From NCBI RefSeq assembly GCF_000336555.1, contig NZ_KB375281.1, positions 873,803 to 937,802 on the forward strand: a stretch of 64,000 nucleotides of DNA, read 5' to 3'. Positions 1 through 64,000 of this stretch are shown piece by piece; within the stretch, counting starts at the first letter, position 1; each line of letters opens with the position of its first letter. This DNA comes from Afipia clevelandensis ATCC 49720 (lineage in GTDB: Bacteria; Pseudomonadota; Alphaproteobacteria; Rhizobiales; Xanthobacteraceae). Below the pieces are notes generated by a model, which saw only the letters and a program-made list of their open reading frames with translations, was not told the DNA's origin and did not search any database. A program made the translations under genes and the position numbers.

Positions 1-2118
1 GAAACGCTGCTGATCGCCATTGGTCTCGTGATCGTGGTCATCTTCCTGTTCCTGAGGTCGGCATCCGCGACCTTCATTCCGGCGCTGGCGGTTCCGATCT
101 CGCTGTTCGGCACCTGCGCCGTGATGTACACGCTCGATTATTCCATCAACAACATGACGCTGTTGGCGCTGACCCTGTCGGTCGGATTCGTGGTGGACGA
201 CGCTATCGTCATGCTCGAAAACATCGTGCGGCATATCGAAGAGGGCATGAATCCCTATGAGGCTGCGCTGAAGGGCGCGCGCGAAATCGGGTTCACGATT
301 TTGTCGATCACGTTTTCGCTGATCGCGGTGTTCATCCCGGTGCTGCTGATGGGCGGCATCGTCGGCCGCGTGTTCCGCGAATTCGCGGTGACCATTTCCG
401 TCGCCATCATCGTGTCGGGCTTCGTGTCGCTGACGCTGACGCCGATGCTGTGCGCGCGGGTGCTGAAGGCCCACGATCCGCACCATCGCCCCAACTTCAT
501 TCTTCGCGGCTTCGAGGCGATGTTCAACGGATGGCTGCGCGCCTACGAGTGGGCGCTCGATCGCGTGCTGGCCTACAAGTTCATCATGTTGCTGGTGACG
601 CTGGCGACACTCGGCGCAACCGTCTGGCTGTACGTCATTGTGCCCAAGGGATTCTTCCCGCAGGAAGACACCGGCTTCCTTGTCGGCGTTACCGAGGCTG
701 CGACTGATACGTCATTCGCGGCGATGAGCGAGCGGCAGAAGATCCTGGCCGATGCCCTGCGGGCCGATCCGGCGGTGGAATTCGTCAACAGCACGGTCGG
801 CTCGGGCGGCCCCAACGCGACCGCCAACTACGGCCGGCTGTTCATCGGGTTGAAACCGAAGGATGAGCGGGCACCGGTTCAGCAGGTCGTCGCCCGTTTC
901 CGCCAGACGGCGCTGCAGGTGCCCGGGATGCAGGCCTTCTTCCAGAGCATCCAGAACCTCAACGTCGGCGGACGTCCATCGAAAAGCCAATATCAGTACA
1001 CGTTGCAAAGCGGCGACACGGAATCGCTGTATCGCGTCGCGCCCGAGATGCGCGACCGCATCGCCAAGGTGCCCGGGCTACTGGACGTCACCACCGATCT
1101 CTACATCAAGAACCCGCAGCTCACGGTCGAGATCGACCGCGAAAAGGCGGCGGTCTATGGCGTGACGGCGGACCAAATCCGCAACCAGTTGTTCAACGCC
1201 TATGGCGCGCGGCAGGTCGGCACGATCTACATGCCGTCGAACGACTATCAGATCATTCTCGAAGTGCAGCCCAAGTTCCGGGTCGATCCGACCGACCTGT
1301 CGAAACTGTACGTCAAGACGGCCAACAACCAGACTATCCCGCTCGAAACCGTGGCGAAGATGGTGCCAACCGTCGGTCCGCTGCAGATCAACCATCAGGG
1401 ACAGCAGCCGGCGGTGACGATCTCGTTCAATCTCGCGCCAGGGACCTCGCTCGGCTATGCGGTGGACAAGATCACCCAGATCGAACAGGACTCAAATCTG
1501 CCGGCGACGATCGCCACCGGCTTCTCCGGCACCGCGCAGGTGTTCCAGGATTCGCTCCGCGGGCAGGGCGTCCTGATCCTCGCCGCCGTGTTCGCGGCGT
1601 TTGTGATCCTCGGCATCCTCTACGAGAGCTTCATTCACCCGATCACGATCATCTCCGGCCTGCCTTCGGCGGGCATCGGCGCGATCCTGACACTGATGCT
1701 GTTCAAGATGGAGCTGTCGGTGATCGCGATGATCGGCATCGTCATGCTGGTCGGTATCGTCAAGAAGAACGCGATCATGATGGTCGACTTCGCCATCGAG
1801 CGCCGCGCTGTCGGTCTCAGCGCCGAACATGCGATCCGCGAAGCGGCGTTGCTGCGGTTCCGCCCGATCATGATGACCACCTTCGCGGCGATCTTTGGCA
1901 CGCTGCCGATTGCGCTGGGTGCAGGCGCGGGTGCCGAATTGCGTCAGCCGCTCGGCGTGTCCGTGGTCGGCGGTCTTCTGGTGTCGCAATTGCTGACGCT
2001 GTTCATCACGCCGGTGATCTACATCTATCTCGACCGGATCGACCGCCGGCTGCGCCGCCGTCTCGATCCGACCCTGCAGGAGCCGGCGGACGCGCCGCGC
2101 GTCGCGGCGGCCGAATAG
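1..2118 (+). CDS. RND multidrug efflux inner-membrane transporter, 5' truncated
   Basis: Inner-membrane proton-driven pump of the AcrB/MdtB-MdtC superfamily. Together with a periplasmic adaptor and an outer-membrane channel it would export drugs or toxic organic compounds. The open frame runs in from the window edge, so 705 C-terminal residues are seen of the roughly 1040 usual; about a third is missing upstream. Visible hallmarks are the TM4 proton-relay pair in VDDAIVMLENI, the TM10 lysine in GIVKKNAIMMVDFA, and repeated long hydrophobic segments separated by a periplasmic loop. The wording of the TM4-TM6 region (GFVVDDAIVMLENI, FREFAVTISVAI) is closest to MdtB/MdtC. The adaptor gene is presumably outside the window. 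Substrate unknown. Confidence 0.93.
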   Translation, partial: ETLLIAIGLVIVVIFLFLRSASATFIPALAVPISLFGTCAVMYTLDYSINNMTLLALTLSVGFVVDDAIVMLENIVRHIEEGMNPYEAALKGAREIGFTILSITFSLIAVFIPVLLMGGIVGRVFREFAVTISVAIIVSGFVSLTLTPMLCARVLKAHDPHHRPNFILRGFEAMFNGWLRAYEWALDRVLAYKFIMLLVTLATLGATVWLYVIVPKGFFPQEDTGFLVGVTEAATDTSFAAMSERQKILADALRADPAVEFVNSTVGSGGPNATANYGRLFIGLKPKDERAPVQQVVARFRQTALQVPGMQAFFQSIQNLNVGGRPSKSQYQYTLQSGDTESLYRVAPEMRDRIAKVPGLLDVTTDLYIKNPQLTVEIDREKAAVYGVTADQIRNQLFNAYGARQVGTIYMPSNDYQIILEVQPKFRVDPTDLSKLYVKTANNQTIPLETVAKMVPTVGPLQINHQGQQPAVTISFNLAPGTSLGYAVDKITQIEQDSNLPATIATGFSGTAQVFQDSLRGQGVLILAAVFAAFVILGILYESFIHPITIISGLPSAGIGAILTLMLFKMELSVIAMIGIVMLVGIVKKNAIMMVDFAIERRAVGLSAEHAIREAALLRFRPIMMTTFAAIFGTLPIALGAGAGAELRQPLGVSVVGGLLVSQLLTLFITPVIYIYLDRIDRRLRRRLDPTLQEPADAPRVAAAE

Positions 2119-2140
2119 AATGTTCGCGCGAAGGGGACAG

Positions 2141-2977
2141 ATGAGGGCACGCGGGTGGGTCGCAATCGCCGCTATCGTGATGTGCGCCGCCGGTCCGGTG
2201 CGCGCATCCGAAGAGCCGATCGAAATCTTCGACGCGCACCTGCACTATAACTGGGAGCCGAAGCCGTATTACGAACTCGACGAAGTGCTCGTGTTGTTCA
2301 AAAAACATCGTGTCACGGGTATCCTCGCGACCAGCCGTCCCAACACCGGCACACATGCCCTGATGGACGCAAAAGCGGACGGTCTGTGGATCGTCCCGTT
2401 CATCCGGCCTTATCGCGTGCGTCCCGATATCCAGACCTGGTTCAACGATCCCACGATCTTCGATCTCGTGCAGGACGAGTTCAAGCGCGGCTACTATCGC
2501 GGCATCGGCGAGTTTCACCTGTCGGGAAAGGCGGCTGCGAGCGAGTGGGTGAAGAAGGCGGTCGATTTCGCCGTCGCCAACGATCTCTATCTGCACGCCC
2601 ATGCCGACGATGAGGCCGTCGAGATTCTGATGCGTCACAACGGCCGCGCCAGGATCATCTGGGCGCATACCGGTTTCGGCCTCGCGCCGCACCGTGTTGC
2701 GGCGATGCTGGCGACCTATCCGAATTTATGGGGCGAGTTGTCCTACCGCAGCGGCATCACCGGCGCGGGCGGCGTGCTGACGCCGGAATGGCGTGCGATG
2801 TTTGAAAAATATCCGGACAGGTTTTTGCTGGGATCGGACACCTGGATCAGCGAACGCTGGTCAAGCTACGGCGCGATCATGGCCGAGTATCGCGGCTGGC
2901 TGAAGCAATTGCCGCCGGGGATCGCCAAACAGATCGCGCATGGCAACGCCAAGCGGCTCTTCGCCGAGAGGAAGTAG
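2141..2977 (+). CDS. exported amidohydrolase-family (amidohydrolase 2) protein
   Basis: Metal-dependent TIM-barrel hydrolase of the amidohydrolase 2 type; substrate unknown. A Sec-type signal peptide (charged MRARG start, hydrophobic run, cleavage near RAS-EE) precedes the HxH metal motif in FDAHLHYN. Later signatures are HAHADD (about residue 153), WAHTGF and the C-terminal acid in LGSDTW. I chose ATG 2141 because AAGGGGA lies just upstream with good spacing. An in-frame ATG at 2120 would put seven extra residues over that ribosome-binding site. The gene starts 22 bases after the efflux gene stop, so the two may be co-transcribed. Confidence 0.82.
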   Translation: MRARGWVAIAAIVMCAAGPVRASEEPIEIFDAHLHYNWEPKPYYELDEVLVLFKKHRVTGILATSRPNTGTHALMDAKADGLWIVPFIRPYRVRPDIQTWFNDPTIFDLVQDEFKRGYYRGIGEFHLSGKAAASEWVKKAVDFAVANDLYLHAHADDEAVEILMRHNGRARIIWAHTGFGLAPHRVAAMLATYPNLWGELSYRSGITGAGGVLTPEWRAMFEKYPDRFLLGSDTWISERWSSYGAIMAEYRGWLKQLPPGIAKQIAHGNAKRLFAERK

Positions 2978-2991
2978 CCCCGCATCCTGTC

Positions 2992-3151
2992 GTCATCCTG
3001 AGGTGCGAGCTGTCTTTGGCGAGCCTCGAAGGATGAGAGTTTGCCTTACCTCTCCCATGGGGAGAGGTCGGCGCGCAGCGCCGGGTGAGGGGGTACGCTC
3101 TCTCGATAGATTCTACGCCCTCACCCCAACCCTCTCCCCACGGGAGAGGGA
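2992..3151. repeat. two intergenic palindromic repeat elements
   Basis: The gap between the convergent amidohydrolase and erpA genes holds two imperfect inverted repeats. The first (2992-3037) pairs TCATCCTGAGG with a CTCGAAGGATGA copy. The second (3049-3151) has two CCTCTCCC...GGGAGAGG hairpins facing each other and flanking GGGTGAGGGG / CCCTCACCCC arms. Such elements are commonly dispersed in genomes of this family and probably form stable RNA hairpins. No coding frame is supported here. Confidence 0.7.
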
Positions 3152-3195
3152 GTTAGACTGCGCTCGCGTCGGAGCAGGAGTCTAATTCAAAGAAA

Positions 3196-3534
3196 CTAGA
3201 TCGAAAAGCTGGTGCCGCAACCGCAGGACGCAGTGGCGTTCGGGTTGTTGACGCGGAACGACGCGCCGATCAGGTCGTCCACGAAGTCGACTTCCGATCC
3301 GGCGAGGAACGGCACCGATGACGGGTCGACCAGCACCACCGCGTTGTCCCGCTCGATCACGAGATCGTCGTCAGCACGGGCGCGTTCGACATCGAACTTG
3401 TACTGAAAGCCCGAGCAGCCGCCGCCTTCGACGCTGATGCGGAGCATCGCGCCGTCGCCTTCCGATTTCAGGATGGCGCCGATTCGCTTGGCGGCCCGTT
3501 CCGAAATCGTGACGTTGGTGGCGGTATCGGTCAT
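3196..3534 (-). CDS. erpA: iron-sulfur cluster insertion protein ErpA
   Basis: A-type Fe-S carrier (HesB/IscA/SufA/ErpA family) that receives clusters from the assembly machinery and passes them to apo-enzymes in the cytoplasm. It has 112 residues, normal for the family. The three conserved ligand cysteines are present: Cys40 in GGGCSGFQY and Cys104/Cys106 in SCGCGTSF at the C-terminus. The start at 3534 is preceded by GGAG at good spacing; an in-frame upstream ATG at 3552 adds six residues and is less likely. It is divergent from dgt across a short intergenic region. Assignment to ErpA rather than SufA/IscA rests on sequence style and genomic position. Confidence 0.92.
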   Translation of the reverse strand: MTDTATNVTISERAAKRIGAILKSEGDGAMLRISVEGGGCSGFQYKFDVERARADDDLVIERDNAVVLVDPSSVPFLAGSEVDFVDDLIGASFRVNNPNATASCGCGTSFSI

Positions 3535-3630
3535 AACAGTCTCCGAAATCACGGGTATTTAACTGGTTCCGTGTGGCATAGTTAAGTGCGCTGAACGCCA
3601 GAATCAAACACCGAAAGTAGAATAATTCGT

Positions 3631-4839
3631 ATGTCGGTCGGAATGGCTGCCCCTCCTGCGGTCTATGGCTCCGATCCCGGTCAGAGCCGGGGCAGGCGCT
3701 ATAACGAGCCGCCGAGCCTGCGCCGCAGCGCCTTTCGGCGGGATTGCGACCGGGTGATCCATTCCAACGCCTTCCGGCGCCTGAAGCACAAAACCCAGGT
3801 TTTCGTGTTCCATGAAGGCGATCACTACCGCACCCGACTGACCCATACGCTCGAAGTGGCACAGATCGCCCGCGCGCTGGCGCGGCAGCTCGGGCTCGAC
3901 GAGGACCTGACCGAGACACTGGCGCTGGCTCATGACCTCGGCCATCCGCCGTTCGGCCATGCTGGCGAGCGGGCGCTGGACGAATGCCTGCGGGCGCATG
4001 GCGGGTTCGACCACAATGCGCAGAGCCTGCGCGTGGTGACGCTGCTGGAGCGGCGCTATCCGCAGTTCGACGGTCTCAATCTGACGTGGGAATCCCTTGA
4101 GGGCATCGTCAAGCACAATGGGCCGCTGATCGACCGGAATGGTGAGCCGGTTGGCCGCTATCGCGAACATGGCGTGCCGGTCGGCATATCCGAATACGTT
4201 GCGTATCACGATCTCGAATTGTGGAGTTACGCCTCGCTGGAAGCGCAGGTCGCCGCCGTCGCCGACGATATCGCGTACGACGCGCATGACATTGACGACG
4301 GATTGCGGGCAGGGCTGTTTACGGTCGATGACCTCGGCGCCATTCCGCTGATCGCGGACATCAATGCGGTGATCACGGCGCGCTATCCGGTTCTTGATGA
4401 AACCCGTCGCGGCGCAGAACTGGTGCGCGAACTGATCTCCTATCTGATCGAGGACGTGTTTTCGGAAACGCGCCGGCGGCTTGGTGCGGCAAATCCCGGC
4501 AGCGCCACCGATGTGCGCAATCACAACGCCACGCTGGTTGCCTTCTCGGCTGAGGCCGAAACCACCGAGGCGATGATCAAGCGTTTCCTCAAGACGCACA
4601 TGTACCGCCACGAGCGGGTCATGCGCGTGATGCGGGACGCGGAGGCCGTGGTGCGCGATCTGTTCGCCCGCTATCAGGCCGAACCGGGCGATCTGCCCGC
4701 CGAATGGCTGCCCCATGAAGGCGAAGACGGCGAGGCGGGCCGCGCCCGCCGGATCGGCGATTTCATTGCCGGAATGACCGACAGATACGCCATCATCGAG
4801 CACCGGCGGCTTTTTGACTCGACCCCGGATTTGCGTTAG
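3631..4839 (+). CDS. dgt: dGTPase-like deoxyguanosinetriphosphate triphosphohydrolase
   Basis: HD-domain enzyme hydrolysing dNTPs to deoxynucleosides plus triphosphate, acting in nucleotide pool control. The 402-residue product shows the HD superfamily ligands: His72 in RLTHTLEV, His101-Asp102 in [15 protein letters not shown], and a later Asp in [32 protein letters not shown] and [13 protein letters not shown]-like text near residues 45-60 are typical of the family. It lies 47 bases upstream of argS in the same direction, an arrangement common in this family. Confidence 0.93.
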
Positions 4840-4886
4840 GCGGCGGCCTGAAAAAGGCCAATTCGCCGCGGATTACAGGACGTCTC

Positions 4887-6680
4887 ATGACTTCGCCCAA
4901 GCACCCCCCGCATCTGTTCGCCGACGTGCTTTCGCGCGTGCATGCCGTGTGCGCCGCGCTCGGCCGCGAGGGCGCGCTGCCGGAGGGGATCGACCTCTCG
5001 CGCGTGGTGGTCGAGCCGCCGAAGGATGCTGCCCACGGCGACATGGCGACCAATGCCGCGATGGTGCTGGCCAAGGAGGCCAAGGCCAAGCCGCGTGACC
5101 TCGCCGACAAGATCGCCGCGAAGCTGCGTGCCGATCCGCTGATCGAGGCCGTTGATATCGCCGGTCCCGGATTCATCAACCTGACGCTGAAGACCTCCGC
5201 GTGGTTCGGCGCGCTGCGCTCCGTGCTGGAGCAGGGCACGGGCTATGGCCGCAGCAACATCGGTGCGGCTGAGAAGGTCAATGTCGAATATGTCTCGGCG
5301 AATCCGACGGGGCCGATGCATGTCGGCCATTGCCGTGGCGCGGTGTTTGGCGATGCGCTCGCGAGCCTCCTGTCGTTCGCGGGCTATGACGTCACCAAGG
5401 AGTATTACATCAACGACGCCGGCGCGCAGGTCGATGTGCTCGCGCGCTCGGCATTCCTGCGCTACCGCGAGGCCCTTGGTGAAGCCATTGGCGAAATTCC
5501 GGAGGGGCTTTATCCGGGTGATTACCTCGTGCCAGTCGGCAAGGCGCTCGCAGCGGAATACGGCGACAGGCTGACGAAGCAGCTTGAGGCCGAGTGGCTG
5601 CCGGTGGTGCGTGCAAAAGCCATCGCCATGATGATGGACATGATCAAGGGCGATCTCGCCGCGCTCAACATCCGGCACGATGTGTTTTTCTCGGAGCGTT
5701 CGCTGAACGAGAACGGCAATGACCGCGTCGGTGCGACCATCGCCGGACTGCGCGCGAAGGGTGACGTCTATGAAGGCCGCCTGCCGCCGCCGAAAGGCGC
5801 GCCGGTCGAGGATTACGAGGATCGCGAGCAGACGCTGTTCCGCGCCACCGCGTTCGGCGACGACGTGGACCGTCCGCTGAAGAAGTCGGATGGCTCCTAC
5901 ACTTACTTCGCGTCCGACATCGCCTATCACAAGACCAAGTTCGATCGCGGCTTCCTCAACATGGTGGACGTGTGGGGCGCCGACCATGGCGGCTATATCA
6001 AGCGTGTGCAGGCGGCGATCAAGGCCGTCACCAACGACAAGGCCACGCTGGATGTGAAGATCGTGCAGCTCGTGAAGCTGCTGCGGGGCGGCGAGCCGGT
6101 GAAAATGTCGAAACGCTCCGGCGATTTCGTCACGCTGCGCGAAGTCGTCGATGAAGTCGGCTCCGACGCGGTGCGCTTCATGATGCTGTTCCGCAAGAAC
6201 GATGCGGTACTGGACTTCGATCTCGCCAAGGTGATCGAGCAGTCCAAGGACAACGCGGTGTTCTATGTGCAGTACGGGCACGCGCGCGGTTATTCGATTT
6301 TCAAGAACGCGCGCGAGACGGTTCCCTCATTGCCTGAGGACGCCATCGCGCGCGTCGCATTCCTGCGCGATGCGAAGATCGAGCGTCTGAACGATCCGGT
6401 CGAACTCAGCCTGATCCGCCAGATCGCACTGTTCCCGCGTATCGTGGAGGCGGCGGCGCTGGCACACGAGCCACACCGAATCGCGTTTTACCTGTATGAT
6501 CTGGCCAGCGAATTCCACGCACTCTGGACCAAGGGGCGCGATATGCCTCATTTACGCTTCATTATCCAGAATGATGCAGAAGTAACAATCGCGCGACTTG
6601 CCCTGGTTCAGGGCGTCGTCTCGGTTCTGGCTTCAGGCCTCGCCGTGCTCGGCGTTCATGCCCCGGACGAGATGCGATAA
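4887..6680 (+). CDS. argS: arginine--tRNA ligase
   Basis: Class I aminoacyl-tRNA synthetase charging tRNA-Arg in the cytoplasm. The 597-residue length is normal. The N-terminal arginyl-specific domain is followed by the HIGH-type motif HVGH (residues 145-148, in [17 protein letters not shown]) and the KMSKR signature (about residue 407). The C-terminal anticodon-binding domain ends [11 protein letters not shown]. It follows dgt and precedes the SPOR-domain gene in one direction. Confidence 0.98.
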
Positions 6681-6781
6681 TTGGGGATTTGACCGCCGCA
6701 GGGACCGGTGGCGGTATGTGAGAAGCGGCGTTCGTTTGAATGACGGGCGAGGCGCTTCCCCGAAGGGGATGCAACATCGCA

Positions 6782-8269
6782 ATGGCCAACCAGTATCGCG
6801 ACAGACCGTTTCCGGCGGACGATGATTACGGCCGGGATCAATCTCGTGCTCCTGCACCGGGCGAGAGTGATCCGCTTGCGGAACTGGCGCGGTTGATTGG
6901 ACAGACCGATCCGCTCTCGACGTTTGGCCGCGATCAGCAGCGGCAACCGCAGCAGTATCAGCCGCACGATCAGTACGACGCGCCCGAGCCGGTTGAGGAA
7001 GAGATTCCACCGCCGCCGCGTCCCTCTTGGATGCAGAACCTTGCAGCTGCGCGTCCCGCGCCGCAGGAGCCTGCGTACCGCGAAGAGCCATCCTATCGGG
7101 ACGATCAATACGCGCAGCAGCAGGGTCACTACGATCCGCGCTACGCGCAGAACGATCCGGCCCAAAACAATCTCGGTTATGGTCACCAGGAACCGCAGTT
7201 CGATCACAGCGGTTACGATCCGGCAATGTCTGCGCAGGGGCGCGGTCATCAGGCCGGCGCCGGCGATCGCTACGACGATGTGCTTTACGGCCGCCCGGAC
7301 CATGACCCCGCGCAGCAATACGGAGCGCAGGACGAATATTACGGCAACGGCGCTTACGACCGTCCGCCGTATGAGGAGACTTACGAGCAGGAATCGAAGC
7401 CTCGCCGGGGCGGCACCATGACCGTCGTGATGGTGCTGGCGCTCGCTGTTGTCGGCACCGGCGCCGCTTTCGCTTACCGGACCTTCATCGGGTCGCCACG
7501 CAGCGGGGAGCCGCCGGTCATCAAGGCCGATGCAGGTCCGAACAAGATCATTCCGCCCGGTGCGAGCGACGGTTCAAGCAAGCAGATCTACGACCGCGTG
7601 GGCGACAAGTCGGCTGAACGTGTTGTCTCGCGCGAGGAGCAGCCGGTTGACGTGAATGCGAAAACAGGTCCGCGCGTGGTGTTCCCGCCGCTGACCCAGA
7701 ACGCAAGCCCGCCAACGGTCTCCAGCGCATCGCCGAATGTCCGGCCGACAGGCCCGGGGGTTGGCAACGGCACGCTGACGGGTGGCGAGGAACCACGGAA
7801 GATCCGAACTCTCAGCATCCGTCCCGAGCAGGACGCCAACGCCGCGATCCCGGCGCGTGGACAGCCTGCGCCGCAACAGCGCGCTGCTCCGGCTCCGGCC
7901 AGCACGGCTTCGACGCCGCCGCAATCGGCGAACGCGCCGGTCTCGCTGGCGCCTCAGGCCCAGCCTGCGCCCGAGCCCCGGACCAGAACCGCCGCGATCA
8001 ATCCCGCCCAGGTGACGGGTGCGGGGGCCTATGTGCAGGTCTCGTCGCAGAAGTCCGAAGCCGATGCCAAGGCGTCCTACAAGGCGCTGCAGGGCAAATA
8101 TGCGGGCATTCTCGGCTCGCGCTCGGCGACCATTCACCGGGCCGATGTATCGGGGAAGGGGACGTTCTACCGCGCGCTGGTGGGACCGTTCGCGACCAAT
8201 GACGAGGCCACGCAGTTCTGTCTCAATCTGAAATCCGCCGGCGGCCAGTGCATCGTTCAGCGGCGCTGA
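6782..8269 (+). CDS. SPOR-domain cell-envelope protein
   Basis: Single-pass inner-membrane protein with a periplasmic peptidoglycan-binding SPOR domain, probably linked to septation. The layout of 495 residues is: a Gln/Pro/Tyr-rich cytoplasmic region including DPLAELARLIGQTDP (a motif seen in Rhizobiales homologues), one membrane segment (about residues 215-235, TMTVVMVLALAVVGTG), a long Pro/Ala-rich linker, and a C-terminal SPOR domain from AYVQVSSQ to QCIVQRR. The start at 6782 (MANQYRDRPF) is preferred over 6740 on family grounds, with GAAGGGGA upstream at a rather long spacing. It sits between argS and nagZ. Confidence 0.87.
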   Translation: MANQYRDRPFPADDDYGRDQSRAPAPGESDPLAELARLIGQTDPLSTFGRDQQRQPQQYQPHDQYDAPEPVEEEIPPPPRPSWMQNLAAARPAPQEPAYREEPSYRDDQYAQQQGHYDPRYAQNDPAQNNLGYGHQEPQFDHSGYDPAMSAQGRGHQAGAGDRYDDVLYGRPDHDPAQQYGAQDEYYGNGAYDRPPYEETYEQESKPRRGGTMTVVMVLALAVVGTGAAFAYRTFIGSPRSGEPPVIKADAGPNKIIPPGASDGSSKQIYDRVGDKSAERVVSREEQPVDVNAKTGPRVVFPPLTQNASPPTVSSASPNVRPTGPGVGNGTLTGGEEPRKIRTLSIRPEQDANAAIPARGQPAPQQRAAPAPASTASTPPQSANAPVSLAPQAQPAPEPRTRTAAINPAQVTGAGAYVQVSSQKSEADAKASYKALQGKYAGILGSRSATIHRADVSGKGTFYRALVGPFATNDEATQFCLNLKSAGGQCIVQRR

Positions 8270-8290
8270 GATAATCCGGCCACCGGGCAA

Positions 8291-8854
8291 CTACGCGGGC
8301 AGAAGGCCTGCCGCACGGTAGTTTTCGATCAGCGCATCGTAGAGCGAGATATCGGCGCGGCTGCGCGCGACCAGTTGTGCGCCCGCAATCGCAGCGAATA
8401 TGGCCCGTGCCCGCGTGTCGTGTTCGTCCGGGCCAACCAGACCGGCTGCGGACAGGACCCTGCCGAGCCAGGCGACGTTCACATCCGCGAATGTCTGGAC
8501 CTCTCGTCGGACAGCGTCAGGCAGATCGTCATGTTCGGCAGCCATGAAACTGCACAGGCACATGCGGTTGCCGTTCTCGAGCGCTTTGCGGAACGTTCCG
8601 GGATATTGCCGCAGGCATGCGAGCGGATCGGGAGTGTCCGCCAGCATCGCCTCAAGGGCTGACGACGAGTCTTCCCAATAGCGCTTGGCCACCGCCGCCG
8701 CGAGATCGGCCTTGCTCGGGAAATGATGGTAGATGCTGGCGGCCTTGATGCCGACTTCGTCCGCCAACGTGCGGAAATTCAAGCCTCCGTATCCATGGGC
8801 CTGAGCGGTGCGCTTGGCGGCAGCCAGAATGGCTTCCCTGGAAGTTGTACTCAT
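8291..8854 (-). CDS. TetR/AcrR-family transcriptional repressor
   Basis: One-domain HTH DNA-binding protein with a C-terminal ligand-binding bundle, 187 residues. The HTH is LNFRTLADEVGIKAASIYHHF, about residues 26-46, typical TetR. The start at 8854 has GAGG upstream; the earlier in-frame ATG at 8878 is less likely. It is divergent from the glutathione S-transferase gene, and two copies of a palindromic operator lie between them. The likely role is repression of itself and the transferase, relieved by an unknown electrophile or drug. Ligand unknown. Confidence 0.88.
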   Translation of the reverse strand: MSTTSREAILAAAKRTAQAHGYGGLNFRTLADEVGIKAASIYHHFPSKADLAAAVAKRYWEDSSSALEAMLADTPDPLACLRQYPGTFRKALENGNRMCLCSFMAAEHDDLPDAVRREVQTFADVNVAWLGRVLSAAGLVGPDEHDTRARAIFAAIAGAQLVARSRADISLYDALIENYRAAGLLPA

Positions 8855-8878
8855 CGCGTCTGCCTCAGTGCCTGGCAT

Positions 8879-8951
8879 CTACCAAGTGATAGATAGAGAT
8901 TGACCGGCAGAGAATAGCCGATAGTGTGACACCTACCAAGTGATAGGTAGG
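8879..8951. promoter_or_regulatory. paired TetR-type operators in divergent promoter region
   Basis: Two near-identical copies of one palindrome are seen. CCTACC-AAGTGATA-GGTAGG occupies 8932-8951 with perfect 6-base arms, and the weaker CTACCAAGTGATAGATAG occupies 8879-8896. They lie 53 bases apart between the divergent TetR and GST genes, one near each start codon. This is the arrangement expected for a repressor controlling both genes. Confidence 0.75.
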
Positions 8952-8961
8952 AAGCGTCGCC

Positions 8962-9618
8962 ATGAAAATCTATGACTGGCATACGGGGCCTTATCCGGCG
9001 CGCGTTCGCATCGCTTTGGCCGAGAAAAATCTCCGGTCGCGGGTCCAGTTTGTCTCGGTCGATCTGCGGAAAGGCGAGCACAAGACACCCGCATTTCTTG
9101 CCAAGAATTACTCAGGCACCTTGCCGGTGCTCGAACTCGAAGATGGCACCCTGATTGCCGAATGCACCGCCATCACCGAATATCTCGACAACCTGGACGG
9201 CGAACCCACGCTGACAGGAAGGACGGCCCGGGAAAAGGGCCTGATCCACATGATGAGCAAGCGTGCCGAACTCGAATTGCTCGACGCCATCAGCGTCTAT
9301 TTCCATCATGCTACTCCGGGGCTTGGGCCCCATGTCGAGATTTATCAGAACGCCGAATGGGGCTTTCGCCAGCGCGACAAGGCCGTCCGGGGTATGCACT
9401 ATTTCAACGGCATCCTGAGCGGGCAGCCATTCGTGGCCGGCGAGACATTCTCGATGGCTGACATCACCGTTATCGGGGGCCTGATCTTCGCGGACCTGCT
9501 CAAGGTTCCGGTGCCGGCGGAGTGCGAGGCGCTCCGCAATTGGTACGCCGCCATGCAGGCGCGTCCCAGTGTCAGGAACAGGATTGCGATGTCCGAGCCG
9601 GTGAGGGCGCCGCTCTGA
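8962..9618 (+). CDS. glutathione S-transferase family protein
   Basis: Two-domain glutathione transferase of 218 residues. The N-terminal thioredoxin fold runs from MKIYDWHTGPYPARVRIAL to TEYLDNL, with the glutathione-binding cis-Pro in GTLPVLELEDG and the acidic-Thr pair in IAECTAITEYL. The all-alpha C-terminal domain includes FSMADITVIGGLIFADL. It probably conjugates or reduces electrophiles in the cytoplasm. Divergent transcription from the TetR gene, with a palindromic operator just upstream of the start codon (AGGA at the end of the operator serves as ribosome-binding site), suggests inducible detoxification. Substrate unknown. Confidence 0.9.
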   Translation: MKIYDWHTGPYPARVRIALAEKNLRSRVQFVSVDLRKGEHKTPAFLAKNYSGTLPVLELEDGTLIAECTAITEYLDNLDGEPTLTGRTAREKGLIHMMSKRAELELLDAISVYFHHATPGLGPHVEIYQNAEWGFRQRDKAVRGMHYFNGILSGQPFVAGETFSMADITVIGGLIFADLLKVPVPAECEALRNWYAAMQARPSVRNRIAMSEPVRAPL

Positions 9619-9757
9619 CGTTGGCGTCACGGTCCCGCGGCTCTTCGGCAAATCATTGGAACGATTGCGTTTGTGACTGTGGATGACCCCCACAATCCCG
9701 TGTGATTTGGCCTGCTTTCCTTGACCCTGCCGCCATGTGCGCGCTAATCGCGCAAGC

Positions 9758-10786
9758 ATGGCCCCGCGCGCGTTCATTACCGGCGTCTCCGGAACCGCTC
9801 TCACCGACGAGGAGCGGGCGTTTTTGCGCGACCAGCGGCCTTGGGGTTTCATCCTGTTCAAGCGCAATGTGGAGACGCCTGACCAAGTTACTCGGCTGGT
9901 TCAGGAATTGCGCGCCAGCGTCGGACGGGCCGATGCCCCGGTCCTGATCGACCAGGAAGGCGGGCGTGTGCAGCGGCTGCAGCCGCCGCACTGGCCGGCC
10001 TATCCGCCCGGCGCCGTGTTCAGCGCGCTGTACGACATTGAACCGGCGGCGGGACTTGAAGCCGCTCGCCTGTCCTCGCTGCTGATTGCGGCCGATCTGG
10101 CCGATCTCGGCATCACCGTGGATTGCCTGCCGCTCGCCGATGTGCCGGTTCCCGGCGCGGACTCGGTGATCGGCGATCGGGCCTATGGCACAACGCCGGC
10201 CAAGGTGGCGGAGATCGCCCGTGCCGTCACCAAGGGGTTGGCGCAGGGCGGCGTTCTGCCGGTGCTCAAGCACATTCCCGGCCACGGACGCGCCACGGCG
10301 GACAGCCATTTCCGGCTCCCGACGGTCGACACCTCGGCGGCGGAACTTGAGGAAACCGATTTCGCAGCCTTCAGGCCGCTGGCCGATCTGCCCATGGCCA
10401 TGACCGCACATGTTGTGTTTAGCGCCCTCGACCCCGCCCAACCCGCGACCACATCTGCGACAATCATTGAACAGGTGATTCGCGGGACCATTGGTTTCCA
10501 GGGTTTGTTAATGAGTGATGACGTTTCCATGAACGCCCTGCACGGTTCGATCGCCGAGCGGTCGCGCGCCAGCTTCAAGGCGGGCTGCGACGTGGTTCTT
10601 CATTGCAACGGCAAGCTCGACGAGATGGCGCAGGTGGCCGCCGAGAGTCCGGAACTCGCAGGCGAAGCTCTGACGCGCGCGGATCGCGCGCTGGCCTCGC
10701 GGCGGACGCCGCAGCCGTTCGACCGTGGCGCGGCGCGCGCTGAACTCGACCGCCTGATCGACCGGGCAGGGAGCCTGACGTCATGA
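9758..10786 (+). CDS. nagZ: beta-N-acetylhexosaminidase (GH3), peptidoglycan recycling
   Basis: Cytoplasmic glycoside hydrolase family 3 enzyme removing N-acetylglucosamine from recycled muropeptides. The 342-residue protein shows the NagZ signature KHIPGHGRATADSH (about residues 168-181), which supplies the general acid His-Asp loop, and the nucleophile Asp in LMSDDVSM (about residue 252). LIDQEGGRVQRL is also family-typical. The start at 9758 (MAPRAFITG) is chosen by homology; 9737 is an in-frame alternative and neither has a clear ribosome-binding site. It overlaps scpA by four bases (ATGA), so translation is coupled. Confidence 0.94.
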   Translation: MAPRAFITGVSGTALTDEERAFLRDQRPWGFILFKRNVETPDQVTRLVQELRASVGRADAPVLIDQEGGRVQRLQPPHWPAYPPGAVFSALYDIEPAAGLEAARLSSLLIAADLADLGITVDCLPLADVPVPGADSVIGDRAYGTTPAKVAEIARAVTKGLAQGGVLPVLKHIPGHGRATADSHFRLPTVDTSAAELEETDFAAFRPLADLPMAMTAHVVFSALDPAQPATTSATIIEQVIRGTIGFQGLLMSDDVSMNALHGSIAERSRASFKAGCDVVLHCNGKLDEMAQVAAESPELAGEALTRADRALASRRTPQPFDRGAARAELDRLIDRAGSLTS

Positions 10787-11619
10787 CCGCCGAAATCTTG
10801 TCCTTCGAGACGGGACTGCCTGCCGATCACAACGACGGCGAACCGTCGCTGGTCGTCGATGTCGAAGGGTATGAAGGCCCGCTCGATCTGCTGCTTGCGC
10901 TGGCCCGCCAGCAGAAGGTCGACCTTCACAAGATTTCAATTCTCGCGCTGGCCGACCAGTATCTCGTTTTCATCGAAGAAGCGCGCAAGCTGCGGCTGGA
11001 ACTGGCCGCCGACTATCTCGTCATGGCGGCGTGGCTGGCCTATCTCAAGTCGCGCCTGCTGCTGCCCGAGCCGCCCTCGGCGGAAGGACCCAGCGCGGAG
11101 GATCTTGCGACCGCGCTCGCCAACCGCCTGCGCCGCCTCGAGCAGATCCGCGAAGCCTCCAACCGCCTGATGACCCGCCCGCAACTGCGGCGCGATATTT
11201 TCCCGCGCGGATTTCCGGAACAGATCGCGCAGGTCAAGCATCAGCGCTGGACCGCGACGCTGTACGACCTGCTCACCGCCTACGCGACGCAGCGTCAGCA
11301 GCGCGTGCTCGCGACCGTGCATCTCGCCAAGCGCACCGTTTGGTCGCTGTCGGAAGCGCGCGCCTCGCTGGAGCGGCTGGTTGGAGCGGCTGAGTCCGAA
11401 GACTGGGCCAGCCTCGATGAACATCTGATGCGCTATGTGGTCGATCCGACCCAGCGCGCCACCGTGTTCGCATCGAGCTTCGCCGCGGCGCTCGAACTGG
11501 TGCGCGAGGGCACGCTCGACCTGCACCAGAAAGAAGCATTCGCACCTTTGTATTTTCGTAAGCACGTATCGCATTTGCCGCCGGACGCTCAGGCAGCGCC
11601 GGAAGTGCAGGCCGATTAA
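10783..11619 (+). CDS. scpA: segregation and condensation protein A
   Basis: Kleisin subunit of the SMC-ScpAB condensin needed for chromosome segregation. It has 278 residues, with the family N-terminus VDVEGYEGPLDLLLALARQQKVDL and the hydrophobic helix LAADYLVMAAWLAYLKSRLLLP. A C-terminal winged-helix region contains EGTLDLHQKEAFAPLYFRK. The ATG overlaps the nagZ stop (ATGA), and scpB follows after 33 bases, so nagZ-scpA-scpB is an operon. Confidence 0.96.
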   Translation: MTAEILSFETGLPADHNDGEPSLVVDVEGYEGPLDLLLALARQQKVDLHKISILALADQYLVFIEEARKLRLELAADYLVMAAWLAYLKSRLLLPEPPSAEGPSAEDLATALANRLRRLEQIREASNRLMTRPQLRRDIFPRGFPEQIAQVKHQRWTATLYDLLTAYATQRQQRVLATVHLAKRTVWSLSEARASLERLVGAAESEDWASLDEHLMRYVVDPTQRATVFASSFAAALELVREGTLDLHQKEAFAPLYFRKHVSHLPPDAQAAPEVQAD

Positions 11620-11652
11620 GACGTCGCGTCAGTGGAAGAAGGAGACAGGGCC

Positions 11653-12435
11653 ATGGCAAGTCCGGCGAGAACGACGGCGCACATCGCTCCGGTTGAAGAT
11701 TCCGAGGAGTCTGTCGTGGAGACCTCTGTTGTGGAGTCGGCCCAGGAATCGTCCAGCGAGACCGCTGCGCGCCCCGAGGAACTGCGCCTTCTCGAAGCCC
11801 TGCTGTTCGCCTCCACCGAACCGCTCGAGGAATCCGCGCTGGCCAAGCGCATGCCGGACGGCGTGGACGTAAAAGCGGCGCTGTCACAGTTGCAGGCCGA
11901 TTACGCCATGCGCGGGGTCAATCTGGTCCGCGTGGCCAGCAAGTGGACCTTCCGCACCGCCGGTGATCTGTCGTGGCTGATGACCCGCGAAAGCACCGAA
12001 ACGCGCCGCCTGTCGCGCGCGGCGATCGAGATGCTGGCGATCATCGCCTACCACCAGCCGGTGACCCGCGCCGAGATCGAGGAAATCCGCGGCGTGGTGA
12101 CCTCGAAGGGAACCCTGGACGTGCTGCTGGAAACCGGCTGGATCCGTCCGCGTGGCCGTCGCAAGACGCCGGGCCGCCCGCTGACCTTCGGGACCACCGA
12201 GGCGTTCCTTTCGCAGTTCAGCCTGGAAGCGCTGGGCGATCTGCCAGGCCTGGACGAGCTGAAGGGCGCGGGGCTGCTGGATACCCGCCTGCCGGGCGGC
12301 TTTGCTGTTCCGTCGCCGTCCGACGATCCGGCACTGCGCGAGGACGAGGACCCGCTGGAGCCGGGCGACCTCGAATTGACGCTGGCGCCGGCCGTGGAGC
12401 CGGAAAACGAGCCGGAAAAGGGCGGCGAGAGCTGA
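11653..12435 (+). CDS. scpB: segregation and condensation protein B
   Basis: Partner of ScpA in the SMC complex. It has 260 residues, with an acidic low-complexity N-terminal tail (EDSEESVVETSVVESAQESSS, about residues 12-34) before the first winged helix (LRLLEALLFASTEPLEESALAKRM). The second winged helix is RAAIEMLAIIAYHQPVTRAEIEEIRGV. The C-terminus is also acidic. The start at 11653 has GAAGGAGA eight bases upstream; a GTG at 11632 is in frame but would place the ribosome-binding site inside the gene. Confidence 0.95.
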   Translation: MASPARTTAHIAPVEDSEESVVETSVVESAQESSSETAARPEELRLLEALLFASTEPLEESALAKRMPDGVDVKAALSQLQADYAMRGVNLVRVASKWTFRTAGDLSWLMTRESTETRRLSRAAIEMLAIIAYHQPVTRAEIEEIRGVVTSKGTLDVLLETGWIRPRGRRKTPGRPLTFGTTEAFLSQFSLEALGDLPGLDELKGAGLLDTRLPGGFAVPSPSDDPALREDEDPLEPGDLELTLAPAVEPENEPEKGGES

Positions 12436-12613
12436 AACGCACGCGCCGGATCGACAGCGGCGCGCCTGCGGGAGCGAACATTAACTCTGGTGTCAATGCG
12501 CCGGTTTGCGCAATCCTGACGCGGGGTTAATCCTTGTTTTTGACACCTCCGGGGCCTACTTTCCGGTCAGAAATGGCCGGACGCTCCGGCCCCGTGTTTT
12601 GGAGGACGGCAGT

Positions 12614-12853
12614 ATGGGTTCGATGAGTATCTGGCACTGGATCGTCGTGATCGCCGTGGTCCTGCTGCTGTTCGGCCGTGGCAAGATCTCGGACCTGATG
12701 GGCGACGTCGCGCAGGGCATCAAGGCCTTCAAGAAGGGCATGTCCGATGACGAGGCCAAGCCCGCCGAGAAGCCCGAGCCTGTGAAGACCATCGACAGCG
12801 CTCCGTCGGCATCGACCTCGCAGCGGACTGATGTCGGCAGCAAGGCGGTCTGA
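12614..12853 (+). CDS. tatA: Sec-independent translocase subunit TatA
   Basis: Pore-forming subunit of the twin-arginine translocase, which exports folded proteins. It is a 79-residue product with one N-terminal membrane helix ([15 protein letters not shown]), the hinge [12 protein letters not shown] and an amphipathic helix ([12 protein letters not shown]), then a polar tail. The start at 12614 has a perfect GGAGG eight bases upstream, so the longer open frame upstream is not used. First gene of tatABC; two short hairpins follow it. Confidence 0.95.
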
Positions 12854-12900
12854 GGTTAAAACCTCGCATTCCTGAGAGAGAACGGGGCATCAAGCCCCGT
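12852..12900. promoter_or_regulatory. two hairpins between tatA and tatB
   Basis: Two short perfect inverted repeats fill the tatA-tatB gap: GAGGTT-AA-AACCTC (12852-12865, overlapping the tatA stop) and ACGGGGC-ATCAA-GCCCCGT (12882-12900). No T-tract follows, so they are not simple terminators. They may stabilise tatA mRNA or reduce read-through, which would fit the known excess of TatA over TatB. Confidence 0.45.
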
Positions 12901-12914
12901 CAGCGGAATCTTCC

Positions 12915-13325
12915 ATGTTCGACATCGGGTGGAGTGAACTGGTCGTCATCGGCGTCGTGGCGCTGATCGCCATCGGCCCGAAGGAATTGCCCGGCGTGCT
13001 GCGCATGGTCGGGCAATGGATCGGCAAGGCCCGCCGCATGGCCGCTGAATTCCAGGGCCAGTTCAACGAGGCGATGCGCGAAGCCGAGATGGCGGACATC
13101 AAGAAGACGTTCGATGATGCCTCCGCCGCCGCCAAGGACATGTCGCCGACCAATCTCCTGACGTCGCTCAACAAGGACGTCGAGGACGCCATGAAGATCG
13201 ACCAGCCGGTGATGACGCCGACCACACCCGAGCCGCCGACACCGGAAACCTTCGTGGAAGCCGAAGCGCATGCGCCGGCGGTTGAAACGCCGCCGCCCGC
13301 TTTACCGGACGCCAAAGCGTCATGA
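12915..13325 (+). CDS. tatB: Sec-independent translocase subunit TatB
   Basis: Substrate-binding partner of TatC in the Tat translocase. It has 136 residues, with the membrane helix [26 protein letters not shown], the TatB-specific Glu in WSELV, and a long amphipathic helix with [14 protein letters not shown]. The Pro/Thr-rich tail is unstructured. Its stop overlaps the tatC start by four bases, giving coupled translation. Confidence 0.95.
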
Positions 13326-14152
13326 GTCACGAGGACATCGAAGCCACCAAGGCGCCCTTGATGGATCACCTGATCGAGCTGCGCTCGCGGCTGATCAAGG
13401 CGCTGCTGGCGTTCGGCCTTGCGTTCATTCTCTGCTTCGTCTTCGCCAAGCAGATTTACAACGTGCTGGTCTGGCCGTTCGTCTGGGTGGCGGGGCCCGA
13501 AAATTCCAAATTCATCTACACCGCGCTGCTGGAATACTTCCTCACCCAGTTGAAGCTGGCGATGTTCGGCGCGGGCTTCCTGTCGTTCCCGGTGATCGCG
13601 GCGCAGATCTACATGTTCGTCGCGCCCGGCCTCTACAAGCACGAGCGCGGCGCGTTCCTGCCGTATCTGGTCGCGACGCCGATCTTCTTCGTGCTCGGCT
13701 CGCTGCTGGTCTATTTCCTCGTGCTGCCGATGCTGATCCGCTTCTCGCTCGGCATGCAGCAGGTCGGCGGCGCCGAGACGGCGCAGATCGCGCTGCTGCC
13801 GAAAGTCGGCGAATATCTCTCGCTGATGATGTCGCTGATCTTCGCCTTCGGCATCGCGTTCCAGTTGCCGGTGATCCTGACACTGCTCGGGCGGATCGGA
13901 GTCCTCACCTCGAAGCAACTCAGGGAAAAGCGGCGCTACTTTATCGTCGTTGCCTTCGTTCTTGCCGCCGTGCTGACGCCGCCGGATGTCATCAGCCAGA
14001 TGTCGCTCGCGCTGCCGCTCCTGATCCTCTACGAGGGCTCGATCATCGCCGTCGCCATGGTCGAGAAGCGGAAGGCAGCCGAGGCGTCCAGAGGCACCAC
14101 GCCGCCGGCCGATACGCCGCCGACGCCGCCAGCGACCACCCCGGCGGAATAA
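13322..14152 (+). CDS. tatC: Sec-independent translocase subunit TatC
   Basis: Polytopic receptor subunit that recognises twin-arginine signal peptides. It has 276 residues with six hydrophobic segments. [18 protein letters not shown] carries the conserved N-terminal Glu/Arg cluster, and FxxFP-type and PPDVISQ loops are present near residues 80 and 220. A Thr/Pro-rich tail ends the protein. A likely client in this window is the Tat-signal hydrolase at 32193. Confidence 0.96.
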
Positions 14153-14258
14153 GACCCGCCCGGCGGGGTCGGGTATCATTGCTGCAATGCCCCTCGATTC
14201 GCGGTTTCCGGGCTTGACCGGGGCGACTGCGGCTTGTTCTAACCCACCCAGATTTTGA

Positions 14259-15770
<1,512 letters not shown>

Positions 15771-15771
15771 A

Positions 15772-16539
15772 ATGCGAATTCTCTGTACCAACGACGACGG
15801 TATTCACGCGCCGGGCCTTCAGGTCATCGAGGAAATCGCGAAACAGATTTCCGACGACGTGTGGGTGATCGCGCCTGAACTCGATCAGTCCGGCGTCTCG
15901 CATTCGCTGTCGCTGAACGATCCGCTGCGCCTGCGCGAGGTGGATGACCGCCATTTCTCGGTGCGCGGCACGCCGACCGACTGCGTCATCATGGGCGCGC
16001 GCCACATCCTGAAAGACAAGCAGCCCGGCATCGTGCTGTCCGGCGTCAACAAGGGCCGCAACGTCGCCGAAGACGTGGTCTATTCCGGCACCATCGCTGG
16101 CGCCCTGGAAGGCACCATTCTCGGCCTGCCGTCCTTTGCGTTGTCGCAGGAATTTTCCATGGAGACGCGCACCAAGCCGCTGTGGGAAACAGCGCTGAAG
16201 TTCGGTCCCGATGTGATCCGCAATGTGATGAAGCTCGGCGTGCCGCGCGATACGGTGGTGAACGTCAATTTCCCCGCCTGTATGCCCGATGAAGTGAAGG
16301 GCATTGCCGTCACGCGGCAGGGCAAGCGCAATCTGGGCTTCCTGCGCATCGACAGCCGCCATGACGGGCGCGGCAATCCGTATTACTGGATCGGCTTCGA
16401 GCGGGCCGCGATGCTGGAAGAGCCGGCGGAAGGGACCGATCTCGCTGCGCTGGCGGCGAAGTACGTGTCAGTCACGCCGCTGCGGCTCGACCGCACCGAC
16501 GTTGCGTTCTCGGAAAAGCTGAGAGGCGTGTTGAAGTAG
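15772..16539 (+). CDS. surE: 5'/3'-nucleotidase SurE
   Basis: Metal-dependent nucleotide phosphatase of 255 residues, acting on nucleoside monophosphates and short polyphosphates under stress. The N-terminal active site MRILCTNDDGIHAPGL carries the Asp8-Asp9 metal ligands; SGVSHSLSL and SGVNKGRNVAEDVVYSGTIAGALEG are further active-site signatures. It begins one base after the serS stop region. The surE-pcm-nlpD order is an old conserved stress/envelope cluster, here with two inserted minus-strand genes. Confidence 0.96.
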   Translation: MRILCTNDDGIHAPGLQVIEEIAKQISDDVWVIAPELDQSGVSHSLSLNDPLRLREVDDRHFSVRGTPTDCVIMGARHILKDKQPGIVLSGVNKGRNVAEDVVYSGTIAGALEGTILGLPSFALSQEFSMETRTKPLWETALKFGPDVIRNVMKLGVPRDTVVNVNFPACMPDEVKGIAVTRQGKRNLGFLRIDSRHDGRGNPYYWIGFERAAMLEEPAEGTDLAALAAKYVSVTPLRLDRTDVAFSEKLRGVLK

Positions 16540-16558
16540 GGTTTGAAAAGGATTGATG

Positions 16559-16637
16559 CGTCATTGCGAGGAGCGTTAGTGACGAAGCAATCCAGCTTTA
16601 TCCAAGAATGGATTGCTTCGCTTCGCTTGCAATGACG
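16559..16637. repeat. intergenic palindromic repeat
   Basis: An inverted repeat downstream of surE has outer arms CGTCATTGCGAG / CTTGCAATGACG and inner arms CGAAGCAATCCA (16583-16594) / TGGATTGCTTCG (16609-16620). It is a dispersed element type common in alphaproteobacterial genomes. It may act as a bidirectional transcription stop between surE and the convergent response-regulator gene. Confidence 0.7.
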
Positions 16638-16642
16638 ATGAG

Positions 16643-17026
16643 TTACGCAGTCACGCCCTTGAGCGTGGCCTCGATGGTCCGCGCCAGCGTTTCGATCTGG
16701 AAGGGTTTTTGCAGCGTCGGGCGGTCGCGGAATTTTTCCGGCACGCCCTGCACGCCGTAGCCCGTCGCGAACACAAACGGAATGTCCCGCATCTGGATCG
16801 CTTCGGCGACCGGCGAGATCACCTTGCCGTTGACGTTGACGTCGAGGATCGCGATGTCGAAATCGGTCGCCTGAACAAGGCGCACGCCTTCATCAATGTC
16901 GCCGGCTTCGGCGGCGATGGCATAGCCGAGCTCTTCGAGCATGTCCGCGACCATCATGCGGATCATGACCTCGTCTTCAACCAGCAGAACCGACGTTCGC
17001 GACCCCGCTATGTACTGGCCAGGCAT
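16643..17026 (-). CDS. single-domain response regulator (CheY-like receiver)
   Basis: Stand-alone receiver domain of 127 residues without an output domain. The acidic pair is in LLVEDE, the phospho-acceptor Asp in AILDVNVNG, the Thr in FVFATGYG, and the conserved Lys in LQKPFQ. It therefore signals by protein-protein contact or as a phosphate sink. The start at 17026 has GGGGAA upstream; the longer in-frame extension to 17101 looks non-coding. No histidine kinase is adjacent, so the partner is unknown. Confidence 0.87.
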   Translation of the reverse strand: MPGQYIAGSRTSVLLVEDEVMIRMMVADMLEELGYAIAAEAGDIDEGVRLVQATDFDIAILDVNVNGKVISPVAEAIQMRDIPFVFATGYGVQGVPEKFRDRPTLQKPFQIETLARTIEATLKGVTA

Positions 17027-17149
17027 TCGTTCCCCAACGAGAAATCCGGATTGGCTGACAAAAGAATACCACAAATATACTGCGCGCAACGAACACCTCA
17101 CGCAAAAGTTCCATGCGCAGGAACTTTCGCCCCCAAAACCGGTGCGGTG

Positions 17150-17620
17150 TCAGTCCGGGACCGGAAAGAACCGGCCTTTGCCGGTCGCCAGCACACTGCC
17201 TGTGCTCAGGTCTTCCAGCCGGCCCTCGACATCCACGTAGCGGCCATGGTCGGTCACCAGCGCGCCGCGCCCGACGATCGGGGTCTCGGTCGGCACCGGC
17301 TTCATGTAGCGGATGGTCAGTTCTCCGGTCACGCCGAGCCGCCCGGTCGCCCGCAGAACCGTTGCCGCCAGCACCTCGTCGAGATAGGCGGCGATGATGC
17401 CGCCATGCGCCGCGCCCGGCGGCCCCTCGTAGTGTTTCGCAATCACGATCGGCGAGGCGACGCCTTCGCCGGTCTTGAACGTGCGCACATGCAGGCCGGC
17501 CGGGTGTGACGGGCCGCAGCCAAAGCACTGATGAAAGCGATTATCGGGATCGCCTGAGAGGCGTTGCTCCTCAAGCCCGTCAAAGGTGGCGTGAAACGCT
17601 TCGTGAAGGGGAGGTGTCAT
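17150..17620 (-). CDS. PaaI-family hotdog-fold thioesterase
   Basis: Acyl-CoA thioesterase-like protein of 156 residues with a single hotdog domain. HQCFGCGPSHPAGLHV is a feature of this subgroup, and GAAHGGIIAAYLDEVLAAT is the helix carrying the usual catalytic acid. The start at 17620 follows AAGGA at normal spacing. The true substrate is unknown. It is divergent from pcm, with about 130 bases between the two. Confidence 0.82.
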   Translation of the reverse strand: MTPPLHEAFHATFDGLEEQRLSGDPDNRFHQCFGCGPSHPAGLHVRTFKTGEGVASPIVIAKHYEGPPGAAHGGIIAAYLDEVLAATVLRATGRLGVTGELTIRYMKPVPTETPIVGRGALVTDHGRYVDVEGRLEDLSTGSVLATGKGRFFPVPD

Positions 17621-17754
17621 CGCAGTCCTTGGCTCGCTTGAAGTGTCGATCACGCGCAACATATCTGAATTTGCGATACAAAAAGGTGGCGCATCCCGCG
17701 ATCCTTGTCAAAGTAAGCCGCATCGAATCCGTTCGCTTCAAGTGTTGACCAGGC

Positions 17755-18408
17755 ATGCAATCGTCCCAGCCCACGCCGCACGACAAGATGATGTTTCAGT
17801 TGAACCTGCGGCAGCGCGGGATCAGCGATCAGGCTGTGCTGAAGGCGATGGAAGAGGTGCCGCGCGAACTGTTCGTCTCGTCGCTGGACCGCGGCCATGC
17901 CTATCGCGACACGCCGCTCGGTATCGCCTGCGGACAGACCATCAGCCAGCCTTTCATCGTCGCCTACATGACTGAACAACTCGATCTGGAGCCGTCGCAT
18001 CGCGTTCTCGAGATCGGCACGGGATCGGGCTATCAGGCCGCGGTCCTGTCGAAGCTGGCGCGGGACGTGGTGACGCTGGAGCGGTTTCGTACGCTGGCCG
18101 AACGGGCGAGGCTCGTCCTGAAAGAACTGAAATGCGGCAATGTGGACGTCATTCTCGGTGACGGCTTCAACGTGCCGGACAACCTCGGCACCTTCGACCG
18201 GATCATGGTCACTGCGGCGATGGTGGACATTCCGGAAGCGCTGCTGGCGCGGCTGGAGCCCGGGGGCGTCCTGATCGCGCCGGTTGGGCCAGTGGACGAC
18301 AAGCAAGTGCTGGTCCGTGTCGCGCGGACGGGGGACGGTTTCGACCGGCAGGAGCTTGTGGCGGTCCGGTTCGTTCCGGCGCTTGAGGGGATCGCCCGCG
18401 AATTGTGA
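17755..18408 (+). CDS. pcm: protein-L-isoaspartate O-methyltransferase
   Basis: SAM-dependent repair enzyme that methylates isoaspartyl residues in damaged proteins. It has 217 residues. The family signature [20 protein letters not shown] precedes SAM motif [16 protein letters not shown] (about residues 84-98). Motif II is ILGDGFNVP and the post-motif is [19 protein letters not shown] 17755 is the first plausible start. It is part of the surE-pcm-nlpD cluster. Confidence 0.95.
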
Positions 18409-18479
18409 GCGCGGCGATTGCGCTTTGCAGCATGCGCCGACGGGCGCGCGGCGTTGTCAGATAAGGCGGATTTCCGGAC

Positions 18480-18495
18480 TTAAACAGTTATTTAC
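18480..18495 (+). promoter_or_regulatory. possible CtrA-like site upstream of nlpD
   Basis: TTAA-N7-TTTAC is seen 50-65 bases upstream of the nlpD start. It differs by one base from the alphaproteobacterial CtrA consensus TTAA-N7-TTAAC. A direct repeat of TTTACTC follows at 18491 and 18506. A cell-cycle-timed promoter would suit a cell-separation gene, but a one-mismatch match is weak evidence. Confidence 0.3.
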
Positions 18496-18545
18496 TCGAA
18501 CTGTGTTTACTCAAATTTGTGTTAGTTGCGTACGAGTGAGTAACC

Positions 18546-19922
18546 ATGTCCCGCTTTGTCGAGTTGTTCAACTCGCGTCGTGCACCGCATTTTGTGGTCC
18601 TGACGCTCGTCTCGGTCGGATTTGGCGGGTGTAGCGCCGATACGTCGACACGGTTCTCCGACACCTCCTTTTCAAATCCGTTCGCCTCCCGCAATGAGGC
18701 CACCGGCTCGGTGCCCAGCAATTATCGCGGCGCGCCGCCGCAGCCGTCATACCAGCAGCCTGCCTATCAACAGCAGTCGTACCAGCAGCCGCAGCGCGAG
18801 TTGCCGCAATACGCGCGCCCGCATTCGGCTCCAGTGATTTCCGCGCCGCTGTCCGCGCCTGTCGCCACCTCTGGCGGCGGACGGGGCATGGCGTCCTATT
18901 CGCCTCCTGCGTCATCGCCGATCGAGACGACTGCGACCGTTGCTCCGCGCTCGGTTGCTGCGAATTCAGGCTACAGCCGCGACGGCGGCACGACGATCAT
19001 TGTCGGCACCGCTGACACGCTCGACATCATCGCGAAGCGTTACAACGTGCCGACGTCTGAAATTCTCAAGGCCAACGGCTATGGCGGGCCGCGCATGCTT
19101 CAGCCCGGCCAGCAGCTTGTCATTCCGCGCCGCATGGCCCACGCGGCTCCGCCCGCAATGTCGCCTGCGCCAAGCACGAAGGTGGCCGCCGCGCTTCCGG
19201 CCAGCGTTCATGTCGTCAAGCCCGGCGACACGCTGATGAACCTGTCCCGCCGTCACCACATTGCGCCCGCGCAACTGGCCGCAGCGAACAATATTCCGGT
19301 CACGACACAGCTCAGGATCGGCACCAAGATCAACATTCCGGGCGGCAAGGCCGCACCGGCAGCACCGGCGCCGCAGGTTCTCGCGGAAGCACCGAAACCT
19401 GCGGCTCCTGCGCCTGCCGCTAAACCCGCCGTGGTTGCCAGCGCTGAACCTCAGCAGAAGGCGCGCGTGGCCGCCGAGGCTCCCGCCGCCGAACTGCCGG
19501 AAGCCCAGTCGCCTGTGAAGGCGGCGGAGGCGACCAACGCCGTGCCGACCTTCCGCTGGCCGGTGCGTGGCCGCGTGATCGCGGGCTATGGCGCAAAGAA
19601 CAACGGAAAGCAGAACGACGGCATCAACGTCGCCGTTCCGGAAGGCACGCCGGTGAAAGCCGCCGAAGACGGCGTGGTGGCTTACTCGGGCAGCGAACTC
19701 AAGGGTTATGGCAATCTGATCCTGGTGCGGCACTCCAACGGTTATGTCACCGCGTATGCCCACGCGAGTGAACTGATGGTGAAGCGCGGGGACACGATCA
19801 AGCGCGGCCAGGTCATTGCCAAATCGGGTCAGACGGGAGAGGTGGGGTCGCCGCAGCTTCACTTCGAGATTCGTAAAGGATCTTCAGCCGTCGACCCGCT
19901 TCAATTCCTGAACGGTGCGTGA
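18546..19922 (+). CDS. nlpD: NlpD-like LysM/LytM-domain lipoprotein, amidase activator
   Basis: Envelope protein probably activating cell-separation amidases. The 458-residue layout is: a signal peptide with the lipobox-like GFGGC (about residue 29), a Gln/Pro/Tyr-rich stretch, and two LysM peptidoglycan-binding repeats (about 150-195 and 220-268). A Pro/Ala linker leads to a C-terminal M23/LytM domain (FRWPVRGRVIAGYG to DPLQFLNG). The LytM zinc site is degenerate. The first His and Asp are replaced in NDGINVA (about residues 356-362), although YAHAS and LHFEI remain. It is therefore likely non-catalytic, as in E. coli NlpD. The surE-pcm-nlpD order supports the name. Confidence 0.85.
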   Translation: MSRFVELFNSRRAPHFVVLTLVSVGFGGCSADTSTRFSDTSFSNPFASRNEATGSVPSNYRGAPPQPSYQQPAYQQQSYQQPQRELPQYARPHSAPVISAPLSAPVATSGGGRGMASYSPPASSPIETTATVAPRSVAANSGYSRDGGTTIIVGTADTLDIIAKRYNVPTSEILKANGYGGPRMLQPGQQLVIPRRMAHAAPPAMSPAPSTKVAAALPASVHVVKPGDTLMNLSRRHHIAPAQLAAANNIPVTTQLRIGTKINIPGGKAAPAAPAPQVLAEAPKPAAPAPAAKPAVVASAEPQQKARVAAEAPAAELPEAQSPVKAAEATNAVPTFRWPVRGRVIAGYGAKNNGKQNDGINVAVPEGTPVKAAEDGVVAYSGSELKGYGNLILVRHSNGYVTAYAHASELMVKRGDTIKRGQVIAKSGQTGEVGSPQLHFEIRKGSSAVDPLQFLNGA

Positions 19923-19947
19923 TCGCCGCCATCAGGGTCCAAAACGA

Positions 19948-19975
19948 AACCCCGGCCTTTCGGCCGGGGTTTTTC
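19948..19975 (+). terminator. Rho-independent terminator after nlpD
   Basis: A GC-rich stem AACCCCGGCC / GGCCGGGGTT closes a short TTTC loop and is followed directly by a T-run. It sits 26 bases past the nlpD stop and also separates it from the convergent DUF815 gene. Confidence 0.88.
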
Positions 19976-19997
19976 TTTGCAGAGATGTTGCATAAGG

Positions 19998-20969
19998 CTA
20001 TTTCGCCGTCAGCTTCACGCCCATGCGGCCCGCGATTTCCTGCGTGAACTGCCAGGCCACACGGCCGGAGCGCGAGCCGCGGGTGGTCGACCATTCCAGC
20101 GCTTCGCGGGTCAACTGATCGTCGTCGATCCTGACGCCGAAGTGTTTGGCGTAACCGCGCACCATCTCCAGATACTCGTCCTGGCTGCACTTGTGGAAGC
20201 CGAGCCACAGGCCGAAGCGGTCCGACAGCGAGACCTTCTCCTCCACAGCTTCGCTCGGATTGATCGCTGTCGAGCGTTCGTTCTCGATCATGTCGCGGGA
20301 GAGCAGGTGGCGGCGGTTCGAGGTCGCATAGAGGATGACGTTCTCGGGTCGTCCCTCGATGCCGCCCTCCAACACCGCCTTCAGCGACTTGTAGGACGCA
20401 TCGTTGCCGTCGAACGACAGGTCGTCGCAGAACACGATGAAATGGAAATCGGACTCGCGCAGCAGCGCCATCAGCAGAGGCAGGCTCTCGATATCCTCGC
20501 GGTGAATTTCGATCAGCTTGAGACGGCCGTTGACGGCGGGGTCGGCGTTGACGCTCGCATGCGCCGCCTTGACCAGCGACGACTTGCCCATGCCCCGCGC
20601 GCCCCACAGCAGGGCGTTGTTCGCCGGCAGGCCCTTGGCGAAGCGCTCGGTGTTCTCGATCAGGATATCGCGCATCCGGTCAATGCCCCGCAGCAGGCCC
20701 ATCTCGACCCGGCTGACCTTCGGAACCGGGACCAGATGACCGTTCGGGTGCCAGACGAAGGCATCGGCCTTTTTCAGGGAATCAGCCCCGGAGGGGCCGC
20801 CCGCCGATTTGCTCAGGCTGGCGGCGATGCGCTCGAGGGCGAGGGCGATCCGGGCGGCGGTCGCTCCGTCGGCCGCAGCCGCAGGGCGTTTTGTCGCGGC
20901 CGGGGCGGACTTTGCGGAAGGGCGCTTTGTTGCGGTTTGTTTAGTTGTTTTGCGGGTCTTTTTGGCCAT
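19998..20969 (-). CDS. DUF815-family AAA-type ATP-binding protein
   Basis: P-loop ATPase of 323 residues. A Lys/Ala-rich basic tail (residues 1-45) precedes the ATPase core, with Walker A GARGMGKS (123-130), Walker B FIVFCDD (178-183) and a sensor-like YATSNRRHL. The family is widespread in Proteobacteria but has no settled function. The start at 20969 has AGAGGAAA upstream. The open frame continues 135 bases further 5' without a credible start site. It is divergent from yajC. Confidence 0.87.
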   Translation of the reverse strand: MAKKTRKTTKQTATKRPSAKSAPAATKRPAAAADGATAARIALALERIAASLSKSAGGPSGADSLKKADAFVWHPNGHLVPVPKVSRVEMGLLRGIDRMRDILIENTERFAKGLPANNALLWGARGMGKSSLVKAAHASVNADPAVNGRLKLIEIHREDIESLPLLMALLRESDFHFIVFCDDLSFDGNDASYKSLKAVLEGGIEGRPENVILYATSNRRHLLSRDMIENERSTAINPSEAVEEKVSLSDRFGLWLGFHKCSQDEYLEMVRGYAKHFGVRIDDDQLTREALEWSTTRGSRSGRVAWQFTQEIAGRMGVKLTAK

Positions 20970-21164
20970 GATTTCCTCTTGCGGCGGCACCCTTAGCGAG
21001 GCTGGGGAGCGCCCGCAACCGCTACAGATGCATGGCAAAATCGCCTTCCCCGGTGCCGTTGCAATTGGGCGGTCTGCCGCTATAGTCCGCGCAAATTCGG
21101 CCAAAACGGCCCTCTATCTTATGCGTTTCGCCCTGATGGCGGGCGCTTTCCCGAGGACTTCTCT

Positions 21165-21521
21165 ATGTTCATCACTCCTGCCTTTGCCCAAGCCGCCGGC
21201 GCCGCTGGCGACACCAACAGCATGCTGATGTCGCTGCTGCCCTTCGCGCTGATCTTCGTCATCATGTACTTCCTGATCCTCAAGCCGCAGCAGAAGAAGC
21301 TCAAGGACCATCAGGAACTGGTGAAGAACATCCGCCGCGGCGACACCGTTGTCACCAATGGCGGCCTCGTTGGCAAGGTGACCAAGGTGGTCGATGACGA
21401 CCAGATCGAGGTGGAAATCGCCGATGGCGTGCGCATTCGTCAGATGCGCCAGATGATCTCGGGCGTCCGCACCAAGGGCGAGCCCGCCAAGGATACCAAG
21501 GAAGAAACAGCCGCGAGCTAA
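21165..21521 (+). CDS. yajC: preprotein translocase accessory subunit YajC
   Basis: Small single-pass membrane protein associated with SecDF-YidC. It has 118 residues, with the membrane segment SLLPFALIFVIMYFLILKPQQKKLKDHQ, where the PQxKxxK junction is diagnostic. A cytoplasmic beta domain follows (GDTVVTNGGLVGKVTKV). It is the first gene of the yajC-secD-secF operon. Confidence 0.96.
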   Translation: MFITPAFAQAAGAAGDTNSMLMSLLPFALIFVIMYFLILKPQQKKLKDHQELVKNIRRGDTVVTNGGLVGKVTKVVDDDQIEVEIADGVRIRQMRQMISGVRTKGEPAKDTKEETAAS

Positions 21522-21583
21522 CGCGGCGCAACGGCTGCCCAATACCGGCCTTGCCGATTTCAACTGTCTGACGGGTTATCTCG

Positions 21584-23182
21584 ATGCTGTATTTCACGCG
21601 GTGGAAGGCGCTGGGAGTCATTCTGACTGCCCTGATCGTGTGCCTTTGCGCGGTTCCGAATTTCTTCCCCGATCATGTGGTCAAGACCTGGCCGAAGTGG
21701 GCGCAGCGCCATGTCGTGCTCGGCCTCGACCTCCAGGGCGGCTCCCACATCCTGCTGGAAGTCGATTCCAGTTCGGTGAAGAAGGACAAGCTCGATCAGG
21801 TCCGCGACGACGTGCGCCGCACGCTGCGCGATGCCAAGATCGGCTATACCGGACTTGCGATCCGCGGCGAAAGCGTCGAGGTTCGCGTCAAGGACACCGA
21901 CCTGACCAACGCGCTCGCCAAGCTGCGTGAACTGTCGCAGCCGCTCGGCGGCATTCTCGGCTCATCCGGCCAGCGCAGTGTCGAAGTCAGCGATGCGGGT
22001 GGCGGACTGATCCGCCTGACCGTGCCGCCGGCTGCGATCACCGAGCGCGTGCGCCAGTCGGTCGAGCAGTCGATCCAGATCGTCGAGCGCCGCATCAACG
22101 AACTCGGCACCGTCGAACCGCTGATCCAGCGGCAGGGCGTCGATCGTATTCTGGTGCAGGTGCCCGGCCTGCAGGACCCAACCCGCCTCAAGGAACTGCT
22201 CGGCAAGACCGCGAAGCTCGATTTCCGCATGGTCGATTCCACCGTTTCGCCGGATCAGGCGCAGCAGGGGCGGCTGCCGCCGGACGACGAAATCCTGATG
22301 AGTTCGTCGTCGCCGAAGGTGCCTTACGTCATCAAGAAGCAGGTGCTGGTATCGGGTGGCGATCTCACCGACGCGCAGCCGGGTTTCGATCAGCGCTCCG
22401 GCGAGCCGATCGTCTCGTTCCGCTTCAACACGTCCGGCGCGCGCAAGTTCGCCACCGCGACGCTTGAGAATGTCGGCCAGCCCTTTGCCATCGTGCTAGA
22501 CAACGAAGTGATTTCGGCCCCGGTTATCCGCGAGCCGATTACGGGTGGCTCCGGCCAGATTTCCGGCAACTTCACGGTGCAGGGTGCCAACGATCTGGCG
22601 ATTCTGCTGCGCGCGGGCGCGTTGCCTGCGCCGCTGACCATCATCGAGGAACGAACGGTCGGTCCGGGGCTCGGTCAGGACTCCATCGCCGCCGGCGAAC
22701 TGGCGTCCTATGTCGGCTCGGTGCTGGTCATCGTGTTCATGCTGCTGACCTACCGGCTGTTCGGCTTCTTCGCCAATGTCGCGGTCGCCATCAACGTCGC
22801 CATGATCTTCGGCATCCTGTCGCTGCTGAACGCCACGCTGACGCTGCCGGGCATCGCGGGCATCGTGCTGACGGTCGGCATCGCGGTCGACTCCAACGTG
22901 CTGATCTATGAGCGTATCCGCGAGGAGCTGCGCGCCGGGCGAACCGCGATCTCGGCCATCGACGCCGGATTCACCCGCGCGCTCGCGACCATCCTCGACT
23001 CCAACATCACCACGTTCATTGCGGCGGCGGTGCTGTTCTATATCGGCACCGGACCGGTGCGCGGCTTCGCCGTCACCCTCGGCATCGGCATTCTGACCAC
23101 CGTCTTCACGGCCTTCACCGTGACCCGGCTGATTGTTGCGATGTGGGTGGCGTGGAAGCGGCCCAAGACCGTGCCGATTTGA
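21584..23182 (+). CDS. secD: protein translocase subunit SecD
   Basis: RND-superfamily subunit that uses proton motive force to pull secreted proteins to the periplasmic side. It has 532 residues. One N-terminal membrane helix is followed by VLGLDLQGGSHILLEVD, and the large periplasmic domain includes ERRINELGTVEPLIQRQG and the P1 head. Five C-terminal helices contain the conserved GIVLTVGIAVDSNVLIYERIREELR. It lies 14 bases upstream of secF. Confidence 0.97.
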   Translation: MLYFTRWKALGVILTALIVCLCAVPNFFPDHVVKTWPKWAQRHVVLGLDLQGGSHILLEVDSSSVKKDKLDQVRDDVRRTLRDAKIGYTGLAIRGESVEVRVKDTDLTNALAKLRELSQPLGGILGSSGQRSVEVSDAGGGLIRLTVPPAAITERVRQSVEQSIQIVERRINELGTVEPLIQRQGVDRILVQVPGLQDPTRLKELLGKTAKLDFRMVDSTVSPDQAQQGRLPPDDEILMSSSSPKVPYVIKKQVLVSGGDLTDAQPGFDQRSGEPIVSFRFNTSGARKFATATLENVGQPFAIVLDNEVISAPVIREPITGGSGQISGNFTVQGANDLAILLRAGALPAPLTIIEERTVGPGLGQDSIAAGELASYVGSVLVIVFMLLTYRLFGFFANVAVAINVAMIFGILSLLNATLTLPGIAGIVLTVGIAVDSNVLIYERIREELRAGRTAISAIDAGFTRALATILDSNITTFIAAAVLFYIGTGPVRGFAVTLGIGILTTVFTAFTVTRLIVAMWVAWKRPKTVPI

Positions 23183-23196
23183 TAGCGAGTTAAAAC

Positions 23197-24201
23197 GTGA
23201 CCCATACGATCATCACCGCACTCGCCATCTTCATCGTCATTCTGACGGGCCTGAGCATCTATGGCGTGCTCCCCGCGCTTCGCATCGTTCCCGACGATAC
23301 GAAGTTCGACTTCATGCGCTTCCGCCGCATCAGCTTTCCGATCTCGGCGCTGCTGTCGATGCTGGCCATCGGCCTGTATTTCGTTCACGGGCTGAATTTC
23401 GGTATCGACTTCAAGGGCGGCACGCTGCTTGAAATCCAGACCAAGTCCGGCCCCGCCGACATCGCAAAACTGCGCGCGCAATTGACGACGCTGAATTTCG
23501 GCGACGTCCAGCTTCAGCAGTTCGGTGGCCCGAGCGACGTGCTGATCCGCATCGCGGAGCAGCCCGGCGGCGACCAGGCACAGCAGGCAGCGGTGCAGAA
23601 GGTTCGCCAGTTGTTCGGCGACAGCGTGGATTATCGCCGTGTCGAAGTGGTGGGACCGCGTGTGTCCAGCGAACTTCTGGCCTATGGCACTGTCGGCCTG
23701 ATGCTCGCGATCGTCGGCATCTTCATCTATCTCTGGTTCCGCTTCGAGTGGCAGTTCTCGCTGGGTGCGATGATCGCCAACGTCCACGACATCGTGCTGA
23801 CGCTCGGATTCATGTCGATCACGCAGATCGAATTCGACCTGACCAGCATCGCGGCGCTGCTGACCATTCTCGGCTACTCGCTGAACGACACCGTCGTCAT
23901 CTATGACCGCATCCGCGAAATGCTGCGGCGGTACAAGAAGATGCCGATGACCGATCTGCTCAACCATTCGATCAATTCGACGCTGTCGCGCTCGATCATC
24001 ACCCACGTCACGGTGACGCTGGCGCTGCTCGCGCTGTTGCTGTTCGGCGGCAAGGCGATCCACTCGTTCGCAGCGACGATGACGTTCGGCGTGGTGCTGG
24101 TCGGCACCTACACCTCGATCTTCATCGCGGCGCCGCTCCTGATCTATCTCGGGGTCGGCGAGAACCGGGGCGGCGAGGACGACAAGCCGTCGAAGCCGTG
24201 A
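23197..24201 (+). CDS. secF: protein translocase subunit SecF
   Basis: Partner of SecD in the Sec holotranslocon. It has 334 residues, with the N-terminal signature HGLNFGIDFKGGTLLEIQT and six membrane helices. GYSLNDTVVIYDRIRE is the SecF equivalent of the SecD proton-path motif. The next gene begins with GTG one base after its stop, suggesting one transcript through 25449. Confidence 0.97.
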   Translation: MTHTIITALAIFIVILTGLSIYGVLPALRIVPDDTKFDFMRFRRISFPISALLSMLAIGLYFVHGLNFGIDFKGGTLLEIQTKSGPADIAKLRAQLTTLNFGDVQLQQFGGPSDVLIRIAEQPGGDQAQQAAVQKVRQLFGDSVDYRRVEVVGPRVSSELLAYGTVGLMLAIVGIFIYLWFRFEWQFSLGAMIANVHDIVLTLGFMSITQIEFDLTSIAALLTILGYSLNDTVVIYDRIREMLRRYKKMPMTDLLNHSINSTLSRSIITHVTVTLALLALLLFGGKAIHSFAATMTFGVVLVGTYTSIFIAAPLLIYLGVGENRGGEDDKPSKP

Positions 24202-24202
24202 C

Positions 24203-24589
24203 GTGACCGGCGCATCGCCCGAGGGACTGCATCTTCCGCGGTCGGCGCCGATCGAAGCCTACGGTCACGGCGGATTCCGGTTCGCGGACATGTCGCATCG
24301 CGGCTCGCTGCTGTGCCTGCCGAATGCGATCTGGGCGTGGTCCGTGACTGATCCCCAAAAGATCGACCGCCATTCGCTGGCGCGCGTGTTCGAGCACGCC
24401 AACGAGATCGACACCTTGCTGATCGGCACGGGTGACAATGTCTGGATCGCGCCCGCGCCGCTGCGTGAGGCGCTGCGCGCGGTGCACATCACGCTCGACA
24501 CCATGCAGACGGGACCGGCGATCCGCACCTACAACGTGATGATGGGCGAGCGCCGCCGGGTGGCCGCCGCGCTCATCGCAGTGCCATGA
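24203..24589 (+). CDS. Mth938-domain protein, NDUFAF3-like
   Basis: Small cytoplasmic protein of 128 residues in the Mth938/DUF498 family, whose mitochondrial member NDUFAF3 is a complex I assembly factor. Typical segments are HGGFRFADMSHRGSLLCLP, IDTLLIGTGDNVW and the C-terminal TGPAIRTYNVMMGERRRVAAALI. It starts with GTG immediately after secF and overlaps the next gene by four bases (ATGA). The overlap with an NDUFAF6-like gene points to a joint function in respiratory-complex assembly. That role is inferred from the eukaryotic homologues. Confidence 0.83.
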   Translation: MTGASPEGLHLPRSAPIEAYGHGGFRFADMSHRGSLLCLPNAIWAWSVTDPQKIDRHSLARVFEHANEIDTLLIGTGDNVWIAPAPLREALRAVHITLDTMQTGPAIRTYNVMMGERRRVAAALIAVP

Positions 24590-25449
24590 GCAGCGATAAA
24601 GACCGCGCTGACGCGGCGTTCTGTGCGGATCTGGCGCGTGCGCGGGATTTTCGGAGTTATGCGGCAAGCCTGTTCGTCCCGCCTGACGTACGGCGCGCGT
24701 GGATCGCGCTTGCCGCGTTCAATGCCGAAGTTTCGTATGTGCGCGACCATGTCAGTCAGCCGTTGCCTGGCGAAATCCGGCTGCAATGGTGGCGCGATGT
24801 TCTGACGGGCGAAGGGCAGGGCTCGCGCGGCGAGGCCGAGGCCAATCCGGTCGCTGCGGAATTGCTGCGCGCCATCGCGCGCTACGATCTGCCTGTCGAG
24901 AGCTTCGTCCGCCTGATCGACGCGCATGTGTTCGATGTCTACGATGATCCGATGCCGGATATGGCTGCGCTGGAGGCTCATTGCCGCGACACGTCGGCGG
25001 CGATGTACGCCTTGCGCGCGCGCATCCTTGATGCGGCGTCGGCCGATGTGACGCGCATCGCGGATCACGCGGGGATTGCGGAAGGCTTGACCGATGTCAT
25101 GCTGGCATTGCCGCGTCACGCCGCGCGGCGTCAGTTGTATCTGCCCGGCGACTTGATGAACCTTCACGGCGTCGTCGCCGAAGAGGTTTTTCTTCAGCAG
25201 AGCAACCCGCCGCTGAAGGATGCACTGGCACATTTGCGCCGTGAGGCGCGTTCGCAACATGAGCGGGCGATGGCCATGCTCGCCGACGCGCCGGGTTCTG
25301 CGCGCGCTGCATTCCTTCCACTCGCCGTGATCGGAAAAATTCTGACGCGACTGGATTCGTCGGAGCCGTTCGCGCCGCCATCGCTGTCGCGGCTTGGCAT
25401 TCTCTGGACGACATGGCGCGCGGCGAGCGCAAAGCCATTCAAGGCGTGA
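24586..25449 (+). CDS. phytoene/squalene synthase-family protein, NDUFAF6-like
   Basis: All-alpha isoprenoid-synthase-fold protein of 287 residues. Retained family text includes IRLQWWRDVL and RRQLYLPGDLM. The first Asp-rich substrate motif of true synthases is degenerate (AFNAEVSYVRDHVS, no DDxxD), as in mitochondrial NDUFAF6. A non-catalytic complex I assembly role is therefore more likely than carotenoid or hopanoid synthesis. It overlaps the NDUFAF3-like gene. No other isoprenoid genes are nearby. Confidence 0.8.
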   Translation: MSSDKDRADAAFCADLARARDFRSYAASLFVPPDVRRAWIALAAFNAEVSYVRDHVSQPLPGEIRLQWWRDVLTGEGQGSRGEAEANPVAAELLRAIARYDLPVESFVRLIDAHVFDVYDDPMPDMAALEAHCRDTSAAMYALRARILDAASADVTRIADHAGIAEGLTDVMLALPRHAARRQLYLPGDLMNLHGVVAEEVFLQQSNPPLKDALAHLRREARSQHERAMAMLADAPGSARAAFLPLAVIGKILTRLDSSEPFAPPSLSRLGILWTTWRAASAKPFKA

Positions 25450-25600
25450 AGCTGCGTTCAGGCTAGGTCGGTCAAGTTAATTCGCGCGCTAATCGAAACC
25501 TGAATCCCGATACGGTTGCACGCCGCAATCCGAACGCCACTTCGCCTTTTGCAACGAACTCCGTCACCATTTTGCCTTTACGAAAATTCGCACGTTTTTC

Positions 25601-25688
25601 GTCATGGCCGGGCTTGTCCCGGCCATCCACGTCTTCCTTGTAGCGAGCTTTCCAGCACGTGGATGCCCGGCGCAAGGCCGGGCATGAC
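25601..25688. repeat. intergenic palindromic repeat (GGCCGGG type)
   Basis: The 275-base gap before trmFO holds a large imperfect inverted repeat. GTCATGGCCGGGC..CCCGGCCAT followed by CCACGT pairs with CACGTGG..GCCCGGC..GCCGGGCATGAC. The ATGGCCGGG / CCCGGCCAT core recurs at 46836-46862. It is a dispersed palindrome of this genome family and may form a stem between the two convergent genes. Confidence 0.7.
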
Positions 25689-25724
25689 GAGTAGATAATT
25701 TCTATTGGTGGCGTCGCGGGATGC

Positions 25725-27167
25725 TTACGCCGCGTTCGCCGTGCGCAACCTATCAGCGATCCAGCGATCAATGTCGGACAGGGCGCGCGCGCTGATCGCC
25801 TGTTTCTTGGCGACGGTCTTTTCGTTGCCGCGCAGGCGCGAACCATCCGGCTTTTTGGTCGGCGGCGATGCGAGTGGCGGAAACAATCCAAAGTTGATGT
25901 TCATCGGCTGGAACGAGCGCGGGCCTGCGTCGATGGTTTCGATATGTCCGCCGGTGATGTGGCCGAGCAGCGCACCGAGCGCGGTCGTGGGCGGCGGGGG
26001 CGTGATGCTGCTCTGCTTGGCATCTGCCGCCGCGAACAAGCCTGCGAGCAGACCGATGCCGGCGGATTCCACGTAGCCCTCGCATCCGGTCATCTGTCCT
26101 GCGAAGCGGAGGCGCGGCTGCGCCTTCAGGCGCAGTTGCGGATCGAGCAGCTTTGGTGAGTTCAGGAAGGTGTTGCGATGCAGGCCGCCGAGACGCGCGA
26201 ACTCCGCTTTCTCAAGGCCGGGGATCATGCGCAGCACGTCGGTCTGTGCGCCATACTTCAGCTTGGTCTGAAAGCCGACGATGTTGTAGAGCGTGCCGAG
26301 CTTGTTGTCCTGACGCAGTTGTACGATCGCGTAGGGCTTCACAGTTGGATCGCGTGGATTGGTCAGACCCACCGGCTTCATCGGCCCGTGACGCAGAGTC
26401 TCCCGGCCGCGAGACGCCATCACTTCAATCGGCAGGCAGCCATCGAAGTAGGGCGTATTGGTTTCCCACTCCTTGAAATCGGTTTTCTCGCCGGCGAGCA
26501 GCGCATCGACAAAGGCTTCGTATTGCTCGCGCGTCATCGGGCAATTGAGATAGTCGGCGCCGTTGCCGCCGGGGCCGACCTTGTCGTAGCGCGACTGAAA
26601 CCAAGCCACATCCATGTTGATGGAATCGCGATGCACGATGGGTGCGATGGCATCGAAAAAGGCCAGAGCGTCTTCGCCGGAAAGCTGCCGGATAGCGTCA
26701 GCAAGCGCTGGAGAGGTCAGCGGCCCGGTGGCGATGACCACGTTCTGCCAGTCGGCAGGCGGAAGTCCGGCGATTTCCTCGCGTTGAATTTCGATCTTCG
26801 GGTGAGCGGCGAGTGCGGCGCTGACCGCCGCGGAGAAACCGTCGCGGTCCACAGCGAGCGCACCGCCTGCAGGCACCTGGTTGGCGTCAGCGCTGCGCAT
26901 GATCAGCGAGTTCAGCCGGCGTAGCTCGGCATGCAGCAGGCCGACCGCGTTATTGGCCGCGTCGTCGGAGCGGAAGGAATTGGAGCACACGAGTTCGGCG
27001 AGGCTGTCGGTGCGGTGCGCGTCGGTTGTTCGCACCGGGCGCATCTCGTGGAGCACCACATGGACGCCCGCGTTTGCGATCTGCCAGGCGGCTTCCGAGC
27101 CGGCGAGGCCGCCGCCGATGACGTGAATTGTTTCTTGGATGGTGTCGTTGTTGTTCTGAACTGTCAT
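25725..27167 (-). CDS. trmFO: folate/FAD-dependent tRNA (uracil-54-C5)-methyltransferase TrmFO
   Basis: Flavoenzyme making ribothymidine-54 in tRNA with methylene-tetrahydrofolate as carbon donor. The 480-residue protein begins with an FAD-binding Rossmann motif, [12 protein letters not shown] (residues 16-27). The conserved Cys61 lies in [12 protein letters not shown], and [25 protein letters not shown] is the C-terminal flavin motif. An Arg/Lys-rich tail follows FGLFPPL. It is transcribed alone; the neighbour 3' of it is a repeat-bearing gap. Confidence 0.96.
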
Positions 27168-27283
27168 CGCTCACAACTAGAACCCGTCACGCTTCGATGC
27201 AAATCATTCGGCGCAGCAGGTTCCGGATACGACAACGCCCGCACAGGGCGGGCGCAATCGTTCGTCAGTCAGTTTTACAGCGG

Positions 27284-27436
27284 TTAGCCGTTGTACGCAC
27301 CGGCTGCGACCCGCTGGATGTCGGAGCGGTCAAGCCCGATATCGGCCAGTTCCCGATCGCTCAACTGCGACAGCTCGGCGACATTGCGCTGATAGTCACG
27401 GAACGCCTGGATAGCGCGGATAAATGAGAGCAGCAT
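27284..27436 (-). CDS. DUF1127 small protein
   Basis: A 50-residue protein with the DUF1127 signature: hydrophobic N-terminus MLLSFIRAIQAFRDYQRNV, then LSQLSDRELADIGLDRSDI. Members of this alphaproteobacterial family have been linked to phosphate, carbon and RNA metabolism, but the role of this one is unknown. The start at 27436 has AAGGAG at seven bases. An open frame continues upstream without a better start. Confidence 0.83.
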   Translation of the reverse strand: MLLSFIRAIQAFRDYQRNVAELSQLSDRELADIGLDRSDIQRVAAGAYNG

Positions 27437-27839
27437 GGTCAGTCTCCTTCGTAGTCTCGATTCAGCTCTTGAAGCAGCCTCATCGCTGGAACCGAATATA
27501 GGGGACGATTCTGCGTCGCAACAGCGCGAATGTTGCGATGCAGCTAAACGATTCATGCATACCTCTGGTAAGAAGTGATTAATCTTTCAGCCTCGATTTG
27601 AGCATTTGCTCGCACTTTAGCTCCGCTTCGAACTGCGATTTAGACCAATATTTCATCAGCTTGACGCAATGGAGACATAAATTCCCGTCTTTTCCAAGTT
27701 GAAGGTGCTTGAATACGGCCGTCGTTAAGCCATGCGGTATCGAATAGGTCGATTCTCTGTTCTGGCATACCAAATAAGCGAACAATAATTCATTTCAATC
27801 CTCGTGCCGTGAACGTGTTGAACGAGTGGCTGATGTCAG
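27437..27839. other. A+T-rich gap with one doubtful small open frame
   Basis: No confident gene. A 68-codon minus-strand frame (27579-27785, TTG start, LCLHCVKLMKYW with three Cys) is open. It lacks a convincing ribosome-binding site, and I recognise no family. The rest presumably holds the divergent promoters for the DUF1127 gene and the gene at 27840. Confidence 0.4.
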
Positions 27840-28253
27840 ATGGACGTTCCGTTCCGGGCGTGGCATAGCCGCCAGATGCGCCGCCGCCGTTCAATTCGCC
27901 AATTGCTTTTGACCATTGCGCTCTCGCAGGTCCTTGCGATCCAGGGGCTGCTATTGGTCACCGCTGGCGCTCTGGCCACGTCAGCGACGACCGACGCGGG
28001 CGGCATTGGCCTGATCTGTTCGGGCGCGCCATTTCAAGGCGACAGGGACACAAGCCCGTTCGGCCAAACGCAGCACCACGATTGTTTGGGCGCCTGCCTG
28101 CTCAGTCGTGCCGCCGGCGAGCCACCGGTCATCCATTTTATTTTCTCGCGTCCGGCACGCCATGAGCGGTCGGATCTTCCGCAGGAACTCGCTTTATCGA
28201 CCATTTCGCGGGCAGCCGCTTTCCTCGCACGCGCGCCACCGATGCTGACCTGA
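27840..28253 (+). CDS. DUF2946-like small exported/membrane protein
   Basis: A 137-residue protein with a basic N-terminus (RQMRRRRSIRQ), one hydrophobic signal or anchor segment (LLLTIALSQVLAIQGLLLV) and a Cys/His-rich centre: ICSG, then HHDCLGACLLS. It ends FLARAPPML, as DUF2946-type proteins next to copper genes often do. It lies 45 bases upstream of the YcnI-PCuAC fusion, so a role in copper handling is likely. Met13 (27876) is an alternative start; neither has a strong ribosome-binding site. Confidence 0.6.
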   Translation: MDVPFRAWHSRQMRRRRSIRQLLLTIALSQVLAIQGLLLVTAGALATSATTDAGGIGLICSGAPFQGDRDTSPFGQTQHHDCLGACLLSRAAGEPPVIHFIFSRPARHERSDLPQELALSTISRAAAFLARAPPMLT

Positions 28254-28298
28254 GACGCTTGTTTCGGAATTATTATTCAGCATCATTCGAGGAACCCC

Positions 28299-29348
28299 AT
28301 GACCATCAATATCCGTAACGTCCAGCGGCCGCTGACCGGCGCCGGTCTGGCAGCACTGGCGCTTCTGGCGTCACACTCCATTGCTTCTGCCCACATCACC
28401 CTCGCCACCGGCGAAGCGCGCACCGGCACCTATTACAAGGCGGTGCTTCAGGTCCCGCATGGTTGCGACGGCACGGCCACCCAGGCCATCCGGGTGCAAA
28501 TTCCCGAAGGCGTGATCAACGTGAAGCCGATGCCCAAGCCGGGCTGGACCCTCAACATCACCCGTGGCGCCTACGCGAAGTCCTACCAGAGCCATGGCAA
28601 GGCGGTGACGGAGGGACCGAAGGAGGTCGTCTGGTCGGGCGGCTCGCTGTCCGATGACAACTACGACGAGTTCGTCTTCACAAGCTATCTGGCAGGTGAT
28701 TTCCGCCCGGGACAGATGATCGCGTTCCCCACGGTTCAGCAGTGCGCCAAGGGCGAGACCCGCTGGGACCAGGTTGCGGAGGAGGGGCAAAACCCGCACA
28801 GCCTGAAGTCGCCGGCGCCAGTATTGCGGATTGCCGCGGATACAGCCACGACCGGTCAGGCGATGGATCACAGCAACATGGACCACGGCAAGATGGATCA
28901 CGGTCAGATGGCCGCTGCTCCCGCCGGAGGCGACACCTACAAGGTCGGCGATCTCGTCGTCGTTTCGCCGTGGACTCGCGCCACTCCGGGCGGCGCCAAG
29001 ATCGCAGGCGGCTATCTCAAGATCACCAACAACGGCAAGTCAGCCGACCGCCTGACCGGCGCGACGACGGCCGGCGCCGATCATGTGGAAATCCACGAGA
29101 TGTCGATGACCGACGGCGTGATGAAGATGCGGCCGCTCGCAGACGGGTTGACCATCAAGCCCGGCGAGACCTTCGAACTCAAGCCCGGCGGTTTCCACAT
29201 CATGTTCATGGACATCAAGAAGCCGCTCAAGCAGGGCGACGCGTTGAAGGCGACGCTGACCTTCGAGAAGGCTGGCAAGGTTGATGTCAGCTTCAGCGTC
29301 AATGCCCTGGGTGCGGGGGCGGGCGCAGCACCGGCGCATAAGCACTGA
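28299..29348 (+). CDS. periplasmic YcnI (DUF1775) - PCu(A)C copper chaperone fusion
   Basis: Secreted copper-binding protein of 349 residues joining two copper domains. The signal peptide ends at SIASA, leaving His32 as first mature residue; YcnI proteins use this N-terminal His for copper. The YcnI domain covers about residues 32-178. A Met/His linker follows (MDHSNMDHGKMDHGQM, 189-204). The PCu(A)C domain (215-335) has ligands His266 in EIHEMSM, Met275/277 and His300-x-Met302 in GGFHIMFM. It probably supplies copper to cytochrome oxidase or buffers it in the periplasm. It pairs with the DUF2946-like gene upstream. Confidence 0.88.
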   Translation: MTINIRNVQRPLTGAGLAALALLASHSIASAHITLATGEARTGTYYKAVLQVPHGCDGTATQAIRVQIPEGVINVKPMPKPGWTLNITRGAYAKSYQSHGKAVTEGPKEVVWSGGSLSDDNYDEFVFTSYLAGDFRPGQMIAFPTVQQCAKGETRWDQVAEEGQNPHSLKSPAPVLRIAADTATTGQAMDHSNMDHGKMDHGQMAAAPAGGDTYKVGDLVVVSPWTRATPGGAKIAGGYLKITNNGKSADRLTGATTAGADHVEIHEMSMTDGVMKMRPLADGLTIKPGETFELKPGGFHIMFMDIKKPLKQGDALKATLTFEKAGKVDVSFSVNALGAGAGAAPAHKH

Positions 29349-29388
29349 GCATCTCTGATGGCGCAGCATTCATGCTGCGCCATCGTGG

Positions 29389-30225
29389 CTACCTGCCGAG
29401 CGAAACCGCAAATGCGTCGCCATCCCTGAGGCCGAGTTCATAGGCGTTGCGGATGCCGTCCGGATTCCGGATATCGAACTGTCCGACATCGACCTTGCGG
29501 GAGGGTTGCGCATAGCTGCGCCCCTTGATCGCCGGGATGGATTTGTAGACGCGGGTCAGCAGCACAAGCGTGCGGCCGCCCGCGGCCTCGATCGGTTCGA
29601 TCGGTTCGACAGGAACATTATCGACAAGCCCGCCATCGAGGGCCGGCCGCCCAGCGATAAGCGTGACCGGCATGAACGGCGGAACGCCGCTGCTGGCCAT
29701 CAGCGCTTCGCGGAATTGCTGCGGATCGGTGAGGGAGCGCGCAGAAACGAATTCCGGACGAAATCCGAGGGCGCGCCCGAATCGAGGATGGACCGGATGA
29801 AATAGCTTCTTCTCTAACTGATAGGCGCCGATGCCAAGGGCGGCGCCAAGCGACGCAGGCAGGCCGCGCGGGAGGCGGGAGACCGCGGTCTGAAAGTCAG
29901 TCATCTGCTGCAGTTTTTTGAACGCATCTGCGTCAATGGTCTGGTGCAGAAGCTCGGTGTACATCGGACCGACAGGGCAAAGCGGGTCGCCGCGCCGCCA
30001 CGCCGCGAAATCGAAATTTCTGAGTTGCGGGTCGCAAGCTCCGATGACCCGCGCACGGGTTTCTTCTCCGGTGCCGAGCAGTGAGTAGACGGCCGCAAAG
30101 GCGCCGGCGCTGGCGCCGACCACGCGTGCTGGCGCGAGTCCGAGGCGATGGGCGGCGGCTTCATAGAATCCGCCCTGCCAATAGCAGCGGTTACCACCGC
30201 CTGCGAAAACCACCGCGTCGAACAT
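29389..30225 (-). CDS. patatin-like phospholipase
   Basis: Serine lipase/acyl hydrolase of 278 residues with the patatin Ser-Asp dyad. The glycine-rich oxyanion loop FAGGGNRCYW (8-17) is followed by the nucleophile elbow GASAG (37-41, Ser39) and the catalytic Asp in DGG (Asp197). No signal peptide is seen. The start at 30225 has GAAGG upstream; a GTG at 30255 is a weaker alternative. Likely role: membrane lipid turnover or effector-type hydrolysis; substrate unknown. Confidence 0.87.
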   Translation of the reverse strand: MFDAVVFAGGGNRCYWQGGFYEAAAHRLGLAPARVVGASAGAFAAVYSLLGTGEETRARVIGACDPQLRNFDFAAWRRGDPLCPVGPMYTELLHQTIDADAFKKLQQMTDFQTAVSRLPRGLPASLGAALGIGAYQLEKKLFHPVHPRFGRALGFRPEFVSARSLTDPQQFREALMASSGVPPFMPVTLIAGRPALDGGLVDNVPVEPIEPIEAAGGRTLVLLTRVYKSIPAIKGRSYAQPSRKVDVGQFDIRNPDGIRNAYELGLRDGDAFAVSLGR

Positions 30226-30315
30226 CAAGACCTTCGGATGCGTGCGTGAAAACACGCATCCATGCCAAACCGTGACGCGGCAGGCAACAGTCCGAAGACG
30301 GCCGGTGCAGGGCGG

Positions 30316-31218
30316 TCATTTATCCTTGCGGCCCCAGGTGAACAGGTTCACCGGGAAATCCGCGGCGTAGCGCCGAACTTTCGTTTGCGGCGGCGGCTCA
30401 TACGGCATGGCGACCGGCTCGATGACTTTCCGGTAGAGATGCCAGGTCGCATGGCCCAGCAGCGGGATGACAACCGTCAGGCCAAGGAAGAACGGGATCG
30501 TTCCGGCAACCAGCAACGCCGCGACGACCAGGCCCCACACGGCCATCGGAATCGGGTTCCGGGCTACCGCACGCACCGACGTGAGCATCGCATCCATAGC
30601 GCTGGCGTGCCGGTCGAGCATCAGCGGAAACGAGACAACACTGACGCAGAGAGCGACAAGCGCGAACAGGAAGCCGACGCCGCATCCCATTACGATGAGC
30701 CGGTGGCCTTCCGATGTCGTCATCACACGATTGAAGAAATCAGGAAAGCTCGATGCCGGCGCGTATCCGAACGTCGCGCTGTAGATCGACTGTGCCGCGG
30801 CCAGCCAAACCAGAAAAAGGATCAGCAGCATGACGCCGAAGGCAGCCATTGCGCCGATGGACGGCGAGCGAAGCACCCCGAGGGCATGAGAGGCGGTCGG
30901 CGTTTCACCGCGCTCCCGCCGCCGGCTGAGGTCGTAAAAGCCCAGTGCTGCGAACGGTCCGAGCAGTGCAAAGCCGGCGGCCAGAGGAAAGAGCAGGGGC
31001 AGTATCGAATAACCGAGCACGGTGCGCGCAAGAACAATGCCGAGAACAGGGTAGATCAGCGCCAGCAGGATCGCGTGAGTCGGCACGGCCTTGAAGTCGT
31101 CCCATCCGAGACGGAGCGCATCCCACAGGTCGTCGATGCCTATTTTCTGAACGGTGTATTTCGACAGATCGGTCGCGACCGGAAGCGTTCTCATATTGGT
31201 GGAAGCTGGATTGCTCAT
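30316..31218 (-). CDS. DUF2189-family integral membrane protein
   Basis: A 300-residue protein with about six hydrophobic segments. Signature text is VQKIGIDDLWDALRLGWDDFKAVPTHAILLALIYPVLGI near the N-terminus and SFPLMLDRHASAMDAMLTSVRAVARNPIPMAVWG later, both typical of DUF2189. Function unknown. The start at 31218 has CAGGAG at good spacing. The open frame continues upstream but lacks a ribosome-binding site. Confidence 0.85.
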   Translation of the reverse strand: MSNPASTNMRTLPVATDLSKYTVQKIGIDDLWDALRLGWDDFKAVPTHAILLALIYPVLGIVLARTVLGYSILPLLFPLAAGFALLGPFAALGFYDLSRRRERGETPTASHALGVLRSPSIGAMAAFGVMLLILFLVWLAAAQSIYSATFGYAPASSFPDFFNRVMTTSEGHRLIVMGCGVGFLFALVALCVSVVSFPLMLDRHASAMDAMLTSVRAVARNPIPMAVWGLVVAALLVAGTIPFFLGLTVVIPLLGHATWHLYRKVIEPVAMPYEPPPQTKVRRYAADFPVNLFTWGRKDK

Positions 31219-31611
31219 GGTGACTGTCTCCTGGCGATGCTGCGTTTGTGGCGCTGCGATTGCGTGTGGGGCACCGTGCAAGCAAAGAGTCTATCACGAT
31301 CATCCGGAAGCACATCCGGGAAGACATCACGATCGCTTGCGACAGGATAACTGCGCAGGCGCAGCAAAGTTCTCGGAAAGAACGAGAACAGAGGGCGGCT
31401 TGAGACAATGCGCGCTGTCACATCGCAGTCATTATGGCCTCTTTTAGGCGCATTTGATCGAATTCGCCGCAGCGCAATGTGGATGACTTGCATTGGCAAG
31501 CCACAGGCGGGCGTCTACACTCGTATGTGACTACCGGTGTGATGCGGCCGGACGTGCGGGGGAGCATCAATCAATCCACCAGTCAATCGACGGACTATCG
31601 GAGTTTTACAG
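31219..31611. other. intergenic region between divergent DUF2189 and DUF3597 genes
   Basis: About 390 bases without a supported gene. Both flanking genes read outward, so their promoters should lie here. I see no strong inverted repeat, RNA gene or operator. Confidence 0.5.
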
Positions 31612-31977
31612 ATGAGCATTTTTGGAAAGATCATGGGCGCGATTTTCGGCACCAAGGCCGAAGCTGCCGAGCCTGCCGGCGGTGCCGGAGCCCCTGCTGG
31701 CGGCGGCGCGAGCGTGCCAATGGTTGACGTGGCGCCGATCCTCGACAAGGCCGTCGCGGCCAAGGGCGAAAAGCTTGAATGGCGCACGTCGATCGTGGAC
31801 CTGATGAAGGCCCTCGATATCGATTCCAGCCTTTCCGCCCGCAAGGAATTGGCTAAGGAACTGAAGTACGACGGGGACACCAACGATTCCGCAAAGATGA
31901 ACATCTGGCTGCACAAGCAGGTCATGACCAAGCTCGCGGCCAACGGCGGAAAGCTGCCGGACGATCTGAAGCACTGA
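31612..31977 (+). CDS. DUF3597 family protein
   Basis: A 121-residue protein of unknown function. N-terminal MSIFGKIMGAIFG is followed by an Ala/Gly/Pro linker and a helical DUF3597 domain (VDVAPILDKAVAAKGEKLEWRTSIVDLMKALDID ... RKELAKELKYDGD). KMNIWLHKQVMTKLAANGGKLP closes it. No signal peptide or metal site is visible. It is monocistronic, with a strong terminator behind it. Confidence 0.85.
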   Translation: MSIFGKIMGAIFGTKAEAAEPAGGAGAPAGGGASVPMVDVAPILDKAVAAKGEKLEWRTSIVDLMKALDIDSSLSARKELAKELKYDGDTNDSAKMNIWLHKQVMTKLAANGGKLPDDLKH

Positions 31978-32020
31978 TTGCACTGGACCGAGATTGCCTT
32001 ACTCAAGGTCGTCTCATTGA

Positions 32021-32048
32021 AGGCCCGCCTCAAAAGGCGGGCCTTTTT
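32021..32048 (+). terminator. Rho-independent terminator after the DUF3597 gene
   Basis: Ten-base stem AGGCCCGCCT / AGGCGGGCCT with a CAAA loop and a following T5 run, 44 bases past the stop codon. Confidence 0.9.
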
Positions 32049-32192
32049 CTTTGCAGCGCACACATATGTTCATCTGTTCAAAGGATTGGCTACGGCATAC
32101 AAAATGCCACGCTGAACGAGTCCCGCCGGTTCGCGTTGGTTCGGGATGGCATTCGGCCAACAACGATCAACAACGCAAAGCGGGAAACGACC

Positions 32193-32984
32193 ATGACTGA
32201 ACTCAATCGCAGAAACATTCTCGCCGGCGGCGCGGCGACATTGGCCGGTACGGCTGCTCTGCCCGACACAGCGGCGGCAGAGGTTGGACTGAAAGCCGTA
32301 TTCCCGGTCGCGCAGGCAACGATCCCCATCGTCGGCCTGAAGGAGGTGTTTCCGGTCCGCCGCATTTATTGCATCGGCCGCAACTACGCGGCCCATGCCC
32401 GCGAAATGGGATCAGATCCGACACGCGAACCGCCGTTCTTCTTTCAGAAGCCAACGGATGCGATCCAGAACGTCGCCATCGGCACGGTTGCGGATCATCA
32501 ATATCCGCCGCTGACCAAGAACTATCATTACGAGGTTGAATTGGTCGCCGCATTGCGAGCGGGCGGATCAAACATCTCTCCGGAAAAAGCGCTGGATTGC
32601 GTTTATGGCTACGCGGTCGGGCTCGACATGACCCGCCGCGATCTGCAGCGCGCAATGGGCGATCAGAAGAAGCCATGGGAAATCGGCAAGAGCTTCGACC
32701 ATTCCGCTGTGCTCGGCCCGATTCATCCAGTGACGAAGACGGGACATTTCACCAAGGGCGCGATTTCGCTCGCGGTCAACGGAACGGTGAAGCAGAATTC
32801 CGATCTCAGCAACATGATCTGGAGTGTTGCCGAGCAGATTTCAAAGCTGTCGGAATCCTGCGAATTGAAGGCCGGCGACATCATCTATTCGGGCACGCCG
32901 GAGAATGTCGGGCCGGTGGTGAAGGGCGACGTGATCCTGTGCAAACTTCAGGGCCTGCCGGACATGTCGATCAAGATCGTCTAG
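32193..32984 (+). CDS. fumarylacetoacetate hydrolase-family protein with Tat-like signal
   Basis: FAH-fold C-C bond hydrolase or isomerase of 263 residues. The metal ligands Glu114 and Glu116 lie in YHYEVELVAA and Asp145 in YAVGLDMTRRDLQ; RRIYCIGRNYAAHAREMG is the usual FAHD1/fumarylpyruvate-hydrolase N-terminal motif. Unusually, it is preceded by a twin-arginine-like leader (RRNILAGGAATLAG, residues 6-19), predicting periplasmic export of a folded, metal-loaded enzyme. The sequence GLKxVFPV occurs twice (32-39 and 48-55), a small internal duplication after the leader. The start at 32193 has GGGAAA upstream. Confidence 0.83.
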   Translation: MTELNRRNILAGGAATLAGTAALPDTAAAEVGLKAVFPVAQATIPIVGLKEVFPVRRIYCIGRNYAAHAREMGSDPTREPPFFFQKPTDAIQNVAIGTVADHQYPPLTKNYHYEVELVAALRAGGSNISPEKALDCVYGYAVGLDMTRRDLQRAMGDQKKPWEIGKSFDHSAVLGPIHPVTKTGHFTKGAISLAVNGTVKQNSDLSNMIWSVAEQISKLSESCELKAGDIIYSGTPENVGPVVKGDVILCKLQGLPDMSIKIV

Positions 32985-33007
32985 CCGGGACTTGCCGGTT
33001 CAAACGT

Positions 33008-33031
33008 AAAAGCCCGCCACCGGCGGGCTTT
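33008..33031. terminator. bidirectional terminator between FAH and GNAT genes
   Basis: Stem AAAGCCCGCC / GGCGGGCTTT with a three-base loop lies between convergent genes. A-rich and T-rich flanks on both strands would allow it to stop transcription from either side. Confidence 0.8.
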
Positions 33032-33051
33032 ATCTGTTGCGGATCGCAAAA

Positions 33052-33318
33052 TCACGCGGCGATGTCCGCGAACTCCGGATGCTTGTCGAGGTAGTCGACG
33101 ACAAAACCGCAGGCCGCGACCACCTTCAGCCCGTCTGCGCGGATCTGTTCCAGCGCACCTTGCACAAGCTGAGAGGCAATGCCACGGCCGCGAAGTGCAG
33201 GCGGCGTTTCGGTGTGAGTGATGATAACTTTGCCCGGCGCAAGCCGGTAATTGGCGAAGGCCGTTGTGCCGTCGACATCGAGTTCATATCGGCTCAACGC
33301 CGTGTTGTTGCGAACCAT
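33052..33318 (-). CDS. small GNAT-family N-acetyltransferase (YjdJ-like), copy 2
   Basis: Minimal acetyltransferase of 88 residues with the acetyl-CoA loop LRGRGIASQLVQGAL and the strand-helix text VIITHTETPP. Proteins of this size are the YjdJ/Gtlf3b-type GNATs; substrate unknown. The start at 33318 has AAGGG upstream. It lies 26 bases after a paralogue with the same layout (YxLxxxG, ITxxHTExPPxLxGxGI, DYLxKHPEFAD), a clear tandem duplication. Confidence 0.83.
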   Translation of the reverse strand: MVRNNTALSRYELDVDGTTAFANYRLAPGKVIITHTETPPALRGRGIASQLVQGALEQIRADGLKVVAACGFVVDYLDKHPEFADIAA

Positions 33319-33344
33319 GATCTGCCCTTGTTTTTCAGCTTTGG

Positions 33345-33620
33345 TTATTTCAGCAGGTCGGCGTAGGCGGGATGCTTTTCGATATACGCTTTGACAAAGG
33401 GACATCGCGGAACGACCTTCAGACCGGCCGCGCGAACCTGGTCCAGTGCACCCTTGATCAGCTTCGATCCGATACCCTTGCCGCCCAGCTCGGGCGGAAC
33501 CTCGGTATGAACGAATGTGATGACGCCGTCGGAAATCTCGTAGTAGGTCGCCGCGATGTGGCCCTCGGCTTCGAGCTGGTAGCGCTTTTGGGCCGGATTG
33601 TTCTGGACGGCGTCGGTCAT
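33345..33620 (-). CDS. small GNAT-family N-acetyltransferase (YjdJ-like), copy 1
   Basis: A 91-residue paralogue of the downstream gene. The acetyl-CoA loop is LGGKGIGSKLIKGAL, and the C-terminal CPFVKAYIEKHPAYADLL matches GFVVDYLDKHPEFAD in the partner. The start at 33620 (MTDAVQNNPAQKRYQLEAEG) was chosen by alignment with the paralogue. The longer open frame to 33725 is not needed. The two genes are likely one transcript. Confidence 0.8.
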   Translation of the reverse strand: MTDAVQNNPAQKRYQLEAEGHIAATYYEISDGVITFVHTEVPPELGGKGIGSKLIKGALDQVRAAGLKVVPRCPFVKAYIEKHPAYADLLK

Positions 33621-33827
33621 TCCATCATTCCACGTATTGAACGGGCCGCCGGGACGGCAAGCATGACGTAAAGCAAGCCGACAAGAACCGGTTCCGGAGG
33701 TCTTGTAAAGATTGGCGTTACTCATAGGTCATTTGAAGACATACCATGAGGCGGCCACTGGTCGTTTGGACGAGGCGTGTCTGACCATCGAGCCGCCGTC
33801 GTATGCCTTCGTGAAATGGAGGTATCC

Positions 33828-34235
33828 ATGACAGTCGATCGGTTTTTGGACATACATCGGCCTTGGGAAGATTGGGCCGGCATGGCGCTCGGGCTGCTGA
33901 TAGCCCTGTCGCCCTGGATGACCGGCGAAGCGAACAACGGTCTCGGCGCACACGCCGATTCTGGAGTGGAGCTTCTGAACGCGGTTTGCGTTGGTATCCT
34001 CGTCTTCGGCTTGTCCCAGCTCGAATACATCGTCCTTCGGCGCTGGGAGGAGGCGTGCGAAATCGCCCTTGGCTTCTGGCTGATCGCGTCGCCTCACATC
34101 TTTGCCTACTCGGGCGGCGGAACGCTCAGGCTGTGGCACACGGCGTTCGGCGGCGTCGTAATCCTGCTCGGCGTCCTGAAACTCTGGCAGGATTGGGATT
34201 TGAGCGACGAGGAATTGGCCCGGCACGGGCAGTAA
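33828..34235 (+). CDS. SPW-repeat membrane protein
   Basis: A 135-residue membrane protein with two SPW-type repeats: WAGMALGLLIALSPWMTG and ACEIALGFWLIASPHIFAY. There are four hydrophobic segments in all. The N-terminus MTVDRFLDIHRPWEDW is typical of alphaproteobacterial members. Function unknown. The start at 33828 is fixed by a perfect GGAGG five bases upstream. Confidence 0.85.
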   Translation: MTVDRFLDIHRPWEDWAGMALGLLIALSPWMTGEANNGLGAHADSGVELLNAVCVGILVFGLSQLEYIVLRRWEEACEIALGFWLIASPHIFAYSGGGTLRLWHTAFGGVVILLGVLKLWQDWDLSDEELARHGQ

Positions 34236-34277
34236 CGGAGCAGGGAGCGCGGGCAGCGCCTGACCAGCGGCCACCAA

Positions 34278-34307
34278 AATCGCCGGCTTCTGGTGAAGCC
34301 GGCGATT
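34278..34307 (-). terminator. terminator for uvrA
   Basis: A 13-base stem AATCGCCGGCTTC / GAAGCCGGCGATT with a TGGT loop lies between the convergent SPW and uvrA genes. On the minus strand it ends in a short T run, so it best serves uvrA. Confidence 0.78.
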
Positions 34308-34340
34308 GCGCGTTCGATGACGACGGACGGTCGAAACGAG

Positions 34341-37325
34341 CTATTCGGCCGCCTCGTCGGCGCTGAAAATCTTGCCGGCGCGGCCTTTCTTCAGGACAGG
34401 CGCGAGGAATTTTCCGGTGTAGCTGCGCGGCGCCTTGACGATGTCTTCCGGCGGACCCCAGGCGACGATTTCACCACCGCCATCACCGCCTTCAGGACCG
34501 AGGTCGATCACCCAGTCAGCGGTCTTGATGACTTCAAGATTATGCTCGATCACCACGACGCTGTTGCCCTGCGCCACAAGCTCGTGGAGCACTTCGAGCA
34601 GCTTGGCGACATCGTGGAAATGCAGTCCCGTAGTCGGCTCGTCGAGGATGTAGAGCGTGCGGCCGGTGGCACGCTTGCTCAGTTCCTTGGCGAGCTTGAC
34701 GCGCTGGGCTTCGCCGCCGGACAGCGTGGTCGCCTGCTGGCCGACATGGATATAGCCGAGGCCGACGCGCTGCAGTGTCTTGAAGGTCTCCCGAACCCGC
34801 GGCACCGCCTTGAAGAACTCGGCGGCTTCGTCGACCGTCATGTCGAGCACGTCCGCGATGGACTTGCCTTTGAACAGCACATCCAGCGTTTCGCGGTTGT
34901 AGCGCTTGCCCTTGCAGGTATCGCAGGTGACATAGACATCCGGCAGGAAGTGCATCTCGATCTTGATCAGGCCGTCGCCCTGGCAGGCCTCGCACCGGCC
35001 GCCCTTGACGTTGAACGAGAAGCGTCCCGGCTCATAGCCACGCGCCTTCGACTCCGGCAGCCCGGCGAACCATTCGCGGATCGGCGTGAACGCGCCTGTA
35101 TAGGTCGCGGGATTGGAACGCGGCGTGCGTCCAATCGGCGACTGGTCGATGTCGATGATCTTGTCGATATGCTCGAGACCCTCGATACGATCGTGCGGAG
35201 CAGGGCCTTCCGAGGCGTTGTTGAGCTTGCGGGCGATCGCCTTGTAGAGCGTGTCGATGAGCAGGGTCGACTTGCCGCCGCCGGACACACCGGTGACGCA
35301 GGTAAACAGCCCGAGCGGAATCTCGGCGGATACGTTTTTCAGATTATTTCCGCGCGCGTTGATGACCTTGATGGTGCGGCGATGGTTCGGCGGCCGGCGC
35401 TCCGGGATCGGGACATACATCTCGCCGGTGAGATATTTGCCCGTCAGCGATTTCGGGCTTGTCTTGATCTGCTGCGGCGTGCCTTGCGCGACGATGTTGC
35501 CGCCGTTCACACCGGCGCCCGGGCCGACGTCGACGACATAGTCGGCGGTCTCGATGGCATCCTCGTCGTGTTCGACAACGATGACCGTATTGCCGAGGTT
35601 GCGCAGCCGTCGCAGGGTTTCGAGCAGGCGGGCATTGTCGCGCTGGTGGAGGCCGATGGATGGCTCGTCCAGCACATAGAGCACGCCGGTCAGGCCGGAG
35701 CCGATCTGCGAGGCAAGGCGGATGCGCTGGCTTTCGCCGCCGGACAGGGTGCCCGACGAGCGCGACAACGTCAGATAGTTCAGGCCGACATCCAGCAGGA
35801 ACGACAGGCGTTCGCGGATTTCCTTCAGGATTCGCGCGGCGATTTCGTTCTGCTGCTTGTTGAGACTGGCCGGTACGCTTTCAAACCATTCTCCGGCACG
35901 CATCACCGATAGCTCGGAGATCTCGCCGATGTGCTTTCCGCCGATCTTGACGCTGAGCGCCTCCGGCTTCAGGCGATGGCCGTGACAGGCTTCGCAGGGC
36001 ACGTCGCTGAAATATTTGCCGAGTTCCTCGCGCGCCCATTCGCTTTCGGTTTCGCGGAAGCGGCGTTCGATATTGGTCACCACGCCCTCGAATGGCTTCT
36101 TGGTGTCGTAGGAGCGGACGCCGTCCTCATAGGAAAACTTGATCTCGTCGTCACCGGAGCCGAACAGAATGGCATTCTGCGTTTTCTTCGGCAGGTCCTT
36201 CCATTTGGTGTCGAGCGTGAATTTATAGAACTTGCCGAGCGCCTGCAGCGTCTGGACATAGTAAGGCGACGACGACTTGGCCCAGGGCGCGATCGCGCCC
36301 TTGCGCAGGGTCGCTTCCTTGTCCGGAATCACGAGTTCGGCGTCGATATGCTGCTCGATGCCGAGGCCGCCGCATTTGGGGCAGGCGCCATAGGGATTGT
36401 TGAAGGAGAACAGCCGCGGTTCGATTTCCGGAATCGTGAAGCCGGACACCGGGCAGGCGAACTTCTCCGAAAACAGAATGCGCTCGGGCCCGCTCTTGTC
36501 GTGGATTTTCGCGGTTTTCTTTTCCGGCTTCTTGTCCGATGAGGCCTCGGCGCCAGCAGGCGCATCCGCGAACTCGATGACGGCAAGGCCGTCGGCGAGT
36601 TTCAACGCCGTTTCAAACGATTCAGCGAGACGCTGCGCCATGTCCGGACGCACCACGATGCGATCGACAACGACGTCGATGTCGTGGGGGAATTTCTTGT
36701 CGAGGACCGGAGCTTCGGCAAGCTCGTAAAACTTGCCGTCGACCTTGACGCGCTGAAAGCCCTTTTTGAGGTATTCGGCGAATTCCTTCTTGTACTCGCC
36801 CTTGCGGCCCTGCACGACAGGTGCAAGCAGATAAAGCCGCGTTCCTTCAGGAAGCGCGAGAACCCGGTCCACCATCTGGGAGACGGTCTGGCTTTCAATG
36901 GGAAGGCCGGTTGCCGGCGAATACGGAACGCCCACTCGCGCCCACAACAGGCGCATGTAGTCGTAGATCTCGGTCACGGTGCCGACCGTCGAGCGGGGAT
37001 TTTTCGATGTGGTCTTCTGTTCGATGGAAATTGCCGGCGACAATCCGTCGATCTGGTCGACGTCCGGCTTCTGCATCATTTCGAGGAACTGACGGGCATA
37101 CGCGGAAAGCGATTCGACATAGCGGCGCTGACCTTCGGCATAGATCGTGTCGAAGGCGAGGGAGGATTTTCCCGAGCCGGACAGGCCGGTGAACACCACC
37201 AGCTTGTCGCGTGGAATTTCGAGGTCGATGTTCTTGAGGTTGTGCTCCCGCGCGCCGCGGATGGTGATGGCGCGCAGGCTCGAGCCAGCGGGGGTCTTTC
37301 GGCTTGCCTTGATCACTTCGTCCAT
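34341..37325 (-). CDS. uvrA: excinuclease ABC subunit A
   Basis: Damage-recognition ATPase of nucleotide excision repair, 994 residues. Two ABC modules are visible: Walker A GLSGSGKS (47-54) and GVSGGGKS in the second half, plus signature motifs [15 protein letters not shown] and [15 protein letters not shown]. The C-terminal zinc finger is intact (CEACQGDG ... [10 protein letters not shown]). The first finger reads CPVSG ... CPKCGG, so one of its four Cys is Ser. A LexA box lies about 100 bases upstream, predicting SOS induction. Confidence 0.98.
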
Positions 37326-37425
37326 GAGGGTTTCCGGTGGCGCGTGCTGCGCAATGAAGGCGCTATCCCGGAAAACGTCATGACCGCTCGCCGGTTTCTC
37401 GTTCTCGATCAGATTCCTGTCCGCA

Positions 37426-37440
37426 GAACATAGTAAGAAC
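37426..37440 (-). promoter_or_regulatory. LexA (SOS) box upstream of uvrA
   Basis: GTTC-TTACTAT-GTTC on the minus strand fits the alphaproteobacterial LexA consensus GTTC-N7-GTTC exactly. It lies 101 bases from the uvrA start codon, and uvrA is a classic SOS gene. Confidence 0.82.
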
Positions 37441-37460
37441 AGGACTGGATTTCCAGTCCT
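37441..37460. repeat. short palindrome next to uvrA LexA box
   Basis: Perfect 20-base inverted repeat with AGGACTGGA / TCCAGTCCT arms directly abutting the LexA box. No T-tract follows. It may be an additional regulatory site or part of the uvrA 5' leader. Confidence 0.4.
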
Positions 37461-37522
37461 GTCTGCAATCCATCAACTGGTTGATTGCCGTCCGCGACAT
37501 CCACGATATGGGGCCTGTTTTG

Positions 37523-37555
37523 CAAACAAAAAGGCCGGCTCAAGAGCCGGCCTTT
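37523..37555 (-). terminator. terminator for the outer-membrane protein gene
   Basis: Stem AAGGCCGGCT / AGCCGGCCTT with a CAAG loop. On the minus strand it runs into CTTTTTGTTTG, giving the T-run expected downstream of the minus-strand barrel gene. Confidence 0.87.
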
Positions 37556-37600
37556 CCGTGGTCCTGAAAACCCGGGAGGAGTTTGTCAGGTATTTAACGC

Positions 37601-38323
37601 TCAGTACTTTGCGACGACCGGGCCACCCCAGTTGAAGCGATAGTTCAGGCCAACCTTCACAGTGTGGAGGTCGTCCTTGTAGGACAGGGCCTGAGCGCCG
37701 CCGTTGGTGTAGGCGACATTGGTGGTGTCGAAGTTGTAGTACTGGTACTCAACCTTCGCCGACCAGGCCGGAGCGAACATGTATTCGAGGCCGCCACCGA
37801 CGGTGTAGCCGGTCGACTGGCGATCGGTCACAGCCGGCAGGAAGCCAGCGGTCGCAGCGAGGCCAGCGTCGTCACGGAACGCGACACCGCCCTTGGCGTA
37901 GATCAGGCCCGGACCCCAGGTGTAGCCGAGGCGGCCGGTGACCGAAGCAAGCCAGTCGGACTTGTCGCGGAGCACGTCAACGCCGTTGGTGAAGTTGCGG
38001 TCGTTGCTCGACAGGCCGGAAATCTGGCCTTCGATACCGACCAGCCAGTTCGGAGCGAACTGGTAGTCAGCGCCGATCTGACCGCCGCCGAGGAAGGCTG
38101 CGTCACGGTTGCTTCCAGCGAGGGTTGCGTCGGTGGTGGCGAAGCCATCGTCACCGCCGAAGGCAGCGCCGATGTGCACACCGGCGTAGAAGCCGGTCCA
38201 GTTGTAGATCGGCGCGGCATAAACCGGCGCCTTGGTGTAGGTGCGGGCCGGCAGGTCAGCAGCGACTGCCGAGGCAGTGCCGAGGGCAACCAGCGCCACG
38301 GTGCCGAGCAAGAACTTCTTCAT
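37601..38323 (-). CDS. outer-membrane beta-barrel protein (Omp25/RopB-like)
   Basis: Eight-stranded barrel porin-like protein of 240 residues. The signal peptide MKKFLLGTVALVALGTASAVAA is followed by DLPARTYTKAP and NWTGFYAGVHIG, a pattern repeated in many Rhizobiales surface proteins. Alternating strands end with VKVGLNYRFNWGGPVVAKY, whose aromatic near-C-terminal residues suit BAM insertion. The start at 38323 has GGAG upstream; the open frame extending 300 bases further 5' is intergenic. A strong terminator follows, consistent with an abundant monocistronic product. Confidence 0.9.
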   Translation of the reverse strand: MKKFLLGTVALVALGTASAVAADLPARTYTKAPVYAAPIYNWTGFYAGVHIGAAFGGDDGFATTDATLAGSNRDAAFLGGGQIGADYQFAPNWLVGIEGQISGLSSNDRNFTNGVDVLRDKSDWLASVTGRLGYTWGPGLIYAKGGVAFRDDAGLAATAGFLPAVTDRQSTGYTVGGGLEYMFAPAWSAKVEYQYYNFDTTNVAYTNGGAQALSYKDDLHTVKVGLNYRFNWGGPVVAKY

Positions 38324-38825
38324 CTCATCTTCTCCAGTTTTGATCCGTTCCGATTTTTCGGGGCGGTTTTCCAAGGCGCGAACGACGGGGCGCAAACGCA
38401 ATGGGATTCGATTTCGTGAATCGGAATATACCGGCTTCCGCCAAAAATGCCGTCTCCGAAATGCAACAGTCAGAAGGGAAGTGAAGGTTCCTAAGACAAG
38501 GAAATGCTTAGGATATTCGGTTCCATCGCACCATGTTTTGATCACGTTTTCGTCACATTCCGTGACGCGGCGACGGACGGTGGATTGTTCCTCAATGAGT
38601 TGTTTGTCGAGTTCCGCTTGCACGAGAACAAAAAAGGTACATATTGTGTCTGGGTTTTGTCGGCGGCTTGCGTGTGGATAACCGTCGCGCCGGGCTCATG
38701 GCACAGGCCGGAGCGTATAGGGTCAATTTCGGAGCGGGCCTTTCCTGAGGCGGGAAGCCGTCCGCGATCATAAATCCTGACAGATTCGGGCGCACCGTCT
38801 GCGTGCGCGAAAGTGGAGAGCGTCA
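38324..38825. other. 500-base divergent promoter region of omp and ssb
   Basis: No supported gene; the open frames here have no recognisable product and poor starts. It holds the promoters of two outward-reading genes. CGTCAC-ATTCC-GTGACG (38551-38567) is a small inverted repeat. GAAC-N7-GTAC (38626-38640) resembles a LexA box with one mismatch. Confidence 0.5.
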
Positions 38826-39311
38826 ATGGCAGGAAGCGTCAATAAAGTCATTCTGGTCGGCAATCTCGGTGCCGACCCGGAAATCAAGCGGACACAGGAC
38901 GGCCGCCCGATCGCCAATCTGAGCGTTGCCACATCGGAGACGTGGCGCGACAGGAATACGGGCGAGCGGAAAGAGAAGACGGAGTGGCATCGCGTCGTGA
39001 TCTTCAGCGAAGGGCTCTGCAAGATCGCGGAGCAGTACCTGAAGAAGGGATCAAAAGTTTACCTCGAAGGGCAGTTGCAGACCCGCAAGTGGCAGGACAA
39101 GGACGGCAAGGATCGCTACTCGACCGAAGTGGTTCTTCAGAACTTCAATTCGACCTTGACCATGCTGGACGGCAAGAGCGGCGGCGGCAGTTCGTTCGGC
39201 GCGGATGAGGGCGGCGATTTCGGATCGTCCGGTCCGTCGCGCTCGGCGCCTCCGCGCCGCGTTGCGGCCGGCGGCGGTCGCGACGACATGAACGACGACA
39301 TCCCGTTCTGA
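38826..39311 (+). CDS. ssb: single-stranded DNA-binding protein
   Basis: OB-fold protein of 161 residues that coats single-stranded DNA in replication and repair. The N-terminal domain ([21 protein letters not shown] ... LTMLDG, about residues 1-115) is followed by a Gly/Ser-rich linker. The acidic tip DDMNDDIPF recruits partner proteins. It is a full-length chromosomal copy. Confidence 0.97.
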
Positions 39312-39432
39312 GCCATTAGAAGAGCCGTGAGAACACGCAGAGCCGTTATCATTGCCGCGGCTCTGCGTGAGATTGCCCGCGCCATTCACTTCTGTTGAAA
39401 TGAGACTTCAATCCGTTTTCGGAATGTGACCG

Positions 39433-39837
39433 ATGAGCCTGGCGCCGCTGCTCGATGCCTCACCGGTGATCCAGTTGCATGCGTTCGCGGCGCTGGGAGC
39501 TTTGGCGCTGGGACTAGTCCAGTTTGCGTCTCCGAAAGGGACCTTACCCCATCGTGCGACAGGGTGGGTCTGGGTCGCGCTGATGGCAACCGTCGCGATC
39601 AGTTCGTTCTGGATACACGGCCGTCAGATCAAGCTGGGGGCGCCCTGGAGTGCGATCCATCTGTTGTCGATCTTCAGCCTGATCATGCTTCCGCTCGGAC
39701 TCTGGTTTGCGCACCGGCATCGCGTGCGCGGTCACAGGATCACGATGATCTCGATTTTCACGGGTGGGCTCGTCATCGCCGGGCTGTTCACATTCGTCCC
39801 TGGCCGCATCATGAATGCGGTCGCTTTTGGACCGTAG
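39433..39837 (+). CDS. DUF2306-family membrane protein
   Basis: A 134-residue protein with four hydrophobic segments. Typical text is IQLHAFAALGALALGLVQF, HRATGWVWVALMATVAISSFWIH and RGHRITMISIFTGGLVIAGLFTFVPGR. The conserved His residues in QLHAF, PHRATG and GHR are shared with the family, whose role is unknown. It lies between ssb and gyrA. Confidence 0.83.
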   Translation: MSLAPLLDASPVIQLHAFAALGALALGLVQFASPKGTLPHRATGWVWVALMATVAISSFWIHGRQIKLGAPWSAIHLLSIFSLIMLPLGLWFAHRHRVRGHRITMISIFTGGLVIAGLFTFVPGRIMNAVAFGP

Positions 39838-39958
39838 CCTGGCGTCTGCGAAGCGTGGTTTTCCGCCTTCTGGAATCGTTGCTAGAATCCCGATTTTGCA
39901 CCGGTCTAAATCTTTGTAAAGACTAGTGAATTCGCGTCGATTTTGGCTGCAAATGCGG

Positions 39959-39988
39959 TTGGCGTTGCGGGGCGAATTCGCCTATATA
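39959..39988 (+). promoter_or_regulatory. putative gyrA promoter with palindromic spacer
   Basis: TTGGCG (39959) and TATATA (39983) are spaced 18 bases apart. The spacer contains the perfect 12-base palindrome GGCGAATTCGCC (39971-39982). The arrangement is about 30 bases upstream of the gyrA start and could bind a regulator or respond to supercoiling. Confidence 0.4.
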
Positions 39989-40019
39989 ACAACAGCATTT
40001 CGCACTCAGGATTCGCACG

Positions 40020-42740
40020 TTGACCGACCAAGAAGATCCGCCGTCCGGGCCGCCCGACGCGGCTGATATCCGTCCCGTTTCAATCACGGATGAGATGAAG
40101 CGCTCCTACCTCGATTACGCGATGAGCGTGATCGTGGCGCGAGCGCTGCCGGACGCGCGTGACGGTCTGAAACCCGTTCATCGCCGCATTCTCTATGCGA
40201 TGTACGAGAACGGTTTCGAGTGGAACAAACCTTACCGCAAGTCGGCGCGAACCGTCGGCGACGTCATCGGTAAATACCATCCGCACGGCGACCAGTCGGT
40301 CTATGACGCGATGGTGCGTATGGCGCAGGACTTCTCCATGCGCGTGCCGCTGATCGACGGACAGGGCAACTTCGGCTCCGTTGACGGCGATATGGCCGCG
40401 GCGATGCGCTACACCGAAGCGCGTCTGCAAAAGGTCGCGCATTCGCTGCTTGATGACATCGACAAGGATACCGTCGATTTTCAGCCGAACTACGACAGTT
40501 CCGAGCGCGAGCCGCGCGTTCTGCCGGCCAAATTTCCGAACCTTCTCGTCAATGGCGCCGGCGGCATCGCCGTCGGCATGGCTACGAACATTCCGCCGCA
40601 CAATCTCGGCGAAGTGATTGATGCCTGCATTGCGTTGATCAACGATCCGGCGCTTGGGATCGACGATCTGATCAACATCGTTCCGGGACCTGATTTCCCG
40701 ACCGGCGGCATTATTCTCGGCCGCCAGGGCATTCGCGCAGCGTACCATCTGGGGCGCGGCTCCATCGTGATGCGCGGCAAGGTCGAGATCGAGGACATCC
40801 GCAAGGACCGTCAGGCGATTGTGGTCTCGGAAATCCCGTATCAGGTGAACAAGGCGGGCATGGTCGAGCGCATCGCCGAACTGGTGCGCGAAAAGAAGAT
40901 CGAGGGCATCGCCGATCTGCGCGACGAGTCCGACCGCGACGGTTATCGCGTCGTCGTCGAGTTGAAGCGCGATGTCGTGCCCGAGGTGGTGCTGAACCAG
41001 CTCTACAAGTTCACCCCGCTGCAGACCAATTTCGGGGCCAACATGGTGGCTCTCGACGGCGGCCGCCCGCAGGTCATGAACCTGAAGGACCTGCTGACCG
41101 TCTTTATCGCGTTCCGCGAGAGCGTGGTCTCCCGGCGGACCAAGTTCCTGCTCGGCAAGGCGCGTGACCGCGCCCACATTTTGGTTGGCCTTGCCATTGC
41201 GGTCGCAAATATCGACGAGGTGATCCGCGTTATCCGGACGTCGCCGGACCCGAATACGGCGCGAGAAACCCTGATGTCGCGTGACTGGCCCGCCAAGGAT
41301 ATGGCGGCCATGATCACGCTGATCGACGATCCGCGTCATCGGGTCTCCGAGGACGGCACTGCGCGGCTGTCGCTGGAACAGGCCAGGGCGATCCTCGATC
41401 TGCGCCTGCAGCGCCTGACGGCGCTGGGCCGCGAGGAAATTTCCGAGGAACTGAACAAGCTCGCGACCGAGATTGCGGACTATCTCGATATCCTGCGCTC
41501 GCGCGCACGTATTCAAAGCATCATCAAGGACGAACTCACCGCCGTGAAGGATGAGTTCGCCACGCCACGCCGGACGGTGATCATTGATCAGGAAGGCGAG
41601 GTCGAGGACGAGGACCTGATCCAGCGCGAGGACATGGTCGTGACCGTCTCCCACGCCGGCTATGTCAAGCGTGTGCCGCTGTCGACCTACCGTGCGCAGA
41701 AGCGCGGCGGCAAGGGCCGTTCGGGCATGCAGACTCGCGATGAGGACTTTGTCAGCCGTCTGTTTATCGCCTCGACGCACACGCCGGTGCTGTTCTTCTC
41801 ATCGCGTGGTCAGGTCTATAAGGAGAAGGTCTGGCGCCTGCCGATGGCGGCTCCGAACTCGCGCGGCAAGGCGCTGATCAACATCCTGCCGCTGGAGCAG
41901 GGCGAACGCATCACCACCATCATGCCGCTGCCGGAAGACGAATCCTCGTGGGGCAATCTCGATGTGATGTTCGCCACCACAGGCGGCAATGTCCGGCGCA
42001 ACAAGCTCTCTGACTTCGTCGACGTGCGCCGGTCGGGCATCATCGCCATGAAACTCGATGAGGGCGAGGCCATCGTCGATGTGCAGATCGCCACCGAGAA
42101 TGACGACGTGTTGCTGACCGCCGCAGGCGGACAGTGTATCCGCTTCCCCGTCACCGACGTGCGTGTGTTCAGCGGACGCACCTCGATGGGCGTTCGCGGC
42201 ATTGCGCTTGCCGAGGGCGACAAGCTGATCTCACTCACCATCCTCCGCCATCTCGAAGCGTCATCCGATGAGCGTGCTGCTTATCTGAAGATGCGCCGCG
42301 CGGTTGCGGGTGAAGCGGCGGCTGAGGAGAATAGCGAGACCGATGCTGAAGAGTCGTCAGCGGCCGTACAATTGAGCCAGGATCGCTACGCGCAGATGTC
42401 GGCAGCCGAACAGTTCGTGCTGACCATCAGCGAGAACGGTTACGGCAAGCGCTCCTCGTCGTTCGAGTATCGCACCACCGGACGCGGCGGCAAGGGCATC
42501 GTCGCGATGTCCGTCAACAACCGTAATGGCAAGCTGGTGGCGTCATTCCCCGTCGAGGACAGCGACCAGATCATGCTGGTGACCGATAAGGGACAGTTGA
42601 TCCGCTGCCCGGTCGAAGGCATTCGCGTTGCAGGCCGCTCGACGCAGGGCGTGATTGTGTTCGACACGGCGGAAGACGAGCATGTCGTTTCCGTCGAGCA
42701 CATCCCGGAAGACGAATCGGACAATGGCAACGGCGGTTAA
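40020..42740 (+). CDS. gyrA: DNA gyrase subunit A
   Basis: Breakage-reunion subunit of gyrase, introducing negative supercoils with GyrB. It has 906 residues. The catalytic Tyr131 is in [10 protein letters not shown]. The quinolone-determining region reads [14 protein letters not shown], with Gln92 at the E. coli Ser83 position and Asp96 at Asp87. The GyrA box is visible as [10 protein letters not shown]. An acidic linker (about 760-790) interrupts the C-terminal pinwheel. The TTG start at 40020 has AGGA upstream. It is convergent with kup, 10 bases apart. Confidence 0.98.
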
Positions 42741-42750
42741 GACCGCCGCG

Positions 42751-44664
42751 CTAGATTTCGATCTCGGTCCCGAACTCGACGACCTGCTTGGTCGGAACGC
42801 CGAAGAACGCCGCCGTGCGCTCGGCGTTTCGCTGCAGGAAGGCGAACACTGTCTCGCGCCACACCGCCATGCCTTCGACCTTTTCGGTGGGGACGATGGT
42901 TTCCCGGCCGATGAAGTAGCTGACATCGGCAAGGTCAATGCCGGTCAGTTTTCCCTGCGCGCATGCAAGTTCGAGTCCCTCGGAAATCGTCGGGTACTGC
43001 ATGAAACCGAAATGAAGGATGACGCGCGAAACACCGTGGACGACATCGGTGATCACCACGCGATCCCCGTCGTCGACACGGGGAATTTCGTCGATCACGA
43101 CCGTCACCAGCAGAACACGTTCGTGCAGCATGTGGTTATGCCGGACGAATTGGGTTAGTGCGAGGGGCACACCGTTCGGGGATGACGCGAGAAACGCCGC
43201 TGTCCCGGGCAATCGTGTTACGCATTGCCCTACGATGGTTTCGATCAGTTCCTCTTCCGGCTGACGCAGTCTTCCACGGGCCTTTTCGACAAGACGCACG
43301 CCGCTTCGCCATGTGAGCATCAAGAACGCGATGAAGCCTGCGAGCAGCAGCGGAAACCAGCCGCCCTCAAGAAACTTGGTCGAGTTTGCCGCGAAGAAGA
43401 TGCAGTCGATGACGAAGAAGAGGCCATTGACGGCGATGACCAGCAGCGGCGGAAAGCCCCACTGGATGGCCACGAGCGCCGCTAGCAGCGTTGTGATGGC
43501 CATGAGCAGCGAGACGGCAATGCCATAGGCGCCGGCCAGTGCGTCCGACGTGCCGAAACCGATCACCGCGCAGAGCGTCGCGGCGGCCAGCATCCAGTTC
43601 ACCAGCGGCACGTAGATCTGCCCCATCTCATGACTGGCGGTGTGCCTGATATGCATGCGCGGCAGGAATCCGAGCTGGATGGATTGCTGGGTCAGGGAGA
43701 ACACGCCGGTGATGATGGCCTGCGATGCGATCACCGCGGCGATCGTTGCGAACGCAACCAGGGGATAGTGCGCCCAGTCAGGTGCGAGTTGATAAAAGGG
43801 GTTCTCGATTGCGGCGGGATCGCTGACCAGCAACGCAGCCTGTCCGAAGTAGTTCAGAACCAGCGCAGGCAATGCGACGGCAAACCATGCCAGCCGGATC
43901 GGAAAGCGGCCGAAATGTCCCATGTCCGCATACATGGCTTCGCCGCCGGTCACGGCGAGGAATGCTGCGCCAAGAATGGCGAAGGAGATGTGGAAGTTCT
44001 GGCTGAGAAGGAAGCTGACCGCATAGGTGGGGCTGAGAGCCGCCAGCACGCTCGGATTCTTCACGATGCCATGTATTCCGAGCAGCGCGAGCGTGAGAAA
44101 CCAGACCAGCATGAACGGCCCGAAGATTCCACCGATGAATCCGGTGCCCTTGCGTTGCATCAGGAAGACGCAAATCAGAATGACCACTGTAATCGGAACG
44201 ACAGCAGGCGCGAGTGAGGGCGCATCGACTTTCAATCCCTCAACCGCGCTGAGGACGGAGATCGCGGGCGTAATCGCGCCGTCGCCGTAGAGCAAAGCCG
44301 CGCCGATCAGGCCGACCACGAGCAGTTGCGCGCGCCAGGTGCCGGGAGCGGCATTGCGTGCTGACAGCAATGCGAGGAGTGCGACAATGCCACCTTCGCC
44401 GCGATTGTCCGCACGCATGATCAGCAGCGCGTACTTGAACGAAATGATCAGAACGAGCGCCCAGAGGATCAGCGAAACCACACCGAGGATCGCTTCGTTG
44501 GTGAGGGCGCCGCCACCGTGGTGGGTTGCAGCCTTGGCGGCTTCCTTGAGGGCGTAGAGGGGACTGGTCCCGATGTCTCCGTAGACGACACCGAGGGCGC
44601 CAACAGTCGCGGAAACAGGAAGCCCGAAGTTGCGGCCCCCAGATGCAGCATGAACGGTGGTCAC
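42751..44664 (-). CDS. kup: low-affinity potassium transporter Kup
   Basis: KUP/HAK/KT-family K+ uptake permease of 637 residues with about twelve membrane segments. The N-terminal signature GALGVVYGDIGTSPLYALKEA and GDGAITPAISVLSAVEGLKV are diagnostic. A cytoplasmic C-terminal domain follows from about residue 480. It is transcribed toward gyrA; no regulatory kdp-type genes are near. Confidence 0.96.
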   Translation of the reverse strand: MTTVHAASGGRNFGLPVSATVGALGVVYGDIGTSPLYALKEAAKAATHHGGGALTNEAILGVVSLILWALVLIISFKYALLIMRADNRGEGGIVALLALLSARNAAPGTWRAQLLVVGLIGAALLYGDGAITPAISVLSAVEGLKVDAPSLAPAVVPITVVILICVFLMQRKGTGFIGGIFGPFMLVWFLTLALLGIHGIVKNPSVLAALSPTYAVSFLLSQNFHISFAILGAAFLAVTGGEAMYADMGHFGRFPIRLAWFAVALPALVLNYFGQAALLVSDPAAIENPFYQLAPDWAHYPLVAFATIAAVIASQAIITGVFSLTQQSIQLGFLPRMHIRHTASHEMGQIYVPLVNWMLAAATLCAVIGFGTSDALAGAYGIAVSLLMAITTLLAALVAIQWGFPPLLVIAVNGLFFVIDCIFFAANSTKFLEGGWFPLLLAGFIAFLMLTWRSGVRLVEKARGRLRQPEEELIETIVGQCVTRLPGTAAFLASSPNGVPLALTQFVRHNHMLHERVLLVTVVIDEIPRVDDGDRVVITDVVHGVSRVILHFGFMQYPTISEGLELACAQGKLTGIDLADVSYFIGRETIVPTEKVEGMAVWRETVFAFLQRNAERTAAFFGVPTKQVVEFGTEIEI

Positions 44665-44810
44665 GAACGCCCCCTGTAGCCTGAACGCGCGTCCACTCAG
44701 TGGCGCTGGCTGTAGTCTGCTACCGGAGGTTGGAAATTACTATGCCGGGATTTGAAATTATTCGACGGCTTCAGCCTTGACGTCCGCAGGTCTGCAGCAG
44801 AGGAGCTTTT

Positions 44811-45065
44811 CTAGCCGCGGTCGGTTGAAACACGGCGCACGGGCTGAATGCCGAGCCTGGAGTTTGTGCGACGCAAGCACACCTCGTCGATATTGGGCCA
44901 GTTCTGAGTCGCGCAGGAGGGACTTGTCGCCGCGATCGGCAGGCGGTCGGCTTTTGCGAGCGCCTTCGGCATGTTTGCCGTGGCGGACGGCGCGAAGCTG
45001 GGAAAAAACGTTATCGCGGTTGCTACGAATGTCGCAATCGCCGCCGCTGCCAGTGCCCTGATCAT
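44811..45065 (-). CDS. small secreted protein with two conserved cysteines
   Basis: An 84-residue protein with a clear signal peptide (MIRALAAAAIATFVATAITFF). The short mature part has CATQNWPNIDEVCLRR, a Cys pair flanking a WP motif that I associate with small exported proteins of this bacterial family. Function unknown; the Cys may form a disulfide. The start at 45065 has AAGGGA upstream. It lies between kup and coaD. Confidence 0.72.
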   Translation of the reverse strand: MIRALAAAAIATFVATAITFFPSFAPSATANMPKALAKADRLPIAATSPSCATQNWPNIDEVCLRRTNSRLGIQPVRRVSTDRG

Positions 45066-45217
45066 GGTCCGCGTCCCTTGCTGCAGCCGCCGTGGCTGAC
45101 TGCAGGGATGACGCGCGGAGACGGGGAAAAGTTCACGCGTCCTTCAAGAAATAAACCTCACAAGGAAGCGGAACCGGTCCAGCTTGCGGCGGTCGCCGGG
45201 CCGGGTTAGGAGGATGC

Positions 45218-45718
45218 ATGTCCCGCATCGCGCTCTATCCCGGGTCGTTCGACCCCGTCACCAATGGTCATCTGGATGTGGTCCGTCAGGCTTGCAGCCT
45301 GGTCGACCGGCTGGTCGTGGCCATCGGCATTCATCCTGGCAAAGCTCCGCTATTTCCGGTCGATGAGCGGCAGGAGATGATCCGCGAGGTGTTCGCGCCG
45401 ATCGCCGCCAGCGCCAAATGCGAGATTGATTGTGTGACGTTCAGCGACCTGACCGTAACGGCTGCCCAGAGGGCGGGGGCGACGATCCTGATCCGCGGCC
45501 TGCGTGACGGCACCGATCTGGACTATGAGATGCAGATCGCCGGCATGAATCAGACCCTGATGCCGGAAATCCGCACCGTCTTCCTGCCGGCTTCCGCCAC
45601 CGTCCGCCCGATCACCGCCACACTGGTGCGTCAGATCGCTGGTATGGGTGGAGACGTTTCGCATTTCGTGCCCAAGGCGGTCGCCGCGCGCCTGAAGACC
45701 AAATTTGCCGGCAAATAA
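45218..45718 (+). CDS. coaD: phosphopantetheine adenylyltransferase
   Basis: Fourth step of coenzyme A synthesis, joining ATP and 4'-phosphopantetheine. It has 166 residues, with the nucleotidyltransferase T/HxGH motif as TNGH (15-18) in [17 protein letters not shown] and the second site [17 protein letters not shown] near the C-terminus. The start at 45218 has AGGAGG upstream. It heads a plus-strand run with two cyclophilin genes. Confidence 0.97.
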
Positions 45719-45740
45719 CCTTCTCTGATCCGGAGTTCTC

Positions 45741-46283
45741 ATGATCCGCATTCTTGCCGTTCTCGCGGCCTTTGTTTTTGCGACGCCCGCTTTTTCGCAG
45801 GCTCTTCCGGCCGGGCTGGACAAGGCCAACGCGATTGTCATCGACACCACCAAGGGACGGGTAATCGTCAAGCTGCGTCCCGATCTCGCTCCGAAACACG
45901 CCGAACGCATCAAGCAACTCGCCCGCGACGGCTATTACAACAATGTGCCCTTCCATCGCGTGATCGAGGGCTTCATGGCCCAGACCGGCGACGGCCAGCG
46001 CTTCAACGGCACCGGTGGATCGAAGTATCCGAACCTTCCCGCGGAATTCTCCAATGTTCCGTTCAAGCGCGGCATCGTCGGCATGGCGCGCGCGGGCGAC
46101 CCGAATTCGGCCAATTCGCAGTTCTTCATCATGTTCGCTGACGGCAGCTTCCTGAACGGCAAGTACACCGTGGTCGGCGAGGTGGTGTCCGGCATGGATG
46201 TCGTGGACAAGATCAAGCGCGGCGAGCCGGTTCAGGATCCCGACAAGATGGTGAAGGTGCAGGTCGCCTCCGACATCAAGTAA
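45741..46283 (+). CDS. periplasmic cyclophilin-type peptidyl-prolyl isomerase
   Basis: Secreted PPIase of 180 residues. The signal peptide MIRILAVLAAFVFATPAFSQA is followed by a compact cyclophilin domain with [33 protein letters not shown] and VVGEVVSGMDVVDKI. It acts in periplasmic protein folding. A cytoplasmic paralogue follows 56 bases downstream, a tandem pair common in Rhizobiales. Confidence 0.93.
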   Translation: MIRILAVLAAFVFATPAFSQALPAGLDKANAIVIDTTKGRVIVKLRPDLAPKHAERIKQLARDGYYNNVPFHRVIEGFMAQTGDGQRFNGTGGSKYPNLPAEFSNVPFKRGIVGMARAGDPNSANSQFFIMFADGSFLNGKYTVVGEVVSGMDVVDKIKRGEPVQDPDKMVKVQVASDIK

Positions 46284-46339
46284 CACGAGTCAGGCAGCCC
46301 GCAGTGATGACGGGTGCCTCAATCTGCAAAGGAAACATC

Positions 46340-46807
46340 ATGGCAGACGCTGAAAACACCCTGATCCTCGAAACCACGCAGGGTCCGGTGACCATTGAAA
46401 TGCGCCCCGACCTTGCTCCGGGCCATGTCGAGCACATCAAGAAGCTGGTGCGCGAAGGCTTCTATGACGGCATCGTCTTTCATCGCGTGATCGAGGGCTT
46501 CATGGCCCAGACCGGCTGCCCGAACGGCACCGGGACCGGTGGCTCGAAATATCCGAACCTCAAGGCCGAGTTCAACGCAGAGCCGCATGTGCGCGGCACC
46601 GCGTCCATGGCGCGCGCCGCCAATCCCGATTCCGCCAATTCGCAGTTCTTCATCTGCTTCGACGATGCACGCTTCCTCGACAAGCAGTACACCGTCTGGG
46701 GCAAGGTGACCTCCGGCATGGAGAACGTGGACAAGATCAAGCGCGGCGAGCCGGTTCAGAATCCCGACAAGATCGTCAAGGCGCATATGGCGTCCGACGC
46801 GGCCTGA
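46340..46807 (+). CDS. ppiB: cytoplasmic cyclophilin-type peptidyl-prolyl isomerase
   Basis: PPIase of 155 residues without a signal peptide. Catalytic text is [27 protein letters not shown] and [19 protein letters not shown]. The start at 46340 has AAAGGA upstream; an in-frame ATG at 46304 lacks one. It is highly similar to the preceding exported isomerase, so the pair arose by duplication with or without a leader. Confidence 0.94.
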
Positions 46808-46835
46808 TCCTCGCCGTAAACCGGCTTTGCGAATG

Positions 46836-46862
46836 GATGGCCGGGCGTATGTCCCGGCCATC
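46836..46862. repeat. short palindrome of the GGCCGGG family
   Basis: GATGGCCGGG-CGTATGT-CCCGGCCATC lies between the cyclophilin gene and queA. It shares its ATGGCCGGG / CCCGGCCAT core with the larger repeat at 25601-25688. Confidence 0.65.
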
Positions 46863-46877
46863 GACATTTTGAGCATC

Positions 46878-47954
46878 ATGCGTACAGATTTATTCGATTT
46901 CGAGCTTCCGGAAGCCAACATCGCGCTGCGACCCGTCAGCCCGCGCGACGCGGCGCGCATGCTTGTCGTGAAGCCGGACCAACCGCTGATCGACGCCATT
47001 GTTTCGGATCTGCCGCGCTTCCTGCAGCCCGGTGACCAGCTTGTTGTCAACGACACAAAGGTAATTCCGGCGCAACTGACCGGCCGCCGGATTGGCCGCG
47101 AAACCGAGCCTAAAATCGAAGCGACCCTGATCAAGCGTTTTGATGGTTCGCGATGGCAGGCGCTGGTCAAACCCGCCAAGAAACTTGCTCAGGGTGATGT
47201 CATCCGCTTCGGCAACGAGGGCCGGGTGTGTCTGCTCGGAAACCTCGATGCGCAGGTCGAGCACAAGGGCGAGAACGGCGAGGTGACGCTCTCGTTTTCG
47301 TTTCACGGCCCCATTCTGGATCAGGCCATCGCCGATGTCGGCGCGCCGCCGCTCCCGCCTTATATCGCCTCGCGCCGGACGCCGGACGAGCGCGACAATG
47401 CCGACTACCAGACCATGTTTGCGGTCAGCGAGGGCGCTGTCGCGGCGCCGACCGCGGGGCTGCATTTCACCCCGGGCCTTGAAGCCGCCTTGCGCGCGCG
47501 CGGCGTCGGCCTGCATCGGGTGACGCTCCATGTCGGTGCAGGGACGTTCCTTCCGGTCAAGGCCGACGATACGGCAGAACACAAGATGCATGCCGAGTGG
47601 GGCACGGTGTCCGTTGAGACCGCCGCTGCGTTGAATGAGGCCCGCGCCAAGGGTGGCCGGATTGTCGCGGTCGGAACCACCTCACTGCGGTTGCTCGAAA
47701 GCGCCGCGGCGGATGACGGCACCATCAAGCCGTTCACCGCGGAAACTGCCATCTTCATAACCCCCGGCTACCGGTTCAAGGCGGTGGACGTGCTGATGAC
47801 CAATTTCCACCTGCCGCGCTCGACCCTGTTCATGCTGGTCTCGGCCTTCAGCGGGCTGGAGACCATGCAGCAGGCCTATGCCCACGCCATCGGAAGCGGC
47901 TATCGCTTCTACTCGTATGGCGACGCATCGCTGTTGTTTCGCCGGTCAACCTGA
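46878..47954 (+). CDS. queA: tRNA preQ1(34) S-adenosylmethionine ribosyltransferase-isomerase
   Basis: Transfers and isomerises the ribosyl part of SAM onto preQ1 in tRNA, giving epoxyqueuosine. It has 358 residues, with the family N-terminus [19 protein letters not shown] and motifs [15 protein letters not shown] ([15 protein letters not shown]) and HxMHAEWG (EHKMHAEWG). The C-terminal [17 protein letters not shown] is also diagnostic. The start at 46878 is preferred over 46827 by homology. It is followed by tgt 16 bases later. Confidence 0.95.
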
Positions 47955-47970
47955 CCCATAACGTCGCGCC

Positions 47971-49104
47971 ATGGCTGTTCCCAACCATTTCAAACTTCTC
48001 GGCCACGACGGCGAGGCGCGCACCGGCGTACTGACAACGCCGCACGGTGTCGTCCGCACGCCTGCGTTTATGCCGGTCGGCACCGCCGGCGCGATGAAGA
48101 GCATCCACTGGCGCGACATTCGTGAAACCGGCGCCGATATCGTGCTCGGCAACACCTATCACCTGATGCTGCGGCCCGGCGCCGAGCGCATTGCGTCGCT
48201 CGGAGGCTTACAGACATTCACCACCTGGAACGGACCGATGCTGACCGACTCCGGCGGCTTTCAGGTGATGTCGCTGGCGAAGCTGCGCAAGGTGACCGAG
48301 CACGCCGTGACCTTCAGTTCGCACATCGATGGAAGCAAGGTGGAATTGTCACCCGAGCGGGCCATCGAAGTGCAGCGGTTGCTCGGCTCAGATATCGCCA
48401 TGCAACTCGACGAATGCGTGCGGCTGCCGGCGGAGCGCGCCGATATCGAGCGCGCGATGCTGCTCTCGATCCGATGGGCGGAGCGCAGCAAGCGCGCCTT
48501 TGAGAGTGCCCCGGAAGGCTACATGCTGTTCGGCATCGTTCAGGGCGGGGACATCCCCGAGCTGCGGCGCGACAGCGCGCACAGGCTGATCGACATCGGT
48601 TTTCACGGCTACGCCGTCGGCGGTCTCGCGGTCGGTGAGCCGCAGGCCGTGATGCTGGCGATGATCGAGGAAGTCGCGCCATTGCTGCCGCAGGAGCGGC
48701 CACGCTACCTGATGGGCGTCGGCACCCCGGACGATATGCTGGAAGCCATCGCACGCGGCATCGACATGTTCGACTGCGTGATGCCGACGCGAAACGGGCG
48801 TCATGGCCATGTGTTCACCCGGCACGGAATCATCAATCTGCGCAACGCGCGTCATGCCGACGATCCGCGTCCACTGGATGAGGAGAGCCATTGGCGCGGC
48901 GCGCGGGACTATTCGCGCGCGTACCTGCACCATCTCGTAAAGTCCGAGGAGGCGTTGGGTGCGATGCTGTTGTCGGAAATCAACGTCGCCTATTATCAGA
49001 CGCTGATGAGCGGCGCCCGCGCAGCCATCGCCGCCGGAACCTTCGATAGCTACAGGGCATCAGTCCGCGACGGATGGGCGCGGGGCGACATCGCTCCGCG
49101 CTGA
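47971..49104 (+). CDS. tgt: tRNA-guanine transglycosylase lacking the usual Cys zinc ligands
   Basis: Exchanges guanine-34 for preQ1 in tRNAs with GUN anticodons. It has 377 residues, with the catalytic text MLTDSGGFQVMSL, YAVGGLAVGEPQ and FDCVMPTRNGRHG. In most bacterial enzymes the zinc site is CxCxxC followed by a distant His. Here the segment reads EESHWRGARDYSRAYLHHL (about residues 302-320), with no Cys at all, while the His is kept. All other motifs are intact, so a zinc-free variant is more likely than an inactive gene. It forms an operon with queA. Confidence 0.95.
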   Translation: MAVPNHFKLLGHDGEARTGVLTTPHGVVRTPAFMPVGTAGAMKSIHWRDIRETGADIVLGNTYHLMLRPGAERIASLGGLQTFTTWNGPMLTDSGGFQVMSLAKLRKVTEHAVTFSSHIDGSKVELSPERAIEVQRLLGSDIAMQLDECVRLPAERADIERAMLLSIRWAERSKRAFESAPEGYMLFGIVQGGDIPELRRDSAHRLIDIGFHGYAVGGLAVGEPQAVMLAMIEEVAPLLPQERPRYLMGVGTPDDMLEAIARGIDMFDCVMPTRNGRHGHVFTRHGIINLRNARHADDPRPLDEESHWRGARDYSRAYLHHLVKSEEALGAMLLSEINVAYYQTLMSGARAAIAAGTFDSYRASVRDGWARGDIAPR

Positions 49105-49121
49105 GTCTGAACCCTCGGTAG

Positions 49122-49334
49122 TTAGTTACAGACGATCCTTGTGGAATGCTTCGTCACGAAGCCATATCCGCAGTTATCGCAGGTCCACAAGTAGCTGATC
49201 ATGTTGTCCGCGAGAAACGCGGATGCTTCGGCTGCGACCATCGAGTCCGAACAGATCGTGCAGATCGGGCGATCGCTCATGCGTGGCGGTAAGCGTGATG
49301 GCTTGGTCGACAGAATTGCAGCAATTGCTGGCAT
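49122..49334 (-). CDS. small CxxC zinc-ribbon-like protein
   Basis: A 70-residue protein with two CxxC pairs: RPICTICSDSM and WTCDNCGYGFV. They could bind one zinc as in a rubredoxin-like ribbon. I do not recognise a named family. The start at 49334 has a perfect GGGAGG seven bases upstream; the longer open frame 5' of it is not supported. It is convergent with tgt and divergent from cysK. Confidence 0.72.
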   Translation of the reverse strand: MPAIAAILSTKPSRLPPRMSDRPICTICSDSMVAAEASAFLADNMISYLWTCDNCGYGFVTKHSTRIVCN

Positions 49335-49565
49335 CGTGACCTCCCTGCCGGATTTGAGCCTTGCCCGGACTATAGACATGGGACTTTGAAGAAGTCGCAA
49401 CACAAATGCGTTCCTTTTGAGAAAAGCATTTTGCGGCGCACTGCCTGGGCCAGATGCGCCACGAGGCACTTGCATGAAACCGCTCTGCTGCCCTTAATGG
49501 CGGAAGCCGATTGTTTCGCGTAACCGTCTCTGATGGTTCGCAATTAATTGAGGTGGAGAACCGCG

Positions 49566-50549
49566 ATGGACGCAAAATCACAATCGAACGCTTCGCCCGC
49601 ACGCGCGCCGGGACGCGGGCGGATTTACGACAGCATCGTTGATGCATTCGGCGATACGCCGATCGTCCGGCTTCGCAGGTTGCCCGAACAGAACGGCGTG
49701 AAAGCAACGATTCTCGCTAAACTTGAGTATTTCAATCCGGCGGCGAGCGTGAAAGATCGCATCGGCGCGGCGATGATCATCGCGATGGAGAAGGCCGGCG
49801 TCATCAATAAGGATACCGTGCTGATCGAGCCGACATCGGGCAATACAGGAATCGCGCTGGCTTTCGTCGCGGCGTCGCGCGGCTATCGCCTGAAACTGGT
49901 GATGCCCGAGTCGATGTCCATCGAGCGCCGCAAGATGCTGGCGTTTCTCGGCGCGGAAATCGTTCTGACCCCGGCGGCGCAGGGCATGAAGGGCGCTATC
50001 GCCACGGCCGAGGAATTGATCCGCAACACGCCCAACTCCGCGATGCCGCAACAGTTCAAGAACCTGGCCAATCCCGAAGTCCATCGCCGCACCACGGCGG
50101 AGGAGATCTGGAACGACACTCATGGCGACATTGACGTCTTCGTGGCCGGTGTCGGCACGGGTGGAACAATCACCGGCGTCGGCCAGATCCTGAAGCAGCG
50201 CAAGCCGTCCGTGCGTGTGGTCGCGGTGGAGCCGGTGGAAAGCCCGGTCCTGTCCGGCGGCCAGCATTCACCGCACAAGATTCAGGGCATCGGCGCGGGC
50301 TTCGTTCCCGACATTCTCGACCGCTCGGTGATTGACGAAATCGTCAAGATCGACAGCGCCACGGCGATTGCGACCTCTCGCGCGCTAGCGCGCGCCGAAG
50401 GCATTCCCGGCGGTATCTCGTCGGGCGCGGCAATCGCGGCAGCGCTCGAACTCGGCAAGAGGCCGGAGAATGCGGGCAAGACCATCCTTGCGATCATTCC
50501 TTCGTTCTCCGAACGCTACCTGTCGACGGCGCTGTTCGAGGGCATTTGA
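49566..50549 (+). CDS. cysK: cysteine synthase A
   Basis: PLP enzyme making cysteine from O-acetylserine and sulfide, 327 residues. The PLP lysine is Lys63 in [14 protein letters not shown]. The substrate loop is [20 protein letters not shown], and the phosphate-binding loop is [10 protein letters not shown]. The start at 49566 has GGTGGAG upstream. No riboswitch is visible in the 230-base leader region. It is followed two bases later by a BrnA-like gene. Confidence 0.95.
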
Positions 50550-50550
50550 C

Positions 50551-50796
50551 ATGACATCACCTCCAAGGCGGCCGCGCACGCTCAGTGACGCGAAGACGGA
50601 AGCCGAGGCGGCGTTCAAGTCCGCCACCAAAAAGGTGGCGGAGGCTCCTCCCAAGCAGGCCGCGATCCCCGGTGTGAGGGAGCTTGTCTCGATCCGGATT
50701 GACCAGGACGTTCTCGAATACTTTCAGGACGGCGGTCCCGGCTGGCAGGACCGGATCAACGCGGCCCTGCGCAAGGCGGCCGGAAAGTCCGAGTAA
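50551..50796 (+). CDS. BrnA-type (DUF4415) antitoxin-like protein, orphan
   Basis: An 81-residue protein ending in the BrnA/DUF4415 ribbon-helix-helix motif VSIRIDQDVLEYFQDGGPGWQDRINAALRKAAG. In toxin-antitoxin loci it follows brnT. Here no BrnT-like gene is adjacent, and it starts one base after the cysK stop, so it is probably co-transcribed with cysK. A solo DNA-binding regulator is possible. Confidence 0.78.
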   Translation: MTSPPRRPRTLSDAKTEAEAAFKSATKKVAEAPPKQAAIPGVRELVSIRIDQDVLEYFQDGGPGWQDRINAALRKAAGKSE

Positions 50797-50810
50797 GCGA
50801 GTCCGAATAG

Positions 50811-51740
50811 TCACGCCACGCGATTGGCGCGCGCGGCTTCCTTCTGGGCGTCGAAGTCGCGGCGGCGGCGCGCGAGTTCCTCGGGGGCCATGCGCTCTAC
50901 ATTGTTGTAGTCGCGCTTCCATGACGCGTCCTCGCTCCAGCGCAGCGGGGACTGGACGGTGGTCTGCGGACCCGGCGCGCTTTCCAGCACCTTGAGCGCC
51001 AGTTCCAGGGTGAAGGCCTGTGAGGCCTTGTCATGCGGTTTGCCGGCTGAATTGCCGAGCGGAAAATCACTGAACAGGAATCGCGGCACGGCGGCGTGCT
51101 CAACGATGTCCTTGGCGCAACCCATCACCACCGTGGAAATTCCGTTGGCTTCCAGATGGCGTGCCACCAGCGCCGTGGTCTGATGGCAAACGGGGCAGTT
51201 CGGCACGAGGATCGCGGCATCGACATTGTGCTCCTTGCAGCGCGCAAGGATGTCCGGCGCGTCGGTCTCGATGGTGGCGCGATGACTGCGGTTGGTCGGC
51301 GCGCCGAAGAAGCGCGGCGCAACTGATCCAATGCGGCCTTCGCGCGCGAGACGATGCAACTGTTCCAGCGGAAACCATGTGTTCATGTCCGCCGCCGACG
51401 TGTGCGCGCGGTCGTAGGCGATGTGAGAGATACGCAGGTCGTGCTTTTGAGACGTATCGCCGTCGTAGACCTGATAGAATTTTGCGCTGCCGTTGTAGGC
51501 TGCGCCCGGTCCCTGATCACCCTTGGCCGGATCGAAGCGGGCCGCAGTGGTGACGATCGCTACACGGGCCTGCGCGAGCGGCTTTTTCAGCGGCTGGAAC
51601 GGCGCTGCAACATTGTGGGCCCAGCGGTACGGCGTGTCGTAGCCGATTGCGAGGTAGTAATCCCGCGTCCGTTGCATGTAAGGAACGGGCACGTCGAAAT
51701 CGCGCACGGCATCTTCGGGGGCGGCAGGCGAATCCGTCAT
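50811..51740 (-). CDS. GrdB-like glycine/sarcosine/betaine reductase-family protein (Cys form)
   Basis: A 309-residue protein related to selenoprotein B of glycine/sarcosine/betaine reductases. The redox motif is VPNCPVCHQTTALVARHLEANG (Cys182, Cys185), where true GrdB has selenocysteine. SHIAYDR and the N-terminal VPVPYMQRTRDYY are shared with a proteobacterial branch. The organism shows no Grd operon here, so substrate and electron donor are unknown. The start at 51740 has GAGGA upstream. Confidence 0.72.
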   Translation of the reverse strand: MTDSPAAPEDAVRDFDVPVPYMQRTRDYYLAIGYDTPYRWAHNVAAPFQPLKKPLAQARVAIVTTAARFDPAKGDQGPGAAYNGSAKFYQVYDGDTSQKHDLRISHIAYDRAHTSAADMNTWFPLEQLHRLAREGRIGSVAPRFFGAPTNRSHRATIETDAPDILARCKEHNVDAAILVPNCPVCHQTTALVARHLEANGISTVVMGCAKDIVEHAAVPRFLFSDFPLGNSAGKPHDKASQAFTLELALKVLESAPGPQTTVQSPLRWSEDASWKRDYNNVERMAPEELARRRRDFDAQKEAARANRVA

Positions 51741-51848
51741 GATGGCAATCCTCGAAATCTGGCTCACAGCCGTAGCAGATAGGCATTCTGTCAGCCATAT
51801 TCAGTGAAAGCGACGCAGCCATACCGGCCTGCGGGCAAGGGACGTCTC

Positions 51849-52016
51849 ATGAGCAACAAGAAGAAGGGCAAGGCCGAGGAGCCTGCAAAGACGCGGGACA
51901 AGGACCCGACCAGGAACGCGCCATTCAAGGTCAATCCGGACAGCGAAGACTTCGTGACTCCGCGCAACGACCTGAGCGAGGACGAATTGAAGGAACAGGA
52001 GGATCGCCGCTCCTGA
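51849..52016 (+). CDS. small highly charged hypothetical protein
   Basis: A 55-residue hydrophilic protein. A Lys-rich start (MSNKKKGKAEEPAKTRDKD) leads to an acidic end (DFVTPRNDLSEDELKEQEDRRS). It is predicted disordered, with no domain recognised. The start at 51849 has AAGGGA upstream, which favours a real gene. Confidence 0.6.
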   Translation: MSNKKKGKAEEPAKTRDKDPTRNAPFKVNPDSEDFVTPRNDLSEDELKEQEDRRS

Positions 52017-52032
52017 CCGGCCCGCGTCTCAT

Positions 52033-52284
52033 TTACAGAGCGCTGAGGTCCGTCGGGACGTTGCCGAAGGACTTCAGGACCACGGCATCCTTGAAATCGC
52101 CGGTCATGGGATCGCCCGAGCGGGTGAAAGCTACCGCTCCGATGGCTCCGAACGAGTGTGACAGGGTTTCTGCGCGCCGGATCGCGGTTGATGCGCTCTG
52201 AAATTCTTCCGCTGTTCCGGCGATGACGGAACCATCATCATCTTGGGTGAAGGGAAGGGCCACATAATAGGAAATATCGGCCAT
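52033..52284 (-). CDS. small conserved protein under a LexA box
   Basis: An 83-residue protein, MADISYYVALPFTQDDDG at the N-terminus and AIGAVAFTRSGDPMTGDF later; no signal or membrane segment. I recognise no named domain. The start at 52284 has CCGGAG upstream. A perfect GTTC-N7-GTTC LexA box lies 32-46 bases upstream of the start codon, so it is probably induced by DNA damage. Confidence 0.75.
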   Translation of the reverse strand: MADISYYVALPFTQDDDGSVIAGTAEEFQSASTAIRRAETLSHSFGAIGAVAFTRSGDPMTGDFKDAVVLKSFGNVPTDLSAL

Positions 52285-52315
52285 TGGCGTTCTCCGGCTG
52301 CTCGGCAATAAGTAT

Positions 52316-52330
52316 GTTCTCTTTTCGTTC
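52316..52330 (-). promoter_or_regulatory. LexA (SOS) box upstream of the small gene at 52033
   Basis: GTTC-TCTTTTC-GTTC, followed by TC, is close to the extended Rhizobiales LexA site GTTCTCTTTTTGTTCTC. It lies between the minus-strand gene and the tRNA, and the gene is the only protein candidate to be controlled by it. Confidence 0.8.
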
Positions 52331-52455
52331 TCATGTCAATTGTTGTCGATGGACAGGAGAACGGAGGATGCCCAGCGGGGAATTCCACAGCCTGAACAAG
52401 GATGCAGGGCCGCACTTGACCCACATCCAGCCGCCACCTACACACCGCGACACGT

Positions 52456-52531
52456 GAGCGCGTAGCTCAGGCGGTAGAGCACGTGACTTTTAATCATGGG
52501 GTCGAGGGTTCGAGTCCCTCCGCGCTCACCA
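52456..52531 (+). tRNA. tRNA-Lys (UUU anticodon)
   Basis: A complete cloverleaf can be folded. The acceptor GAGCGCG / CGCGCTC (52456-52462, 52521-52527) and the D-arm GCTC..GAGC are intact. The anticodon stem is CGTGA / TCATG with loop CTTTTAA (anticodon TTT, 52489-52491), and the T-arm is GAGGG TTCGAGT CCCTC. The discriminator A is at 52528 and CCA is encoded at 52529-52531. The 3' half is the attachment site of the element that follows. Confidence 0.96.
52486..52523 (+). repeat. attL: tRNA-Lys 3' segment
   Basis: Direct-repeat copy inside the functional tRNA gene, from the last base of the anticodon stem through the T-arm to the acceptor stem. It is identical over at least 38 bases to 63963-64000. 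The repeat probably continues beyond the window. Confidence 0.92.
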
Positions 52532-52569
52532 TGAAAACCCTTATAAAATAGGCACTTTTTGAATTTTCA

Positions 52570-52602
52570 GGCCATCGGGGCTGCAATCCCGATGGCCTTT
52601 TT
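52570..52602 (+). terminator. Rho-independent terminator at the left end of the element
   Basis: Stem GGCCATCGGG / CCCGATGGCC with an 8-base loop and a T5 tract, 39 bases after the tRNA. It can end tRNA transcription and insulate the element; its T-tract is also the first unit of the GGCTC-T6 repeats. Confidence 0.85.
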
Positions 52603-52618
52603 GGCTCTTTTTTGGCTC
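52600..52618 (+). repeat. left arm-type repeat TTTGGCTCTTTTTTGGCTC
   Basis: A 19-base sequence identical to 63801-63819 near the other end of the element, in the same orientation. GGCC/GGCTC units recur every 10-11 bases across T-tracts. This is the pattern expected of integrase or excisionase arm sites on one face of the helix. Confidence 0.6.
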
Positions 52619-52626
52619 GTTGTCGT

Positions 52627-53064
52627 CTAAGCGGGCCTGCGCGCAGTGGCTGATAGCTGCTGAAGGGTCCCGCGAGTCGGCGTGCGGGTGCCAGTGCATC
52701 GCTGGCAGCGAAGCGAGTCTTCCAAGGCATGCACCGGGGTGTCGGGCGGGCGCGGCAAGATGGCTAGATCAACACTGCTGACGGCCCGACATCGTGAGCA
52801 TTGAACTTCCAGCCAAGAGAAGCCGCCATTGAGAGCTTGGCCGATTGTTGGCGATGGGTCAGTCGGGCCGCCTGCGCTCCACATCTTCTCGTTCCAGCTT
52901 TCGCACGTCAGCTTGTCGGCTTCTCGGGTTAGGCGCTCGCCCTCAGCGCGTAGCTCGGCGGCGCGGTCGGCAAGGATGCCCGCCATAGCCTGCGATTTGG
53001 CGAGTTCCTTTTTTAGAGCCTTTCGGTCGCCTCCCGACAGGGGCAATGGGTGATGTTTGGGCAT
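52627..53064 (-). CDS. coiled-coil/zinc-ribbon hypothetical protein
   Basis: A 145-residue protein. A helical Lys/Glu/Ala-rich N-terminal half (DRKALKKELAKSQAMAGILADRAAELRAEGERLTREADKL, about 12-51) is followed by a two-CxxC ribbon: WLEVQCSRCRAVSSV and SLRCQRCTG. The second half resembles small alphaproteobacterial zinc-ribbon proteins often found on mobile islands. No enzymatic motif. It is divergent from the gene at 53138, with a LexA box between them. Confidence 0.7.
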   Translation of the reverse strand: MPKHHPLPLSGGDRKALKKELAKSQAMAGILADRAAELRAEGERLTREADKLTCESWNEKMWSAGGPTDPSPTIGQALNGGFSWLEVQCSRCRAVSSVDLAILPRPPDTPVHALEDSLRCQRCTGTRTPTRGTLQQLSATARRPA

Positions 53065-53103
53065 GATGGTCGAGTCGCGTTCCTGCTTGACCCTCAAATA
53101 TCA

Positions 53104-53118
53104 GTTCTCTATTTGTTC
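53104..53118 (+). promoter_or_regulatory. LexA (SOS) box inside the mobile element
   Basis: GTTC-TCTATTT-GTTC, flanked by CTAG, fits the alphaproteobacterial LexA site exactly. It lies 20 bases before the start at 53138 and 40 before the divergent start at 53064. SOS control of these element genes would link the element to DNA damage or prophage induction. Confidence 0.8.
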
Positions 53119-53137
53119 TAGCGACAGTCAAGCCGGG

Positions 53138-53389
53138 ATGACCATGGAACTCGAATATCTGCGCATCGAAATCGAAAGAATGAGGACGCAGGTCCGGCGT
53201 CAGCGCGGCGACATTCGCAAGCTTCAACACGCTGGCATTAGTACCGCGTCTGCTGAAGCGCTGCTTGAGCGCATGCAGGCCAAGGTCGATGAGCTTTGCG
53301 CTGAGCGCGACAAGCGGGTCGGTGAGACCCGCCTGAAGTACGCCGGTACGAACAAGGTGATTAAGGGACCACAGATACGGTTTAGATAA
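53138..53389 (+). CDS. small coiled-coil hypothetical protein under a LexA box
   Basis: An 83-residue, mostly helical protein: MTMELEYLRIEIERMRTQVRRQRGDIRKLQ forms an amphipathic coil, followed by AEALLERMQAKVDELCAERD. No enzymatic motif; it could be an adaptor or DNA-binding dimer. The start at 53138 (MTMEL) was chosen for coil continuity; an in-frame Met at 53144 is close. It is convergent with the SIR2-like gene. Confidence 0.68.
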   Translation: MTMELEYLRIEIERMRTQVRRQRGDIRKLQHAGISTASAEALLERMQAKVDELCAERDKRVGETRLKYAGTNKVIKGPQIRFR

Positions 53390-53402
53390 CGAGTAAACAA
53401 AT

Positions 53403-54380
53403 CTACTGTTCAAAAAAGCCATGTCGGATAAGGCTATCCATATCGCCGTCGTCTCGGCAATTCGGCGGAACGCCCGCTTCGTCCAAAATGCGTACTAAGC
53501 GCTTATCCTTGGTCTGAAAATTCTGAACAAAAAAGCCAGATGCCATTTTCTCTCGACCTAGTCCTAACAACTCCTGATTGTTAGTCGAGAGGGAAAAACC
53601 CACCATATAAATTTTAGACGATGCCAGAATGAGCCGCTTTGCGCGCGTTCGTGCTTCGTCGTCTTTGTTGTCTCCAACTCGAATGTTTGTCGCTTGCGAC
53701 TCGAGGTACCGACGAACAGGATGCACTTGTTCTGGAAGAGAAGTTATGCATCCGTGTGGATATACAAACTCCACGCACTCATCCATCGGCCAATACCTTC
53801 GCTCGGCTCCGTTCCAATACATTCTCATAGACCGCTCAAGCAGGCCGTCGTAGTTGAACGATATGATTGCGAGTCTGTTCTCCGGCGAAGCAATTGGCCG
53901 CATAATGCCCACTAAACTCCGCATCCAATCCTTCTCGGGTGCTAGCGCTCCTTGCTCAAATTGCGATTTCAAGCGCCATATGCCGTTGTCGTTGCGATAC
54001 ATCGCCCGAAATAAAGCTATTGTTATCAGCATCGAGACAACACCTGTCATCGATGGGTGATCTCGAACGAAGTCGTCAAGATTTAACGCAACTAAGTGAT
54101 TGCGAAATATCTCTGCCGTCGACAGGAAGTCGTCTAGGTCGCCGATTGATTTTAATAGCGCAAAATTCAAATCGCTCCCTTGAGCGAGATATTGATCGGT
54201 CACGCGGAAATAACCTTCCGCCCCCTCGTGGTAACGACGAATAAGAGCTTTTATCGTCTCGGCAGATTGAGCCATAAGTTCCCAAGCCAAAGGCAAGCTA
54301 TAAGGAACACTTGCGCCAGCTCCTAGAATGATGGTCCGCTGGACAATTTTCTTTGCGACAATGACTTTGCTTTTCGCCAT
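53403..54380 (-). CDS. SIR2-like (defence-type) NAD-binding protein
   Basis: A 325-residue protein with a SIR2-like Rossmann fold. The nucleotide loop is TIILGAGASVP (GAGAS, 20-24), followed by SFNYDGLLE (Asn176-Tyr-Asp178), the candidate catalytic His209-Gly in VYPHG, and VGFSLSTNNQELL near the C-terminus. GAGAS with NYD and HG is the pattern of bacterial anti-phage SIR2 domains, many of which deplete NAD+, rather than of protein deacetylases; no zinc Cys are present. It is the second gene of an A+T-rich operon with a HEPN-like partner. Start: ATG 54380; the TTG at 54392 is an alternative. Defence is inferred, not shown. Confidence 0.85.
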   Translation of the reverse strand: MAKSKVIVAKKIVQRTIILGAGASVPYSLPLAWELMAQSAETIKALIRRYHEGAEGYFRVTDQYLAQGSDLNFALLKSIGDLDDFLSTAEIFRNHLVALNLDDFVRDHPSMTGVVSMLITIALFRAMYRNDNGIWRLKSQFEQGALAPEKDWMRSLVGIMRPIASPENRLAIISFNYDGLLERSMRMYWNGAERRYWPMDECVEFVYPHGCITSLPEQVHPVRRYLESQATNIRVGDNKDDEARTRAKRLILASSKIYMVGFSLSTNNQELLGLGREKMASGFFVQNFQTKDKRLVRILDEAGVPPNCRDDGDMDSLIRHGFFEQ

Positions 54381-54419
54381 CGATGACTTCAAAAAAACAG
54401 GAGGGATGGAAATAAGGGA

Positions 54420-55226
54420 TTAAAGGCGCTCGAAAAATCCGACGCGCCAAGGATCAGGATCATGGTCGCTGCAGACATAAGGAAAATGTTCGCGATGCCT
54501 TTTTAGCAGCGTCCAGATTGGCCTTGGTACTTCCATCGGCACATCTGATGGGCTGTAAACCTGACCATGCCTAAGCGCGACGCGAATAATGCCACGAGCT
54601 ATAAGAGTATTAGCGTAACCACCATCAGCGTCAGCCGTGAAGAGTCGAAGATTGTGATGCAAAAGATAGCCAACAATCTCACGTTCTTTGCGGCTCAGAC
54701 TGTCGAGGTCACTTTCGATGTTTCCCAATTCGTCCACTTGCGCAGCCTCAGAACGCATCGGTTCGGACAAGCGAATGGGAAAATTACGCTTGCTTAGTTC
54801 TACACCGACCTGCGCATCGAGATACTTGCACGCTTCAGACAGGGCATCTTCGGAAGCTGCGTTGTACAGGCCCGTCGAGATGTAACGTGAGCGCATGACA
54901 TTGTCGTCGCTGTCCATAAGTCGTAGTACTTCATCGATATCATATGCAATCTGTAAGCCTTGCTCTTTCGCCATGCTGCTCAACGAAATTACGTTGTGCC
55001 TAACTTTTATGAGGTCGCTTACGGTCTTCCCGATCCCGCGAAGGTACGCCTTTAGGTAAAGCTCGATAGCGTGATAAAACAGGAACGACTTTGGAGCTTC
55101 AGGGTGAGTGACTTGCACCTTGGCAACTGACAATGCCTCGGCTGAATGCCAGTAGGAGCGCGCGTAATTGAACAGACCTACGGGCGTAGTTCGTTCATCC
55201 TGATCGAATTTTGCCGGTTGGTTCAT
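54420..55226 (-). CDS. HEPN-like protein with SieB-like C-terminal tail
   Basis: A 268-residue protein, first gene of the pair. The N-terminal helical region (about 15-140) has the HEPN-type pattern APKSFLFYHAIELYLKAYLRGIGK (44-67), then VRHNVISLSSMAKEQGL (75-91). A basic-His pair there could be a nuclease site, but the canonical RxxxxH is not clear. The C-terminal part (about 175-252) has SRKEREIVGYLLHHNLR, LIARGIIRVA and a final WTLLKRHREHFPY. It is built like the tail of superinfection-exclusion B proteins. The start at 55226 has AGGA upstream. 39 bases separate its stop from the SIR2-like ATG, so they are one operon. Confidence 0.72.
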   Translation of the reverse strand: MNQPAKFDQDERTTPVGLFNYARSYWHSAEALSVAKVQVTHPEAPKSFLFYHAIELYLKAYLRGIGKTVSDLIKVRHNVISLSSMAKEQGLQIAYDIDEVLRLMDSDDNVMRSRYISTGLYNAASEDALSEACKYLDAQVGVELSKRNFPIRLSEPMRSEAAQVDELGNIESDLDSLSRKEREIVGYLLHHNLRLFTADADGGYANTLIARGIIRVALRHGQVYSPSDVPMEVPRPIWTLLKRHREHFPYVCSDHDPDPWRVGFFERL

Positions 55227-55250
55227 CGAAAGTCCTCAGCCAAATCAAAT

Positions 55251-55276
55251 CAACATCAGCATTATAGCCGATGTTG
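55251..55276 (-). promoter_or_regulatory. palindrome overlapping a TATAAT box before the HEPN-SIR2 operon
   Basis: Inverted repeat CAACATC-N12-GATGTTG, whose minus-strand centre reads GGCTATAATGCT. The TATAAT (55266-55261) is a consensus -10 box 35 bases before the start codon. A repressor bound here would block the operon. No recognisable -35 is present. Confidence 0.5.
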
Positions 55277-55385
55277 TGGGAGCCCTCTGGGGATAACGCC
55301 GATAGAACAGTGTTAGTTGGCTGGGAAAAGTATGGGCTATTGAAATTACTAGGTTATTTTCTCAAAAGTGGTGACTTCTGTGGGG

Positions 55386-56342
55386 TTAAACATGGCGCAG
55401 GGCCTTGCTCCCCGTAGCGTCCCATGACAATCGGTTTGGCAGCCTGATTTCCTCATTTGAAGGAATAAGCAGCCGAGGGAAGATGTCTTTCACGCGCTGA
55501 ACGTATTCAAGGTCTCGATTGGCCCAGATGCGTGTCGCACGTTTTGCCAGCATCGCCCGATAACGCTCTCGCCGGGCAGACGGCTTTGTATTCTTTCTCA
55601 TGTGACGTTGATGTTCGGCCCGCAAAGTTTTGCGAATGGCGGCCTGAACCGCCTTAGCAACCTTACTACTAACGAAAGTCTGCGAAACATCGAAGCAACC
55701 GCGGAAAACCGCAGCCGGGTTGATAGCGGGGGTTTCGTCCGCAAAAGCGATACCGTAAATCCGTTCGATGTTTTCAGTCCCAAGCACGCGAAGCTCGTTT
55801 TTATGCACCGGCGGGCCACTCCAGTCGCGTTTCGACACGCGGTCGAAATAAAGAAGATTATCCAGCGAGCGTTCTGAGGTGTGCGCGTTCGGAACGTAGT
55901 ACACGCTACCGTTCTCAAAGGTGTTCATTATCCCGGCGGCGCGATTACGCATAATGAGATGTTGTCTGATCCAATCGGTTAGCTGGGCAAACGTCAAACG
56001 GTCGGACGTCCAATCAAATGAAAGGTCTAACCGGCGCAGAGTGCCCCCGCGTTCTCGTTGCCATAGGCCCAGCAATTCAAGCATCTCTCGTTGCGGGCAC
56101 TGAACCTTCACTACGAAGCCTATGATGTCATAGCGATAGGTCATCGCGTTCCATCGGCGCGTCATATCCATGCGGACACGCCGACCGTAAATCAGTTGAA
56201 GATTTTGACGGTCGCCCGCTTGAGGCGGCCCGGAAATAAAAACGTGAAGAGTATCGATGTAGGCGCTGAGCCAAGCGACATACCGGCTTAGGCCGGTGCA
56301 ATGCCGGACGCGTCGTTTTGTCGGTTCTGCAGCCCGCAACAT
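55386..56342 (-). CDS. possible replication-initiator-like protein
   Basis: A 318-residue basic protein not firmly identified. RRLDLSFDWTSD, NGSVYYVPNAHTSERSLDNLLYFDRVSKR and VHKNELRVLG echo the order of motifs in Rep_trans/phage gene II initiators (acidic strand, a Yxg...YdK-type segment, RxE). The C-terminal half is Arg/Lys-rich. The start at 56342 follows a GGGGG ribosome-binding site; the longer frame to 56465 begins with GTG and is less likely. It is divergent from the HTH gene at 56642. Confidence 0.6.
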   Translation of the reverse strand: MLRAAEPTKRRVRHCTGLSRYVAWLSAYIDTLHVFISGPPQAGDRQNLQLIYGRRVRMDMTRRWNAMTYRYDIIGFVVKVQCPQREMLELLGLWQRERGGTLRRLDLSFDWTSDRLTFAQLTDWIRQHLIMRNRAAGIMNTFENGSVYYVPNAHTSERSLDNLLYFDRVSKRDWSGPPVHKNELRVLGTENIERIYGIAFADETPAINPAAVFRGCFDVSQTFVSSKVAKAVQAAIRKTLRAEHQRHMRKNTKPSARRERYRAMLAKRATRIWANRDLEYVQRVKDIFPRLLIPSNEEIRLPNRLSWDATGSKALRHV

Positions 56343-56641
56343 ACTTGCCCCCAAAACGCTGACTAAAGCGTTCTCCCTGTCACTCCCTCTCGGGAGTCCA
56401 TTCCGGCACGCCAGCGGGAATTGGCGGTTCGGTCGGCCTGCTGAAGGCCATTTGTCGGGCGACACAAGGCGCTGTGTTGCGTTTTCGCCTAGAATTGCGC
56501 AAGCGCTGTTCGCGTCGTCACCGAACTATTGTAGCCTGCGCTCAGCGTTGTGAAAACGGTTCTAACAAAGGATGCGTGTCTGTGCGCATGCAACCAAAAC
56601 GGACAACCAATTCCGGCATGCCGGAACGAGAGGATAAACGC
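56343..56641. other. divergent promoter region between Rep-like and HTH genes
   Basis: About 300 bases. Both flanking genes read outward, so it should contain their promoters. Small open frames here have no recognisable product. I see no clear operator. Confidence 0.5.
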
Positions 56642-56947
56642 ATGGGTGCCAAGGACGACCACGATTGGTCCTACTACCGCGGTAGGCCAGCGCCAACGAT
56701 ACGGCGCATACCGAAGCGGCAGGCTGAGCACTCTCCGCCGCGCCGTCGTTTTCGACCTGAGAGGCTTCCTTCATTGAAATCGGAAGTTAAGCGGATGATT
56801 GCGGCGGAAGCTGACATGAGCTTGGACGACATCATGCATCGGCTGCGGCGCTTCGAGGTCACGGTATCGCGGACAACGGTCAGCGGCATCATGACCGAGT
56901 TCAGGCATTCCGTGCGCATCATGCGCGAGGCCGGGCTGCTGAAATAA
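56642..56947 (+). CDS. HTH-type small protein of the element
   Basis: A 101-residue basic protein. The N-terminus (MGAKDDHDWSYYRGRPAPTIRRIPKRQ) is unstructured. The C-terminal 55 residues form a predicted winged-helix/HTH (EVKRMIAAEADMSLDDIMHRLRRFEVTVSRTTVSGIMTEFRHSVRIMREAGLL), likely a DNA-binding regulator. The start at 56642 has AGAGGA seven bases upstream. A hairpin follows the stop. Confidence 0.68.
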   Translation: MGAKDDHDWSYYRGRPAPTIRRIPKRQAEHSPPRRRFRPERLPSLKSEVKRMIAAEADMSLDDIMHRLRRFEVTVSRTTVSGIMTEFRHSVRIMREAGLLK

Positions 56948-56949
56948 AA

Positions 56950-56987
56950 CGGCCCGACGTGCGTGGGGGTCACAGCACATCGGGCCG
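56950..56987 (+). terminator. hairpin after the HTH gene
   Basis: CGGCCCGACGTGC pairs with GCACATCGGGCCG, two bases past the stop codon. The stem is strong but no T-run follows, so termination may be factor-assisted. The next 220 bases to 57204 show no gene. Confidence 0.6.
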
Positions 56988-57204
56988 GATTGCCTGCCGC
57001 GCCGTTGGTTGCCAGCCGCAGACTCTAAGGAGAAGCGCAAACACCCTAGTAGTTTGCTCGTCACGCTCCGAAGGTAAGCAGAGCCACGAGTTGTCGCGGT
57101 TCGTTTCTATGAAGGGCCACTCACGACTGACGCCCCGCCAGCCTAGGTAATGTTAGACCTCGCTGGCCATTCGCCGGAGACCAGAGCGTATCCGGCGAAT
57201 TCGA

Positions 57205-58020
57205 TCACGCGGCCTTTGCCGCGCCTTTGTCCTTCAATTCCAACCCCAGCAAAGCGAAAGCCGATATGAACGGGCGATAAACAATCCGCTGCCCTTCGTT
57301 CTCCGCCATGCGGATAAGCTCGACCTCACGCCGCTCTTGGGCGAGAAGTTCAGCACGAAGCTCGGCCATCGCCTTGGCTTTGTCTTCTGCTGACATAGCG
57401 AGCGAAGGCTCAGGTAGCCGGTCGATTTCAGCATGGAGGCTTTCGCGGAATAGATCTGGAATGACGAAGTTCAGAATTGAAGCGATGGGCAGCTTGGTGG
57501 TGTACGATGCTGGATCGCTGAACTCGATACCGAACTTGCCGTGTCTGCTCGCATTGATCCGAGGCCGCGCATCGCCGGGAAGATTATCTAGCCACGCGTC
57601 GCATGCAGCCTTCTGTTCTGCGCGAGTCGGTGAAGCGTGGCGCACGCGCCGCAATTCAGCGTCGATGTCAGCAATGCGTTGGCGAGCGTCCGCAATCGCT
57701 GACAGGATCGTTTCGCCCCTGTCCAGCCGAACCCTCACATGCTTCGCGTCGACCACATCATGCTTCAAGGTTTCCTGAAACGCGCCGACCTGCGCCAGCA
57801 GTTGTGCCAGCGCATCGGCATGCTGCTTATGATCGGCCAGACTTCCTTGTAATCGCGAAATCTCAAATTCTATGGAAGCCGCGTCTGGAGGATTGTGCGG
57901 GAGCAGGCGGCGAAGCTGCGAAATGCGAGCAACAGTTGAGTCCACCAATACGGCTGCATCGTCTCGCCGCAAGCGCAACTCCAGAACCCGCGCCAGCGCT
58001 TTTTGTGTCAGGCCCGCCAT
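57205..58020 (-). CDS. terminase-coupled coiled-coil hypothetical protein
   Basis: A 271-residue largely helical protein, last gene of the terminase operon. Two helical stretches (about 5-140, ADIDAELRRVRHASP; and 205-245, AMAELRAELLAQERREVELIRM) flank a central globular part with FGIEFSDPASYTTKLPIASILNFVIPDLFRESL. I recognise no named phage protein. Its ATG overlaps the stop of the preceding gene by one base. It might help packaging or DNA handling. Confidence 0.75.
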   Translation of the reverse strand: MAGLTQKALARVLELRLRRDDAAVLVDSTVARISQLRRLLPHNPPDAASIEFEISRLQGSLADHKQHADALAQLLAQVGAFQETLKHDVVDAKHVRVRLDRGETILSAIADARQRIADIDAELRRVRHASPTRAEQKAACDAWLDNLPGDARPRINASRHGKFGIEFSDPASYTTKLPIASILNFVIPDLFRESLHAEIDRLPEPSLAMSAEDKAKAMAELRAELLAQERREVELIRMAENEGQRIVYRPFISAFALLGLELKDKGAAKAA

Positions 58021-58418
58021 CAGGCACCTGCCGTAATGTATGCCTGCTCAAGCCGCGCATTGCGGCGCGCGTATGCCGCGTCCGCATCCTGCGTGACCTG
58101 TGGCTGCGGTGCGGCCTGCGGCTTGATCTGCTCAGGCCCAGCCGATAGCGCATCTTGCCATGCGTCACTGAGGCGCTGCTTGTTTGCAAAGAAGCGTTCG
58201 GCGCGACCCGCATTGTCGGAGTCTGTGACGTAACCGGGCGCATGCCTCGGTACTGCGGGTGTCACGCTGTCCTGAACGACGAGGCGCTGCATGGCGTCGA
58301 GGCCATCAAGCATCGTAAAATCTGAGCGCAGAACTTCGCCGTCCTTCAGGACATCGTTGCCTTCCGCGTATCTCAGGAAGTTTCCGTTCGCATCGTAGAT
58401 TTTGGCTTTGCGTTTCAT
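58020..58418 (-). CDS. terminase-coupled hypothetical protein
   Basis: A 132-residue hydrophilic protein: MKRKAKIYDANGNFLRYAEGNDVLKDGEVLRSDFTMLDG at the N-terminus, then a Gln/Ala/Pro-rich end. It has no known domain. Its start overlaps the terminase stop (ATGA) and its stop overlaps the next start, so the three genes are translationally coupled. Confidence 0.75.
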   Translation of the reverse strand: MKRKAKIYDANGNFLRYAEGNDVLKDGEVLRSDFTMLDGLDAMQRLVVQDSVTPAVPRHAPGYVTDSDNAGRAERFFANKQRLSDAWQDALSAGPEQIKPQAAPQPQVTQDADAAYARRNARLEQAYITAGA

Positions 58419-59965
58419 AGTCGTCGTCCTCCTGTCATGTAGAAGTTGCGTTGCATTCGCTGGAACAGGCGAGCATCATCCTCACCGTCGGATACCCAGT
58501 TCATGCTGACGTCATAGGCGTATTTCTTCACCTGAATGTTGGTGAGCGCGCCTGCGACCACGTTAGCGACGTCGTCGTGCGCGCTGGGCGCGTGATCGAT
58601 GCTGTCCTTGCCGCTGCGTGCGGTGCGGCGTTCCAGCGATGAAAGCTGGGCGACGAGTCGCGGATGGTCGAGTAAGTCGACGCGCTTTGAATTGAGCAGC
58701 GGAAGGAAATCGCGGTACAGATCTGATTTTGGCTTGGCTGACTGCTCAAGCGTGATGCTGTTGCGCTTGAATGCTTCAACCGGAAATGCGCCCGCGAATT
58801 TATCGGACAGCGCCTTGGTGATGCCGTAGCTCTTGAGCGTAGCCGCAAAATCCTGCGCGACTTGTTCGGGGCTGAACGGCGGCTTCACTTCTCGGATACA
58901 GTCCAGCACGCCCATGCCGGTTTTCTTATCCTTGTGAGCAATTGCCAGCGTGAATGAGTCCTTGCCAGAGCCGCCAGCGGGATCGACGAAGGCTGAGTAG
59001 TTGACGCCTTGTTCTGGCGCGCGCTCTCGGATGCCTTCGCTGATGCAGGCTTCGACGGCTTCGCGGGAAATGAACGACTCAATGTCGTTTCGGAACTGGC
59101 CCAGCCATTCGGCGGCAGCGGATGCTGGGTCCTTCGCCATGGCTTCGTCAATGATGGACTGGTCGATCGTGGGGTTCATCGTGCGCGTCGGCGCTTGCCA
59201 GACAAGGACGTTGTCACCGTTCTTGCCATAGTGTTCGCGATGCGCGTCGTACAGCGCGCCGCGCTTGGCGTAAGGCGAAGATGCAACCAGCAACATGCTG
59301 TTGGGAAACTGAGCCATGCCGGGCTTAACGGCGGTAATGATCTCGGAGTCGGTGCTGGCTGCGTCCTCGTCACTGGCCATGAACGCGGCCTCGTCCAAAA
59401 GGCAGGCGACAATCGCGTAGCCGCGCAACGAGCGATGCGAAGCCGTGCCGACTTCAATGCTGATGTTGGTTGAAAGGTCGAAGCCTTCGGCCCAAGTGCG
59501 GGTCACCAACCGGCTGAGCGCGGGAACGCCAGTTAGCAACGCCGTGATGTAGCGTAAGATTGTCCGGGCTTGGCGGCGGTCGGACGCAACGATGAAGATT
59601 GTCCCGCGTTCGCCGGGGGCCAGGTATTTGCGGTACGAGTGAAAACAAGCGAGCCACACAGCGACGAGCGCGAGGATGAAACTCTTGCCCGACCGCCGTC
59701 CGCAGATGAGAAAGATTTCGCGAGCAACCGATGACGGGTTTTCAGTGCGGCCGGTGCATTCGCGGAAGATGCGGGCCTGCTCGCCTGACAGCGGCAATCC
59801 GAACAGAGCTTTCAAGAATGAGAACCATGCCGTCCAGCCTGCAGGGTTGCGCGAAAACCATGGGGCGAATAGCGCATCGTCAGCGATGGCATCGAGCAAC
59901 GTCAACGGCCCGGCTGGGTTGACCGCTCGGTGCGTCTGGCGCTGGTATCGGTTCGTTGAGGCCAT
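58415..59965 (-). CDS. phage terminase large subunit
   Basis: DNA-packaging motor ATPase and nuclease, 516 residues, full length. Walker A is LICGRRSGKS (86-95) and Walker B is IVACLLDEAAFM (Asp191-Glu192). The coupling motif is LLVASSPY, and the RNase H-like nuclease has FVDPAGGSGKDSF, LSDKFAG and AHDDVANVV. The ATPase and nuclease residues are all present, so the gene looks functional. No portal or capsid gene is near, so it would need a helper phage for procapsids. Confidence 0.92.
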   Translation of the reverse strand: MASTNRYQRQTHRAVNPAGPLTLLDAIADDALFAPWFSRNPAGWTAWFSFLKALFGLPLSGEQARIFRECTGRTENPSSVAREIFLICGRRSGKSFILALVAVWLACFHSYRKYLAPGERGTIFIVASDRRQARTILRYITALLTGVPALSRLVTRTWAEGFDLSTNISIEVGTASHRSLRGYAIVACLLDEAAFMASDEDAASTDSEIITAVKPGMAQFPNSMLLVASSPYAKRGALYDAHREHYGKNGDNVLVWQAPTRTMNPTIDQSIIDEAMAKDPASAAAEWLGQFRNDIESFISREAVEACISEGIRERAPEQGVNYSAFVDPAGGSGKDSFTLAIAHKDKKTGMGVLDCIREVKPPFSPEQVAQDFAATLKSYGITKALSDKFAGAFPVEAFKRNSITLEQSAKPKSDLYRDFLPLLNSKRVDLLDHPRLVAQLSSLERRTARSGKDSIDHAPSAHDDVANVVAGALTNIQVKKYAYDVSMNWVSDGEDDARLFQRMQRNFYMTGGRRL

Positions 59966-60296
59966 GACGGGCCGCGCTCTCCGAACCCCTGACTAAGGGG
60001 CGTGAGGGGCGACAGACTCATACCTGCGAACGGTTCGCAAGTCCTATTTGGGGATAACCGATTGGTTTTAGACAGTTTTTCCCTGTCGAGGCCGACGAGA
60101 GGCCATACGAGCCGGGGCGCGGGGTCGGCCCGGCGGAGGCCGAAAAACGCACCCAGACCCCGTTTCTGGCCGTTTGTCCGCATGGACGGCCTATCTAGGT
60201 GCCCGGGGGGGGGCAGCCGGGCAGCCGCCGGACCTACCAAGAGGCGGTCTTGAGCCAAGAGTACAACTCGTGCGGGTCCGGAAAGCCGCTATTCCG
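59966..60296. other. 330-base gap with a G9 tract
   Basis: No supported gene. A run of nine G (60205-60213) lies in the middle. On the minus strand, open frames on either side of it are in different phases. None gives a recognisable protein, but a decayed or phase-variable small gene cannot be excluded. Confidence 0.45.
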
Positions 60297-60629
60297 TCAA
60301 CCGCCGGTAGCCGTGATCTCGACCGGCACTTCCAATCCCTCCGGCCATTGCCCCGCCGCCTTGAGCCGCTCAATTTCCCTTCGCAGGCCGACCTTCACCG
60401 CAGAGGGCAGCCGCGCCGCTTCGGCCAACGGTATGATTTCGATCAACGACCGCGTGTGCATCCGCGAGCTTTTCTTTCGCACGAGGTCGAGAACCTTGAT
60501 GCTCACACCATCGAATTTATCGACGGCAACAGCGTAGCCAATCTCTTCAAAATGGTGCAGTTCGCCCGGTGGCGGGTGAATGCGGCTCGAATAGAATGGC
60601 GGATGCTCAACCTGAGGCAGCTCTGACAT
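60297..60629 (-). CDS. hypothetical element protein
   Basis: A 110-residue soluble protein: GYAVAVDKFDGVSIKVLDLVRKKSSRMHTRSLIEIIPLAEAARLPSAV in the middle, ending EVPVEITATGG. No domain recognised. The start has AAGGGA upstream. It follows the small gene at 60640 by 10 bases and may be co-transcribed with it. Confidence 0.65.
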   Translation of the reverse strand: MSELPQVEHPPFYSSRIHPPPGELHHFEEIGYAVAVDKFDGVSIKVLDLVRKKSSRMHTRSLIEIIPLAEAARLPSAVKVGLRREIERLKAAGQWPEGLEVPVEITATGG

Positions 60630-60639
60630 TCTGGGTCCC

Positions 60640-60861
60640 TTAAAACGGTGTGAAGTCCTTCAGAAACTTTCCTTGCGCACCATGCTTTAGGTGCAGCGAT
60701 GTCGGCGTCATCACGCCTTCGCCAAGCTCAACGATGGCAAACTCATGGGCTGCGCGGGCGGCATCGCTCCAGCTTCCCACTTCAAGAACCTTAGACAGAT
60801 ACGGCTCTAACTCGCCTTGGCGATACAACGAGGCAACATAAGGTTCGGGTACAGAGGTCAT
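60640..60861 (-). CDS. hypothetical element protein
   Basis: A 73-residue protein with SWSDAARAAHEFAIVELGEGVMTPTSLHLKHG. The text resembles short islands' host-interaction proteins, but no family is recognised. A TTGGAG ribosome-binding site lies before the ATG at 60861. Confidence 0.62.
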   Translation of the reverse strand: MTSVPEPYVASLYRQGELEPYLSKVLEVGSWSDAARAAHEFAIVELGEGVMTPTSLHLKHGAQGKFLKDFTPF

Positions 60862-60925
60862 GTGGCGTTCTCCAATAGAGCGGCGATGAAGAACAATATG
60901 GGCAACGACCGTCAGCCGTGCAAAT

Positions 60926-61438
60926 CTATCTAACCGGTCTAATGATGCGGCGAGGCCGCGACTCCGAGCCGTTCGCTACTGCTGCAATAGCTTCATTGAT
61001 CCGGCGCGCGGGCAGCGGTTCGTCGCGCTCAGGCTCAGCATCGACAACGTCCGGCTCGGACGCGTTGCCGTTGGCGGCGTGATAGCCTTCGAGCGGAGAG
61101 GGGCCGACATGCTTGGGTCTACGCTTCAGCCCGAGCGTGCTGAGCAGGCGCATCAGCGTGTTCACCACCGGCATGTAGCTTTCCAAGTCCAGCTTCTCGC
61201 CATCGGCCATTCTGGACTCATGCTGTTCGGCAGCGACGACCAACGATGCAGCGCGCCGGGCTAGGATGAGTTCGGCCTCGCTCATGGCGTCACTGCCCCC
61301 GAGGTCGCTGACAATGGAGCCGAGGACTTCCCGGTAGCGCCGGGCGACTAGACTTCGTTCGTCAACACGCTCTAGGAATAGCTGCTTGCCCGTTGTCACA
61401 CGGGTTCTGGTTGTCCGGCTAAGTGATTTGTTTGACAT
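60926..61438 (-). CDS. hypothetical protein, possible small packaging subunit
   Basis: A 170-residue, mostly helical protein: MSEAELILARRAASLVVAAEQHESRMADGEKLDLESYMPVVNTLMRLLSTLGLKRRPKHV (about 51-110). A disordered acidic part and an Arg-rich end (SRPRRIIRPVR) follow. The YxxxxNxLxRLLxxLGLxRR pattern occurs in proteins next to phage large terminases. A small-terminase-like role is a guess based on that and on position. Confidence 0.62.
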   Translation of the reverse strand: MSNKSLSRTTRTRVTTGKQLFLERVDERSLVARRYREVLGSIVSDLGGSDAMSEAELILARRAASLVVAAEQHESRMADGEKLDLESYMPVVNTLMRLLSTLGLKRRPKHVGPSPLEGYHAANGNASEPDVVDAEPERDEPLPARRINEAIAAVANGSESRPRRIIRPVR

Positions 61439-61991
61439 CGCTTTTCCCAGTCACGAATGGCGGTTTCGACGCACGTAAGTGCTAAGAACCGAGCCAAAAA
61501 AGCAAGTCCACGCAGGAAAGGCCCGTTTTGTTGGGCTTCTGCGTTTCCGCCTCATGATACGAAATCAGAAGACCGGGAATTCCGGCATGCCCGCATGGGG
61601 ATAAGTCCGGTCGCGGAAGCAATGTTCGCGGGTTGGCATGCTTTTGAGGGCTTTCGGCGTTTTGGGCGTCTGTTGATAAGCGCAGGTTTTGGAGCCGATG
61701 GTCTCGGATTTTATCCTGCTAGGTCTGTCGGTTAGGTGGGTGAGCTATGTCCCGCCACTATGCGCATGCGCCTTCGGCGTGTTCGCGGATTTGGCCGTTT
61801 TGGGGCTGTTCGTGGATATGGGCTTGGGTTTGGCTTGGTGAGCGCTGGTCGGCGGGTTCTTGGGGGTAGTTTTTCGGGTGCCGAAGGTGGCGGGCAGGGC
61901 CAGGTCGATTGTCTAACCTTAGGCGAGATCGCGCCAAAAATGGAACATCTTGTTCCCGCTAGCTTGAGCCTTTCAAACAAGGGGGATAGCG
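61439..61991. other. 550-base non-coding region with strong G/T strand bias
   Basis: No supported gene. From about 61620 to 61900 the plus strand is markedly rich in G and T, with repeated GTTTTGGG, GTTTTGGAG, GTTTTGGGGC and GGTTTGGC words and a perfect palindrome GCGCATGCGC (61762-61771). It could hold a replication origin or packaging site of the element, or divergent promoters for its neighbours. Confidence 0.45.
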
Positions 61992-62270
61992 ATGCAGCTT
62001 ACATTTGAACGTTTCGACGCCCGCCGCCTGAACTTCATCGATATTTTTGACGAGGACTCAGGCAAGCGTGTGGGCCGTATCCGCACCAATGGTACCGGTT
62101 TCACCAACTCCGGTGGCATCGAGATTGAACTGTTCGACGGAAAATACAGCGCAAACGTTTCGACCTATCGAGAATGCTGGGGCTTCGTTCGCGGTGTACA
62201 ATGCGTTTTGCGACATCTGACGTTCGCAACGGATGACGGCGTCCGAATGAAAGAGCTGACAGCCGCCTAG
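61992..62270 (+). CDS. hypothetical element protein
   Basis: A 92-residue protein with beta-rich text: LTFERFDARRLNFIDIFDEDSGKRVGRIRTNG then GGIEIELFDGKYSANVSTYRECWGFVRGVQCVL. No domain recognised. A very good ribosome-binding site (AAGGGGG, seven bases upstream) supports expression. It is the only plus-strand gene in the right part of the element and is convergent with the excisionase. Confidence 0.68.
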   Translation: MQLTFERFDARRLNFIDIFDEDSGKRVGRIRTNGTGFTNSGGIEIELFDGKYSANVSTYRECWGFVRGVQCVLRHLTFATDDGVRMKELTAA

Positions 62271-62272
62271 GC

Positions 62273-62482
62273 TCAGCCCCTTGCCATTCTCATGATTTCC
62301 GCGTGGCTGTAGTAGACGCCGCCGCCGGGAACGTCCTTGATCGGCGTGAGCATACCAGCTTTTTCGCGCCGGATAATGGTCGACATGGATAGTCCTAAAA
62401 TGGCCATCGCTTCCTTGCGCGGATAGCGAAGGCGTATCGGGCGGCGCTTGTATTGCTTAAGTTTGATAGGGGCGTCAGTCAT
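62273..62482 (-). CDS. AlpA/Xis-like excisionase, MerR-type HTH
   Basis: A 69-residue DNA-binding protein. The HTH is YPRKEAMAILGLSMSTIIRREKAGML, followed by a wing with GGGVYYSHAEIMRM, as in AlpA regulators and excisionases. It lies 10 bases downstream of the integrase in the same direction, suggesting that it controls excision or integrase expression. The start at 62482 has GAGGA upstream. Confidence 0.82.
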   Translation of the reverse strand: MTDAPIKLKQYKRRPIRLRYPRKEAMAILGLSMSTIIRREKAGMLTPIKDVPGGGVYYSHAEIMRMARG

Positions 62483-62492
62483 CACACAGTCC

Positions 62493-63788
62493 TCAATGCG
62501 AAGTTGGCTGCGCTGTCACGGGCCGCTGTATTCTCCGGGGTTTCCGAACGTGCCGGTTAGCCGTCACGATTTTTAGGATCAGCTTAGCCAATTGCTCTAG
62601 AGCAGCCGACTTCTCATCCTCGTAATCATAGAGGTTATAAACTCGCTGAATGCCGACCACCTTATGGCCGATGGCGCGTTCGGCTGTTTGATCGCTGACT
62701 TTCGCCTCGCTCATCAGGGTGCGCGCCGTGCGCCGAATGTCATGAACAGTCCAGTGGTCCATATCAGGCGCGCGCCGATGCAGCCGTTGCTCGAACTTTG
62801 CCTTGGACTCGCTCCAAGTGTTGAAAGGACCTTTGCCGCGGCGTGCGGGAAACACATAAGGGTTGCCAGCAACGGGAATGAGTTCTTCGATGATGTCCAG
62901 CGCGAGTTGCGGCAGTTTCACTCTGCCGATGTTACCTTTTTCCTTGGCGTACTCGTTCGGTGGAATAGTCCAGACGCCGTCAACGATGTCGCTGTAGCGC
63001 ATCATGCTGACTTTCTCTTTGCGCTGACCGGTTAGCAGGAGCATCCGAACAAGTGCTCCATAGACGCCGAATTCTTTTGCTTCCGTCCAGATGGCGCGGA
63101 TTTCGTCCTTCGTTAGGACGCGCTGTCGTGGCGTGTTTTCCGAACGGTTCATGCCCCGAACGATAGGCGAAACGAAGTCATGATCGGTCGTCATGTACCA
63201 GTTCGCCATTTTGCGGATGATGGCGAGAACCATGTCCGCCTGACGCTTGCCGTTCCAGACCTTCTTATTGTTACGCTTCGCGCGCGCCGCGACGCTGTCC
63301 TCAATGCTGTCGAGTAGCTTGCTGACGTCGCGGCGGTTGATGTCCTTAAAGTTCCGTTCCCCCCAAACCGGGAGAACGTACTTATCTAACATGCGCTGGA
63401 TTTCATCCCGCGACTTGAGGTTCTTCGACTCCACCCAACGCTTCATGAAGTTTTTCGCGACCGCGTTGGTCGTATCGTCGTTGCTGACGACGGTCACCGG
63501 GTTCAGTGCGGCCTGCGGGTTCTTCAGGAACTGGTGTGCCGCCTCACGGGCTGCCGCGACGTCCATCGCCGGGAAGTGCCCCAGTTTGAATGACGAGGTG
63601 CAGCCATGCTCCCGGTGGCGCACGCGCCAAGTCTTGGTGACCTTCCGCTGGCCGCCCGAGATGTTCAGATAGAGACCGCGCTGGGTATCGTTGACGACAA
63701 GGCTGCGCCCGGCCACAGGCTTCAAAGCCGCAACGCGCTCATCCGTCAGGCCCCGAGGCCGGGATTTTTTCTTAGCAGGCGAAGACAT
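62493..63788 (-). CDS. tyrosine integrase (P4-type, DUF4102)
   Basis: Site-specific recombinase of 431 residues inserting the element in tRNA-Lys. The N-terminal DUF4102 arm-binding domain (about 12-90) is followed by a core-binding domain (110-205). The catalytic domain carries Arg256 in LLTGQRKEK, His349-x-x-Arg352 in TVHDIRRTARTLM, His375 in AIGHKVVG and the nucleophile Tyr384 in RVYNLYDY. All residues are intact, so it is likely active. It lies 175 bases from attR. Confidence 0.94.
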   Translation of the reverse strand: MSSPAKKKSRPRGLTDERVAALKPVAGRSLVVNDTQRGLYLNISGGQRKVTKTWRVRHREHGCTSSFKLGHFPAMDVAAAREAAHQFLKNPQAALNPVTVVSNDDTTNAVAKNFMKRWVESKNLKSRDEIQRMLDKYVLPVWGERNFKDINRRDVSKLLDSIEDSVAARAKRNNKKVWNGKRQADMVLAIIRKMANWYMTTDHDFVSPIVRGMNRSENTPRQRVLTKDEIRAIWTEAKEFGVYGALVRMLLLTGQRKEKVSMMRYSDIVDGVWTIPPNEYAKEKGNIGRVKLPQLALDIIEELIPVAGNPYVFPARRGKGPFNTWSESKAKFEQRLHRRAPDMDHWTVHDIRRTARTLMSEAKVSDQTAERAIGHKVVGIQRVYNLYDYEDEKSAALEQLAKLILKIVTANRHVRKPRRIQRPVTAQPTSH

Positions 63789-63800
63789 CTGCGGACCGGA

Positions 63801-63819
63801 TTTGGCTCTTTTTTGGCTC
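63801..63819 (+). repeat. right arm-type repeat TTTGGCTCTTTTTTGGCTC
   Basis: Identical to the left copy at 52600-52618. A third unit, GGCAC after T5 (63820-63829), continues the 10-11-base spacing. It lies just upstream of the integrase start, so it may also regulate the gene. Confidence 0.6.
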
Positions 63820-63962
63820 TTTTTGGCACCGCCACGGACCTAAACCGATGATTTGGCGTGAGTAGCGATGACAAAGTAATTCGAGCCAAGTATTTGATTT
63901 ATTGAGCGTCCGCGCAATCGCTTTGACCCCTCATGGTAAAGGGGGACAGTGCCTAAATTCTA

Positions 63963-64000
63963 ACTTTTAATCATGGGGTCGAGGGTTCGAGTCCCTCCGC
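63963..64000 (+). repeat. attR: partial tRNA-Lys copy
   Basis: 38 bases identical to 52486-52523, starting at the last base of the anticodon stem and running to the window end. The 5' half of a tRNA is missing in front of it, so it is a remnant attachment site and not a second gene. Confidence 0.92.

Follow-up and report, generated by a model that had tools for sequence, protein, structure and literature searches.

Two adjacent genes on the minus strand of the window, i.e., the whole stretch of 64,000 nucleotides that was analyzed, encode a SIR2-family protein and a protein in which a HEPN domain is fused to the cytoplasmic domain of SieB. The two genes lie in the cargo slot of a satellite-like element and are very probably anti-phage cargo, because the corresponding slot of a sister element, also in this genome, is occupied by a Thoeris system. 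Thus a known anti-phage system and the window pair are exchanged at one slot, and the contextual evidence for a defence role of the pair is unusually direct. A defence role had been proposed in the sequence-only reading, and it now has stronger support than that reading could give. There is about an even chance that the pair forms a two-gene anti-phage (abortive) cassette, a swappable cargo of the element in which the HEPN-SieB protein would be sensor and restraint and the SIR2 protein the NAD+ effector.

The gene pair and its host element

The genome is a single contig of 4.4 Mb. Features of the element, in positions of the window, are as follows.

52456..52531, plus strand: tRNA-Lys (TTT), the integration site
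52486..52534, plus strand: att copy of 49 bp in the 3′ part of tRNA-Lys
53377..55330, no strand: exchangeable cargo slot, with both borders in sequence common to the sister element L101; the HEPN-SieB and SIR2 genes are the only genes assigned to it
53403..54392, minus strand: SIR2-family protein gene, 329 aa from TTG 54392 or 325 aa from ATG 54380
54420..55226, minus strand: HEPN-SieB fusion gene, 268 aa, with HEPN at about residues 10-150 and the SieB cytoplasmic domain at about 160-268
55251..55276, minus strand: imperfect palindrome CAACATCGGC-TATAAT-GCTGATGTTG, 24 bp upstream of the HEPN-SieB start codon (ATG)
55386..56465, minus strand: ORF359, a backbone protein without known function, 97% identical to its counterpart in the sister element
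56474..56947, plus strand: backbone ORF with a weak helix-turn-helix match (HTH_32, E=0.007)
57205..58020, minus strand: backbone ORF of 271 aa, with relatives in three other TerL-bearing elements (L123, L128, L130)
58020..58418, minus strand: backbone ORF of 132 aa
58415..59965, minus strand: terminase large subunit, TerL (PHROG 2, E=4.5e-30)
60926..61438, minus strand: terminase small-subunit-like protein, so assigned because its homologue sits upstream of TerL, within about 1.3 kb, in 11/11 TerL loci
62493..63788, minus strand: tyrosine integrase, adjoining the far att copy
63963..64000, plus strand: second att copy, which runs on to 64011, past the window end

The two open reading frames had been placed at these coordinates on the minus strand, and the ORF list agrees. 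The gap from the HEPN-SieB gene to the SIR2 gene is 39 bases with the ATG start at 54380, for which the earlier spacing of 39 bases and the numbering Asn176/His209 are correct, and 27 bases with TTG 54392, the start of the longest ORF. The description as a same-strand neighbouring pair is thus confirmed, with a gap of 27–39 bp. A first-order Markov simulation of the 1954-bp segment (500 runs, minus strand) gave minus-strand ORFs of at most 223 aa, compared with the real 329 and 268 aa; chance ORFs are ruled out, as 0/500 simulations reach the real lengths. The GC contents of the two cargo genes are 48.3% and 50.2%, against 58.2% in the shared backbone and 62% in the left flank, and the pair, which had been called A+T-rich, is so relative to backbone and flank but not in absolute terms.

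The element measures 11.5 kb between exact 49-bp att repeats (52486-52534 and 63963-64011) that correspond to the 3′ part of tRNA-Lys, and the cargo pair sits at the tRNA end. An integrase, att repeats and TerL are present; phage satellites combine such features with a lack of structural genes and dependence on a helper. The earlier description of the element as satellite-like is supported. When 10 element proteins, including the two cargo proteins, were scanned with PHROGs, TerL and the integrase gave clear matches, one protein a weak match (E=0.0064) and seven none; no capsid or tail gene is found among these 10 larger proteins. Two inverted repeats with 13-nt arms are also present in the backbone, at 56950-56987 and 57169-57200, between the helix-turn-helix ORF and the 271-aa ORF.

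The sister element L101 (C1:1006000-1025900 of the same genome) adjoins tRNA-Ser and is bounded by a 17-bp repeat, its candidate att. The window and L101 display 89% identity over 55331-60171 (4.85 kb), 72% over 53137-53376, and 71% in a piece at the small-terminase gene. The L101 slot (11613-14017) contains ThsA with a macro domain (PADLOC 420 bits, Pfam 141) and ThsB (PADLOC 228 bits, Pfam 55), together with a third ORF of 120 aa at 13448-13810 that is without a match. A search of 149 family genomes with ORF359 found the copy in L101, about 87 kb off, and otherwise one relative of 37% identity (in genome G019); ORF359 has no relatives in viral contigs, no tblastn match in phages and none in plasmids.

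TerL relatives (E<=1e-20) are present in 15/149 family genomes, the source genome included, and some of the TerL-bearing loci are probably ordinary prophages. The slot genes of four TerL elements, chosen by eye, were scanned with PADLOC. Three of the four (L125, L128, L130) come from one set of 11 TerL loci, and several of the other eight loci of that set look by eye like ordinary prophages; L123 is from another set. Defence matches were found beyond the terminase block in 3/4 of the scanned elements: a type II methyltransferase among the cargo genes of L130, a weak PD-T7-3 (25 bits) and a type IV REase (284 bits) in L128, and a dCTPase (520 bits) in L125, where the layout is uncertain in that there is no relative of the 271-aa protein and the integrase-like match is found at the opposite end. 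The slot genes of L123 gave no PADLOC match. The occurrence of Thoeris and the window cassette in the same slot of two elements in one genome points to a terminase-bearing satellite-like family that carries defence genes, and the slot could be mined for further defence systems.

Some details of these related elements are noted separately. The L130 methyltransferase lies near a tRNA gene next to an unmatched protein of 424 aa (L130:8430-10384), and the two L128 matches are also near a tRNA gene (L128:9160-11698). A 431-aa protein in the cargo position of L123, an element next to tRNA-Lys, is a candidate unknown defence gene (L123:1612-2907).

The SIR2-family and HEPN-SieB proteins

The SIR2 protein displays the motifs GAGAS at residues 24-28, NYD at 180-182 and HG at 213-214 (numbered from TTG). 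It matches the PADLOC SIR2 model (E=7.5e-6), and its Pfam SIR2_2 match is below threshold (E=0.085). A 27-member profile of the family gives the NADase KomC as best PDB match (E=1.4e-8); the NYD motifs of the two are aligned, as is KomC His146 with position 213, and an entry KomC(H146N) is present in the same PDB match table. The assignment as SIR2-like that had been made from motifs is thus upheld by the PADLOC model and the profile. The motif set of SIR2 NADases, i.e., the GAG nucleotide-binding motif, the Asn of NYD and the His before Gly, is complete in the window protein, which is likely to have NADase activity.

Among the 27 aligned relatives, Asn180-Tyr-Asp is kept in 27/27. Position 213, before the Gly of HG, is His in 10, Tyr in 16 and Phe in one, so that His is missing in 17/27, and position 211 is His in 25/27, with two exceptions, the window protein (Tyr) and L042 (Arg). 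The window protein therefore retains the canonical His and has lost the other His of the family; it reads YPHG, where the first position is the one that is His in 25 of the aligned members. The family may use either His, 211 or 213, as judged from the alignment. No second domain was found in the 329-aa protein by Pfam, PADLOC or a further scan.

Searches covered samples of family (296), order (397) and class (289) genomes, which overlap and each include the source genome. The single SIR2 protein has four relatives besides its own genome in the order sample and no match beyond its own genome in the family sample; there are no relatives in viral contigs, no tblastn match in phages and none in plasmids. 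An alignment of those relatives led to 45 loci in genome contigs and 2 in viral contigs. The SIR2 relatives surveyed (n=48) are 20–32% identical to the window protein.

The assignment of the first half of the partner protein to HEPN is based on a sub-threshold Pfam match (16.1–17.5 bits with a cut-off of 22; E=0.0049–0.013) together with Glu, His and Arg residues conserved in a family of eight. Relatives of this half are small proteins, mostly of 147–193 aa. In the alignment His52, Glu55, His77, Arg114 and Tyr115 are invariant (8/8), and the Ex3[KR] motif, Glu55-Lys59 in the window protein, is kept in 7/8 members, with Asn in L007. The RNase motif Rx4-6H is absent from the HEPN half, and the only such string (215-220) is inside the SieB part. 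In excerpts of a survey of HEPN families, AbiV and HEPN-T are among those in which the final His is missing and another conserved, upstream His is proposed instead (PMC3710099; Anantharaman et al. 2013). The window domain is similar to HEPN-T and AbiV-type domains in its Ex3[KR] motif, upstream conserved His, later conserved Arg and missing final His, a likeness drawn from the description of the AbiV families, but it differs in its fusion to a SieB domain.

Two other identities of this protein were considered and discarded. A PADLOC match to DpdJ (E=0.012, residues 88-145) was set aside as noise. A MNT-HEPN toxin-antitoxin was rejected, as Pfam finds no nucleotidyltransferase in nine element proteins and the HEPN half is without Rx4-6H. 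Searches of the PDB with either cargo protein on its own, or with the HEPN or the SieB profile, yielded no useful match.

The second half has a weak Pfam SieB match (13.2–15.0 bits with a cut-off of 26), and it is assigned to SieB because its relatives bridge to Pfam-supported SieB. A 200-aa protein from L068 passes the cut-off (33 vs 26 bits) and is 46% identical over window residues 172-267; a relative in L069 is 45% identical (SieB 13.5 bits), and an ORF from a Methylobacterium plasmid 38% (13.3 bits). Two viral contigs also hold relatives of the SieB half, and the one in L094 passes the cut-off with 41.3 bits. By eye, the SieB relatives start with hydrophobic, membrane-like stretches, whose place is taken by HEPN in the window protein; a full membrane SieB was rejected on account of the HEPN-like N-terminus. 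Both parts of the earlier label, a HEPN-like/SieB-like protein, thus stand in refined form as a HEPN domain, without Rx4-6H, fused to the SieB cytoplasmic domain.

No other match spanning both halves was found in the 296 family and 397 order genomes. The SieB-domain profile detects only the source genome among 289 class genomes, and in that genome no second SieB-domain match is better than E=0.38. The single HEPN-SieB protein has no relatives in viral contigs, and tblastn of phages with the protein or its C-terminal half gave no match. Separately, in viral contigs read by eye, a SieB-like gene follows an apparent terminase end (L093:504-1082), and a terminase-like gene comes directly after a HEPN relative (L095:1470-2042).

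One system or two genes

A common strand, the 27–39 bp gap, a GC content below that of the backbone in both genes, and their joint presence in the slot argue for one system. Against it are the uniqueness of the pair in the searches and the lack of HEPN-SieB neighbours of SIR2 relatives (0/48). The Tyr at position 211 and the HEPN and SieB matches below cut-off count against the cassette reading. The preferred reading, a two-component abortive cassette, builds on what is directly seen, namely the genes and their families, residues of SIR2 catalytic type, the joining of HEPN to SieB, the element, and the swap with Thoeris at one slot. What we infer is that SIR2 is active as a NADase, that the two proteins touch, that one is the sensor and the other the effector, and that infection is aborted. 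The SieB domain of the HEPN-SieB protein would answer a phage product or process, and the HEPN domain would bind nucleic acid or a nucleotide. Upon infection HEPN-SieB would free or activate the SIR2 protein, which would cleave NAD+ via N180 and H213, and the cell would stop before phage are made. According to excerpts of PMC10883804, SieB of P22 halts macromolecular synthesis midway in the lytic cycle, and a stop of this type is an outcome that NAD+ loss could equally give.

The main rival to this cassette is that the slot holds two independent exclusion genes, one a single-gene SIR2 protein that would deplete NAD+ and the other a soluble HEPN-SieB protein that would act in the manner of SieB. 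We regard this as a real possibility, short of probable, and the neighbours of relatives bear on it directly. The DNA around 48 SIR2 relatives was surveyed, consisting of the 47 loci from genome and viral contigs and L017 (L018, L019 and L020, whose contigs are those of L040, L026 and L041, were not recounted), with blastp of HEPN-SieB and our HEPN profile against all ORFs of at least 50 aa; neighbours can be missing because a number of the loci are short or truncated by the end of the contig. A HEPN-SieB neighbour is found for 0/48 within the DNA around each, and the exact pair was not found beyond the window's element in the genomes searched. There is also no recurring partner of SIR2 relatives among the neighbours listed. 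Conversely, no SIR2 gene is present in the DNA surrounding the HEPN relatives L003-L012, nor, by eye, near the SieB relatives L068, L069, L093 and L094. These results favor independent genes, as does the L101 slot, where the 120-aa ORF without a match is present in addition to Thoeris. However, the two window genes share a strand across a short gap with no further gene assigned between the slot borders, and two SIR2 relatives have HEPN-type-looking neighbours, at 1 bp (L038) and 132 bp (L067). The expectation that homologues would be paired thus fails for the most part with respect to HEPN-SieB, but at least two relatives have another neighbour that looks HEPN-type, and two is a lower bound because the Pfam scan of neighbours covered just these two loci, L038 and L067.

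In L038 (7983-10020) the gene after the SIR2 relative encodes a protein of 303 aa, in which HEPN-like motifs are in register. This protein is reached by the HEPN profile with E=0.015 (a hit in L050, E=0.0094, is more than 3 kb away and was not counted), has no Pfam match, and aligns to HEPN by hhalign with a probability of 20.6% (E=0.0011), which is suggestive of a HEPN-type partner. In L067 (1311-3521, a viral contig) an AbiJ_NTD4 protein (Pfam, 44.8 bits) precedes the SIR2 relative, and its C-terminal RNKLGH can be read by eye as a HEPN-type motif. Neither partner has a PADLOC match. A homologue of the L038 partner is also seen in L091 (5587-6504), one ORF from the best stand-alone match to the HEPN domain of the window (4462-4959).

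Two further readings assign the roles differently. In an unlikely one, the pair would be a toxin-antitoxin-like module in which HEPN-SieB binds the promoter palindrome and neutralizes SIR2, serving element stability first, with defence as a by-product. The gene order, regulator then effector, is compatible with this, as are the TATAAT-containing palindrome 24 bp ahead of the first gene and the SieB domain, which by eye appears winged-helix-like. The palindrome is a weak candidate for an operator over the −10 box, since the element's list of inverted-repeat pairs has 10 others besides it (11 in all), which counts against the module too. Moreover, the palindrome has no homologous locus and by eye is absent before ThsA in the sister element, where the same slot holds a defence system. 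The other reading reverses the cassette, so that HEPN-SieB would be an RNase effector with an alternative active site (H77, R114) and SIR2 a sensor or regulator; we consider it very improbable. It could draw on the invariance of E55, H77 and R114 in 8/8 aligned members and on excerpts of PMC3710099, where an alternative active site of this kind is proposed for the AbiV and HEPN-T families. However, the domain is without Rx4-6H, the sole such string (215-220) being in the SieB part, and the SIR2 catalytic residues look intact.

Relation to known systems

Among the matches listed from the full-text PMC literature, which is mainly open-access and where absence is no proof, no SIR2 system was found that has HEPN-SieB as its partner. 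The combination is also not described in excerpts of PMC9519451, PMC9122126, PMC3506569, PMC10952713, PMC9503650, PMC11559045, PMC10883804 and PMC3710099.

With respect to SieB (PF14163) of P22 and lambdoid phages, the window protein has the same cytoplasmic domain, with 46% identity to the Pfam-supported SieB of L068, but a HEPN domain replaces the N-terminal membrane part. SieB is counted among the less well understood exclusion genes in excerpts of a 2024 paper (PMC10883804). The HEPN-SieB fusion, which is free of the membrane part and has a SIR2 protein as neighbour, offers a tractable handle on the role of the SieB domain. Tentatively, and with some doubt, the SieB cytoplasmic domain may be a portable module for phage sensing or effector gating, which in HEPN-fused form with a SIR2 NADase would constitute a new class of defence that depletes NAD+ and has two components. 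If so, phage sensing by classical SieB, a membrane protein with a poorly understood mechanism, may depend on the same domain.

The slot is comparable to the hotspots in P2 phages and in P4 satellites, where defence genes are exchangeable according to excerpts of PMC9122126: in both cases a phage or satellite has exchangeable defence genes in one slot. The window element differs in its backbone, which has terminase genes, and in its alphaproteobacterial host. Nezha (SIR2-HerA) is also composed of two genes, a SIR2 protein and a partner, and excerpts of PMC11559045 report that the SIR2 Asn and His are required for protection; however, its partner is the HerA ATPase/helicase, where the window has HEPN-SieB.

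Thoeris (ThsA/ThsB) is likewise a two-gene NAD-related defence, and its macro-type ThsA pair occupies the same slot in L101, but neither window protein matches ThsA or ThsB in PADLOC, and the partner here is HEPN-SieB. KomC, the closest structure to the SIR2 profile and aligned at both Asn and His, is shorter, at 264 aa, than the window SIR2 protein; we take it to belong to the Kongming system, where the partners are other than HEPN-SieB. In DSR1/DSR2, SIR2-STAND and SPARSA, SIR2 is part of a long multidomain protein or occurs with APAZ/Ago, whereas the window SIR2 protein has 329 aa and no other domain was found in it. The known SIR2 systems Thoeris, Nezha, DSR and SPARSA were rejected as identities of the pair, since partner or architecture is mismatched. 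The window pair is a new arrangement of familiar parts, a SIR2 effector and satellite cargo, with an apparently undescribed HEPN-SieB fusion.
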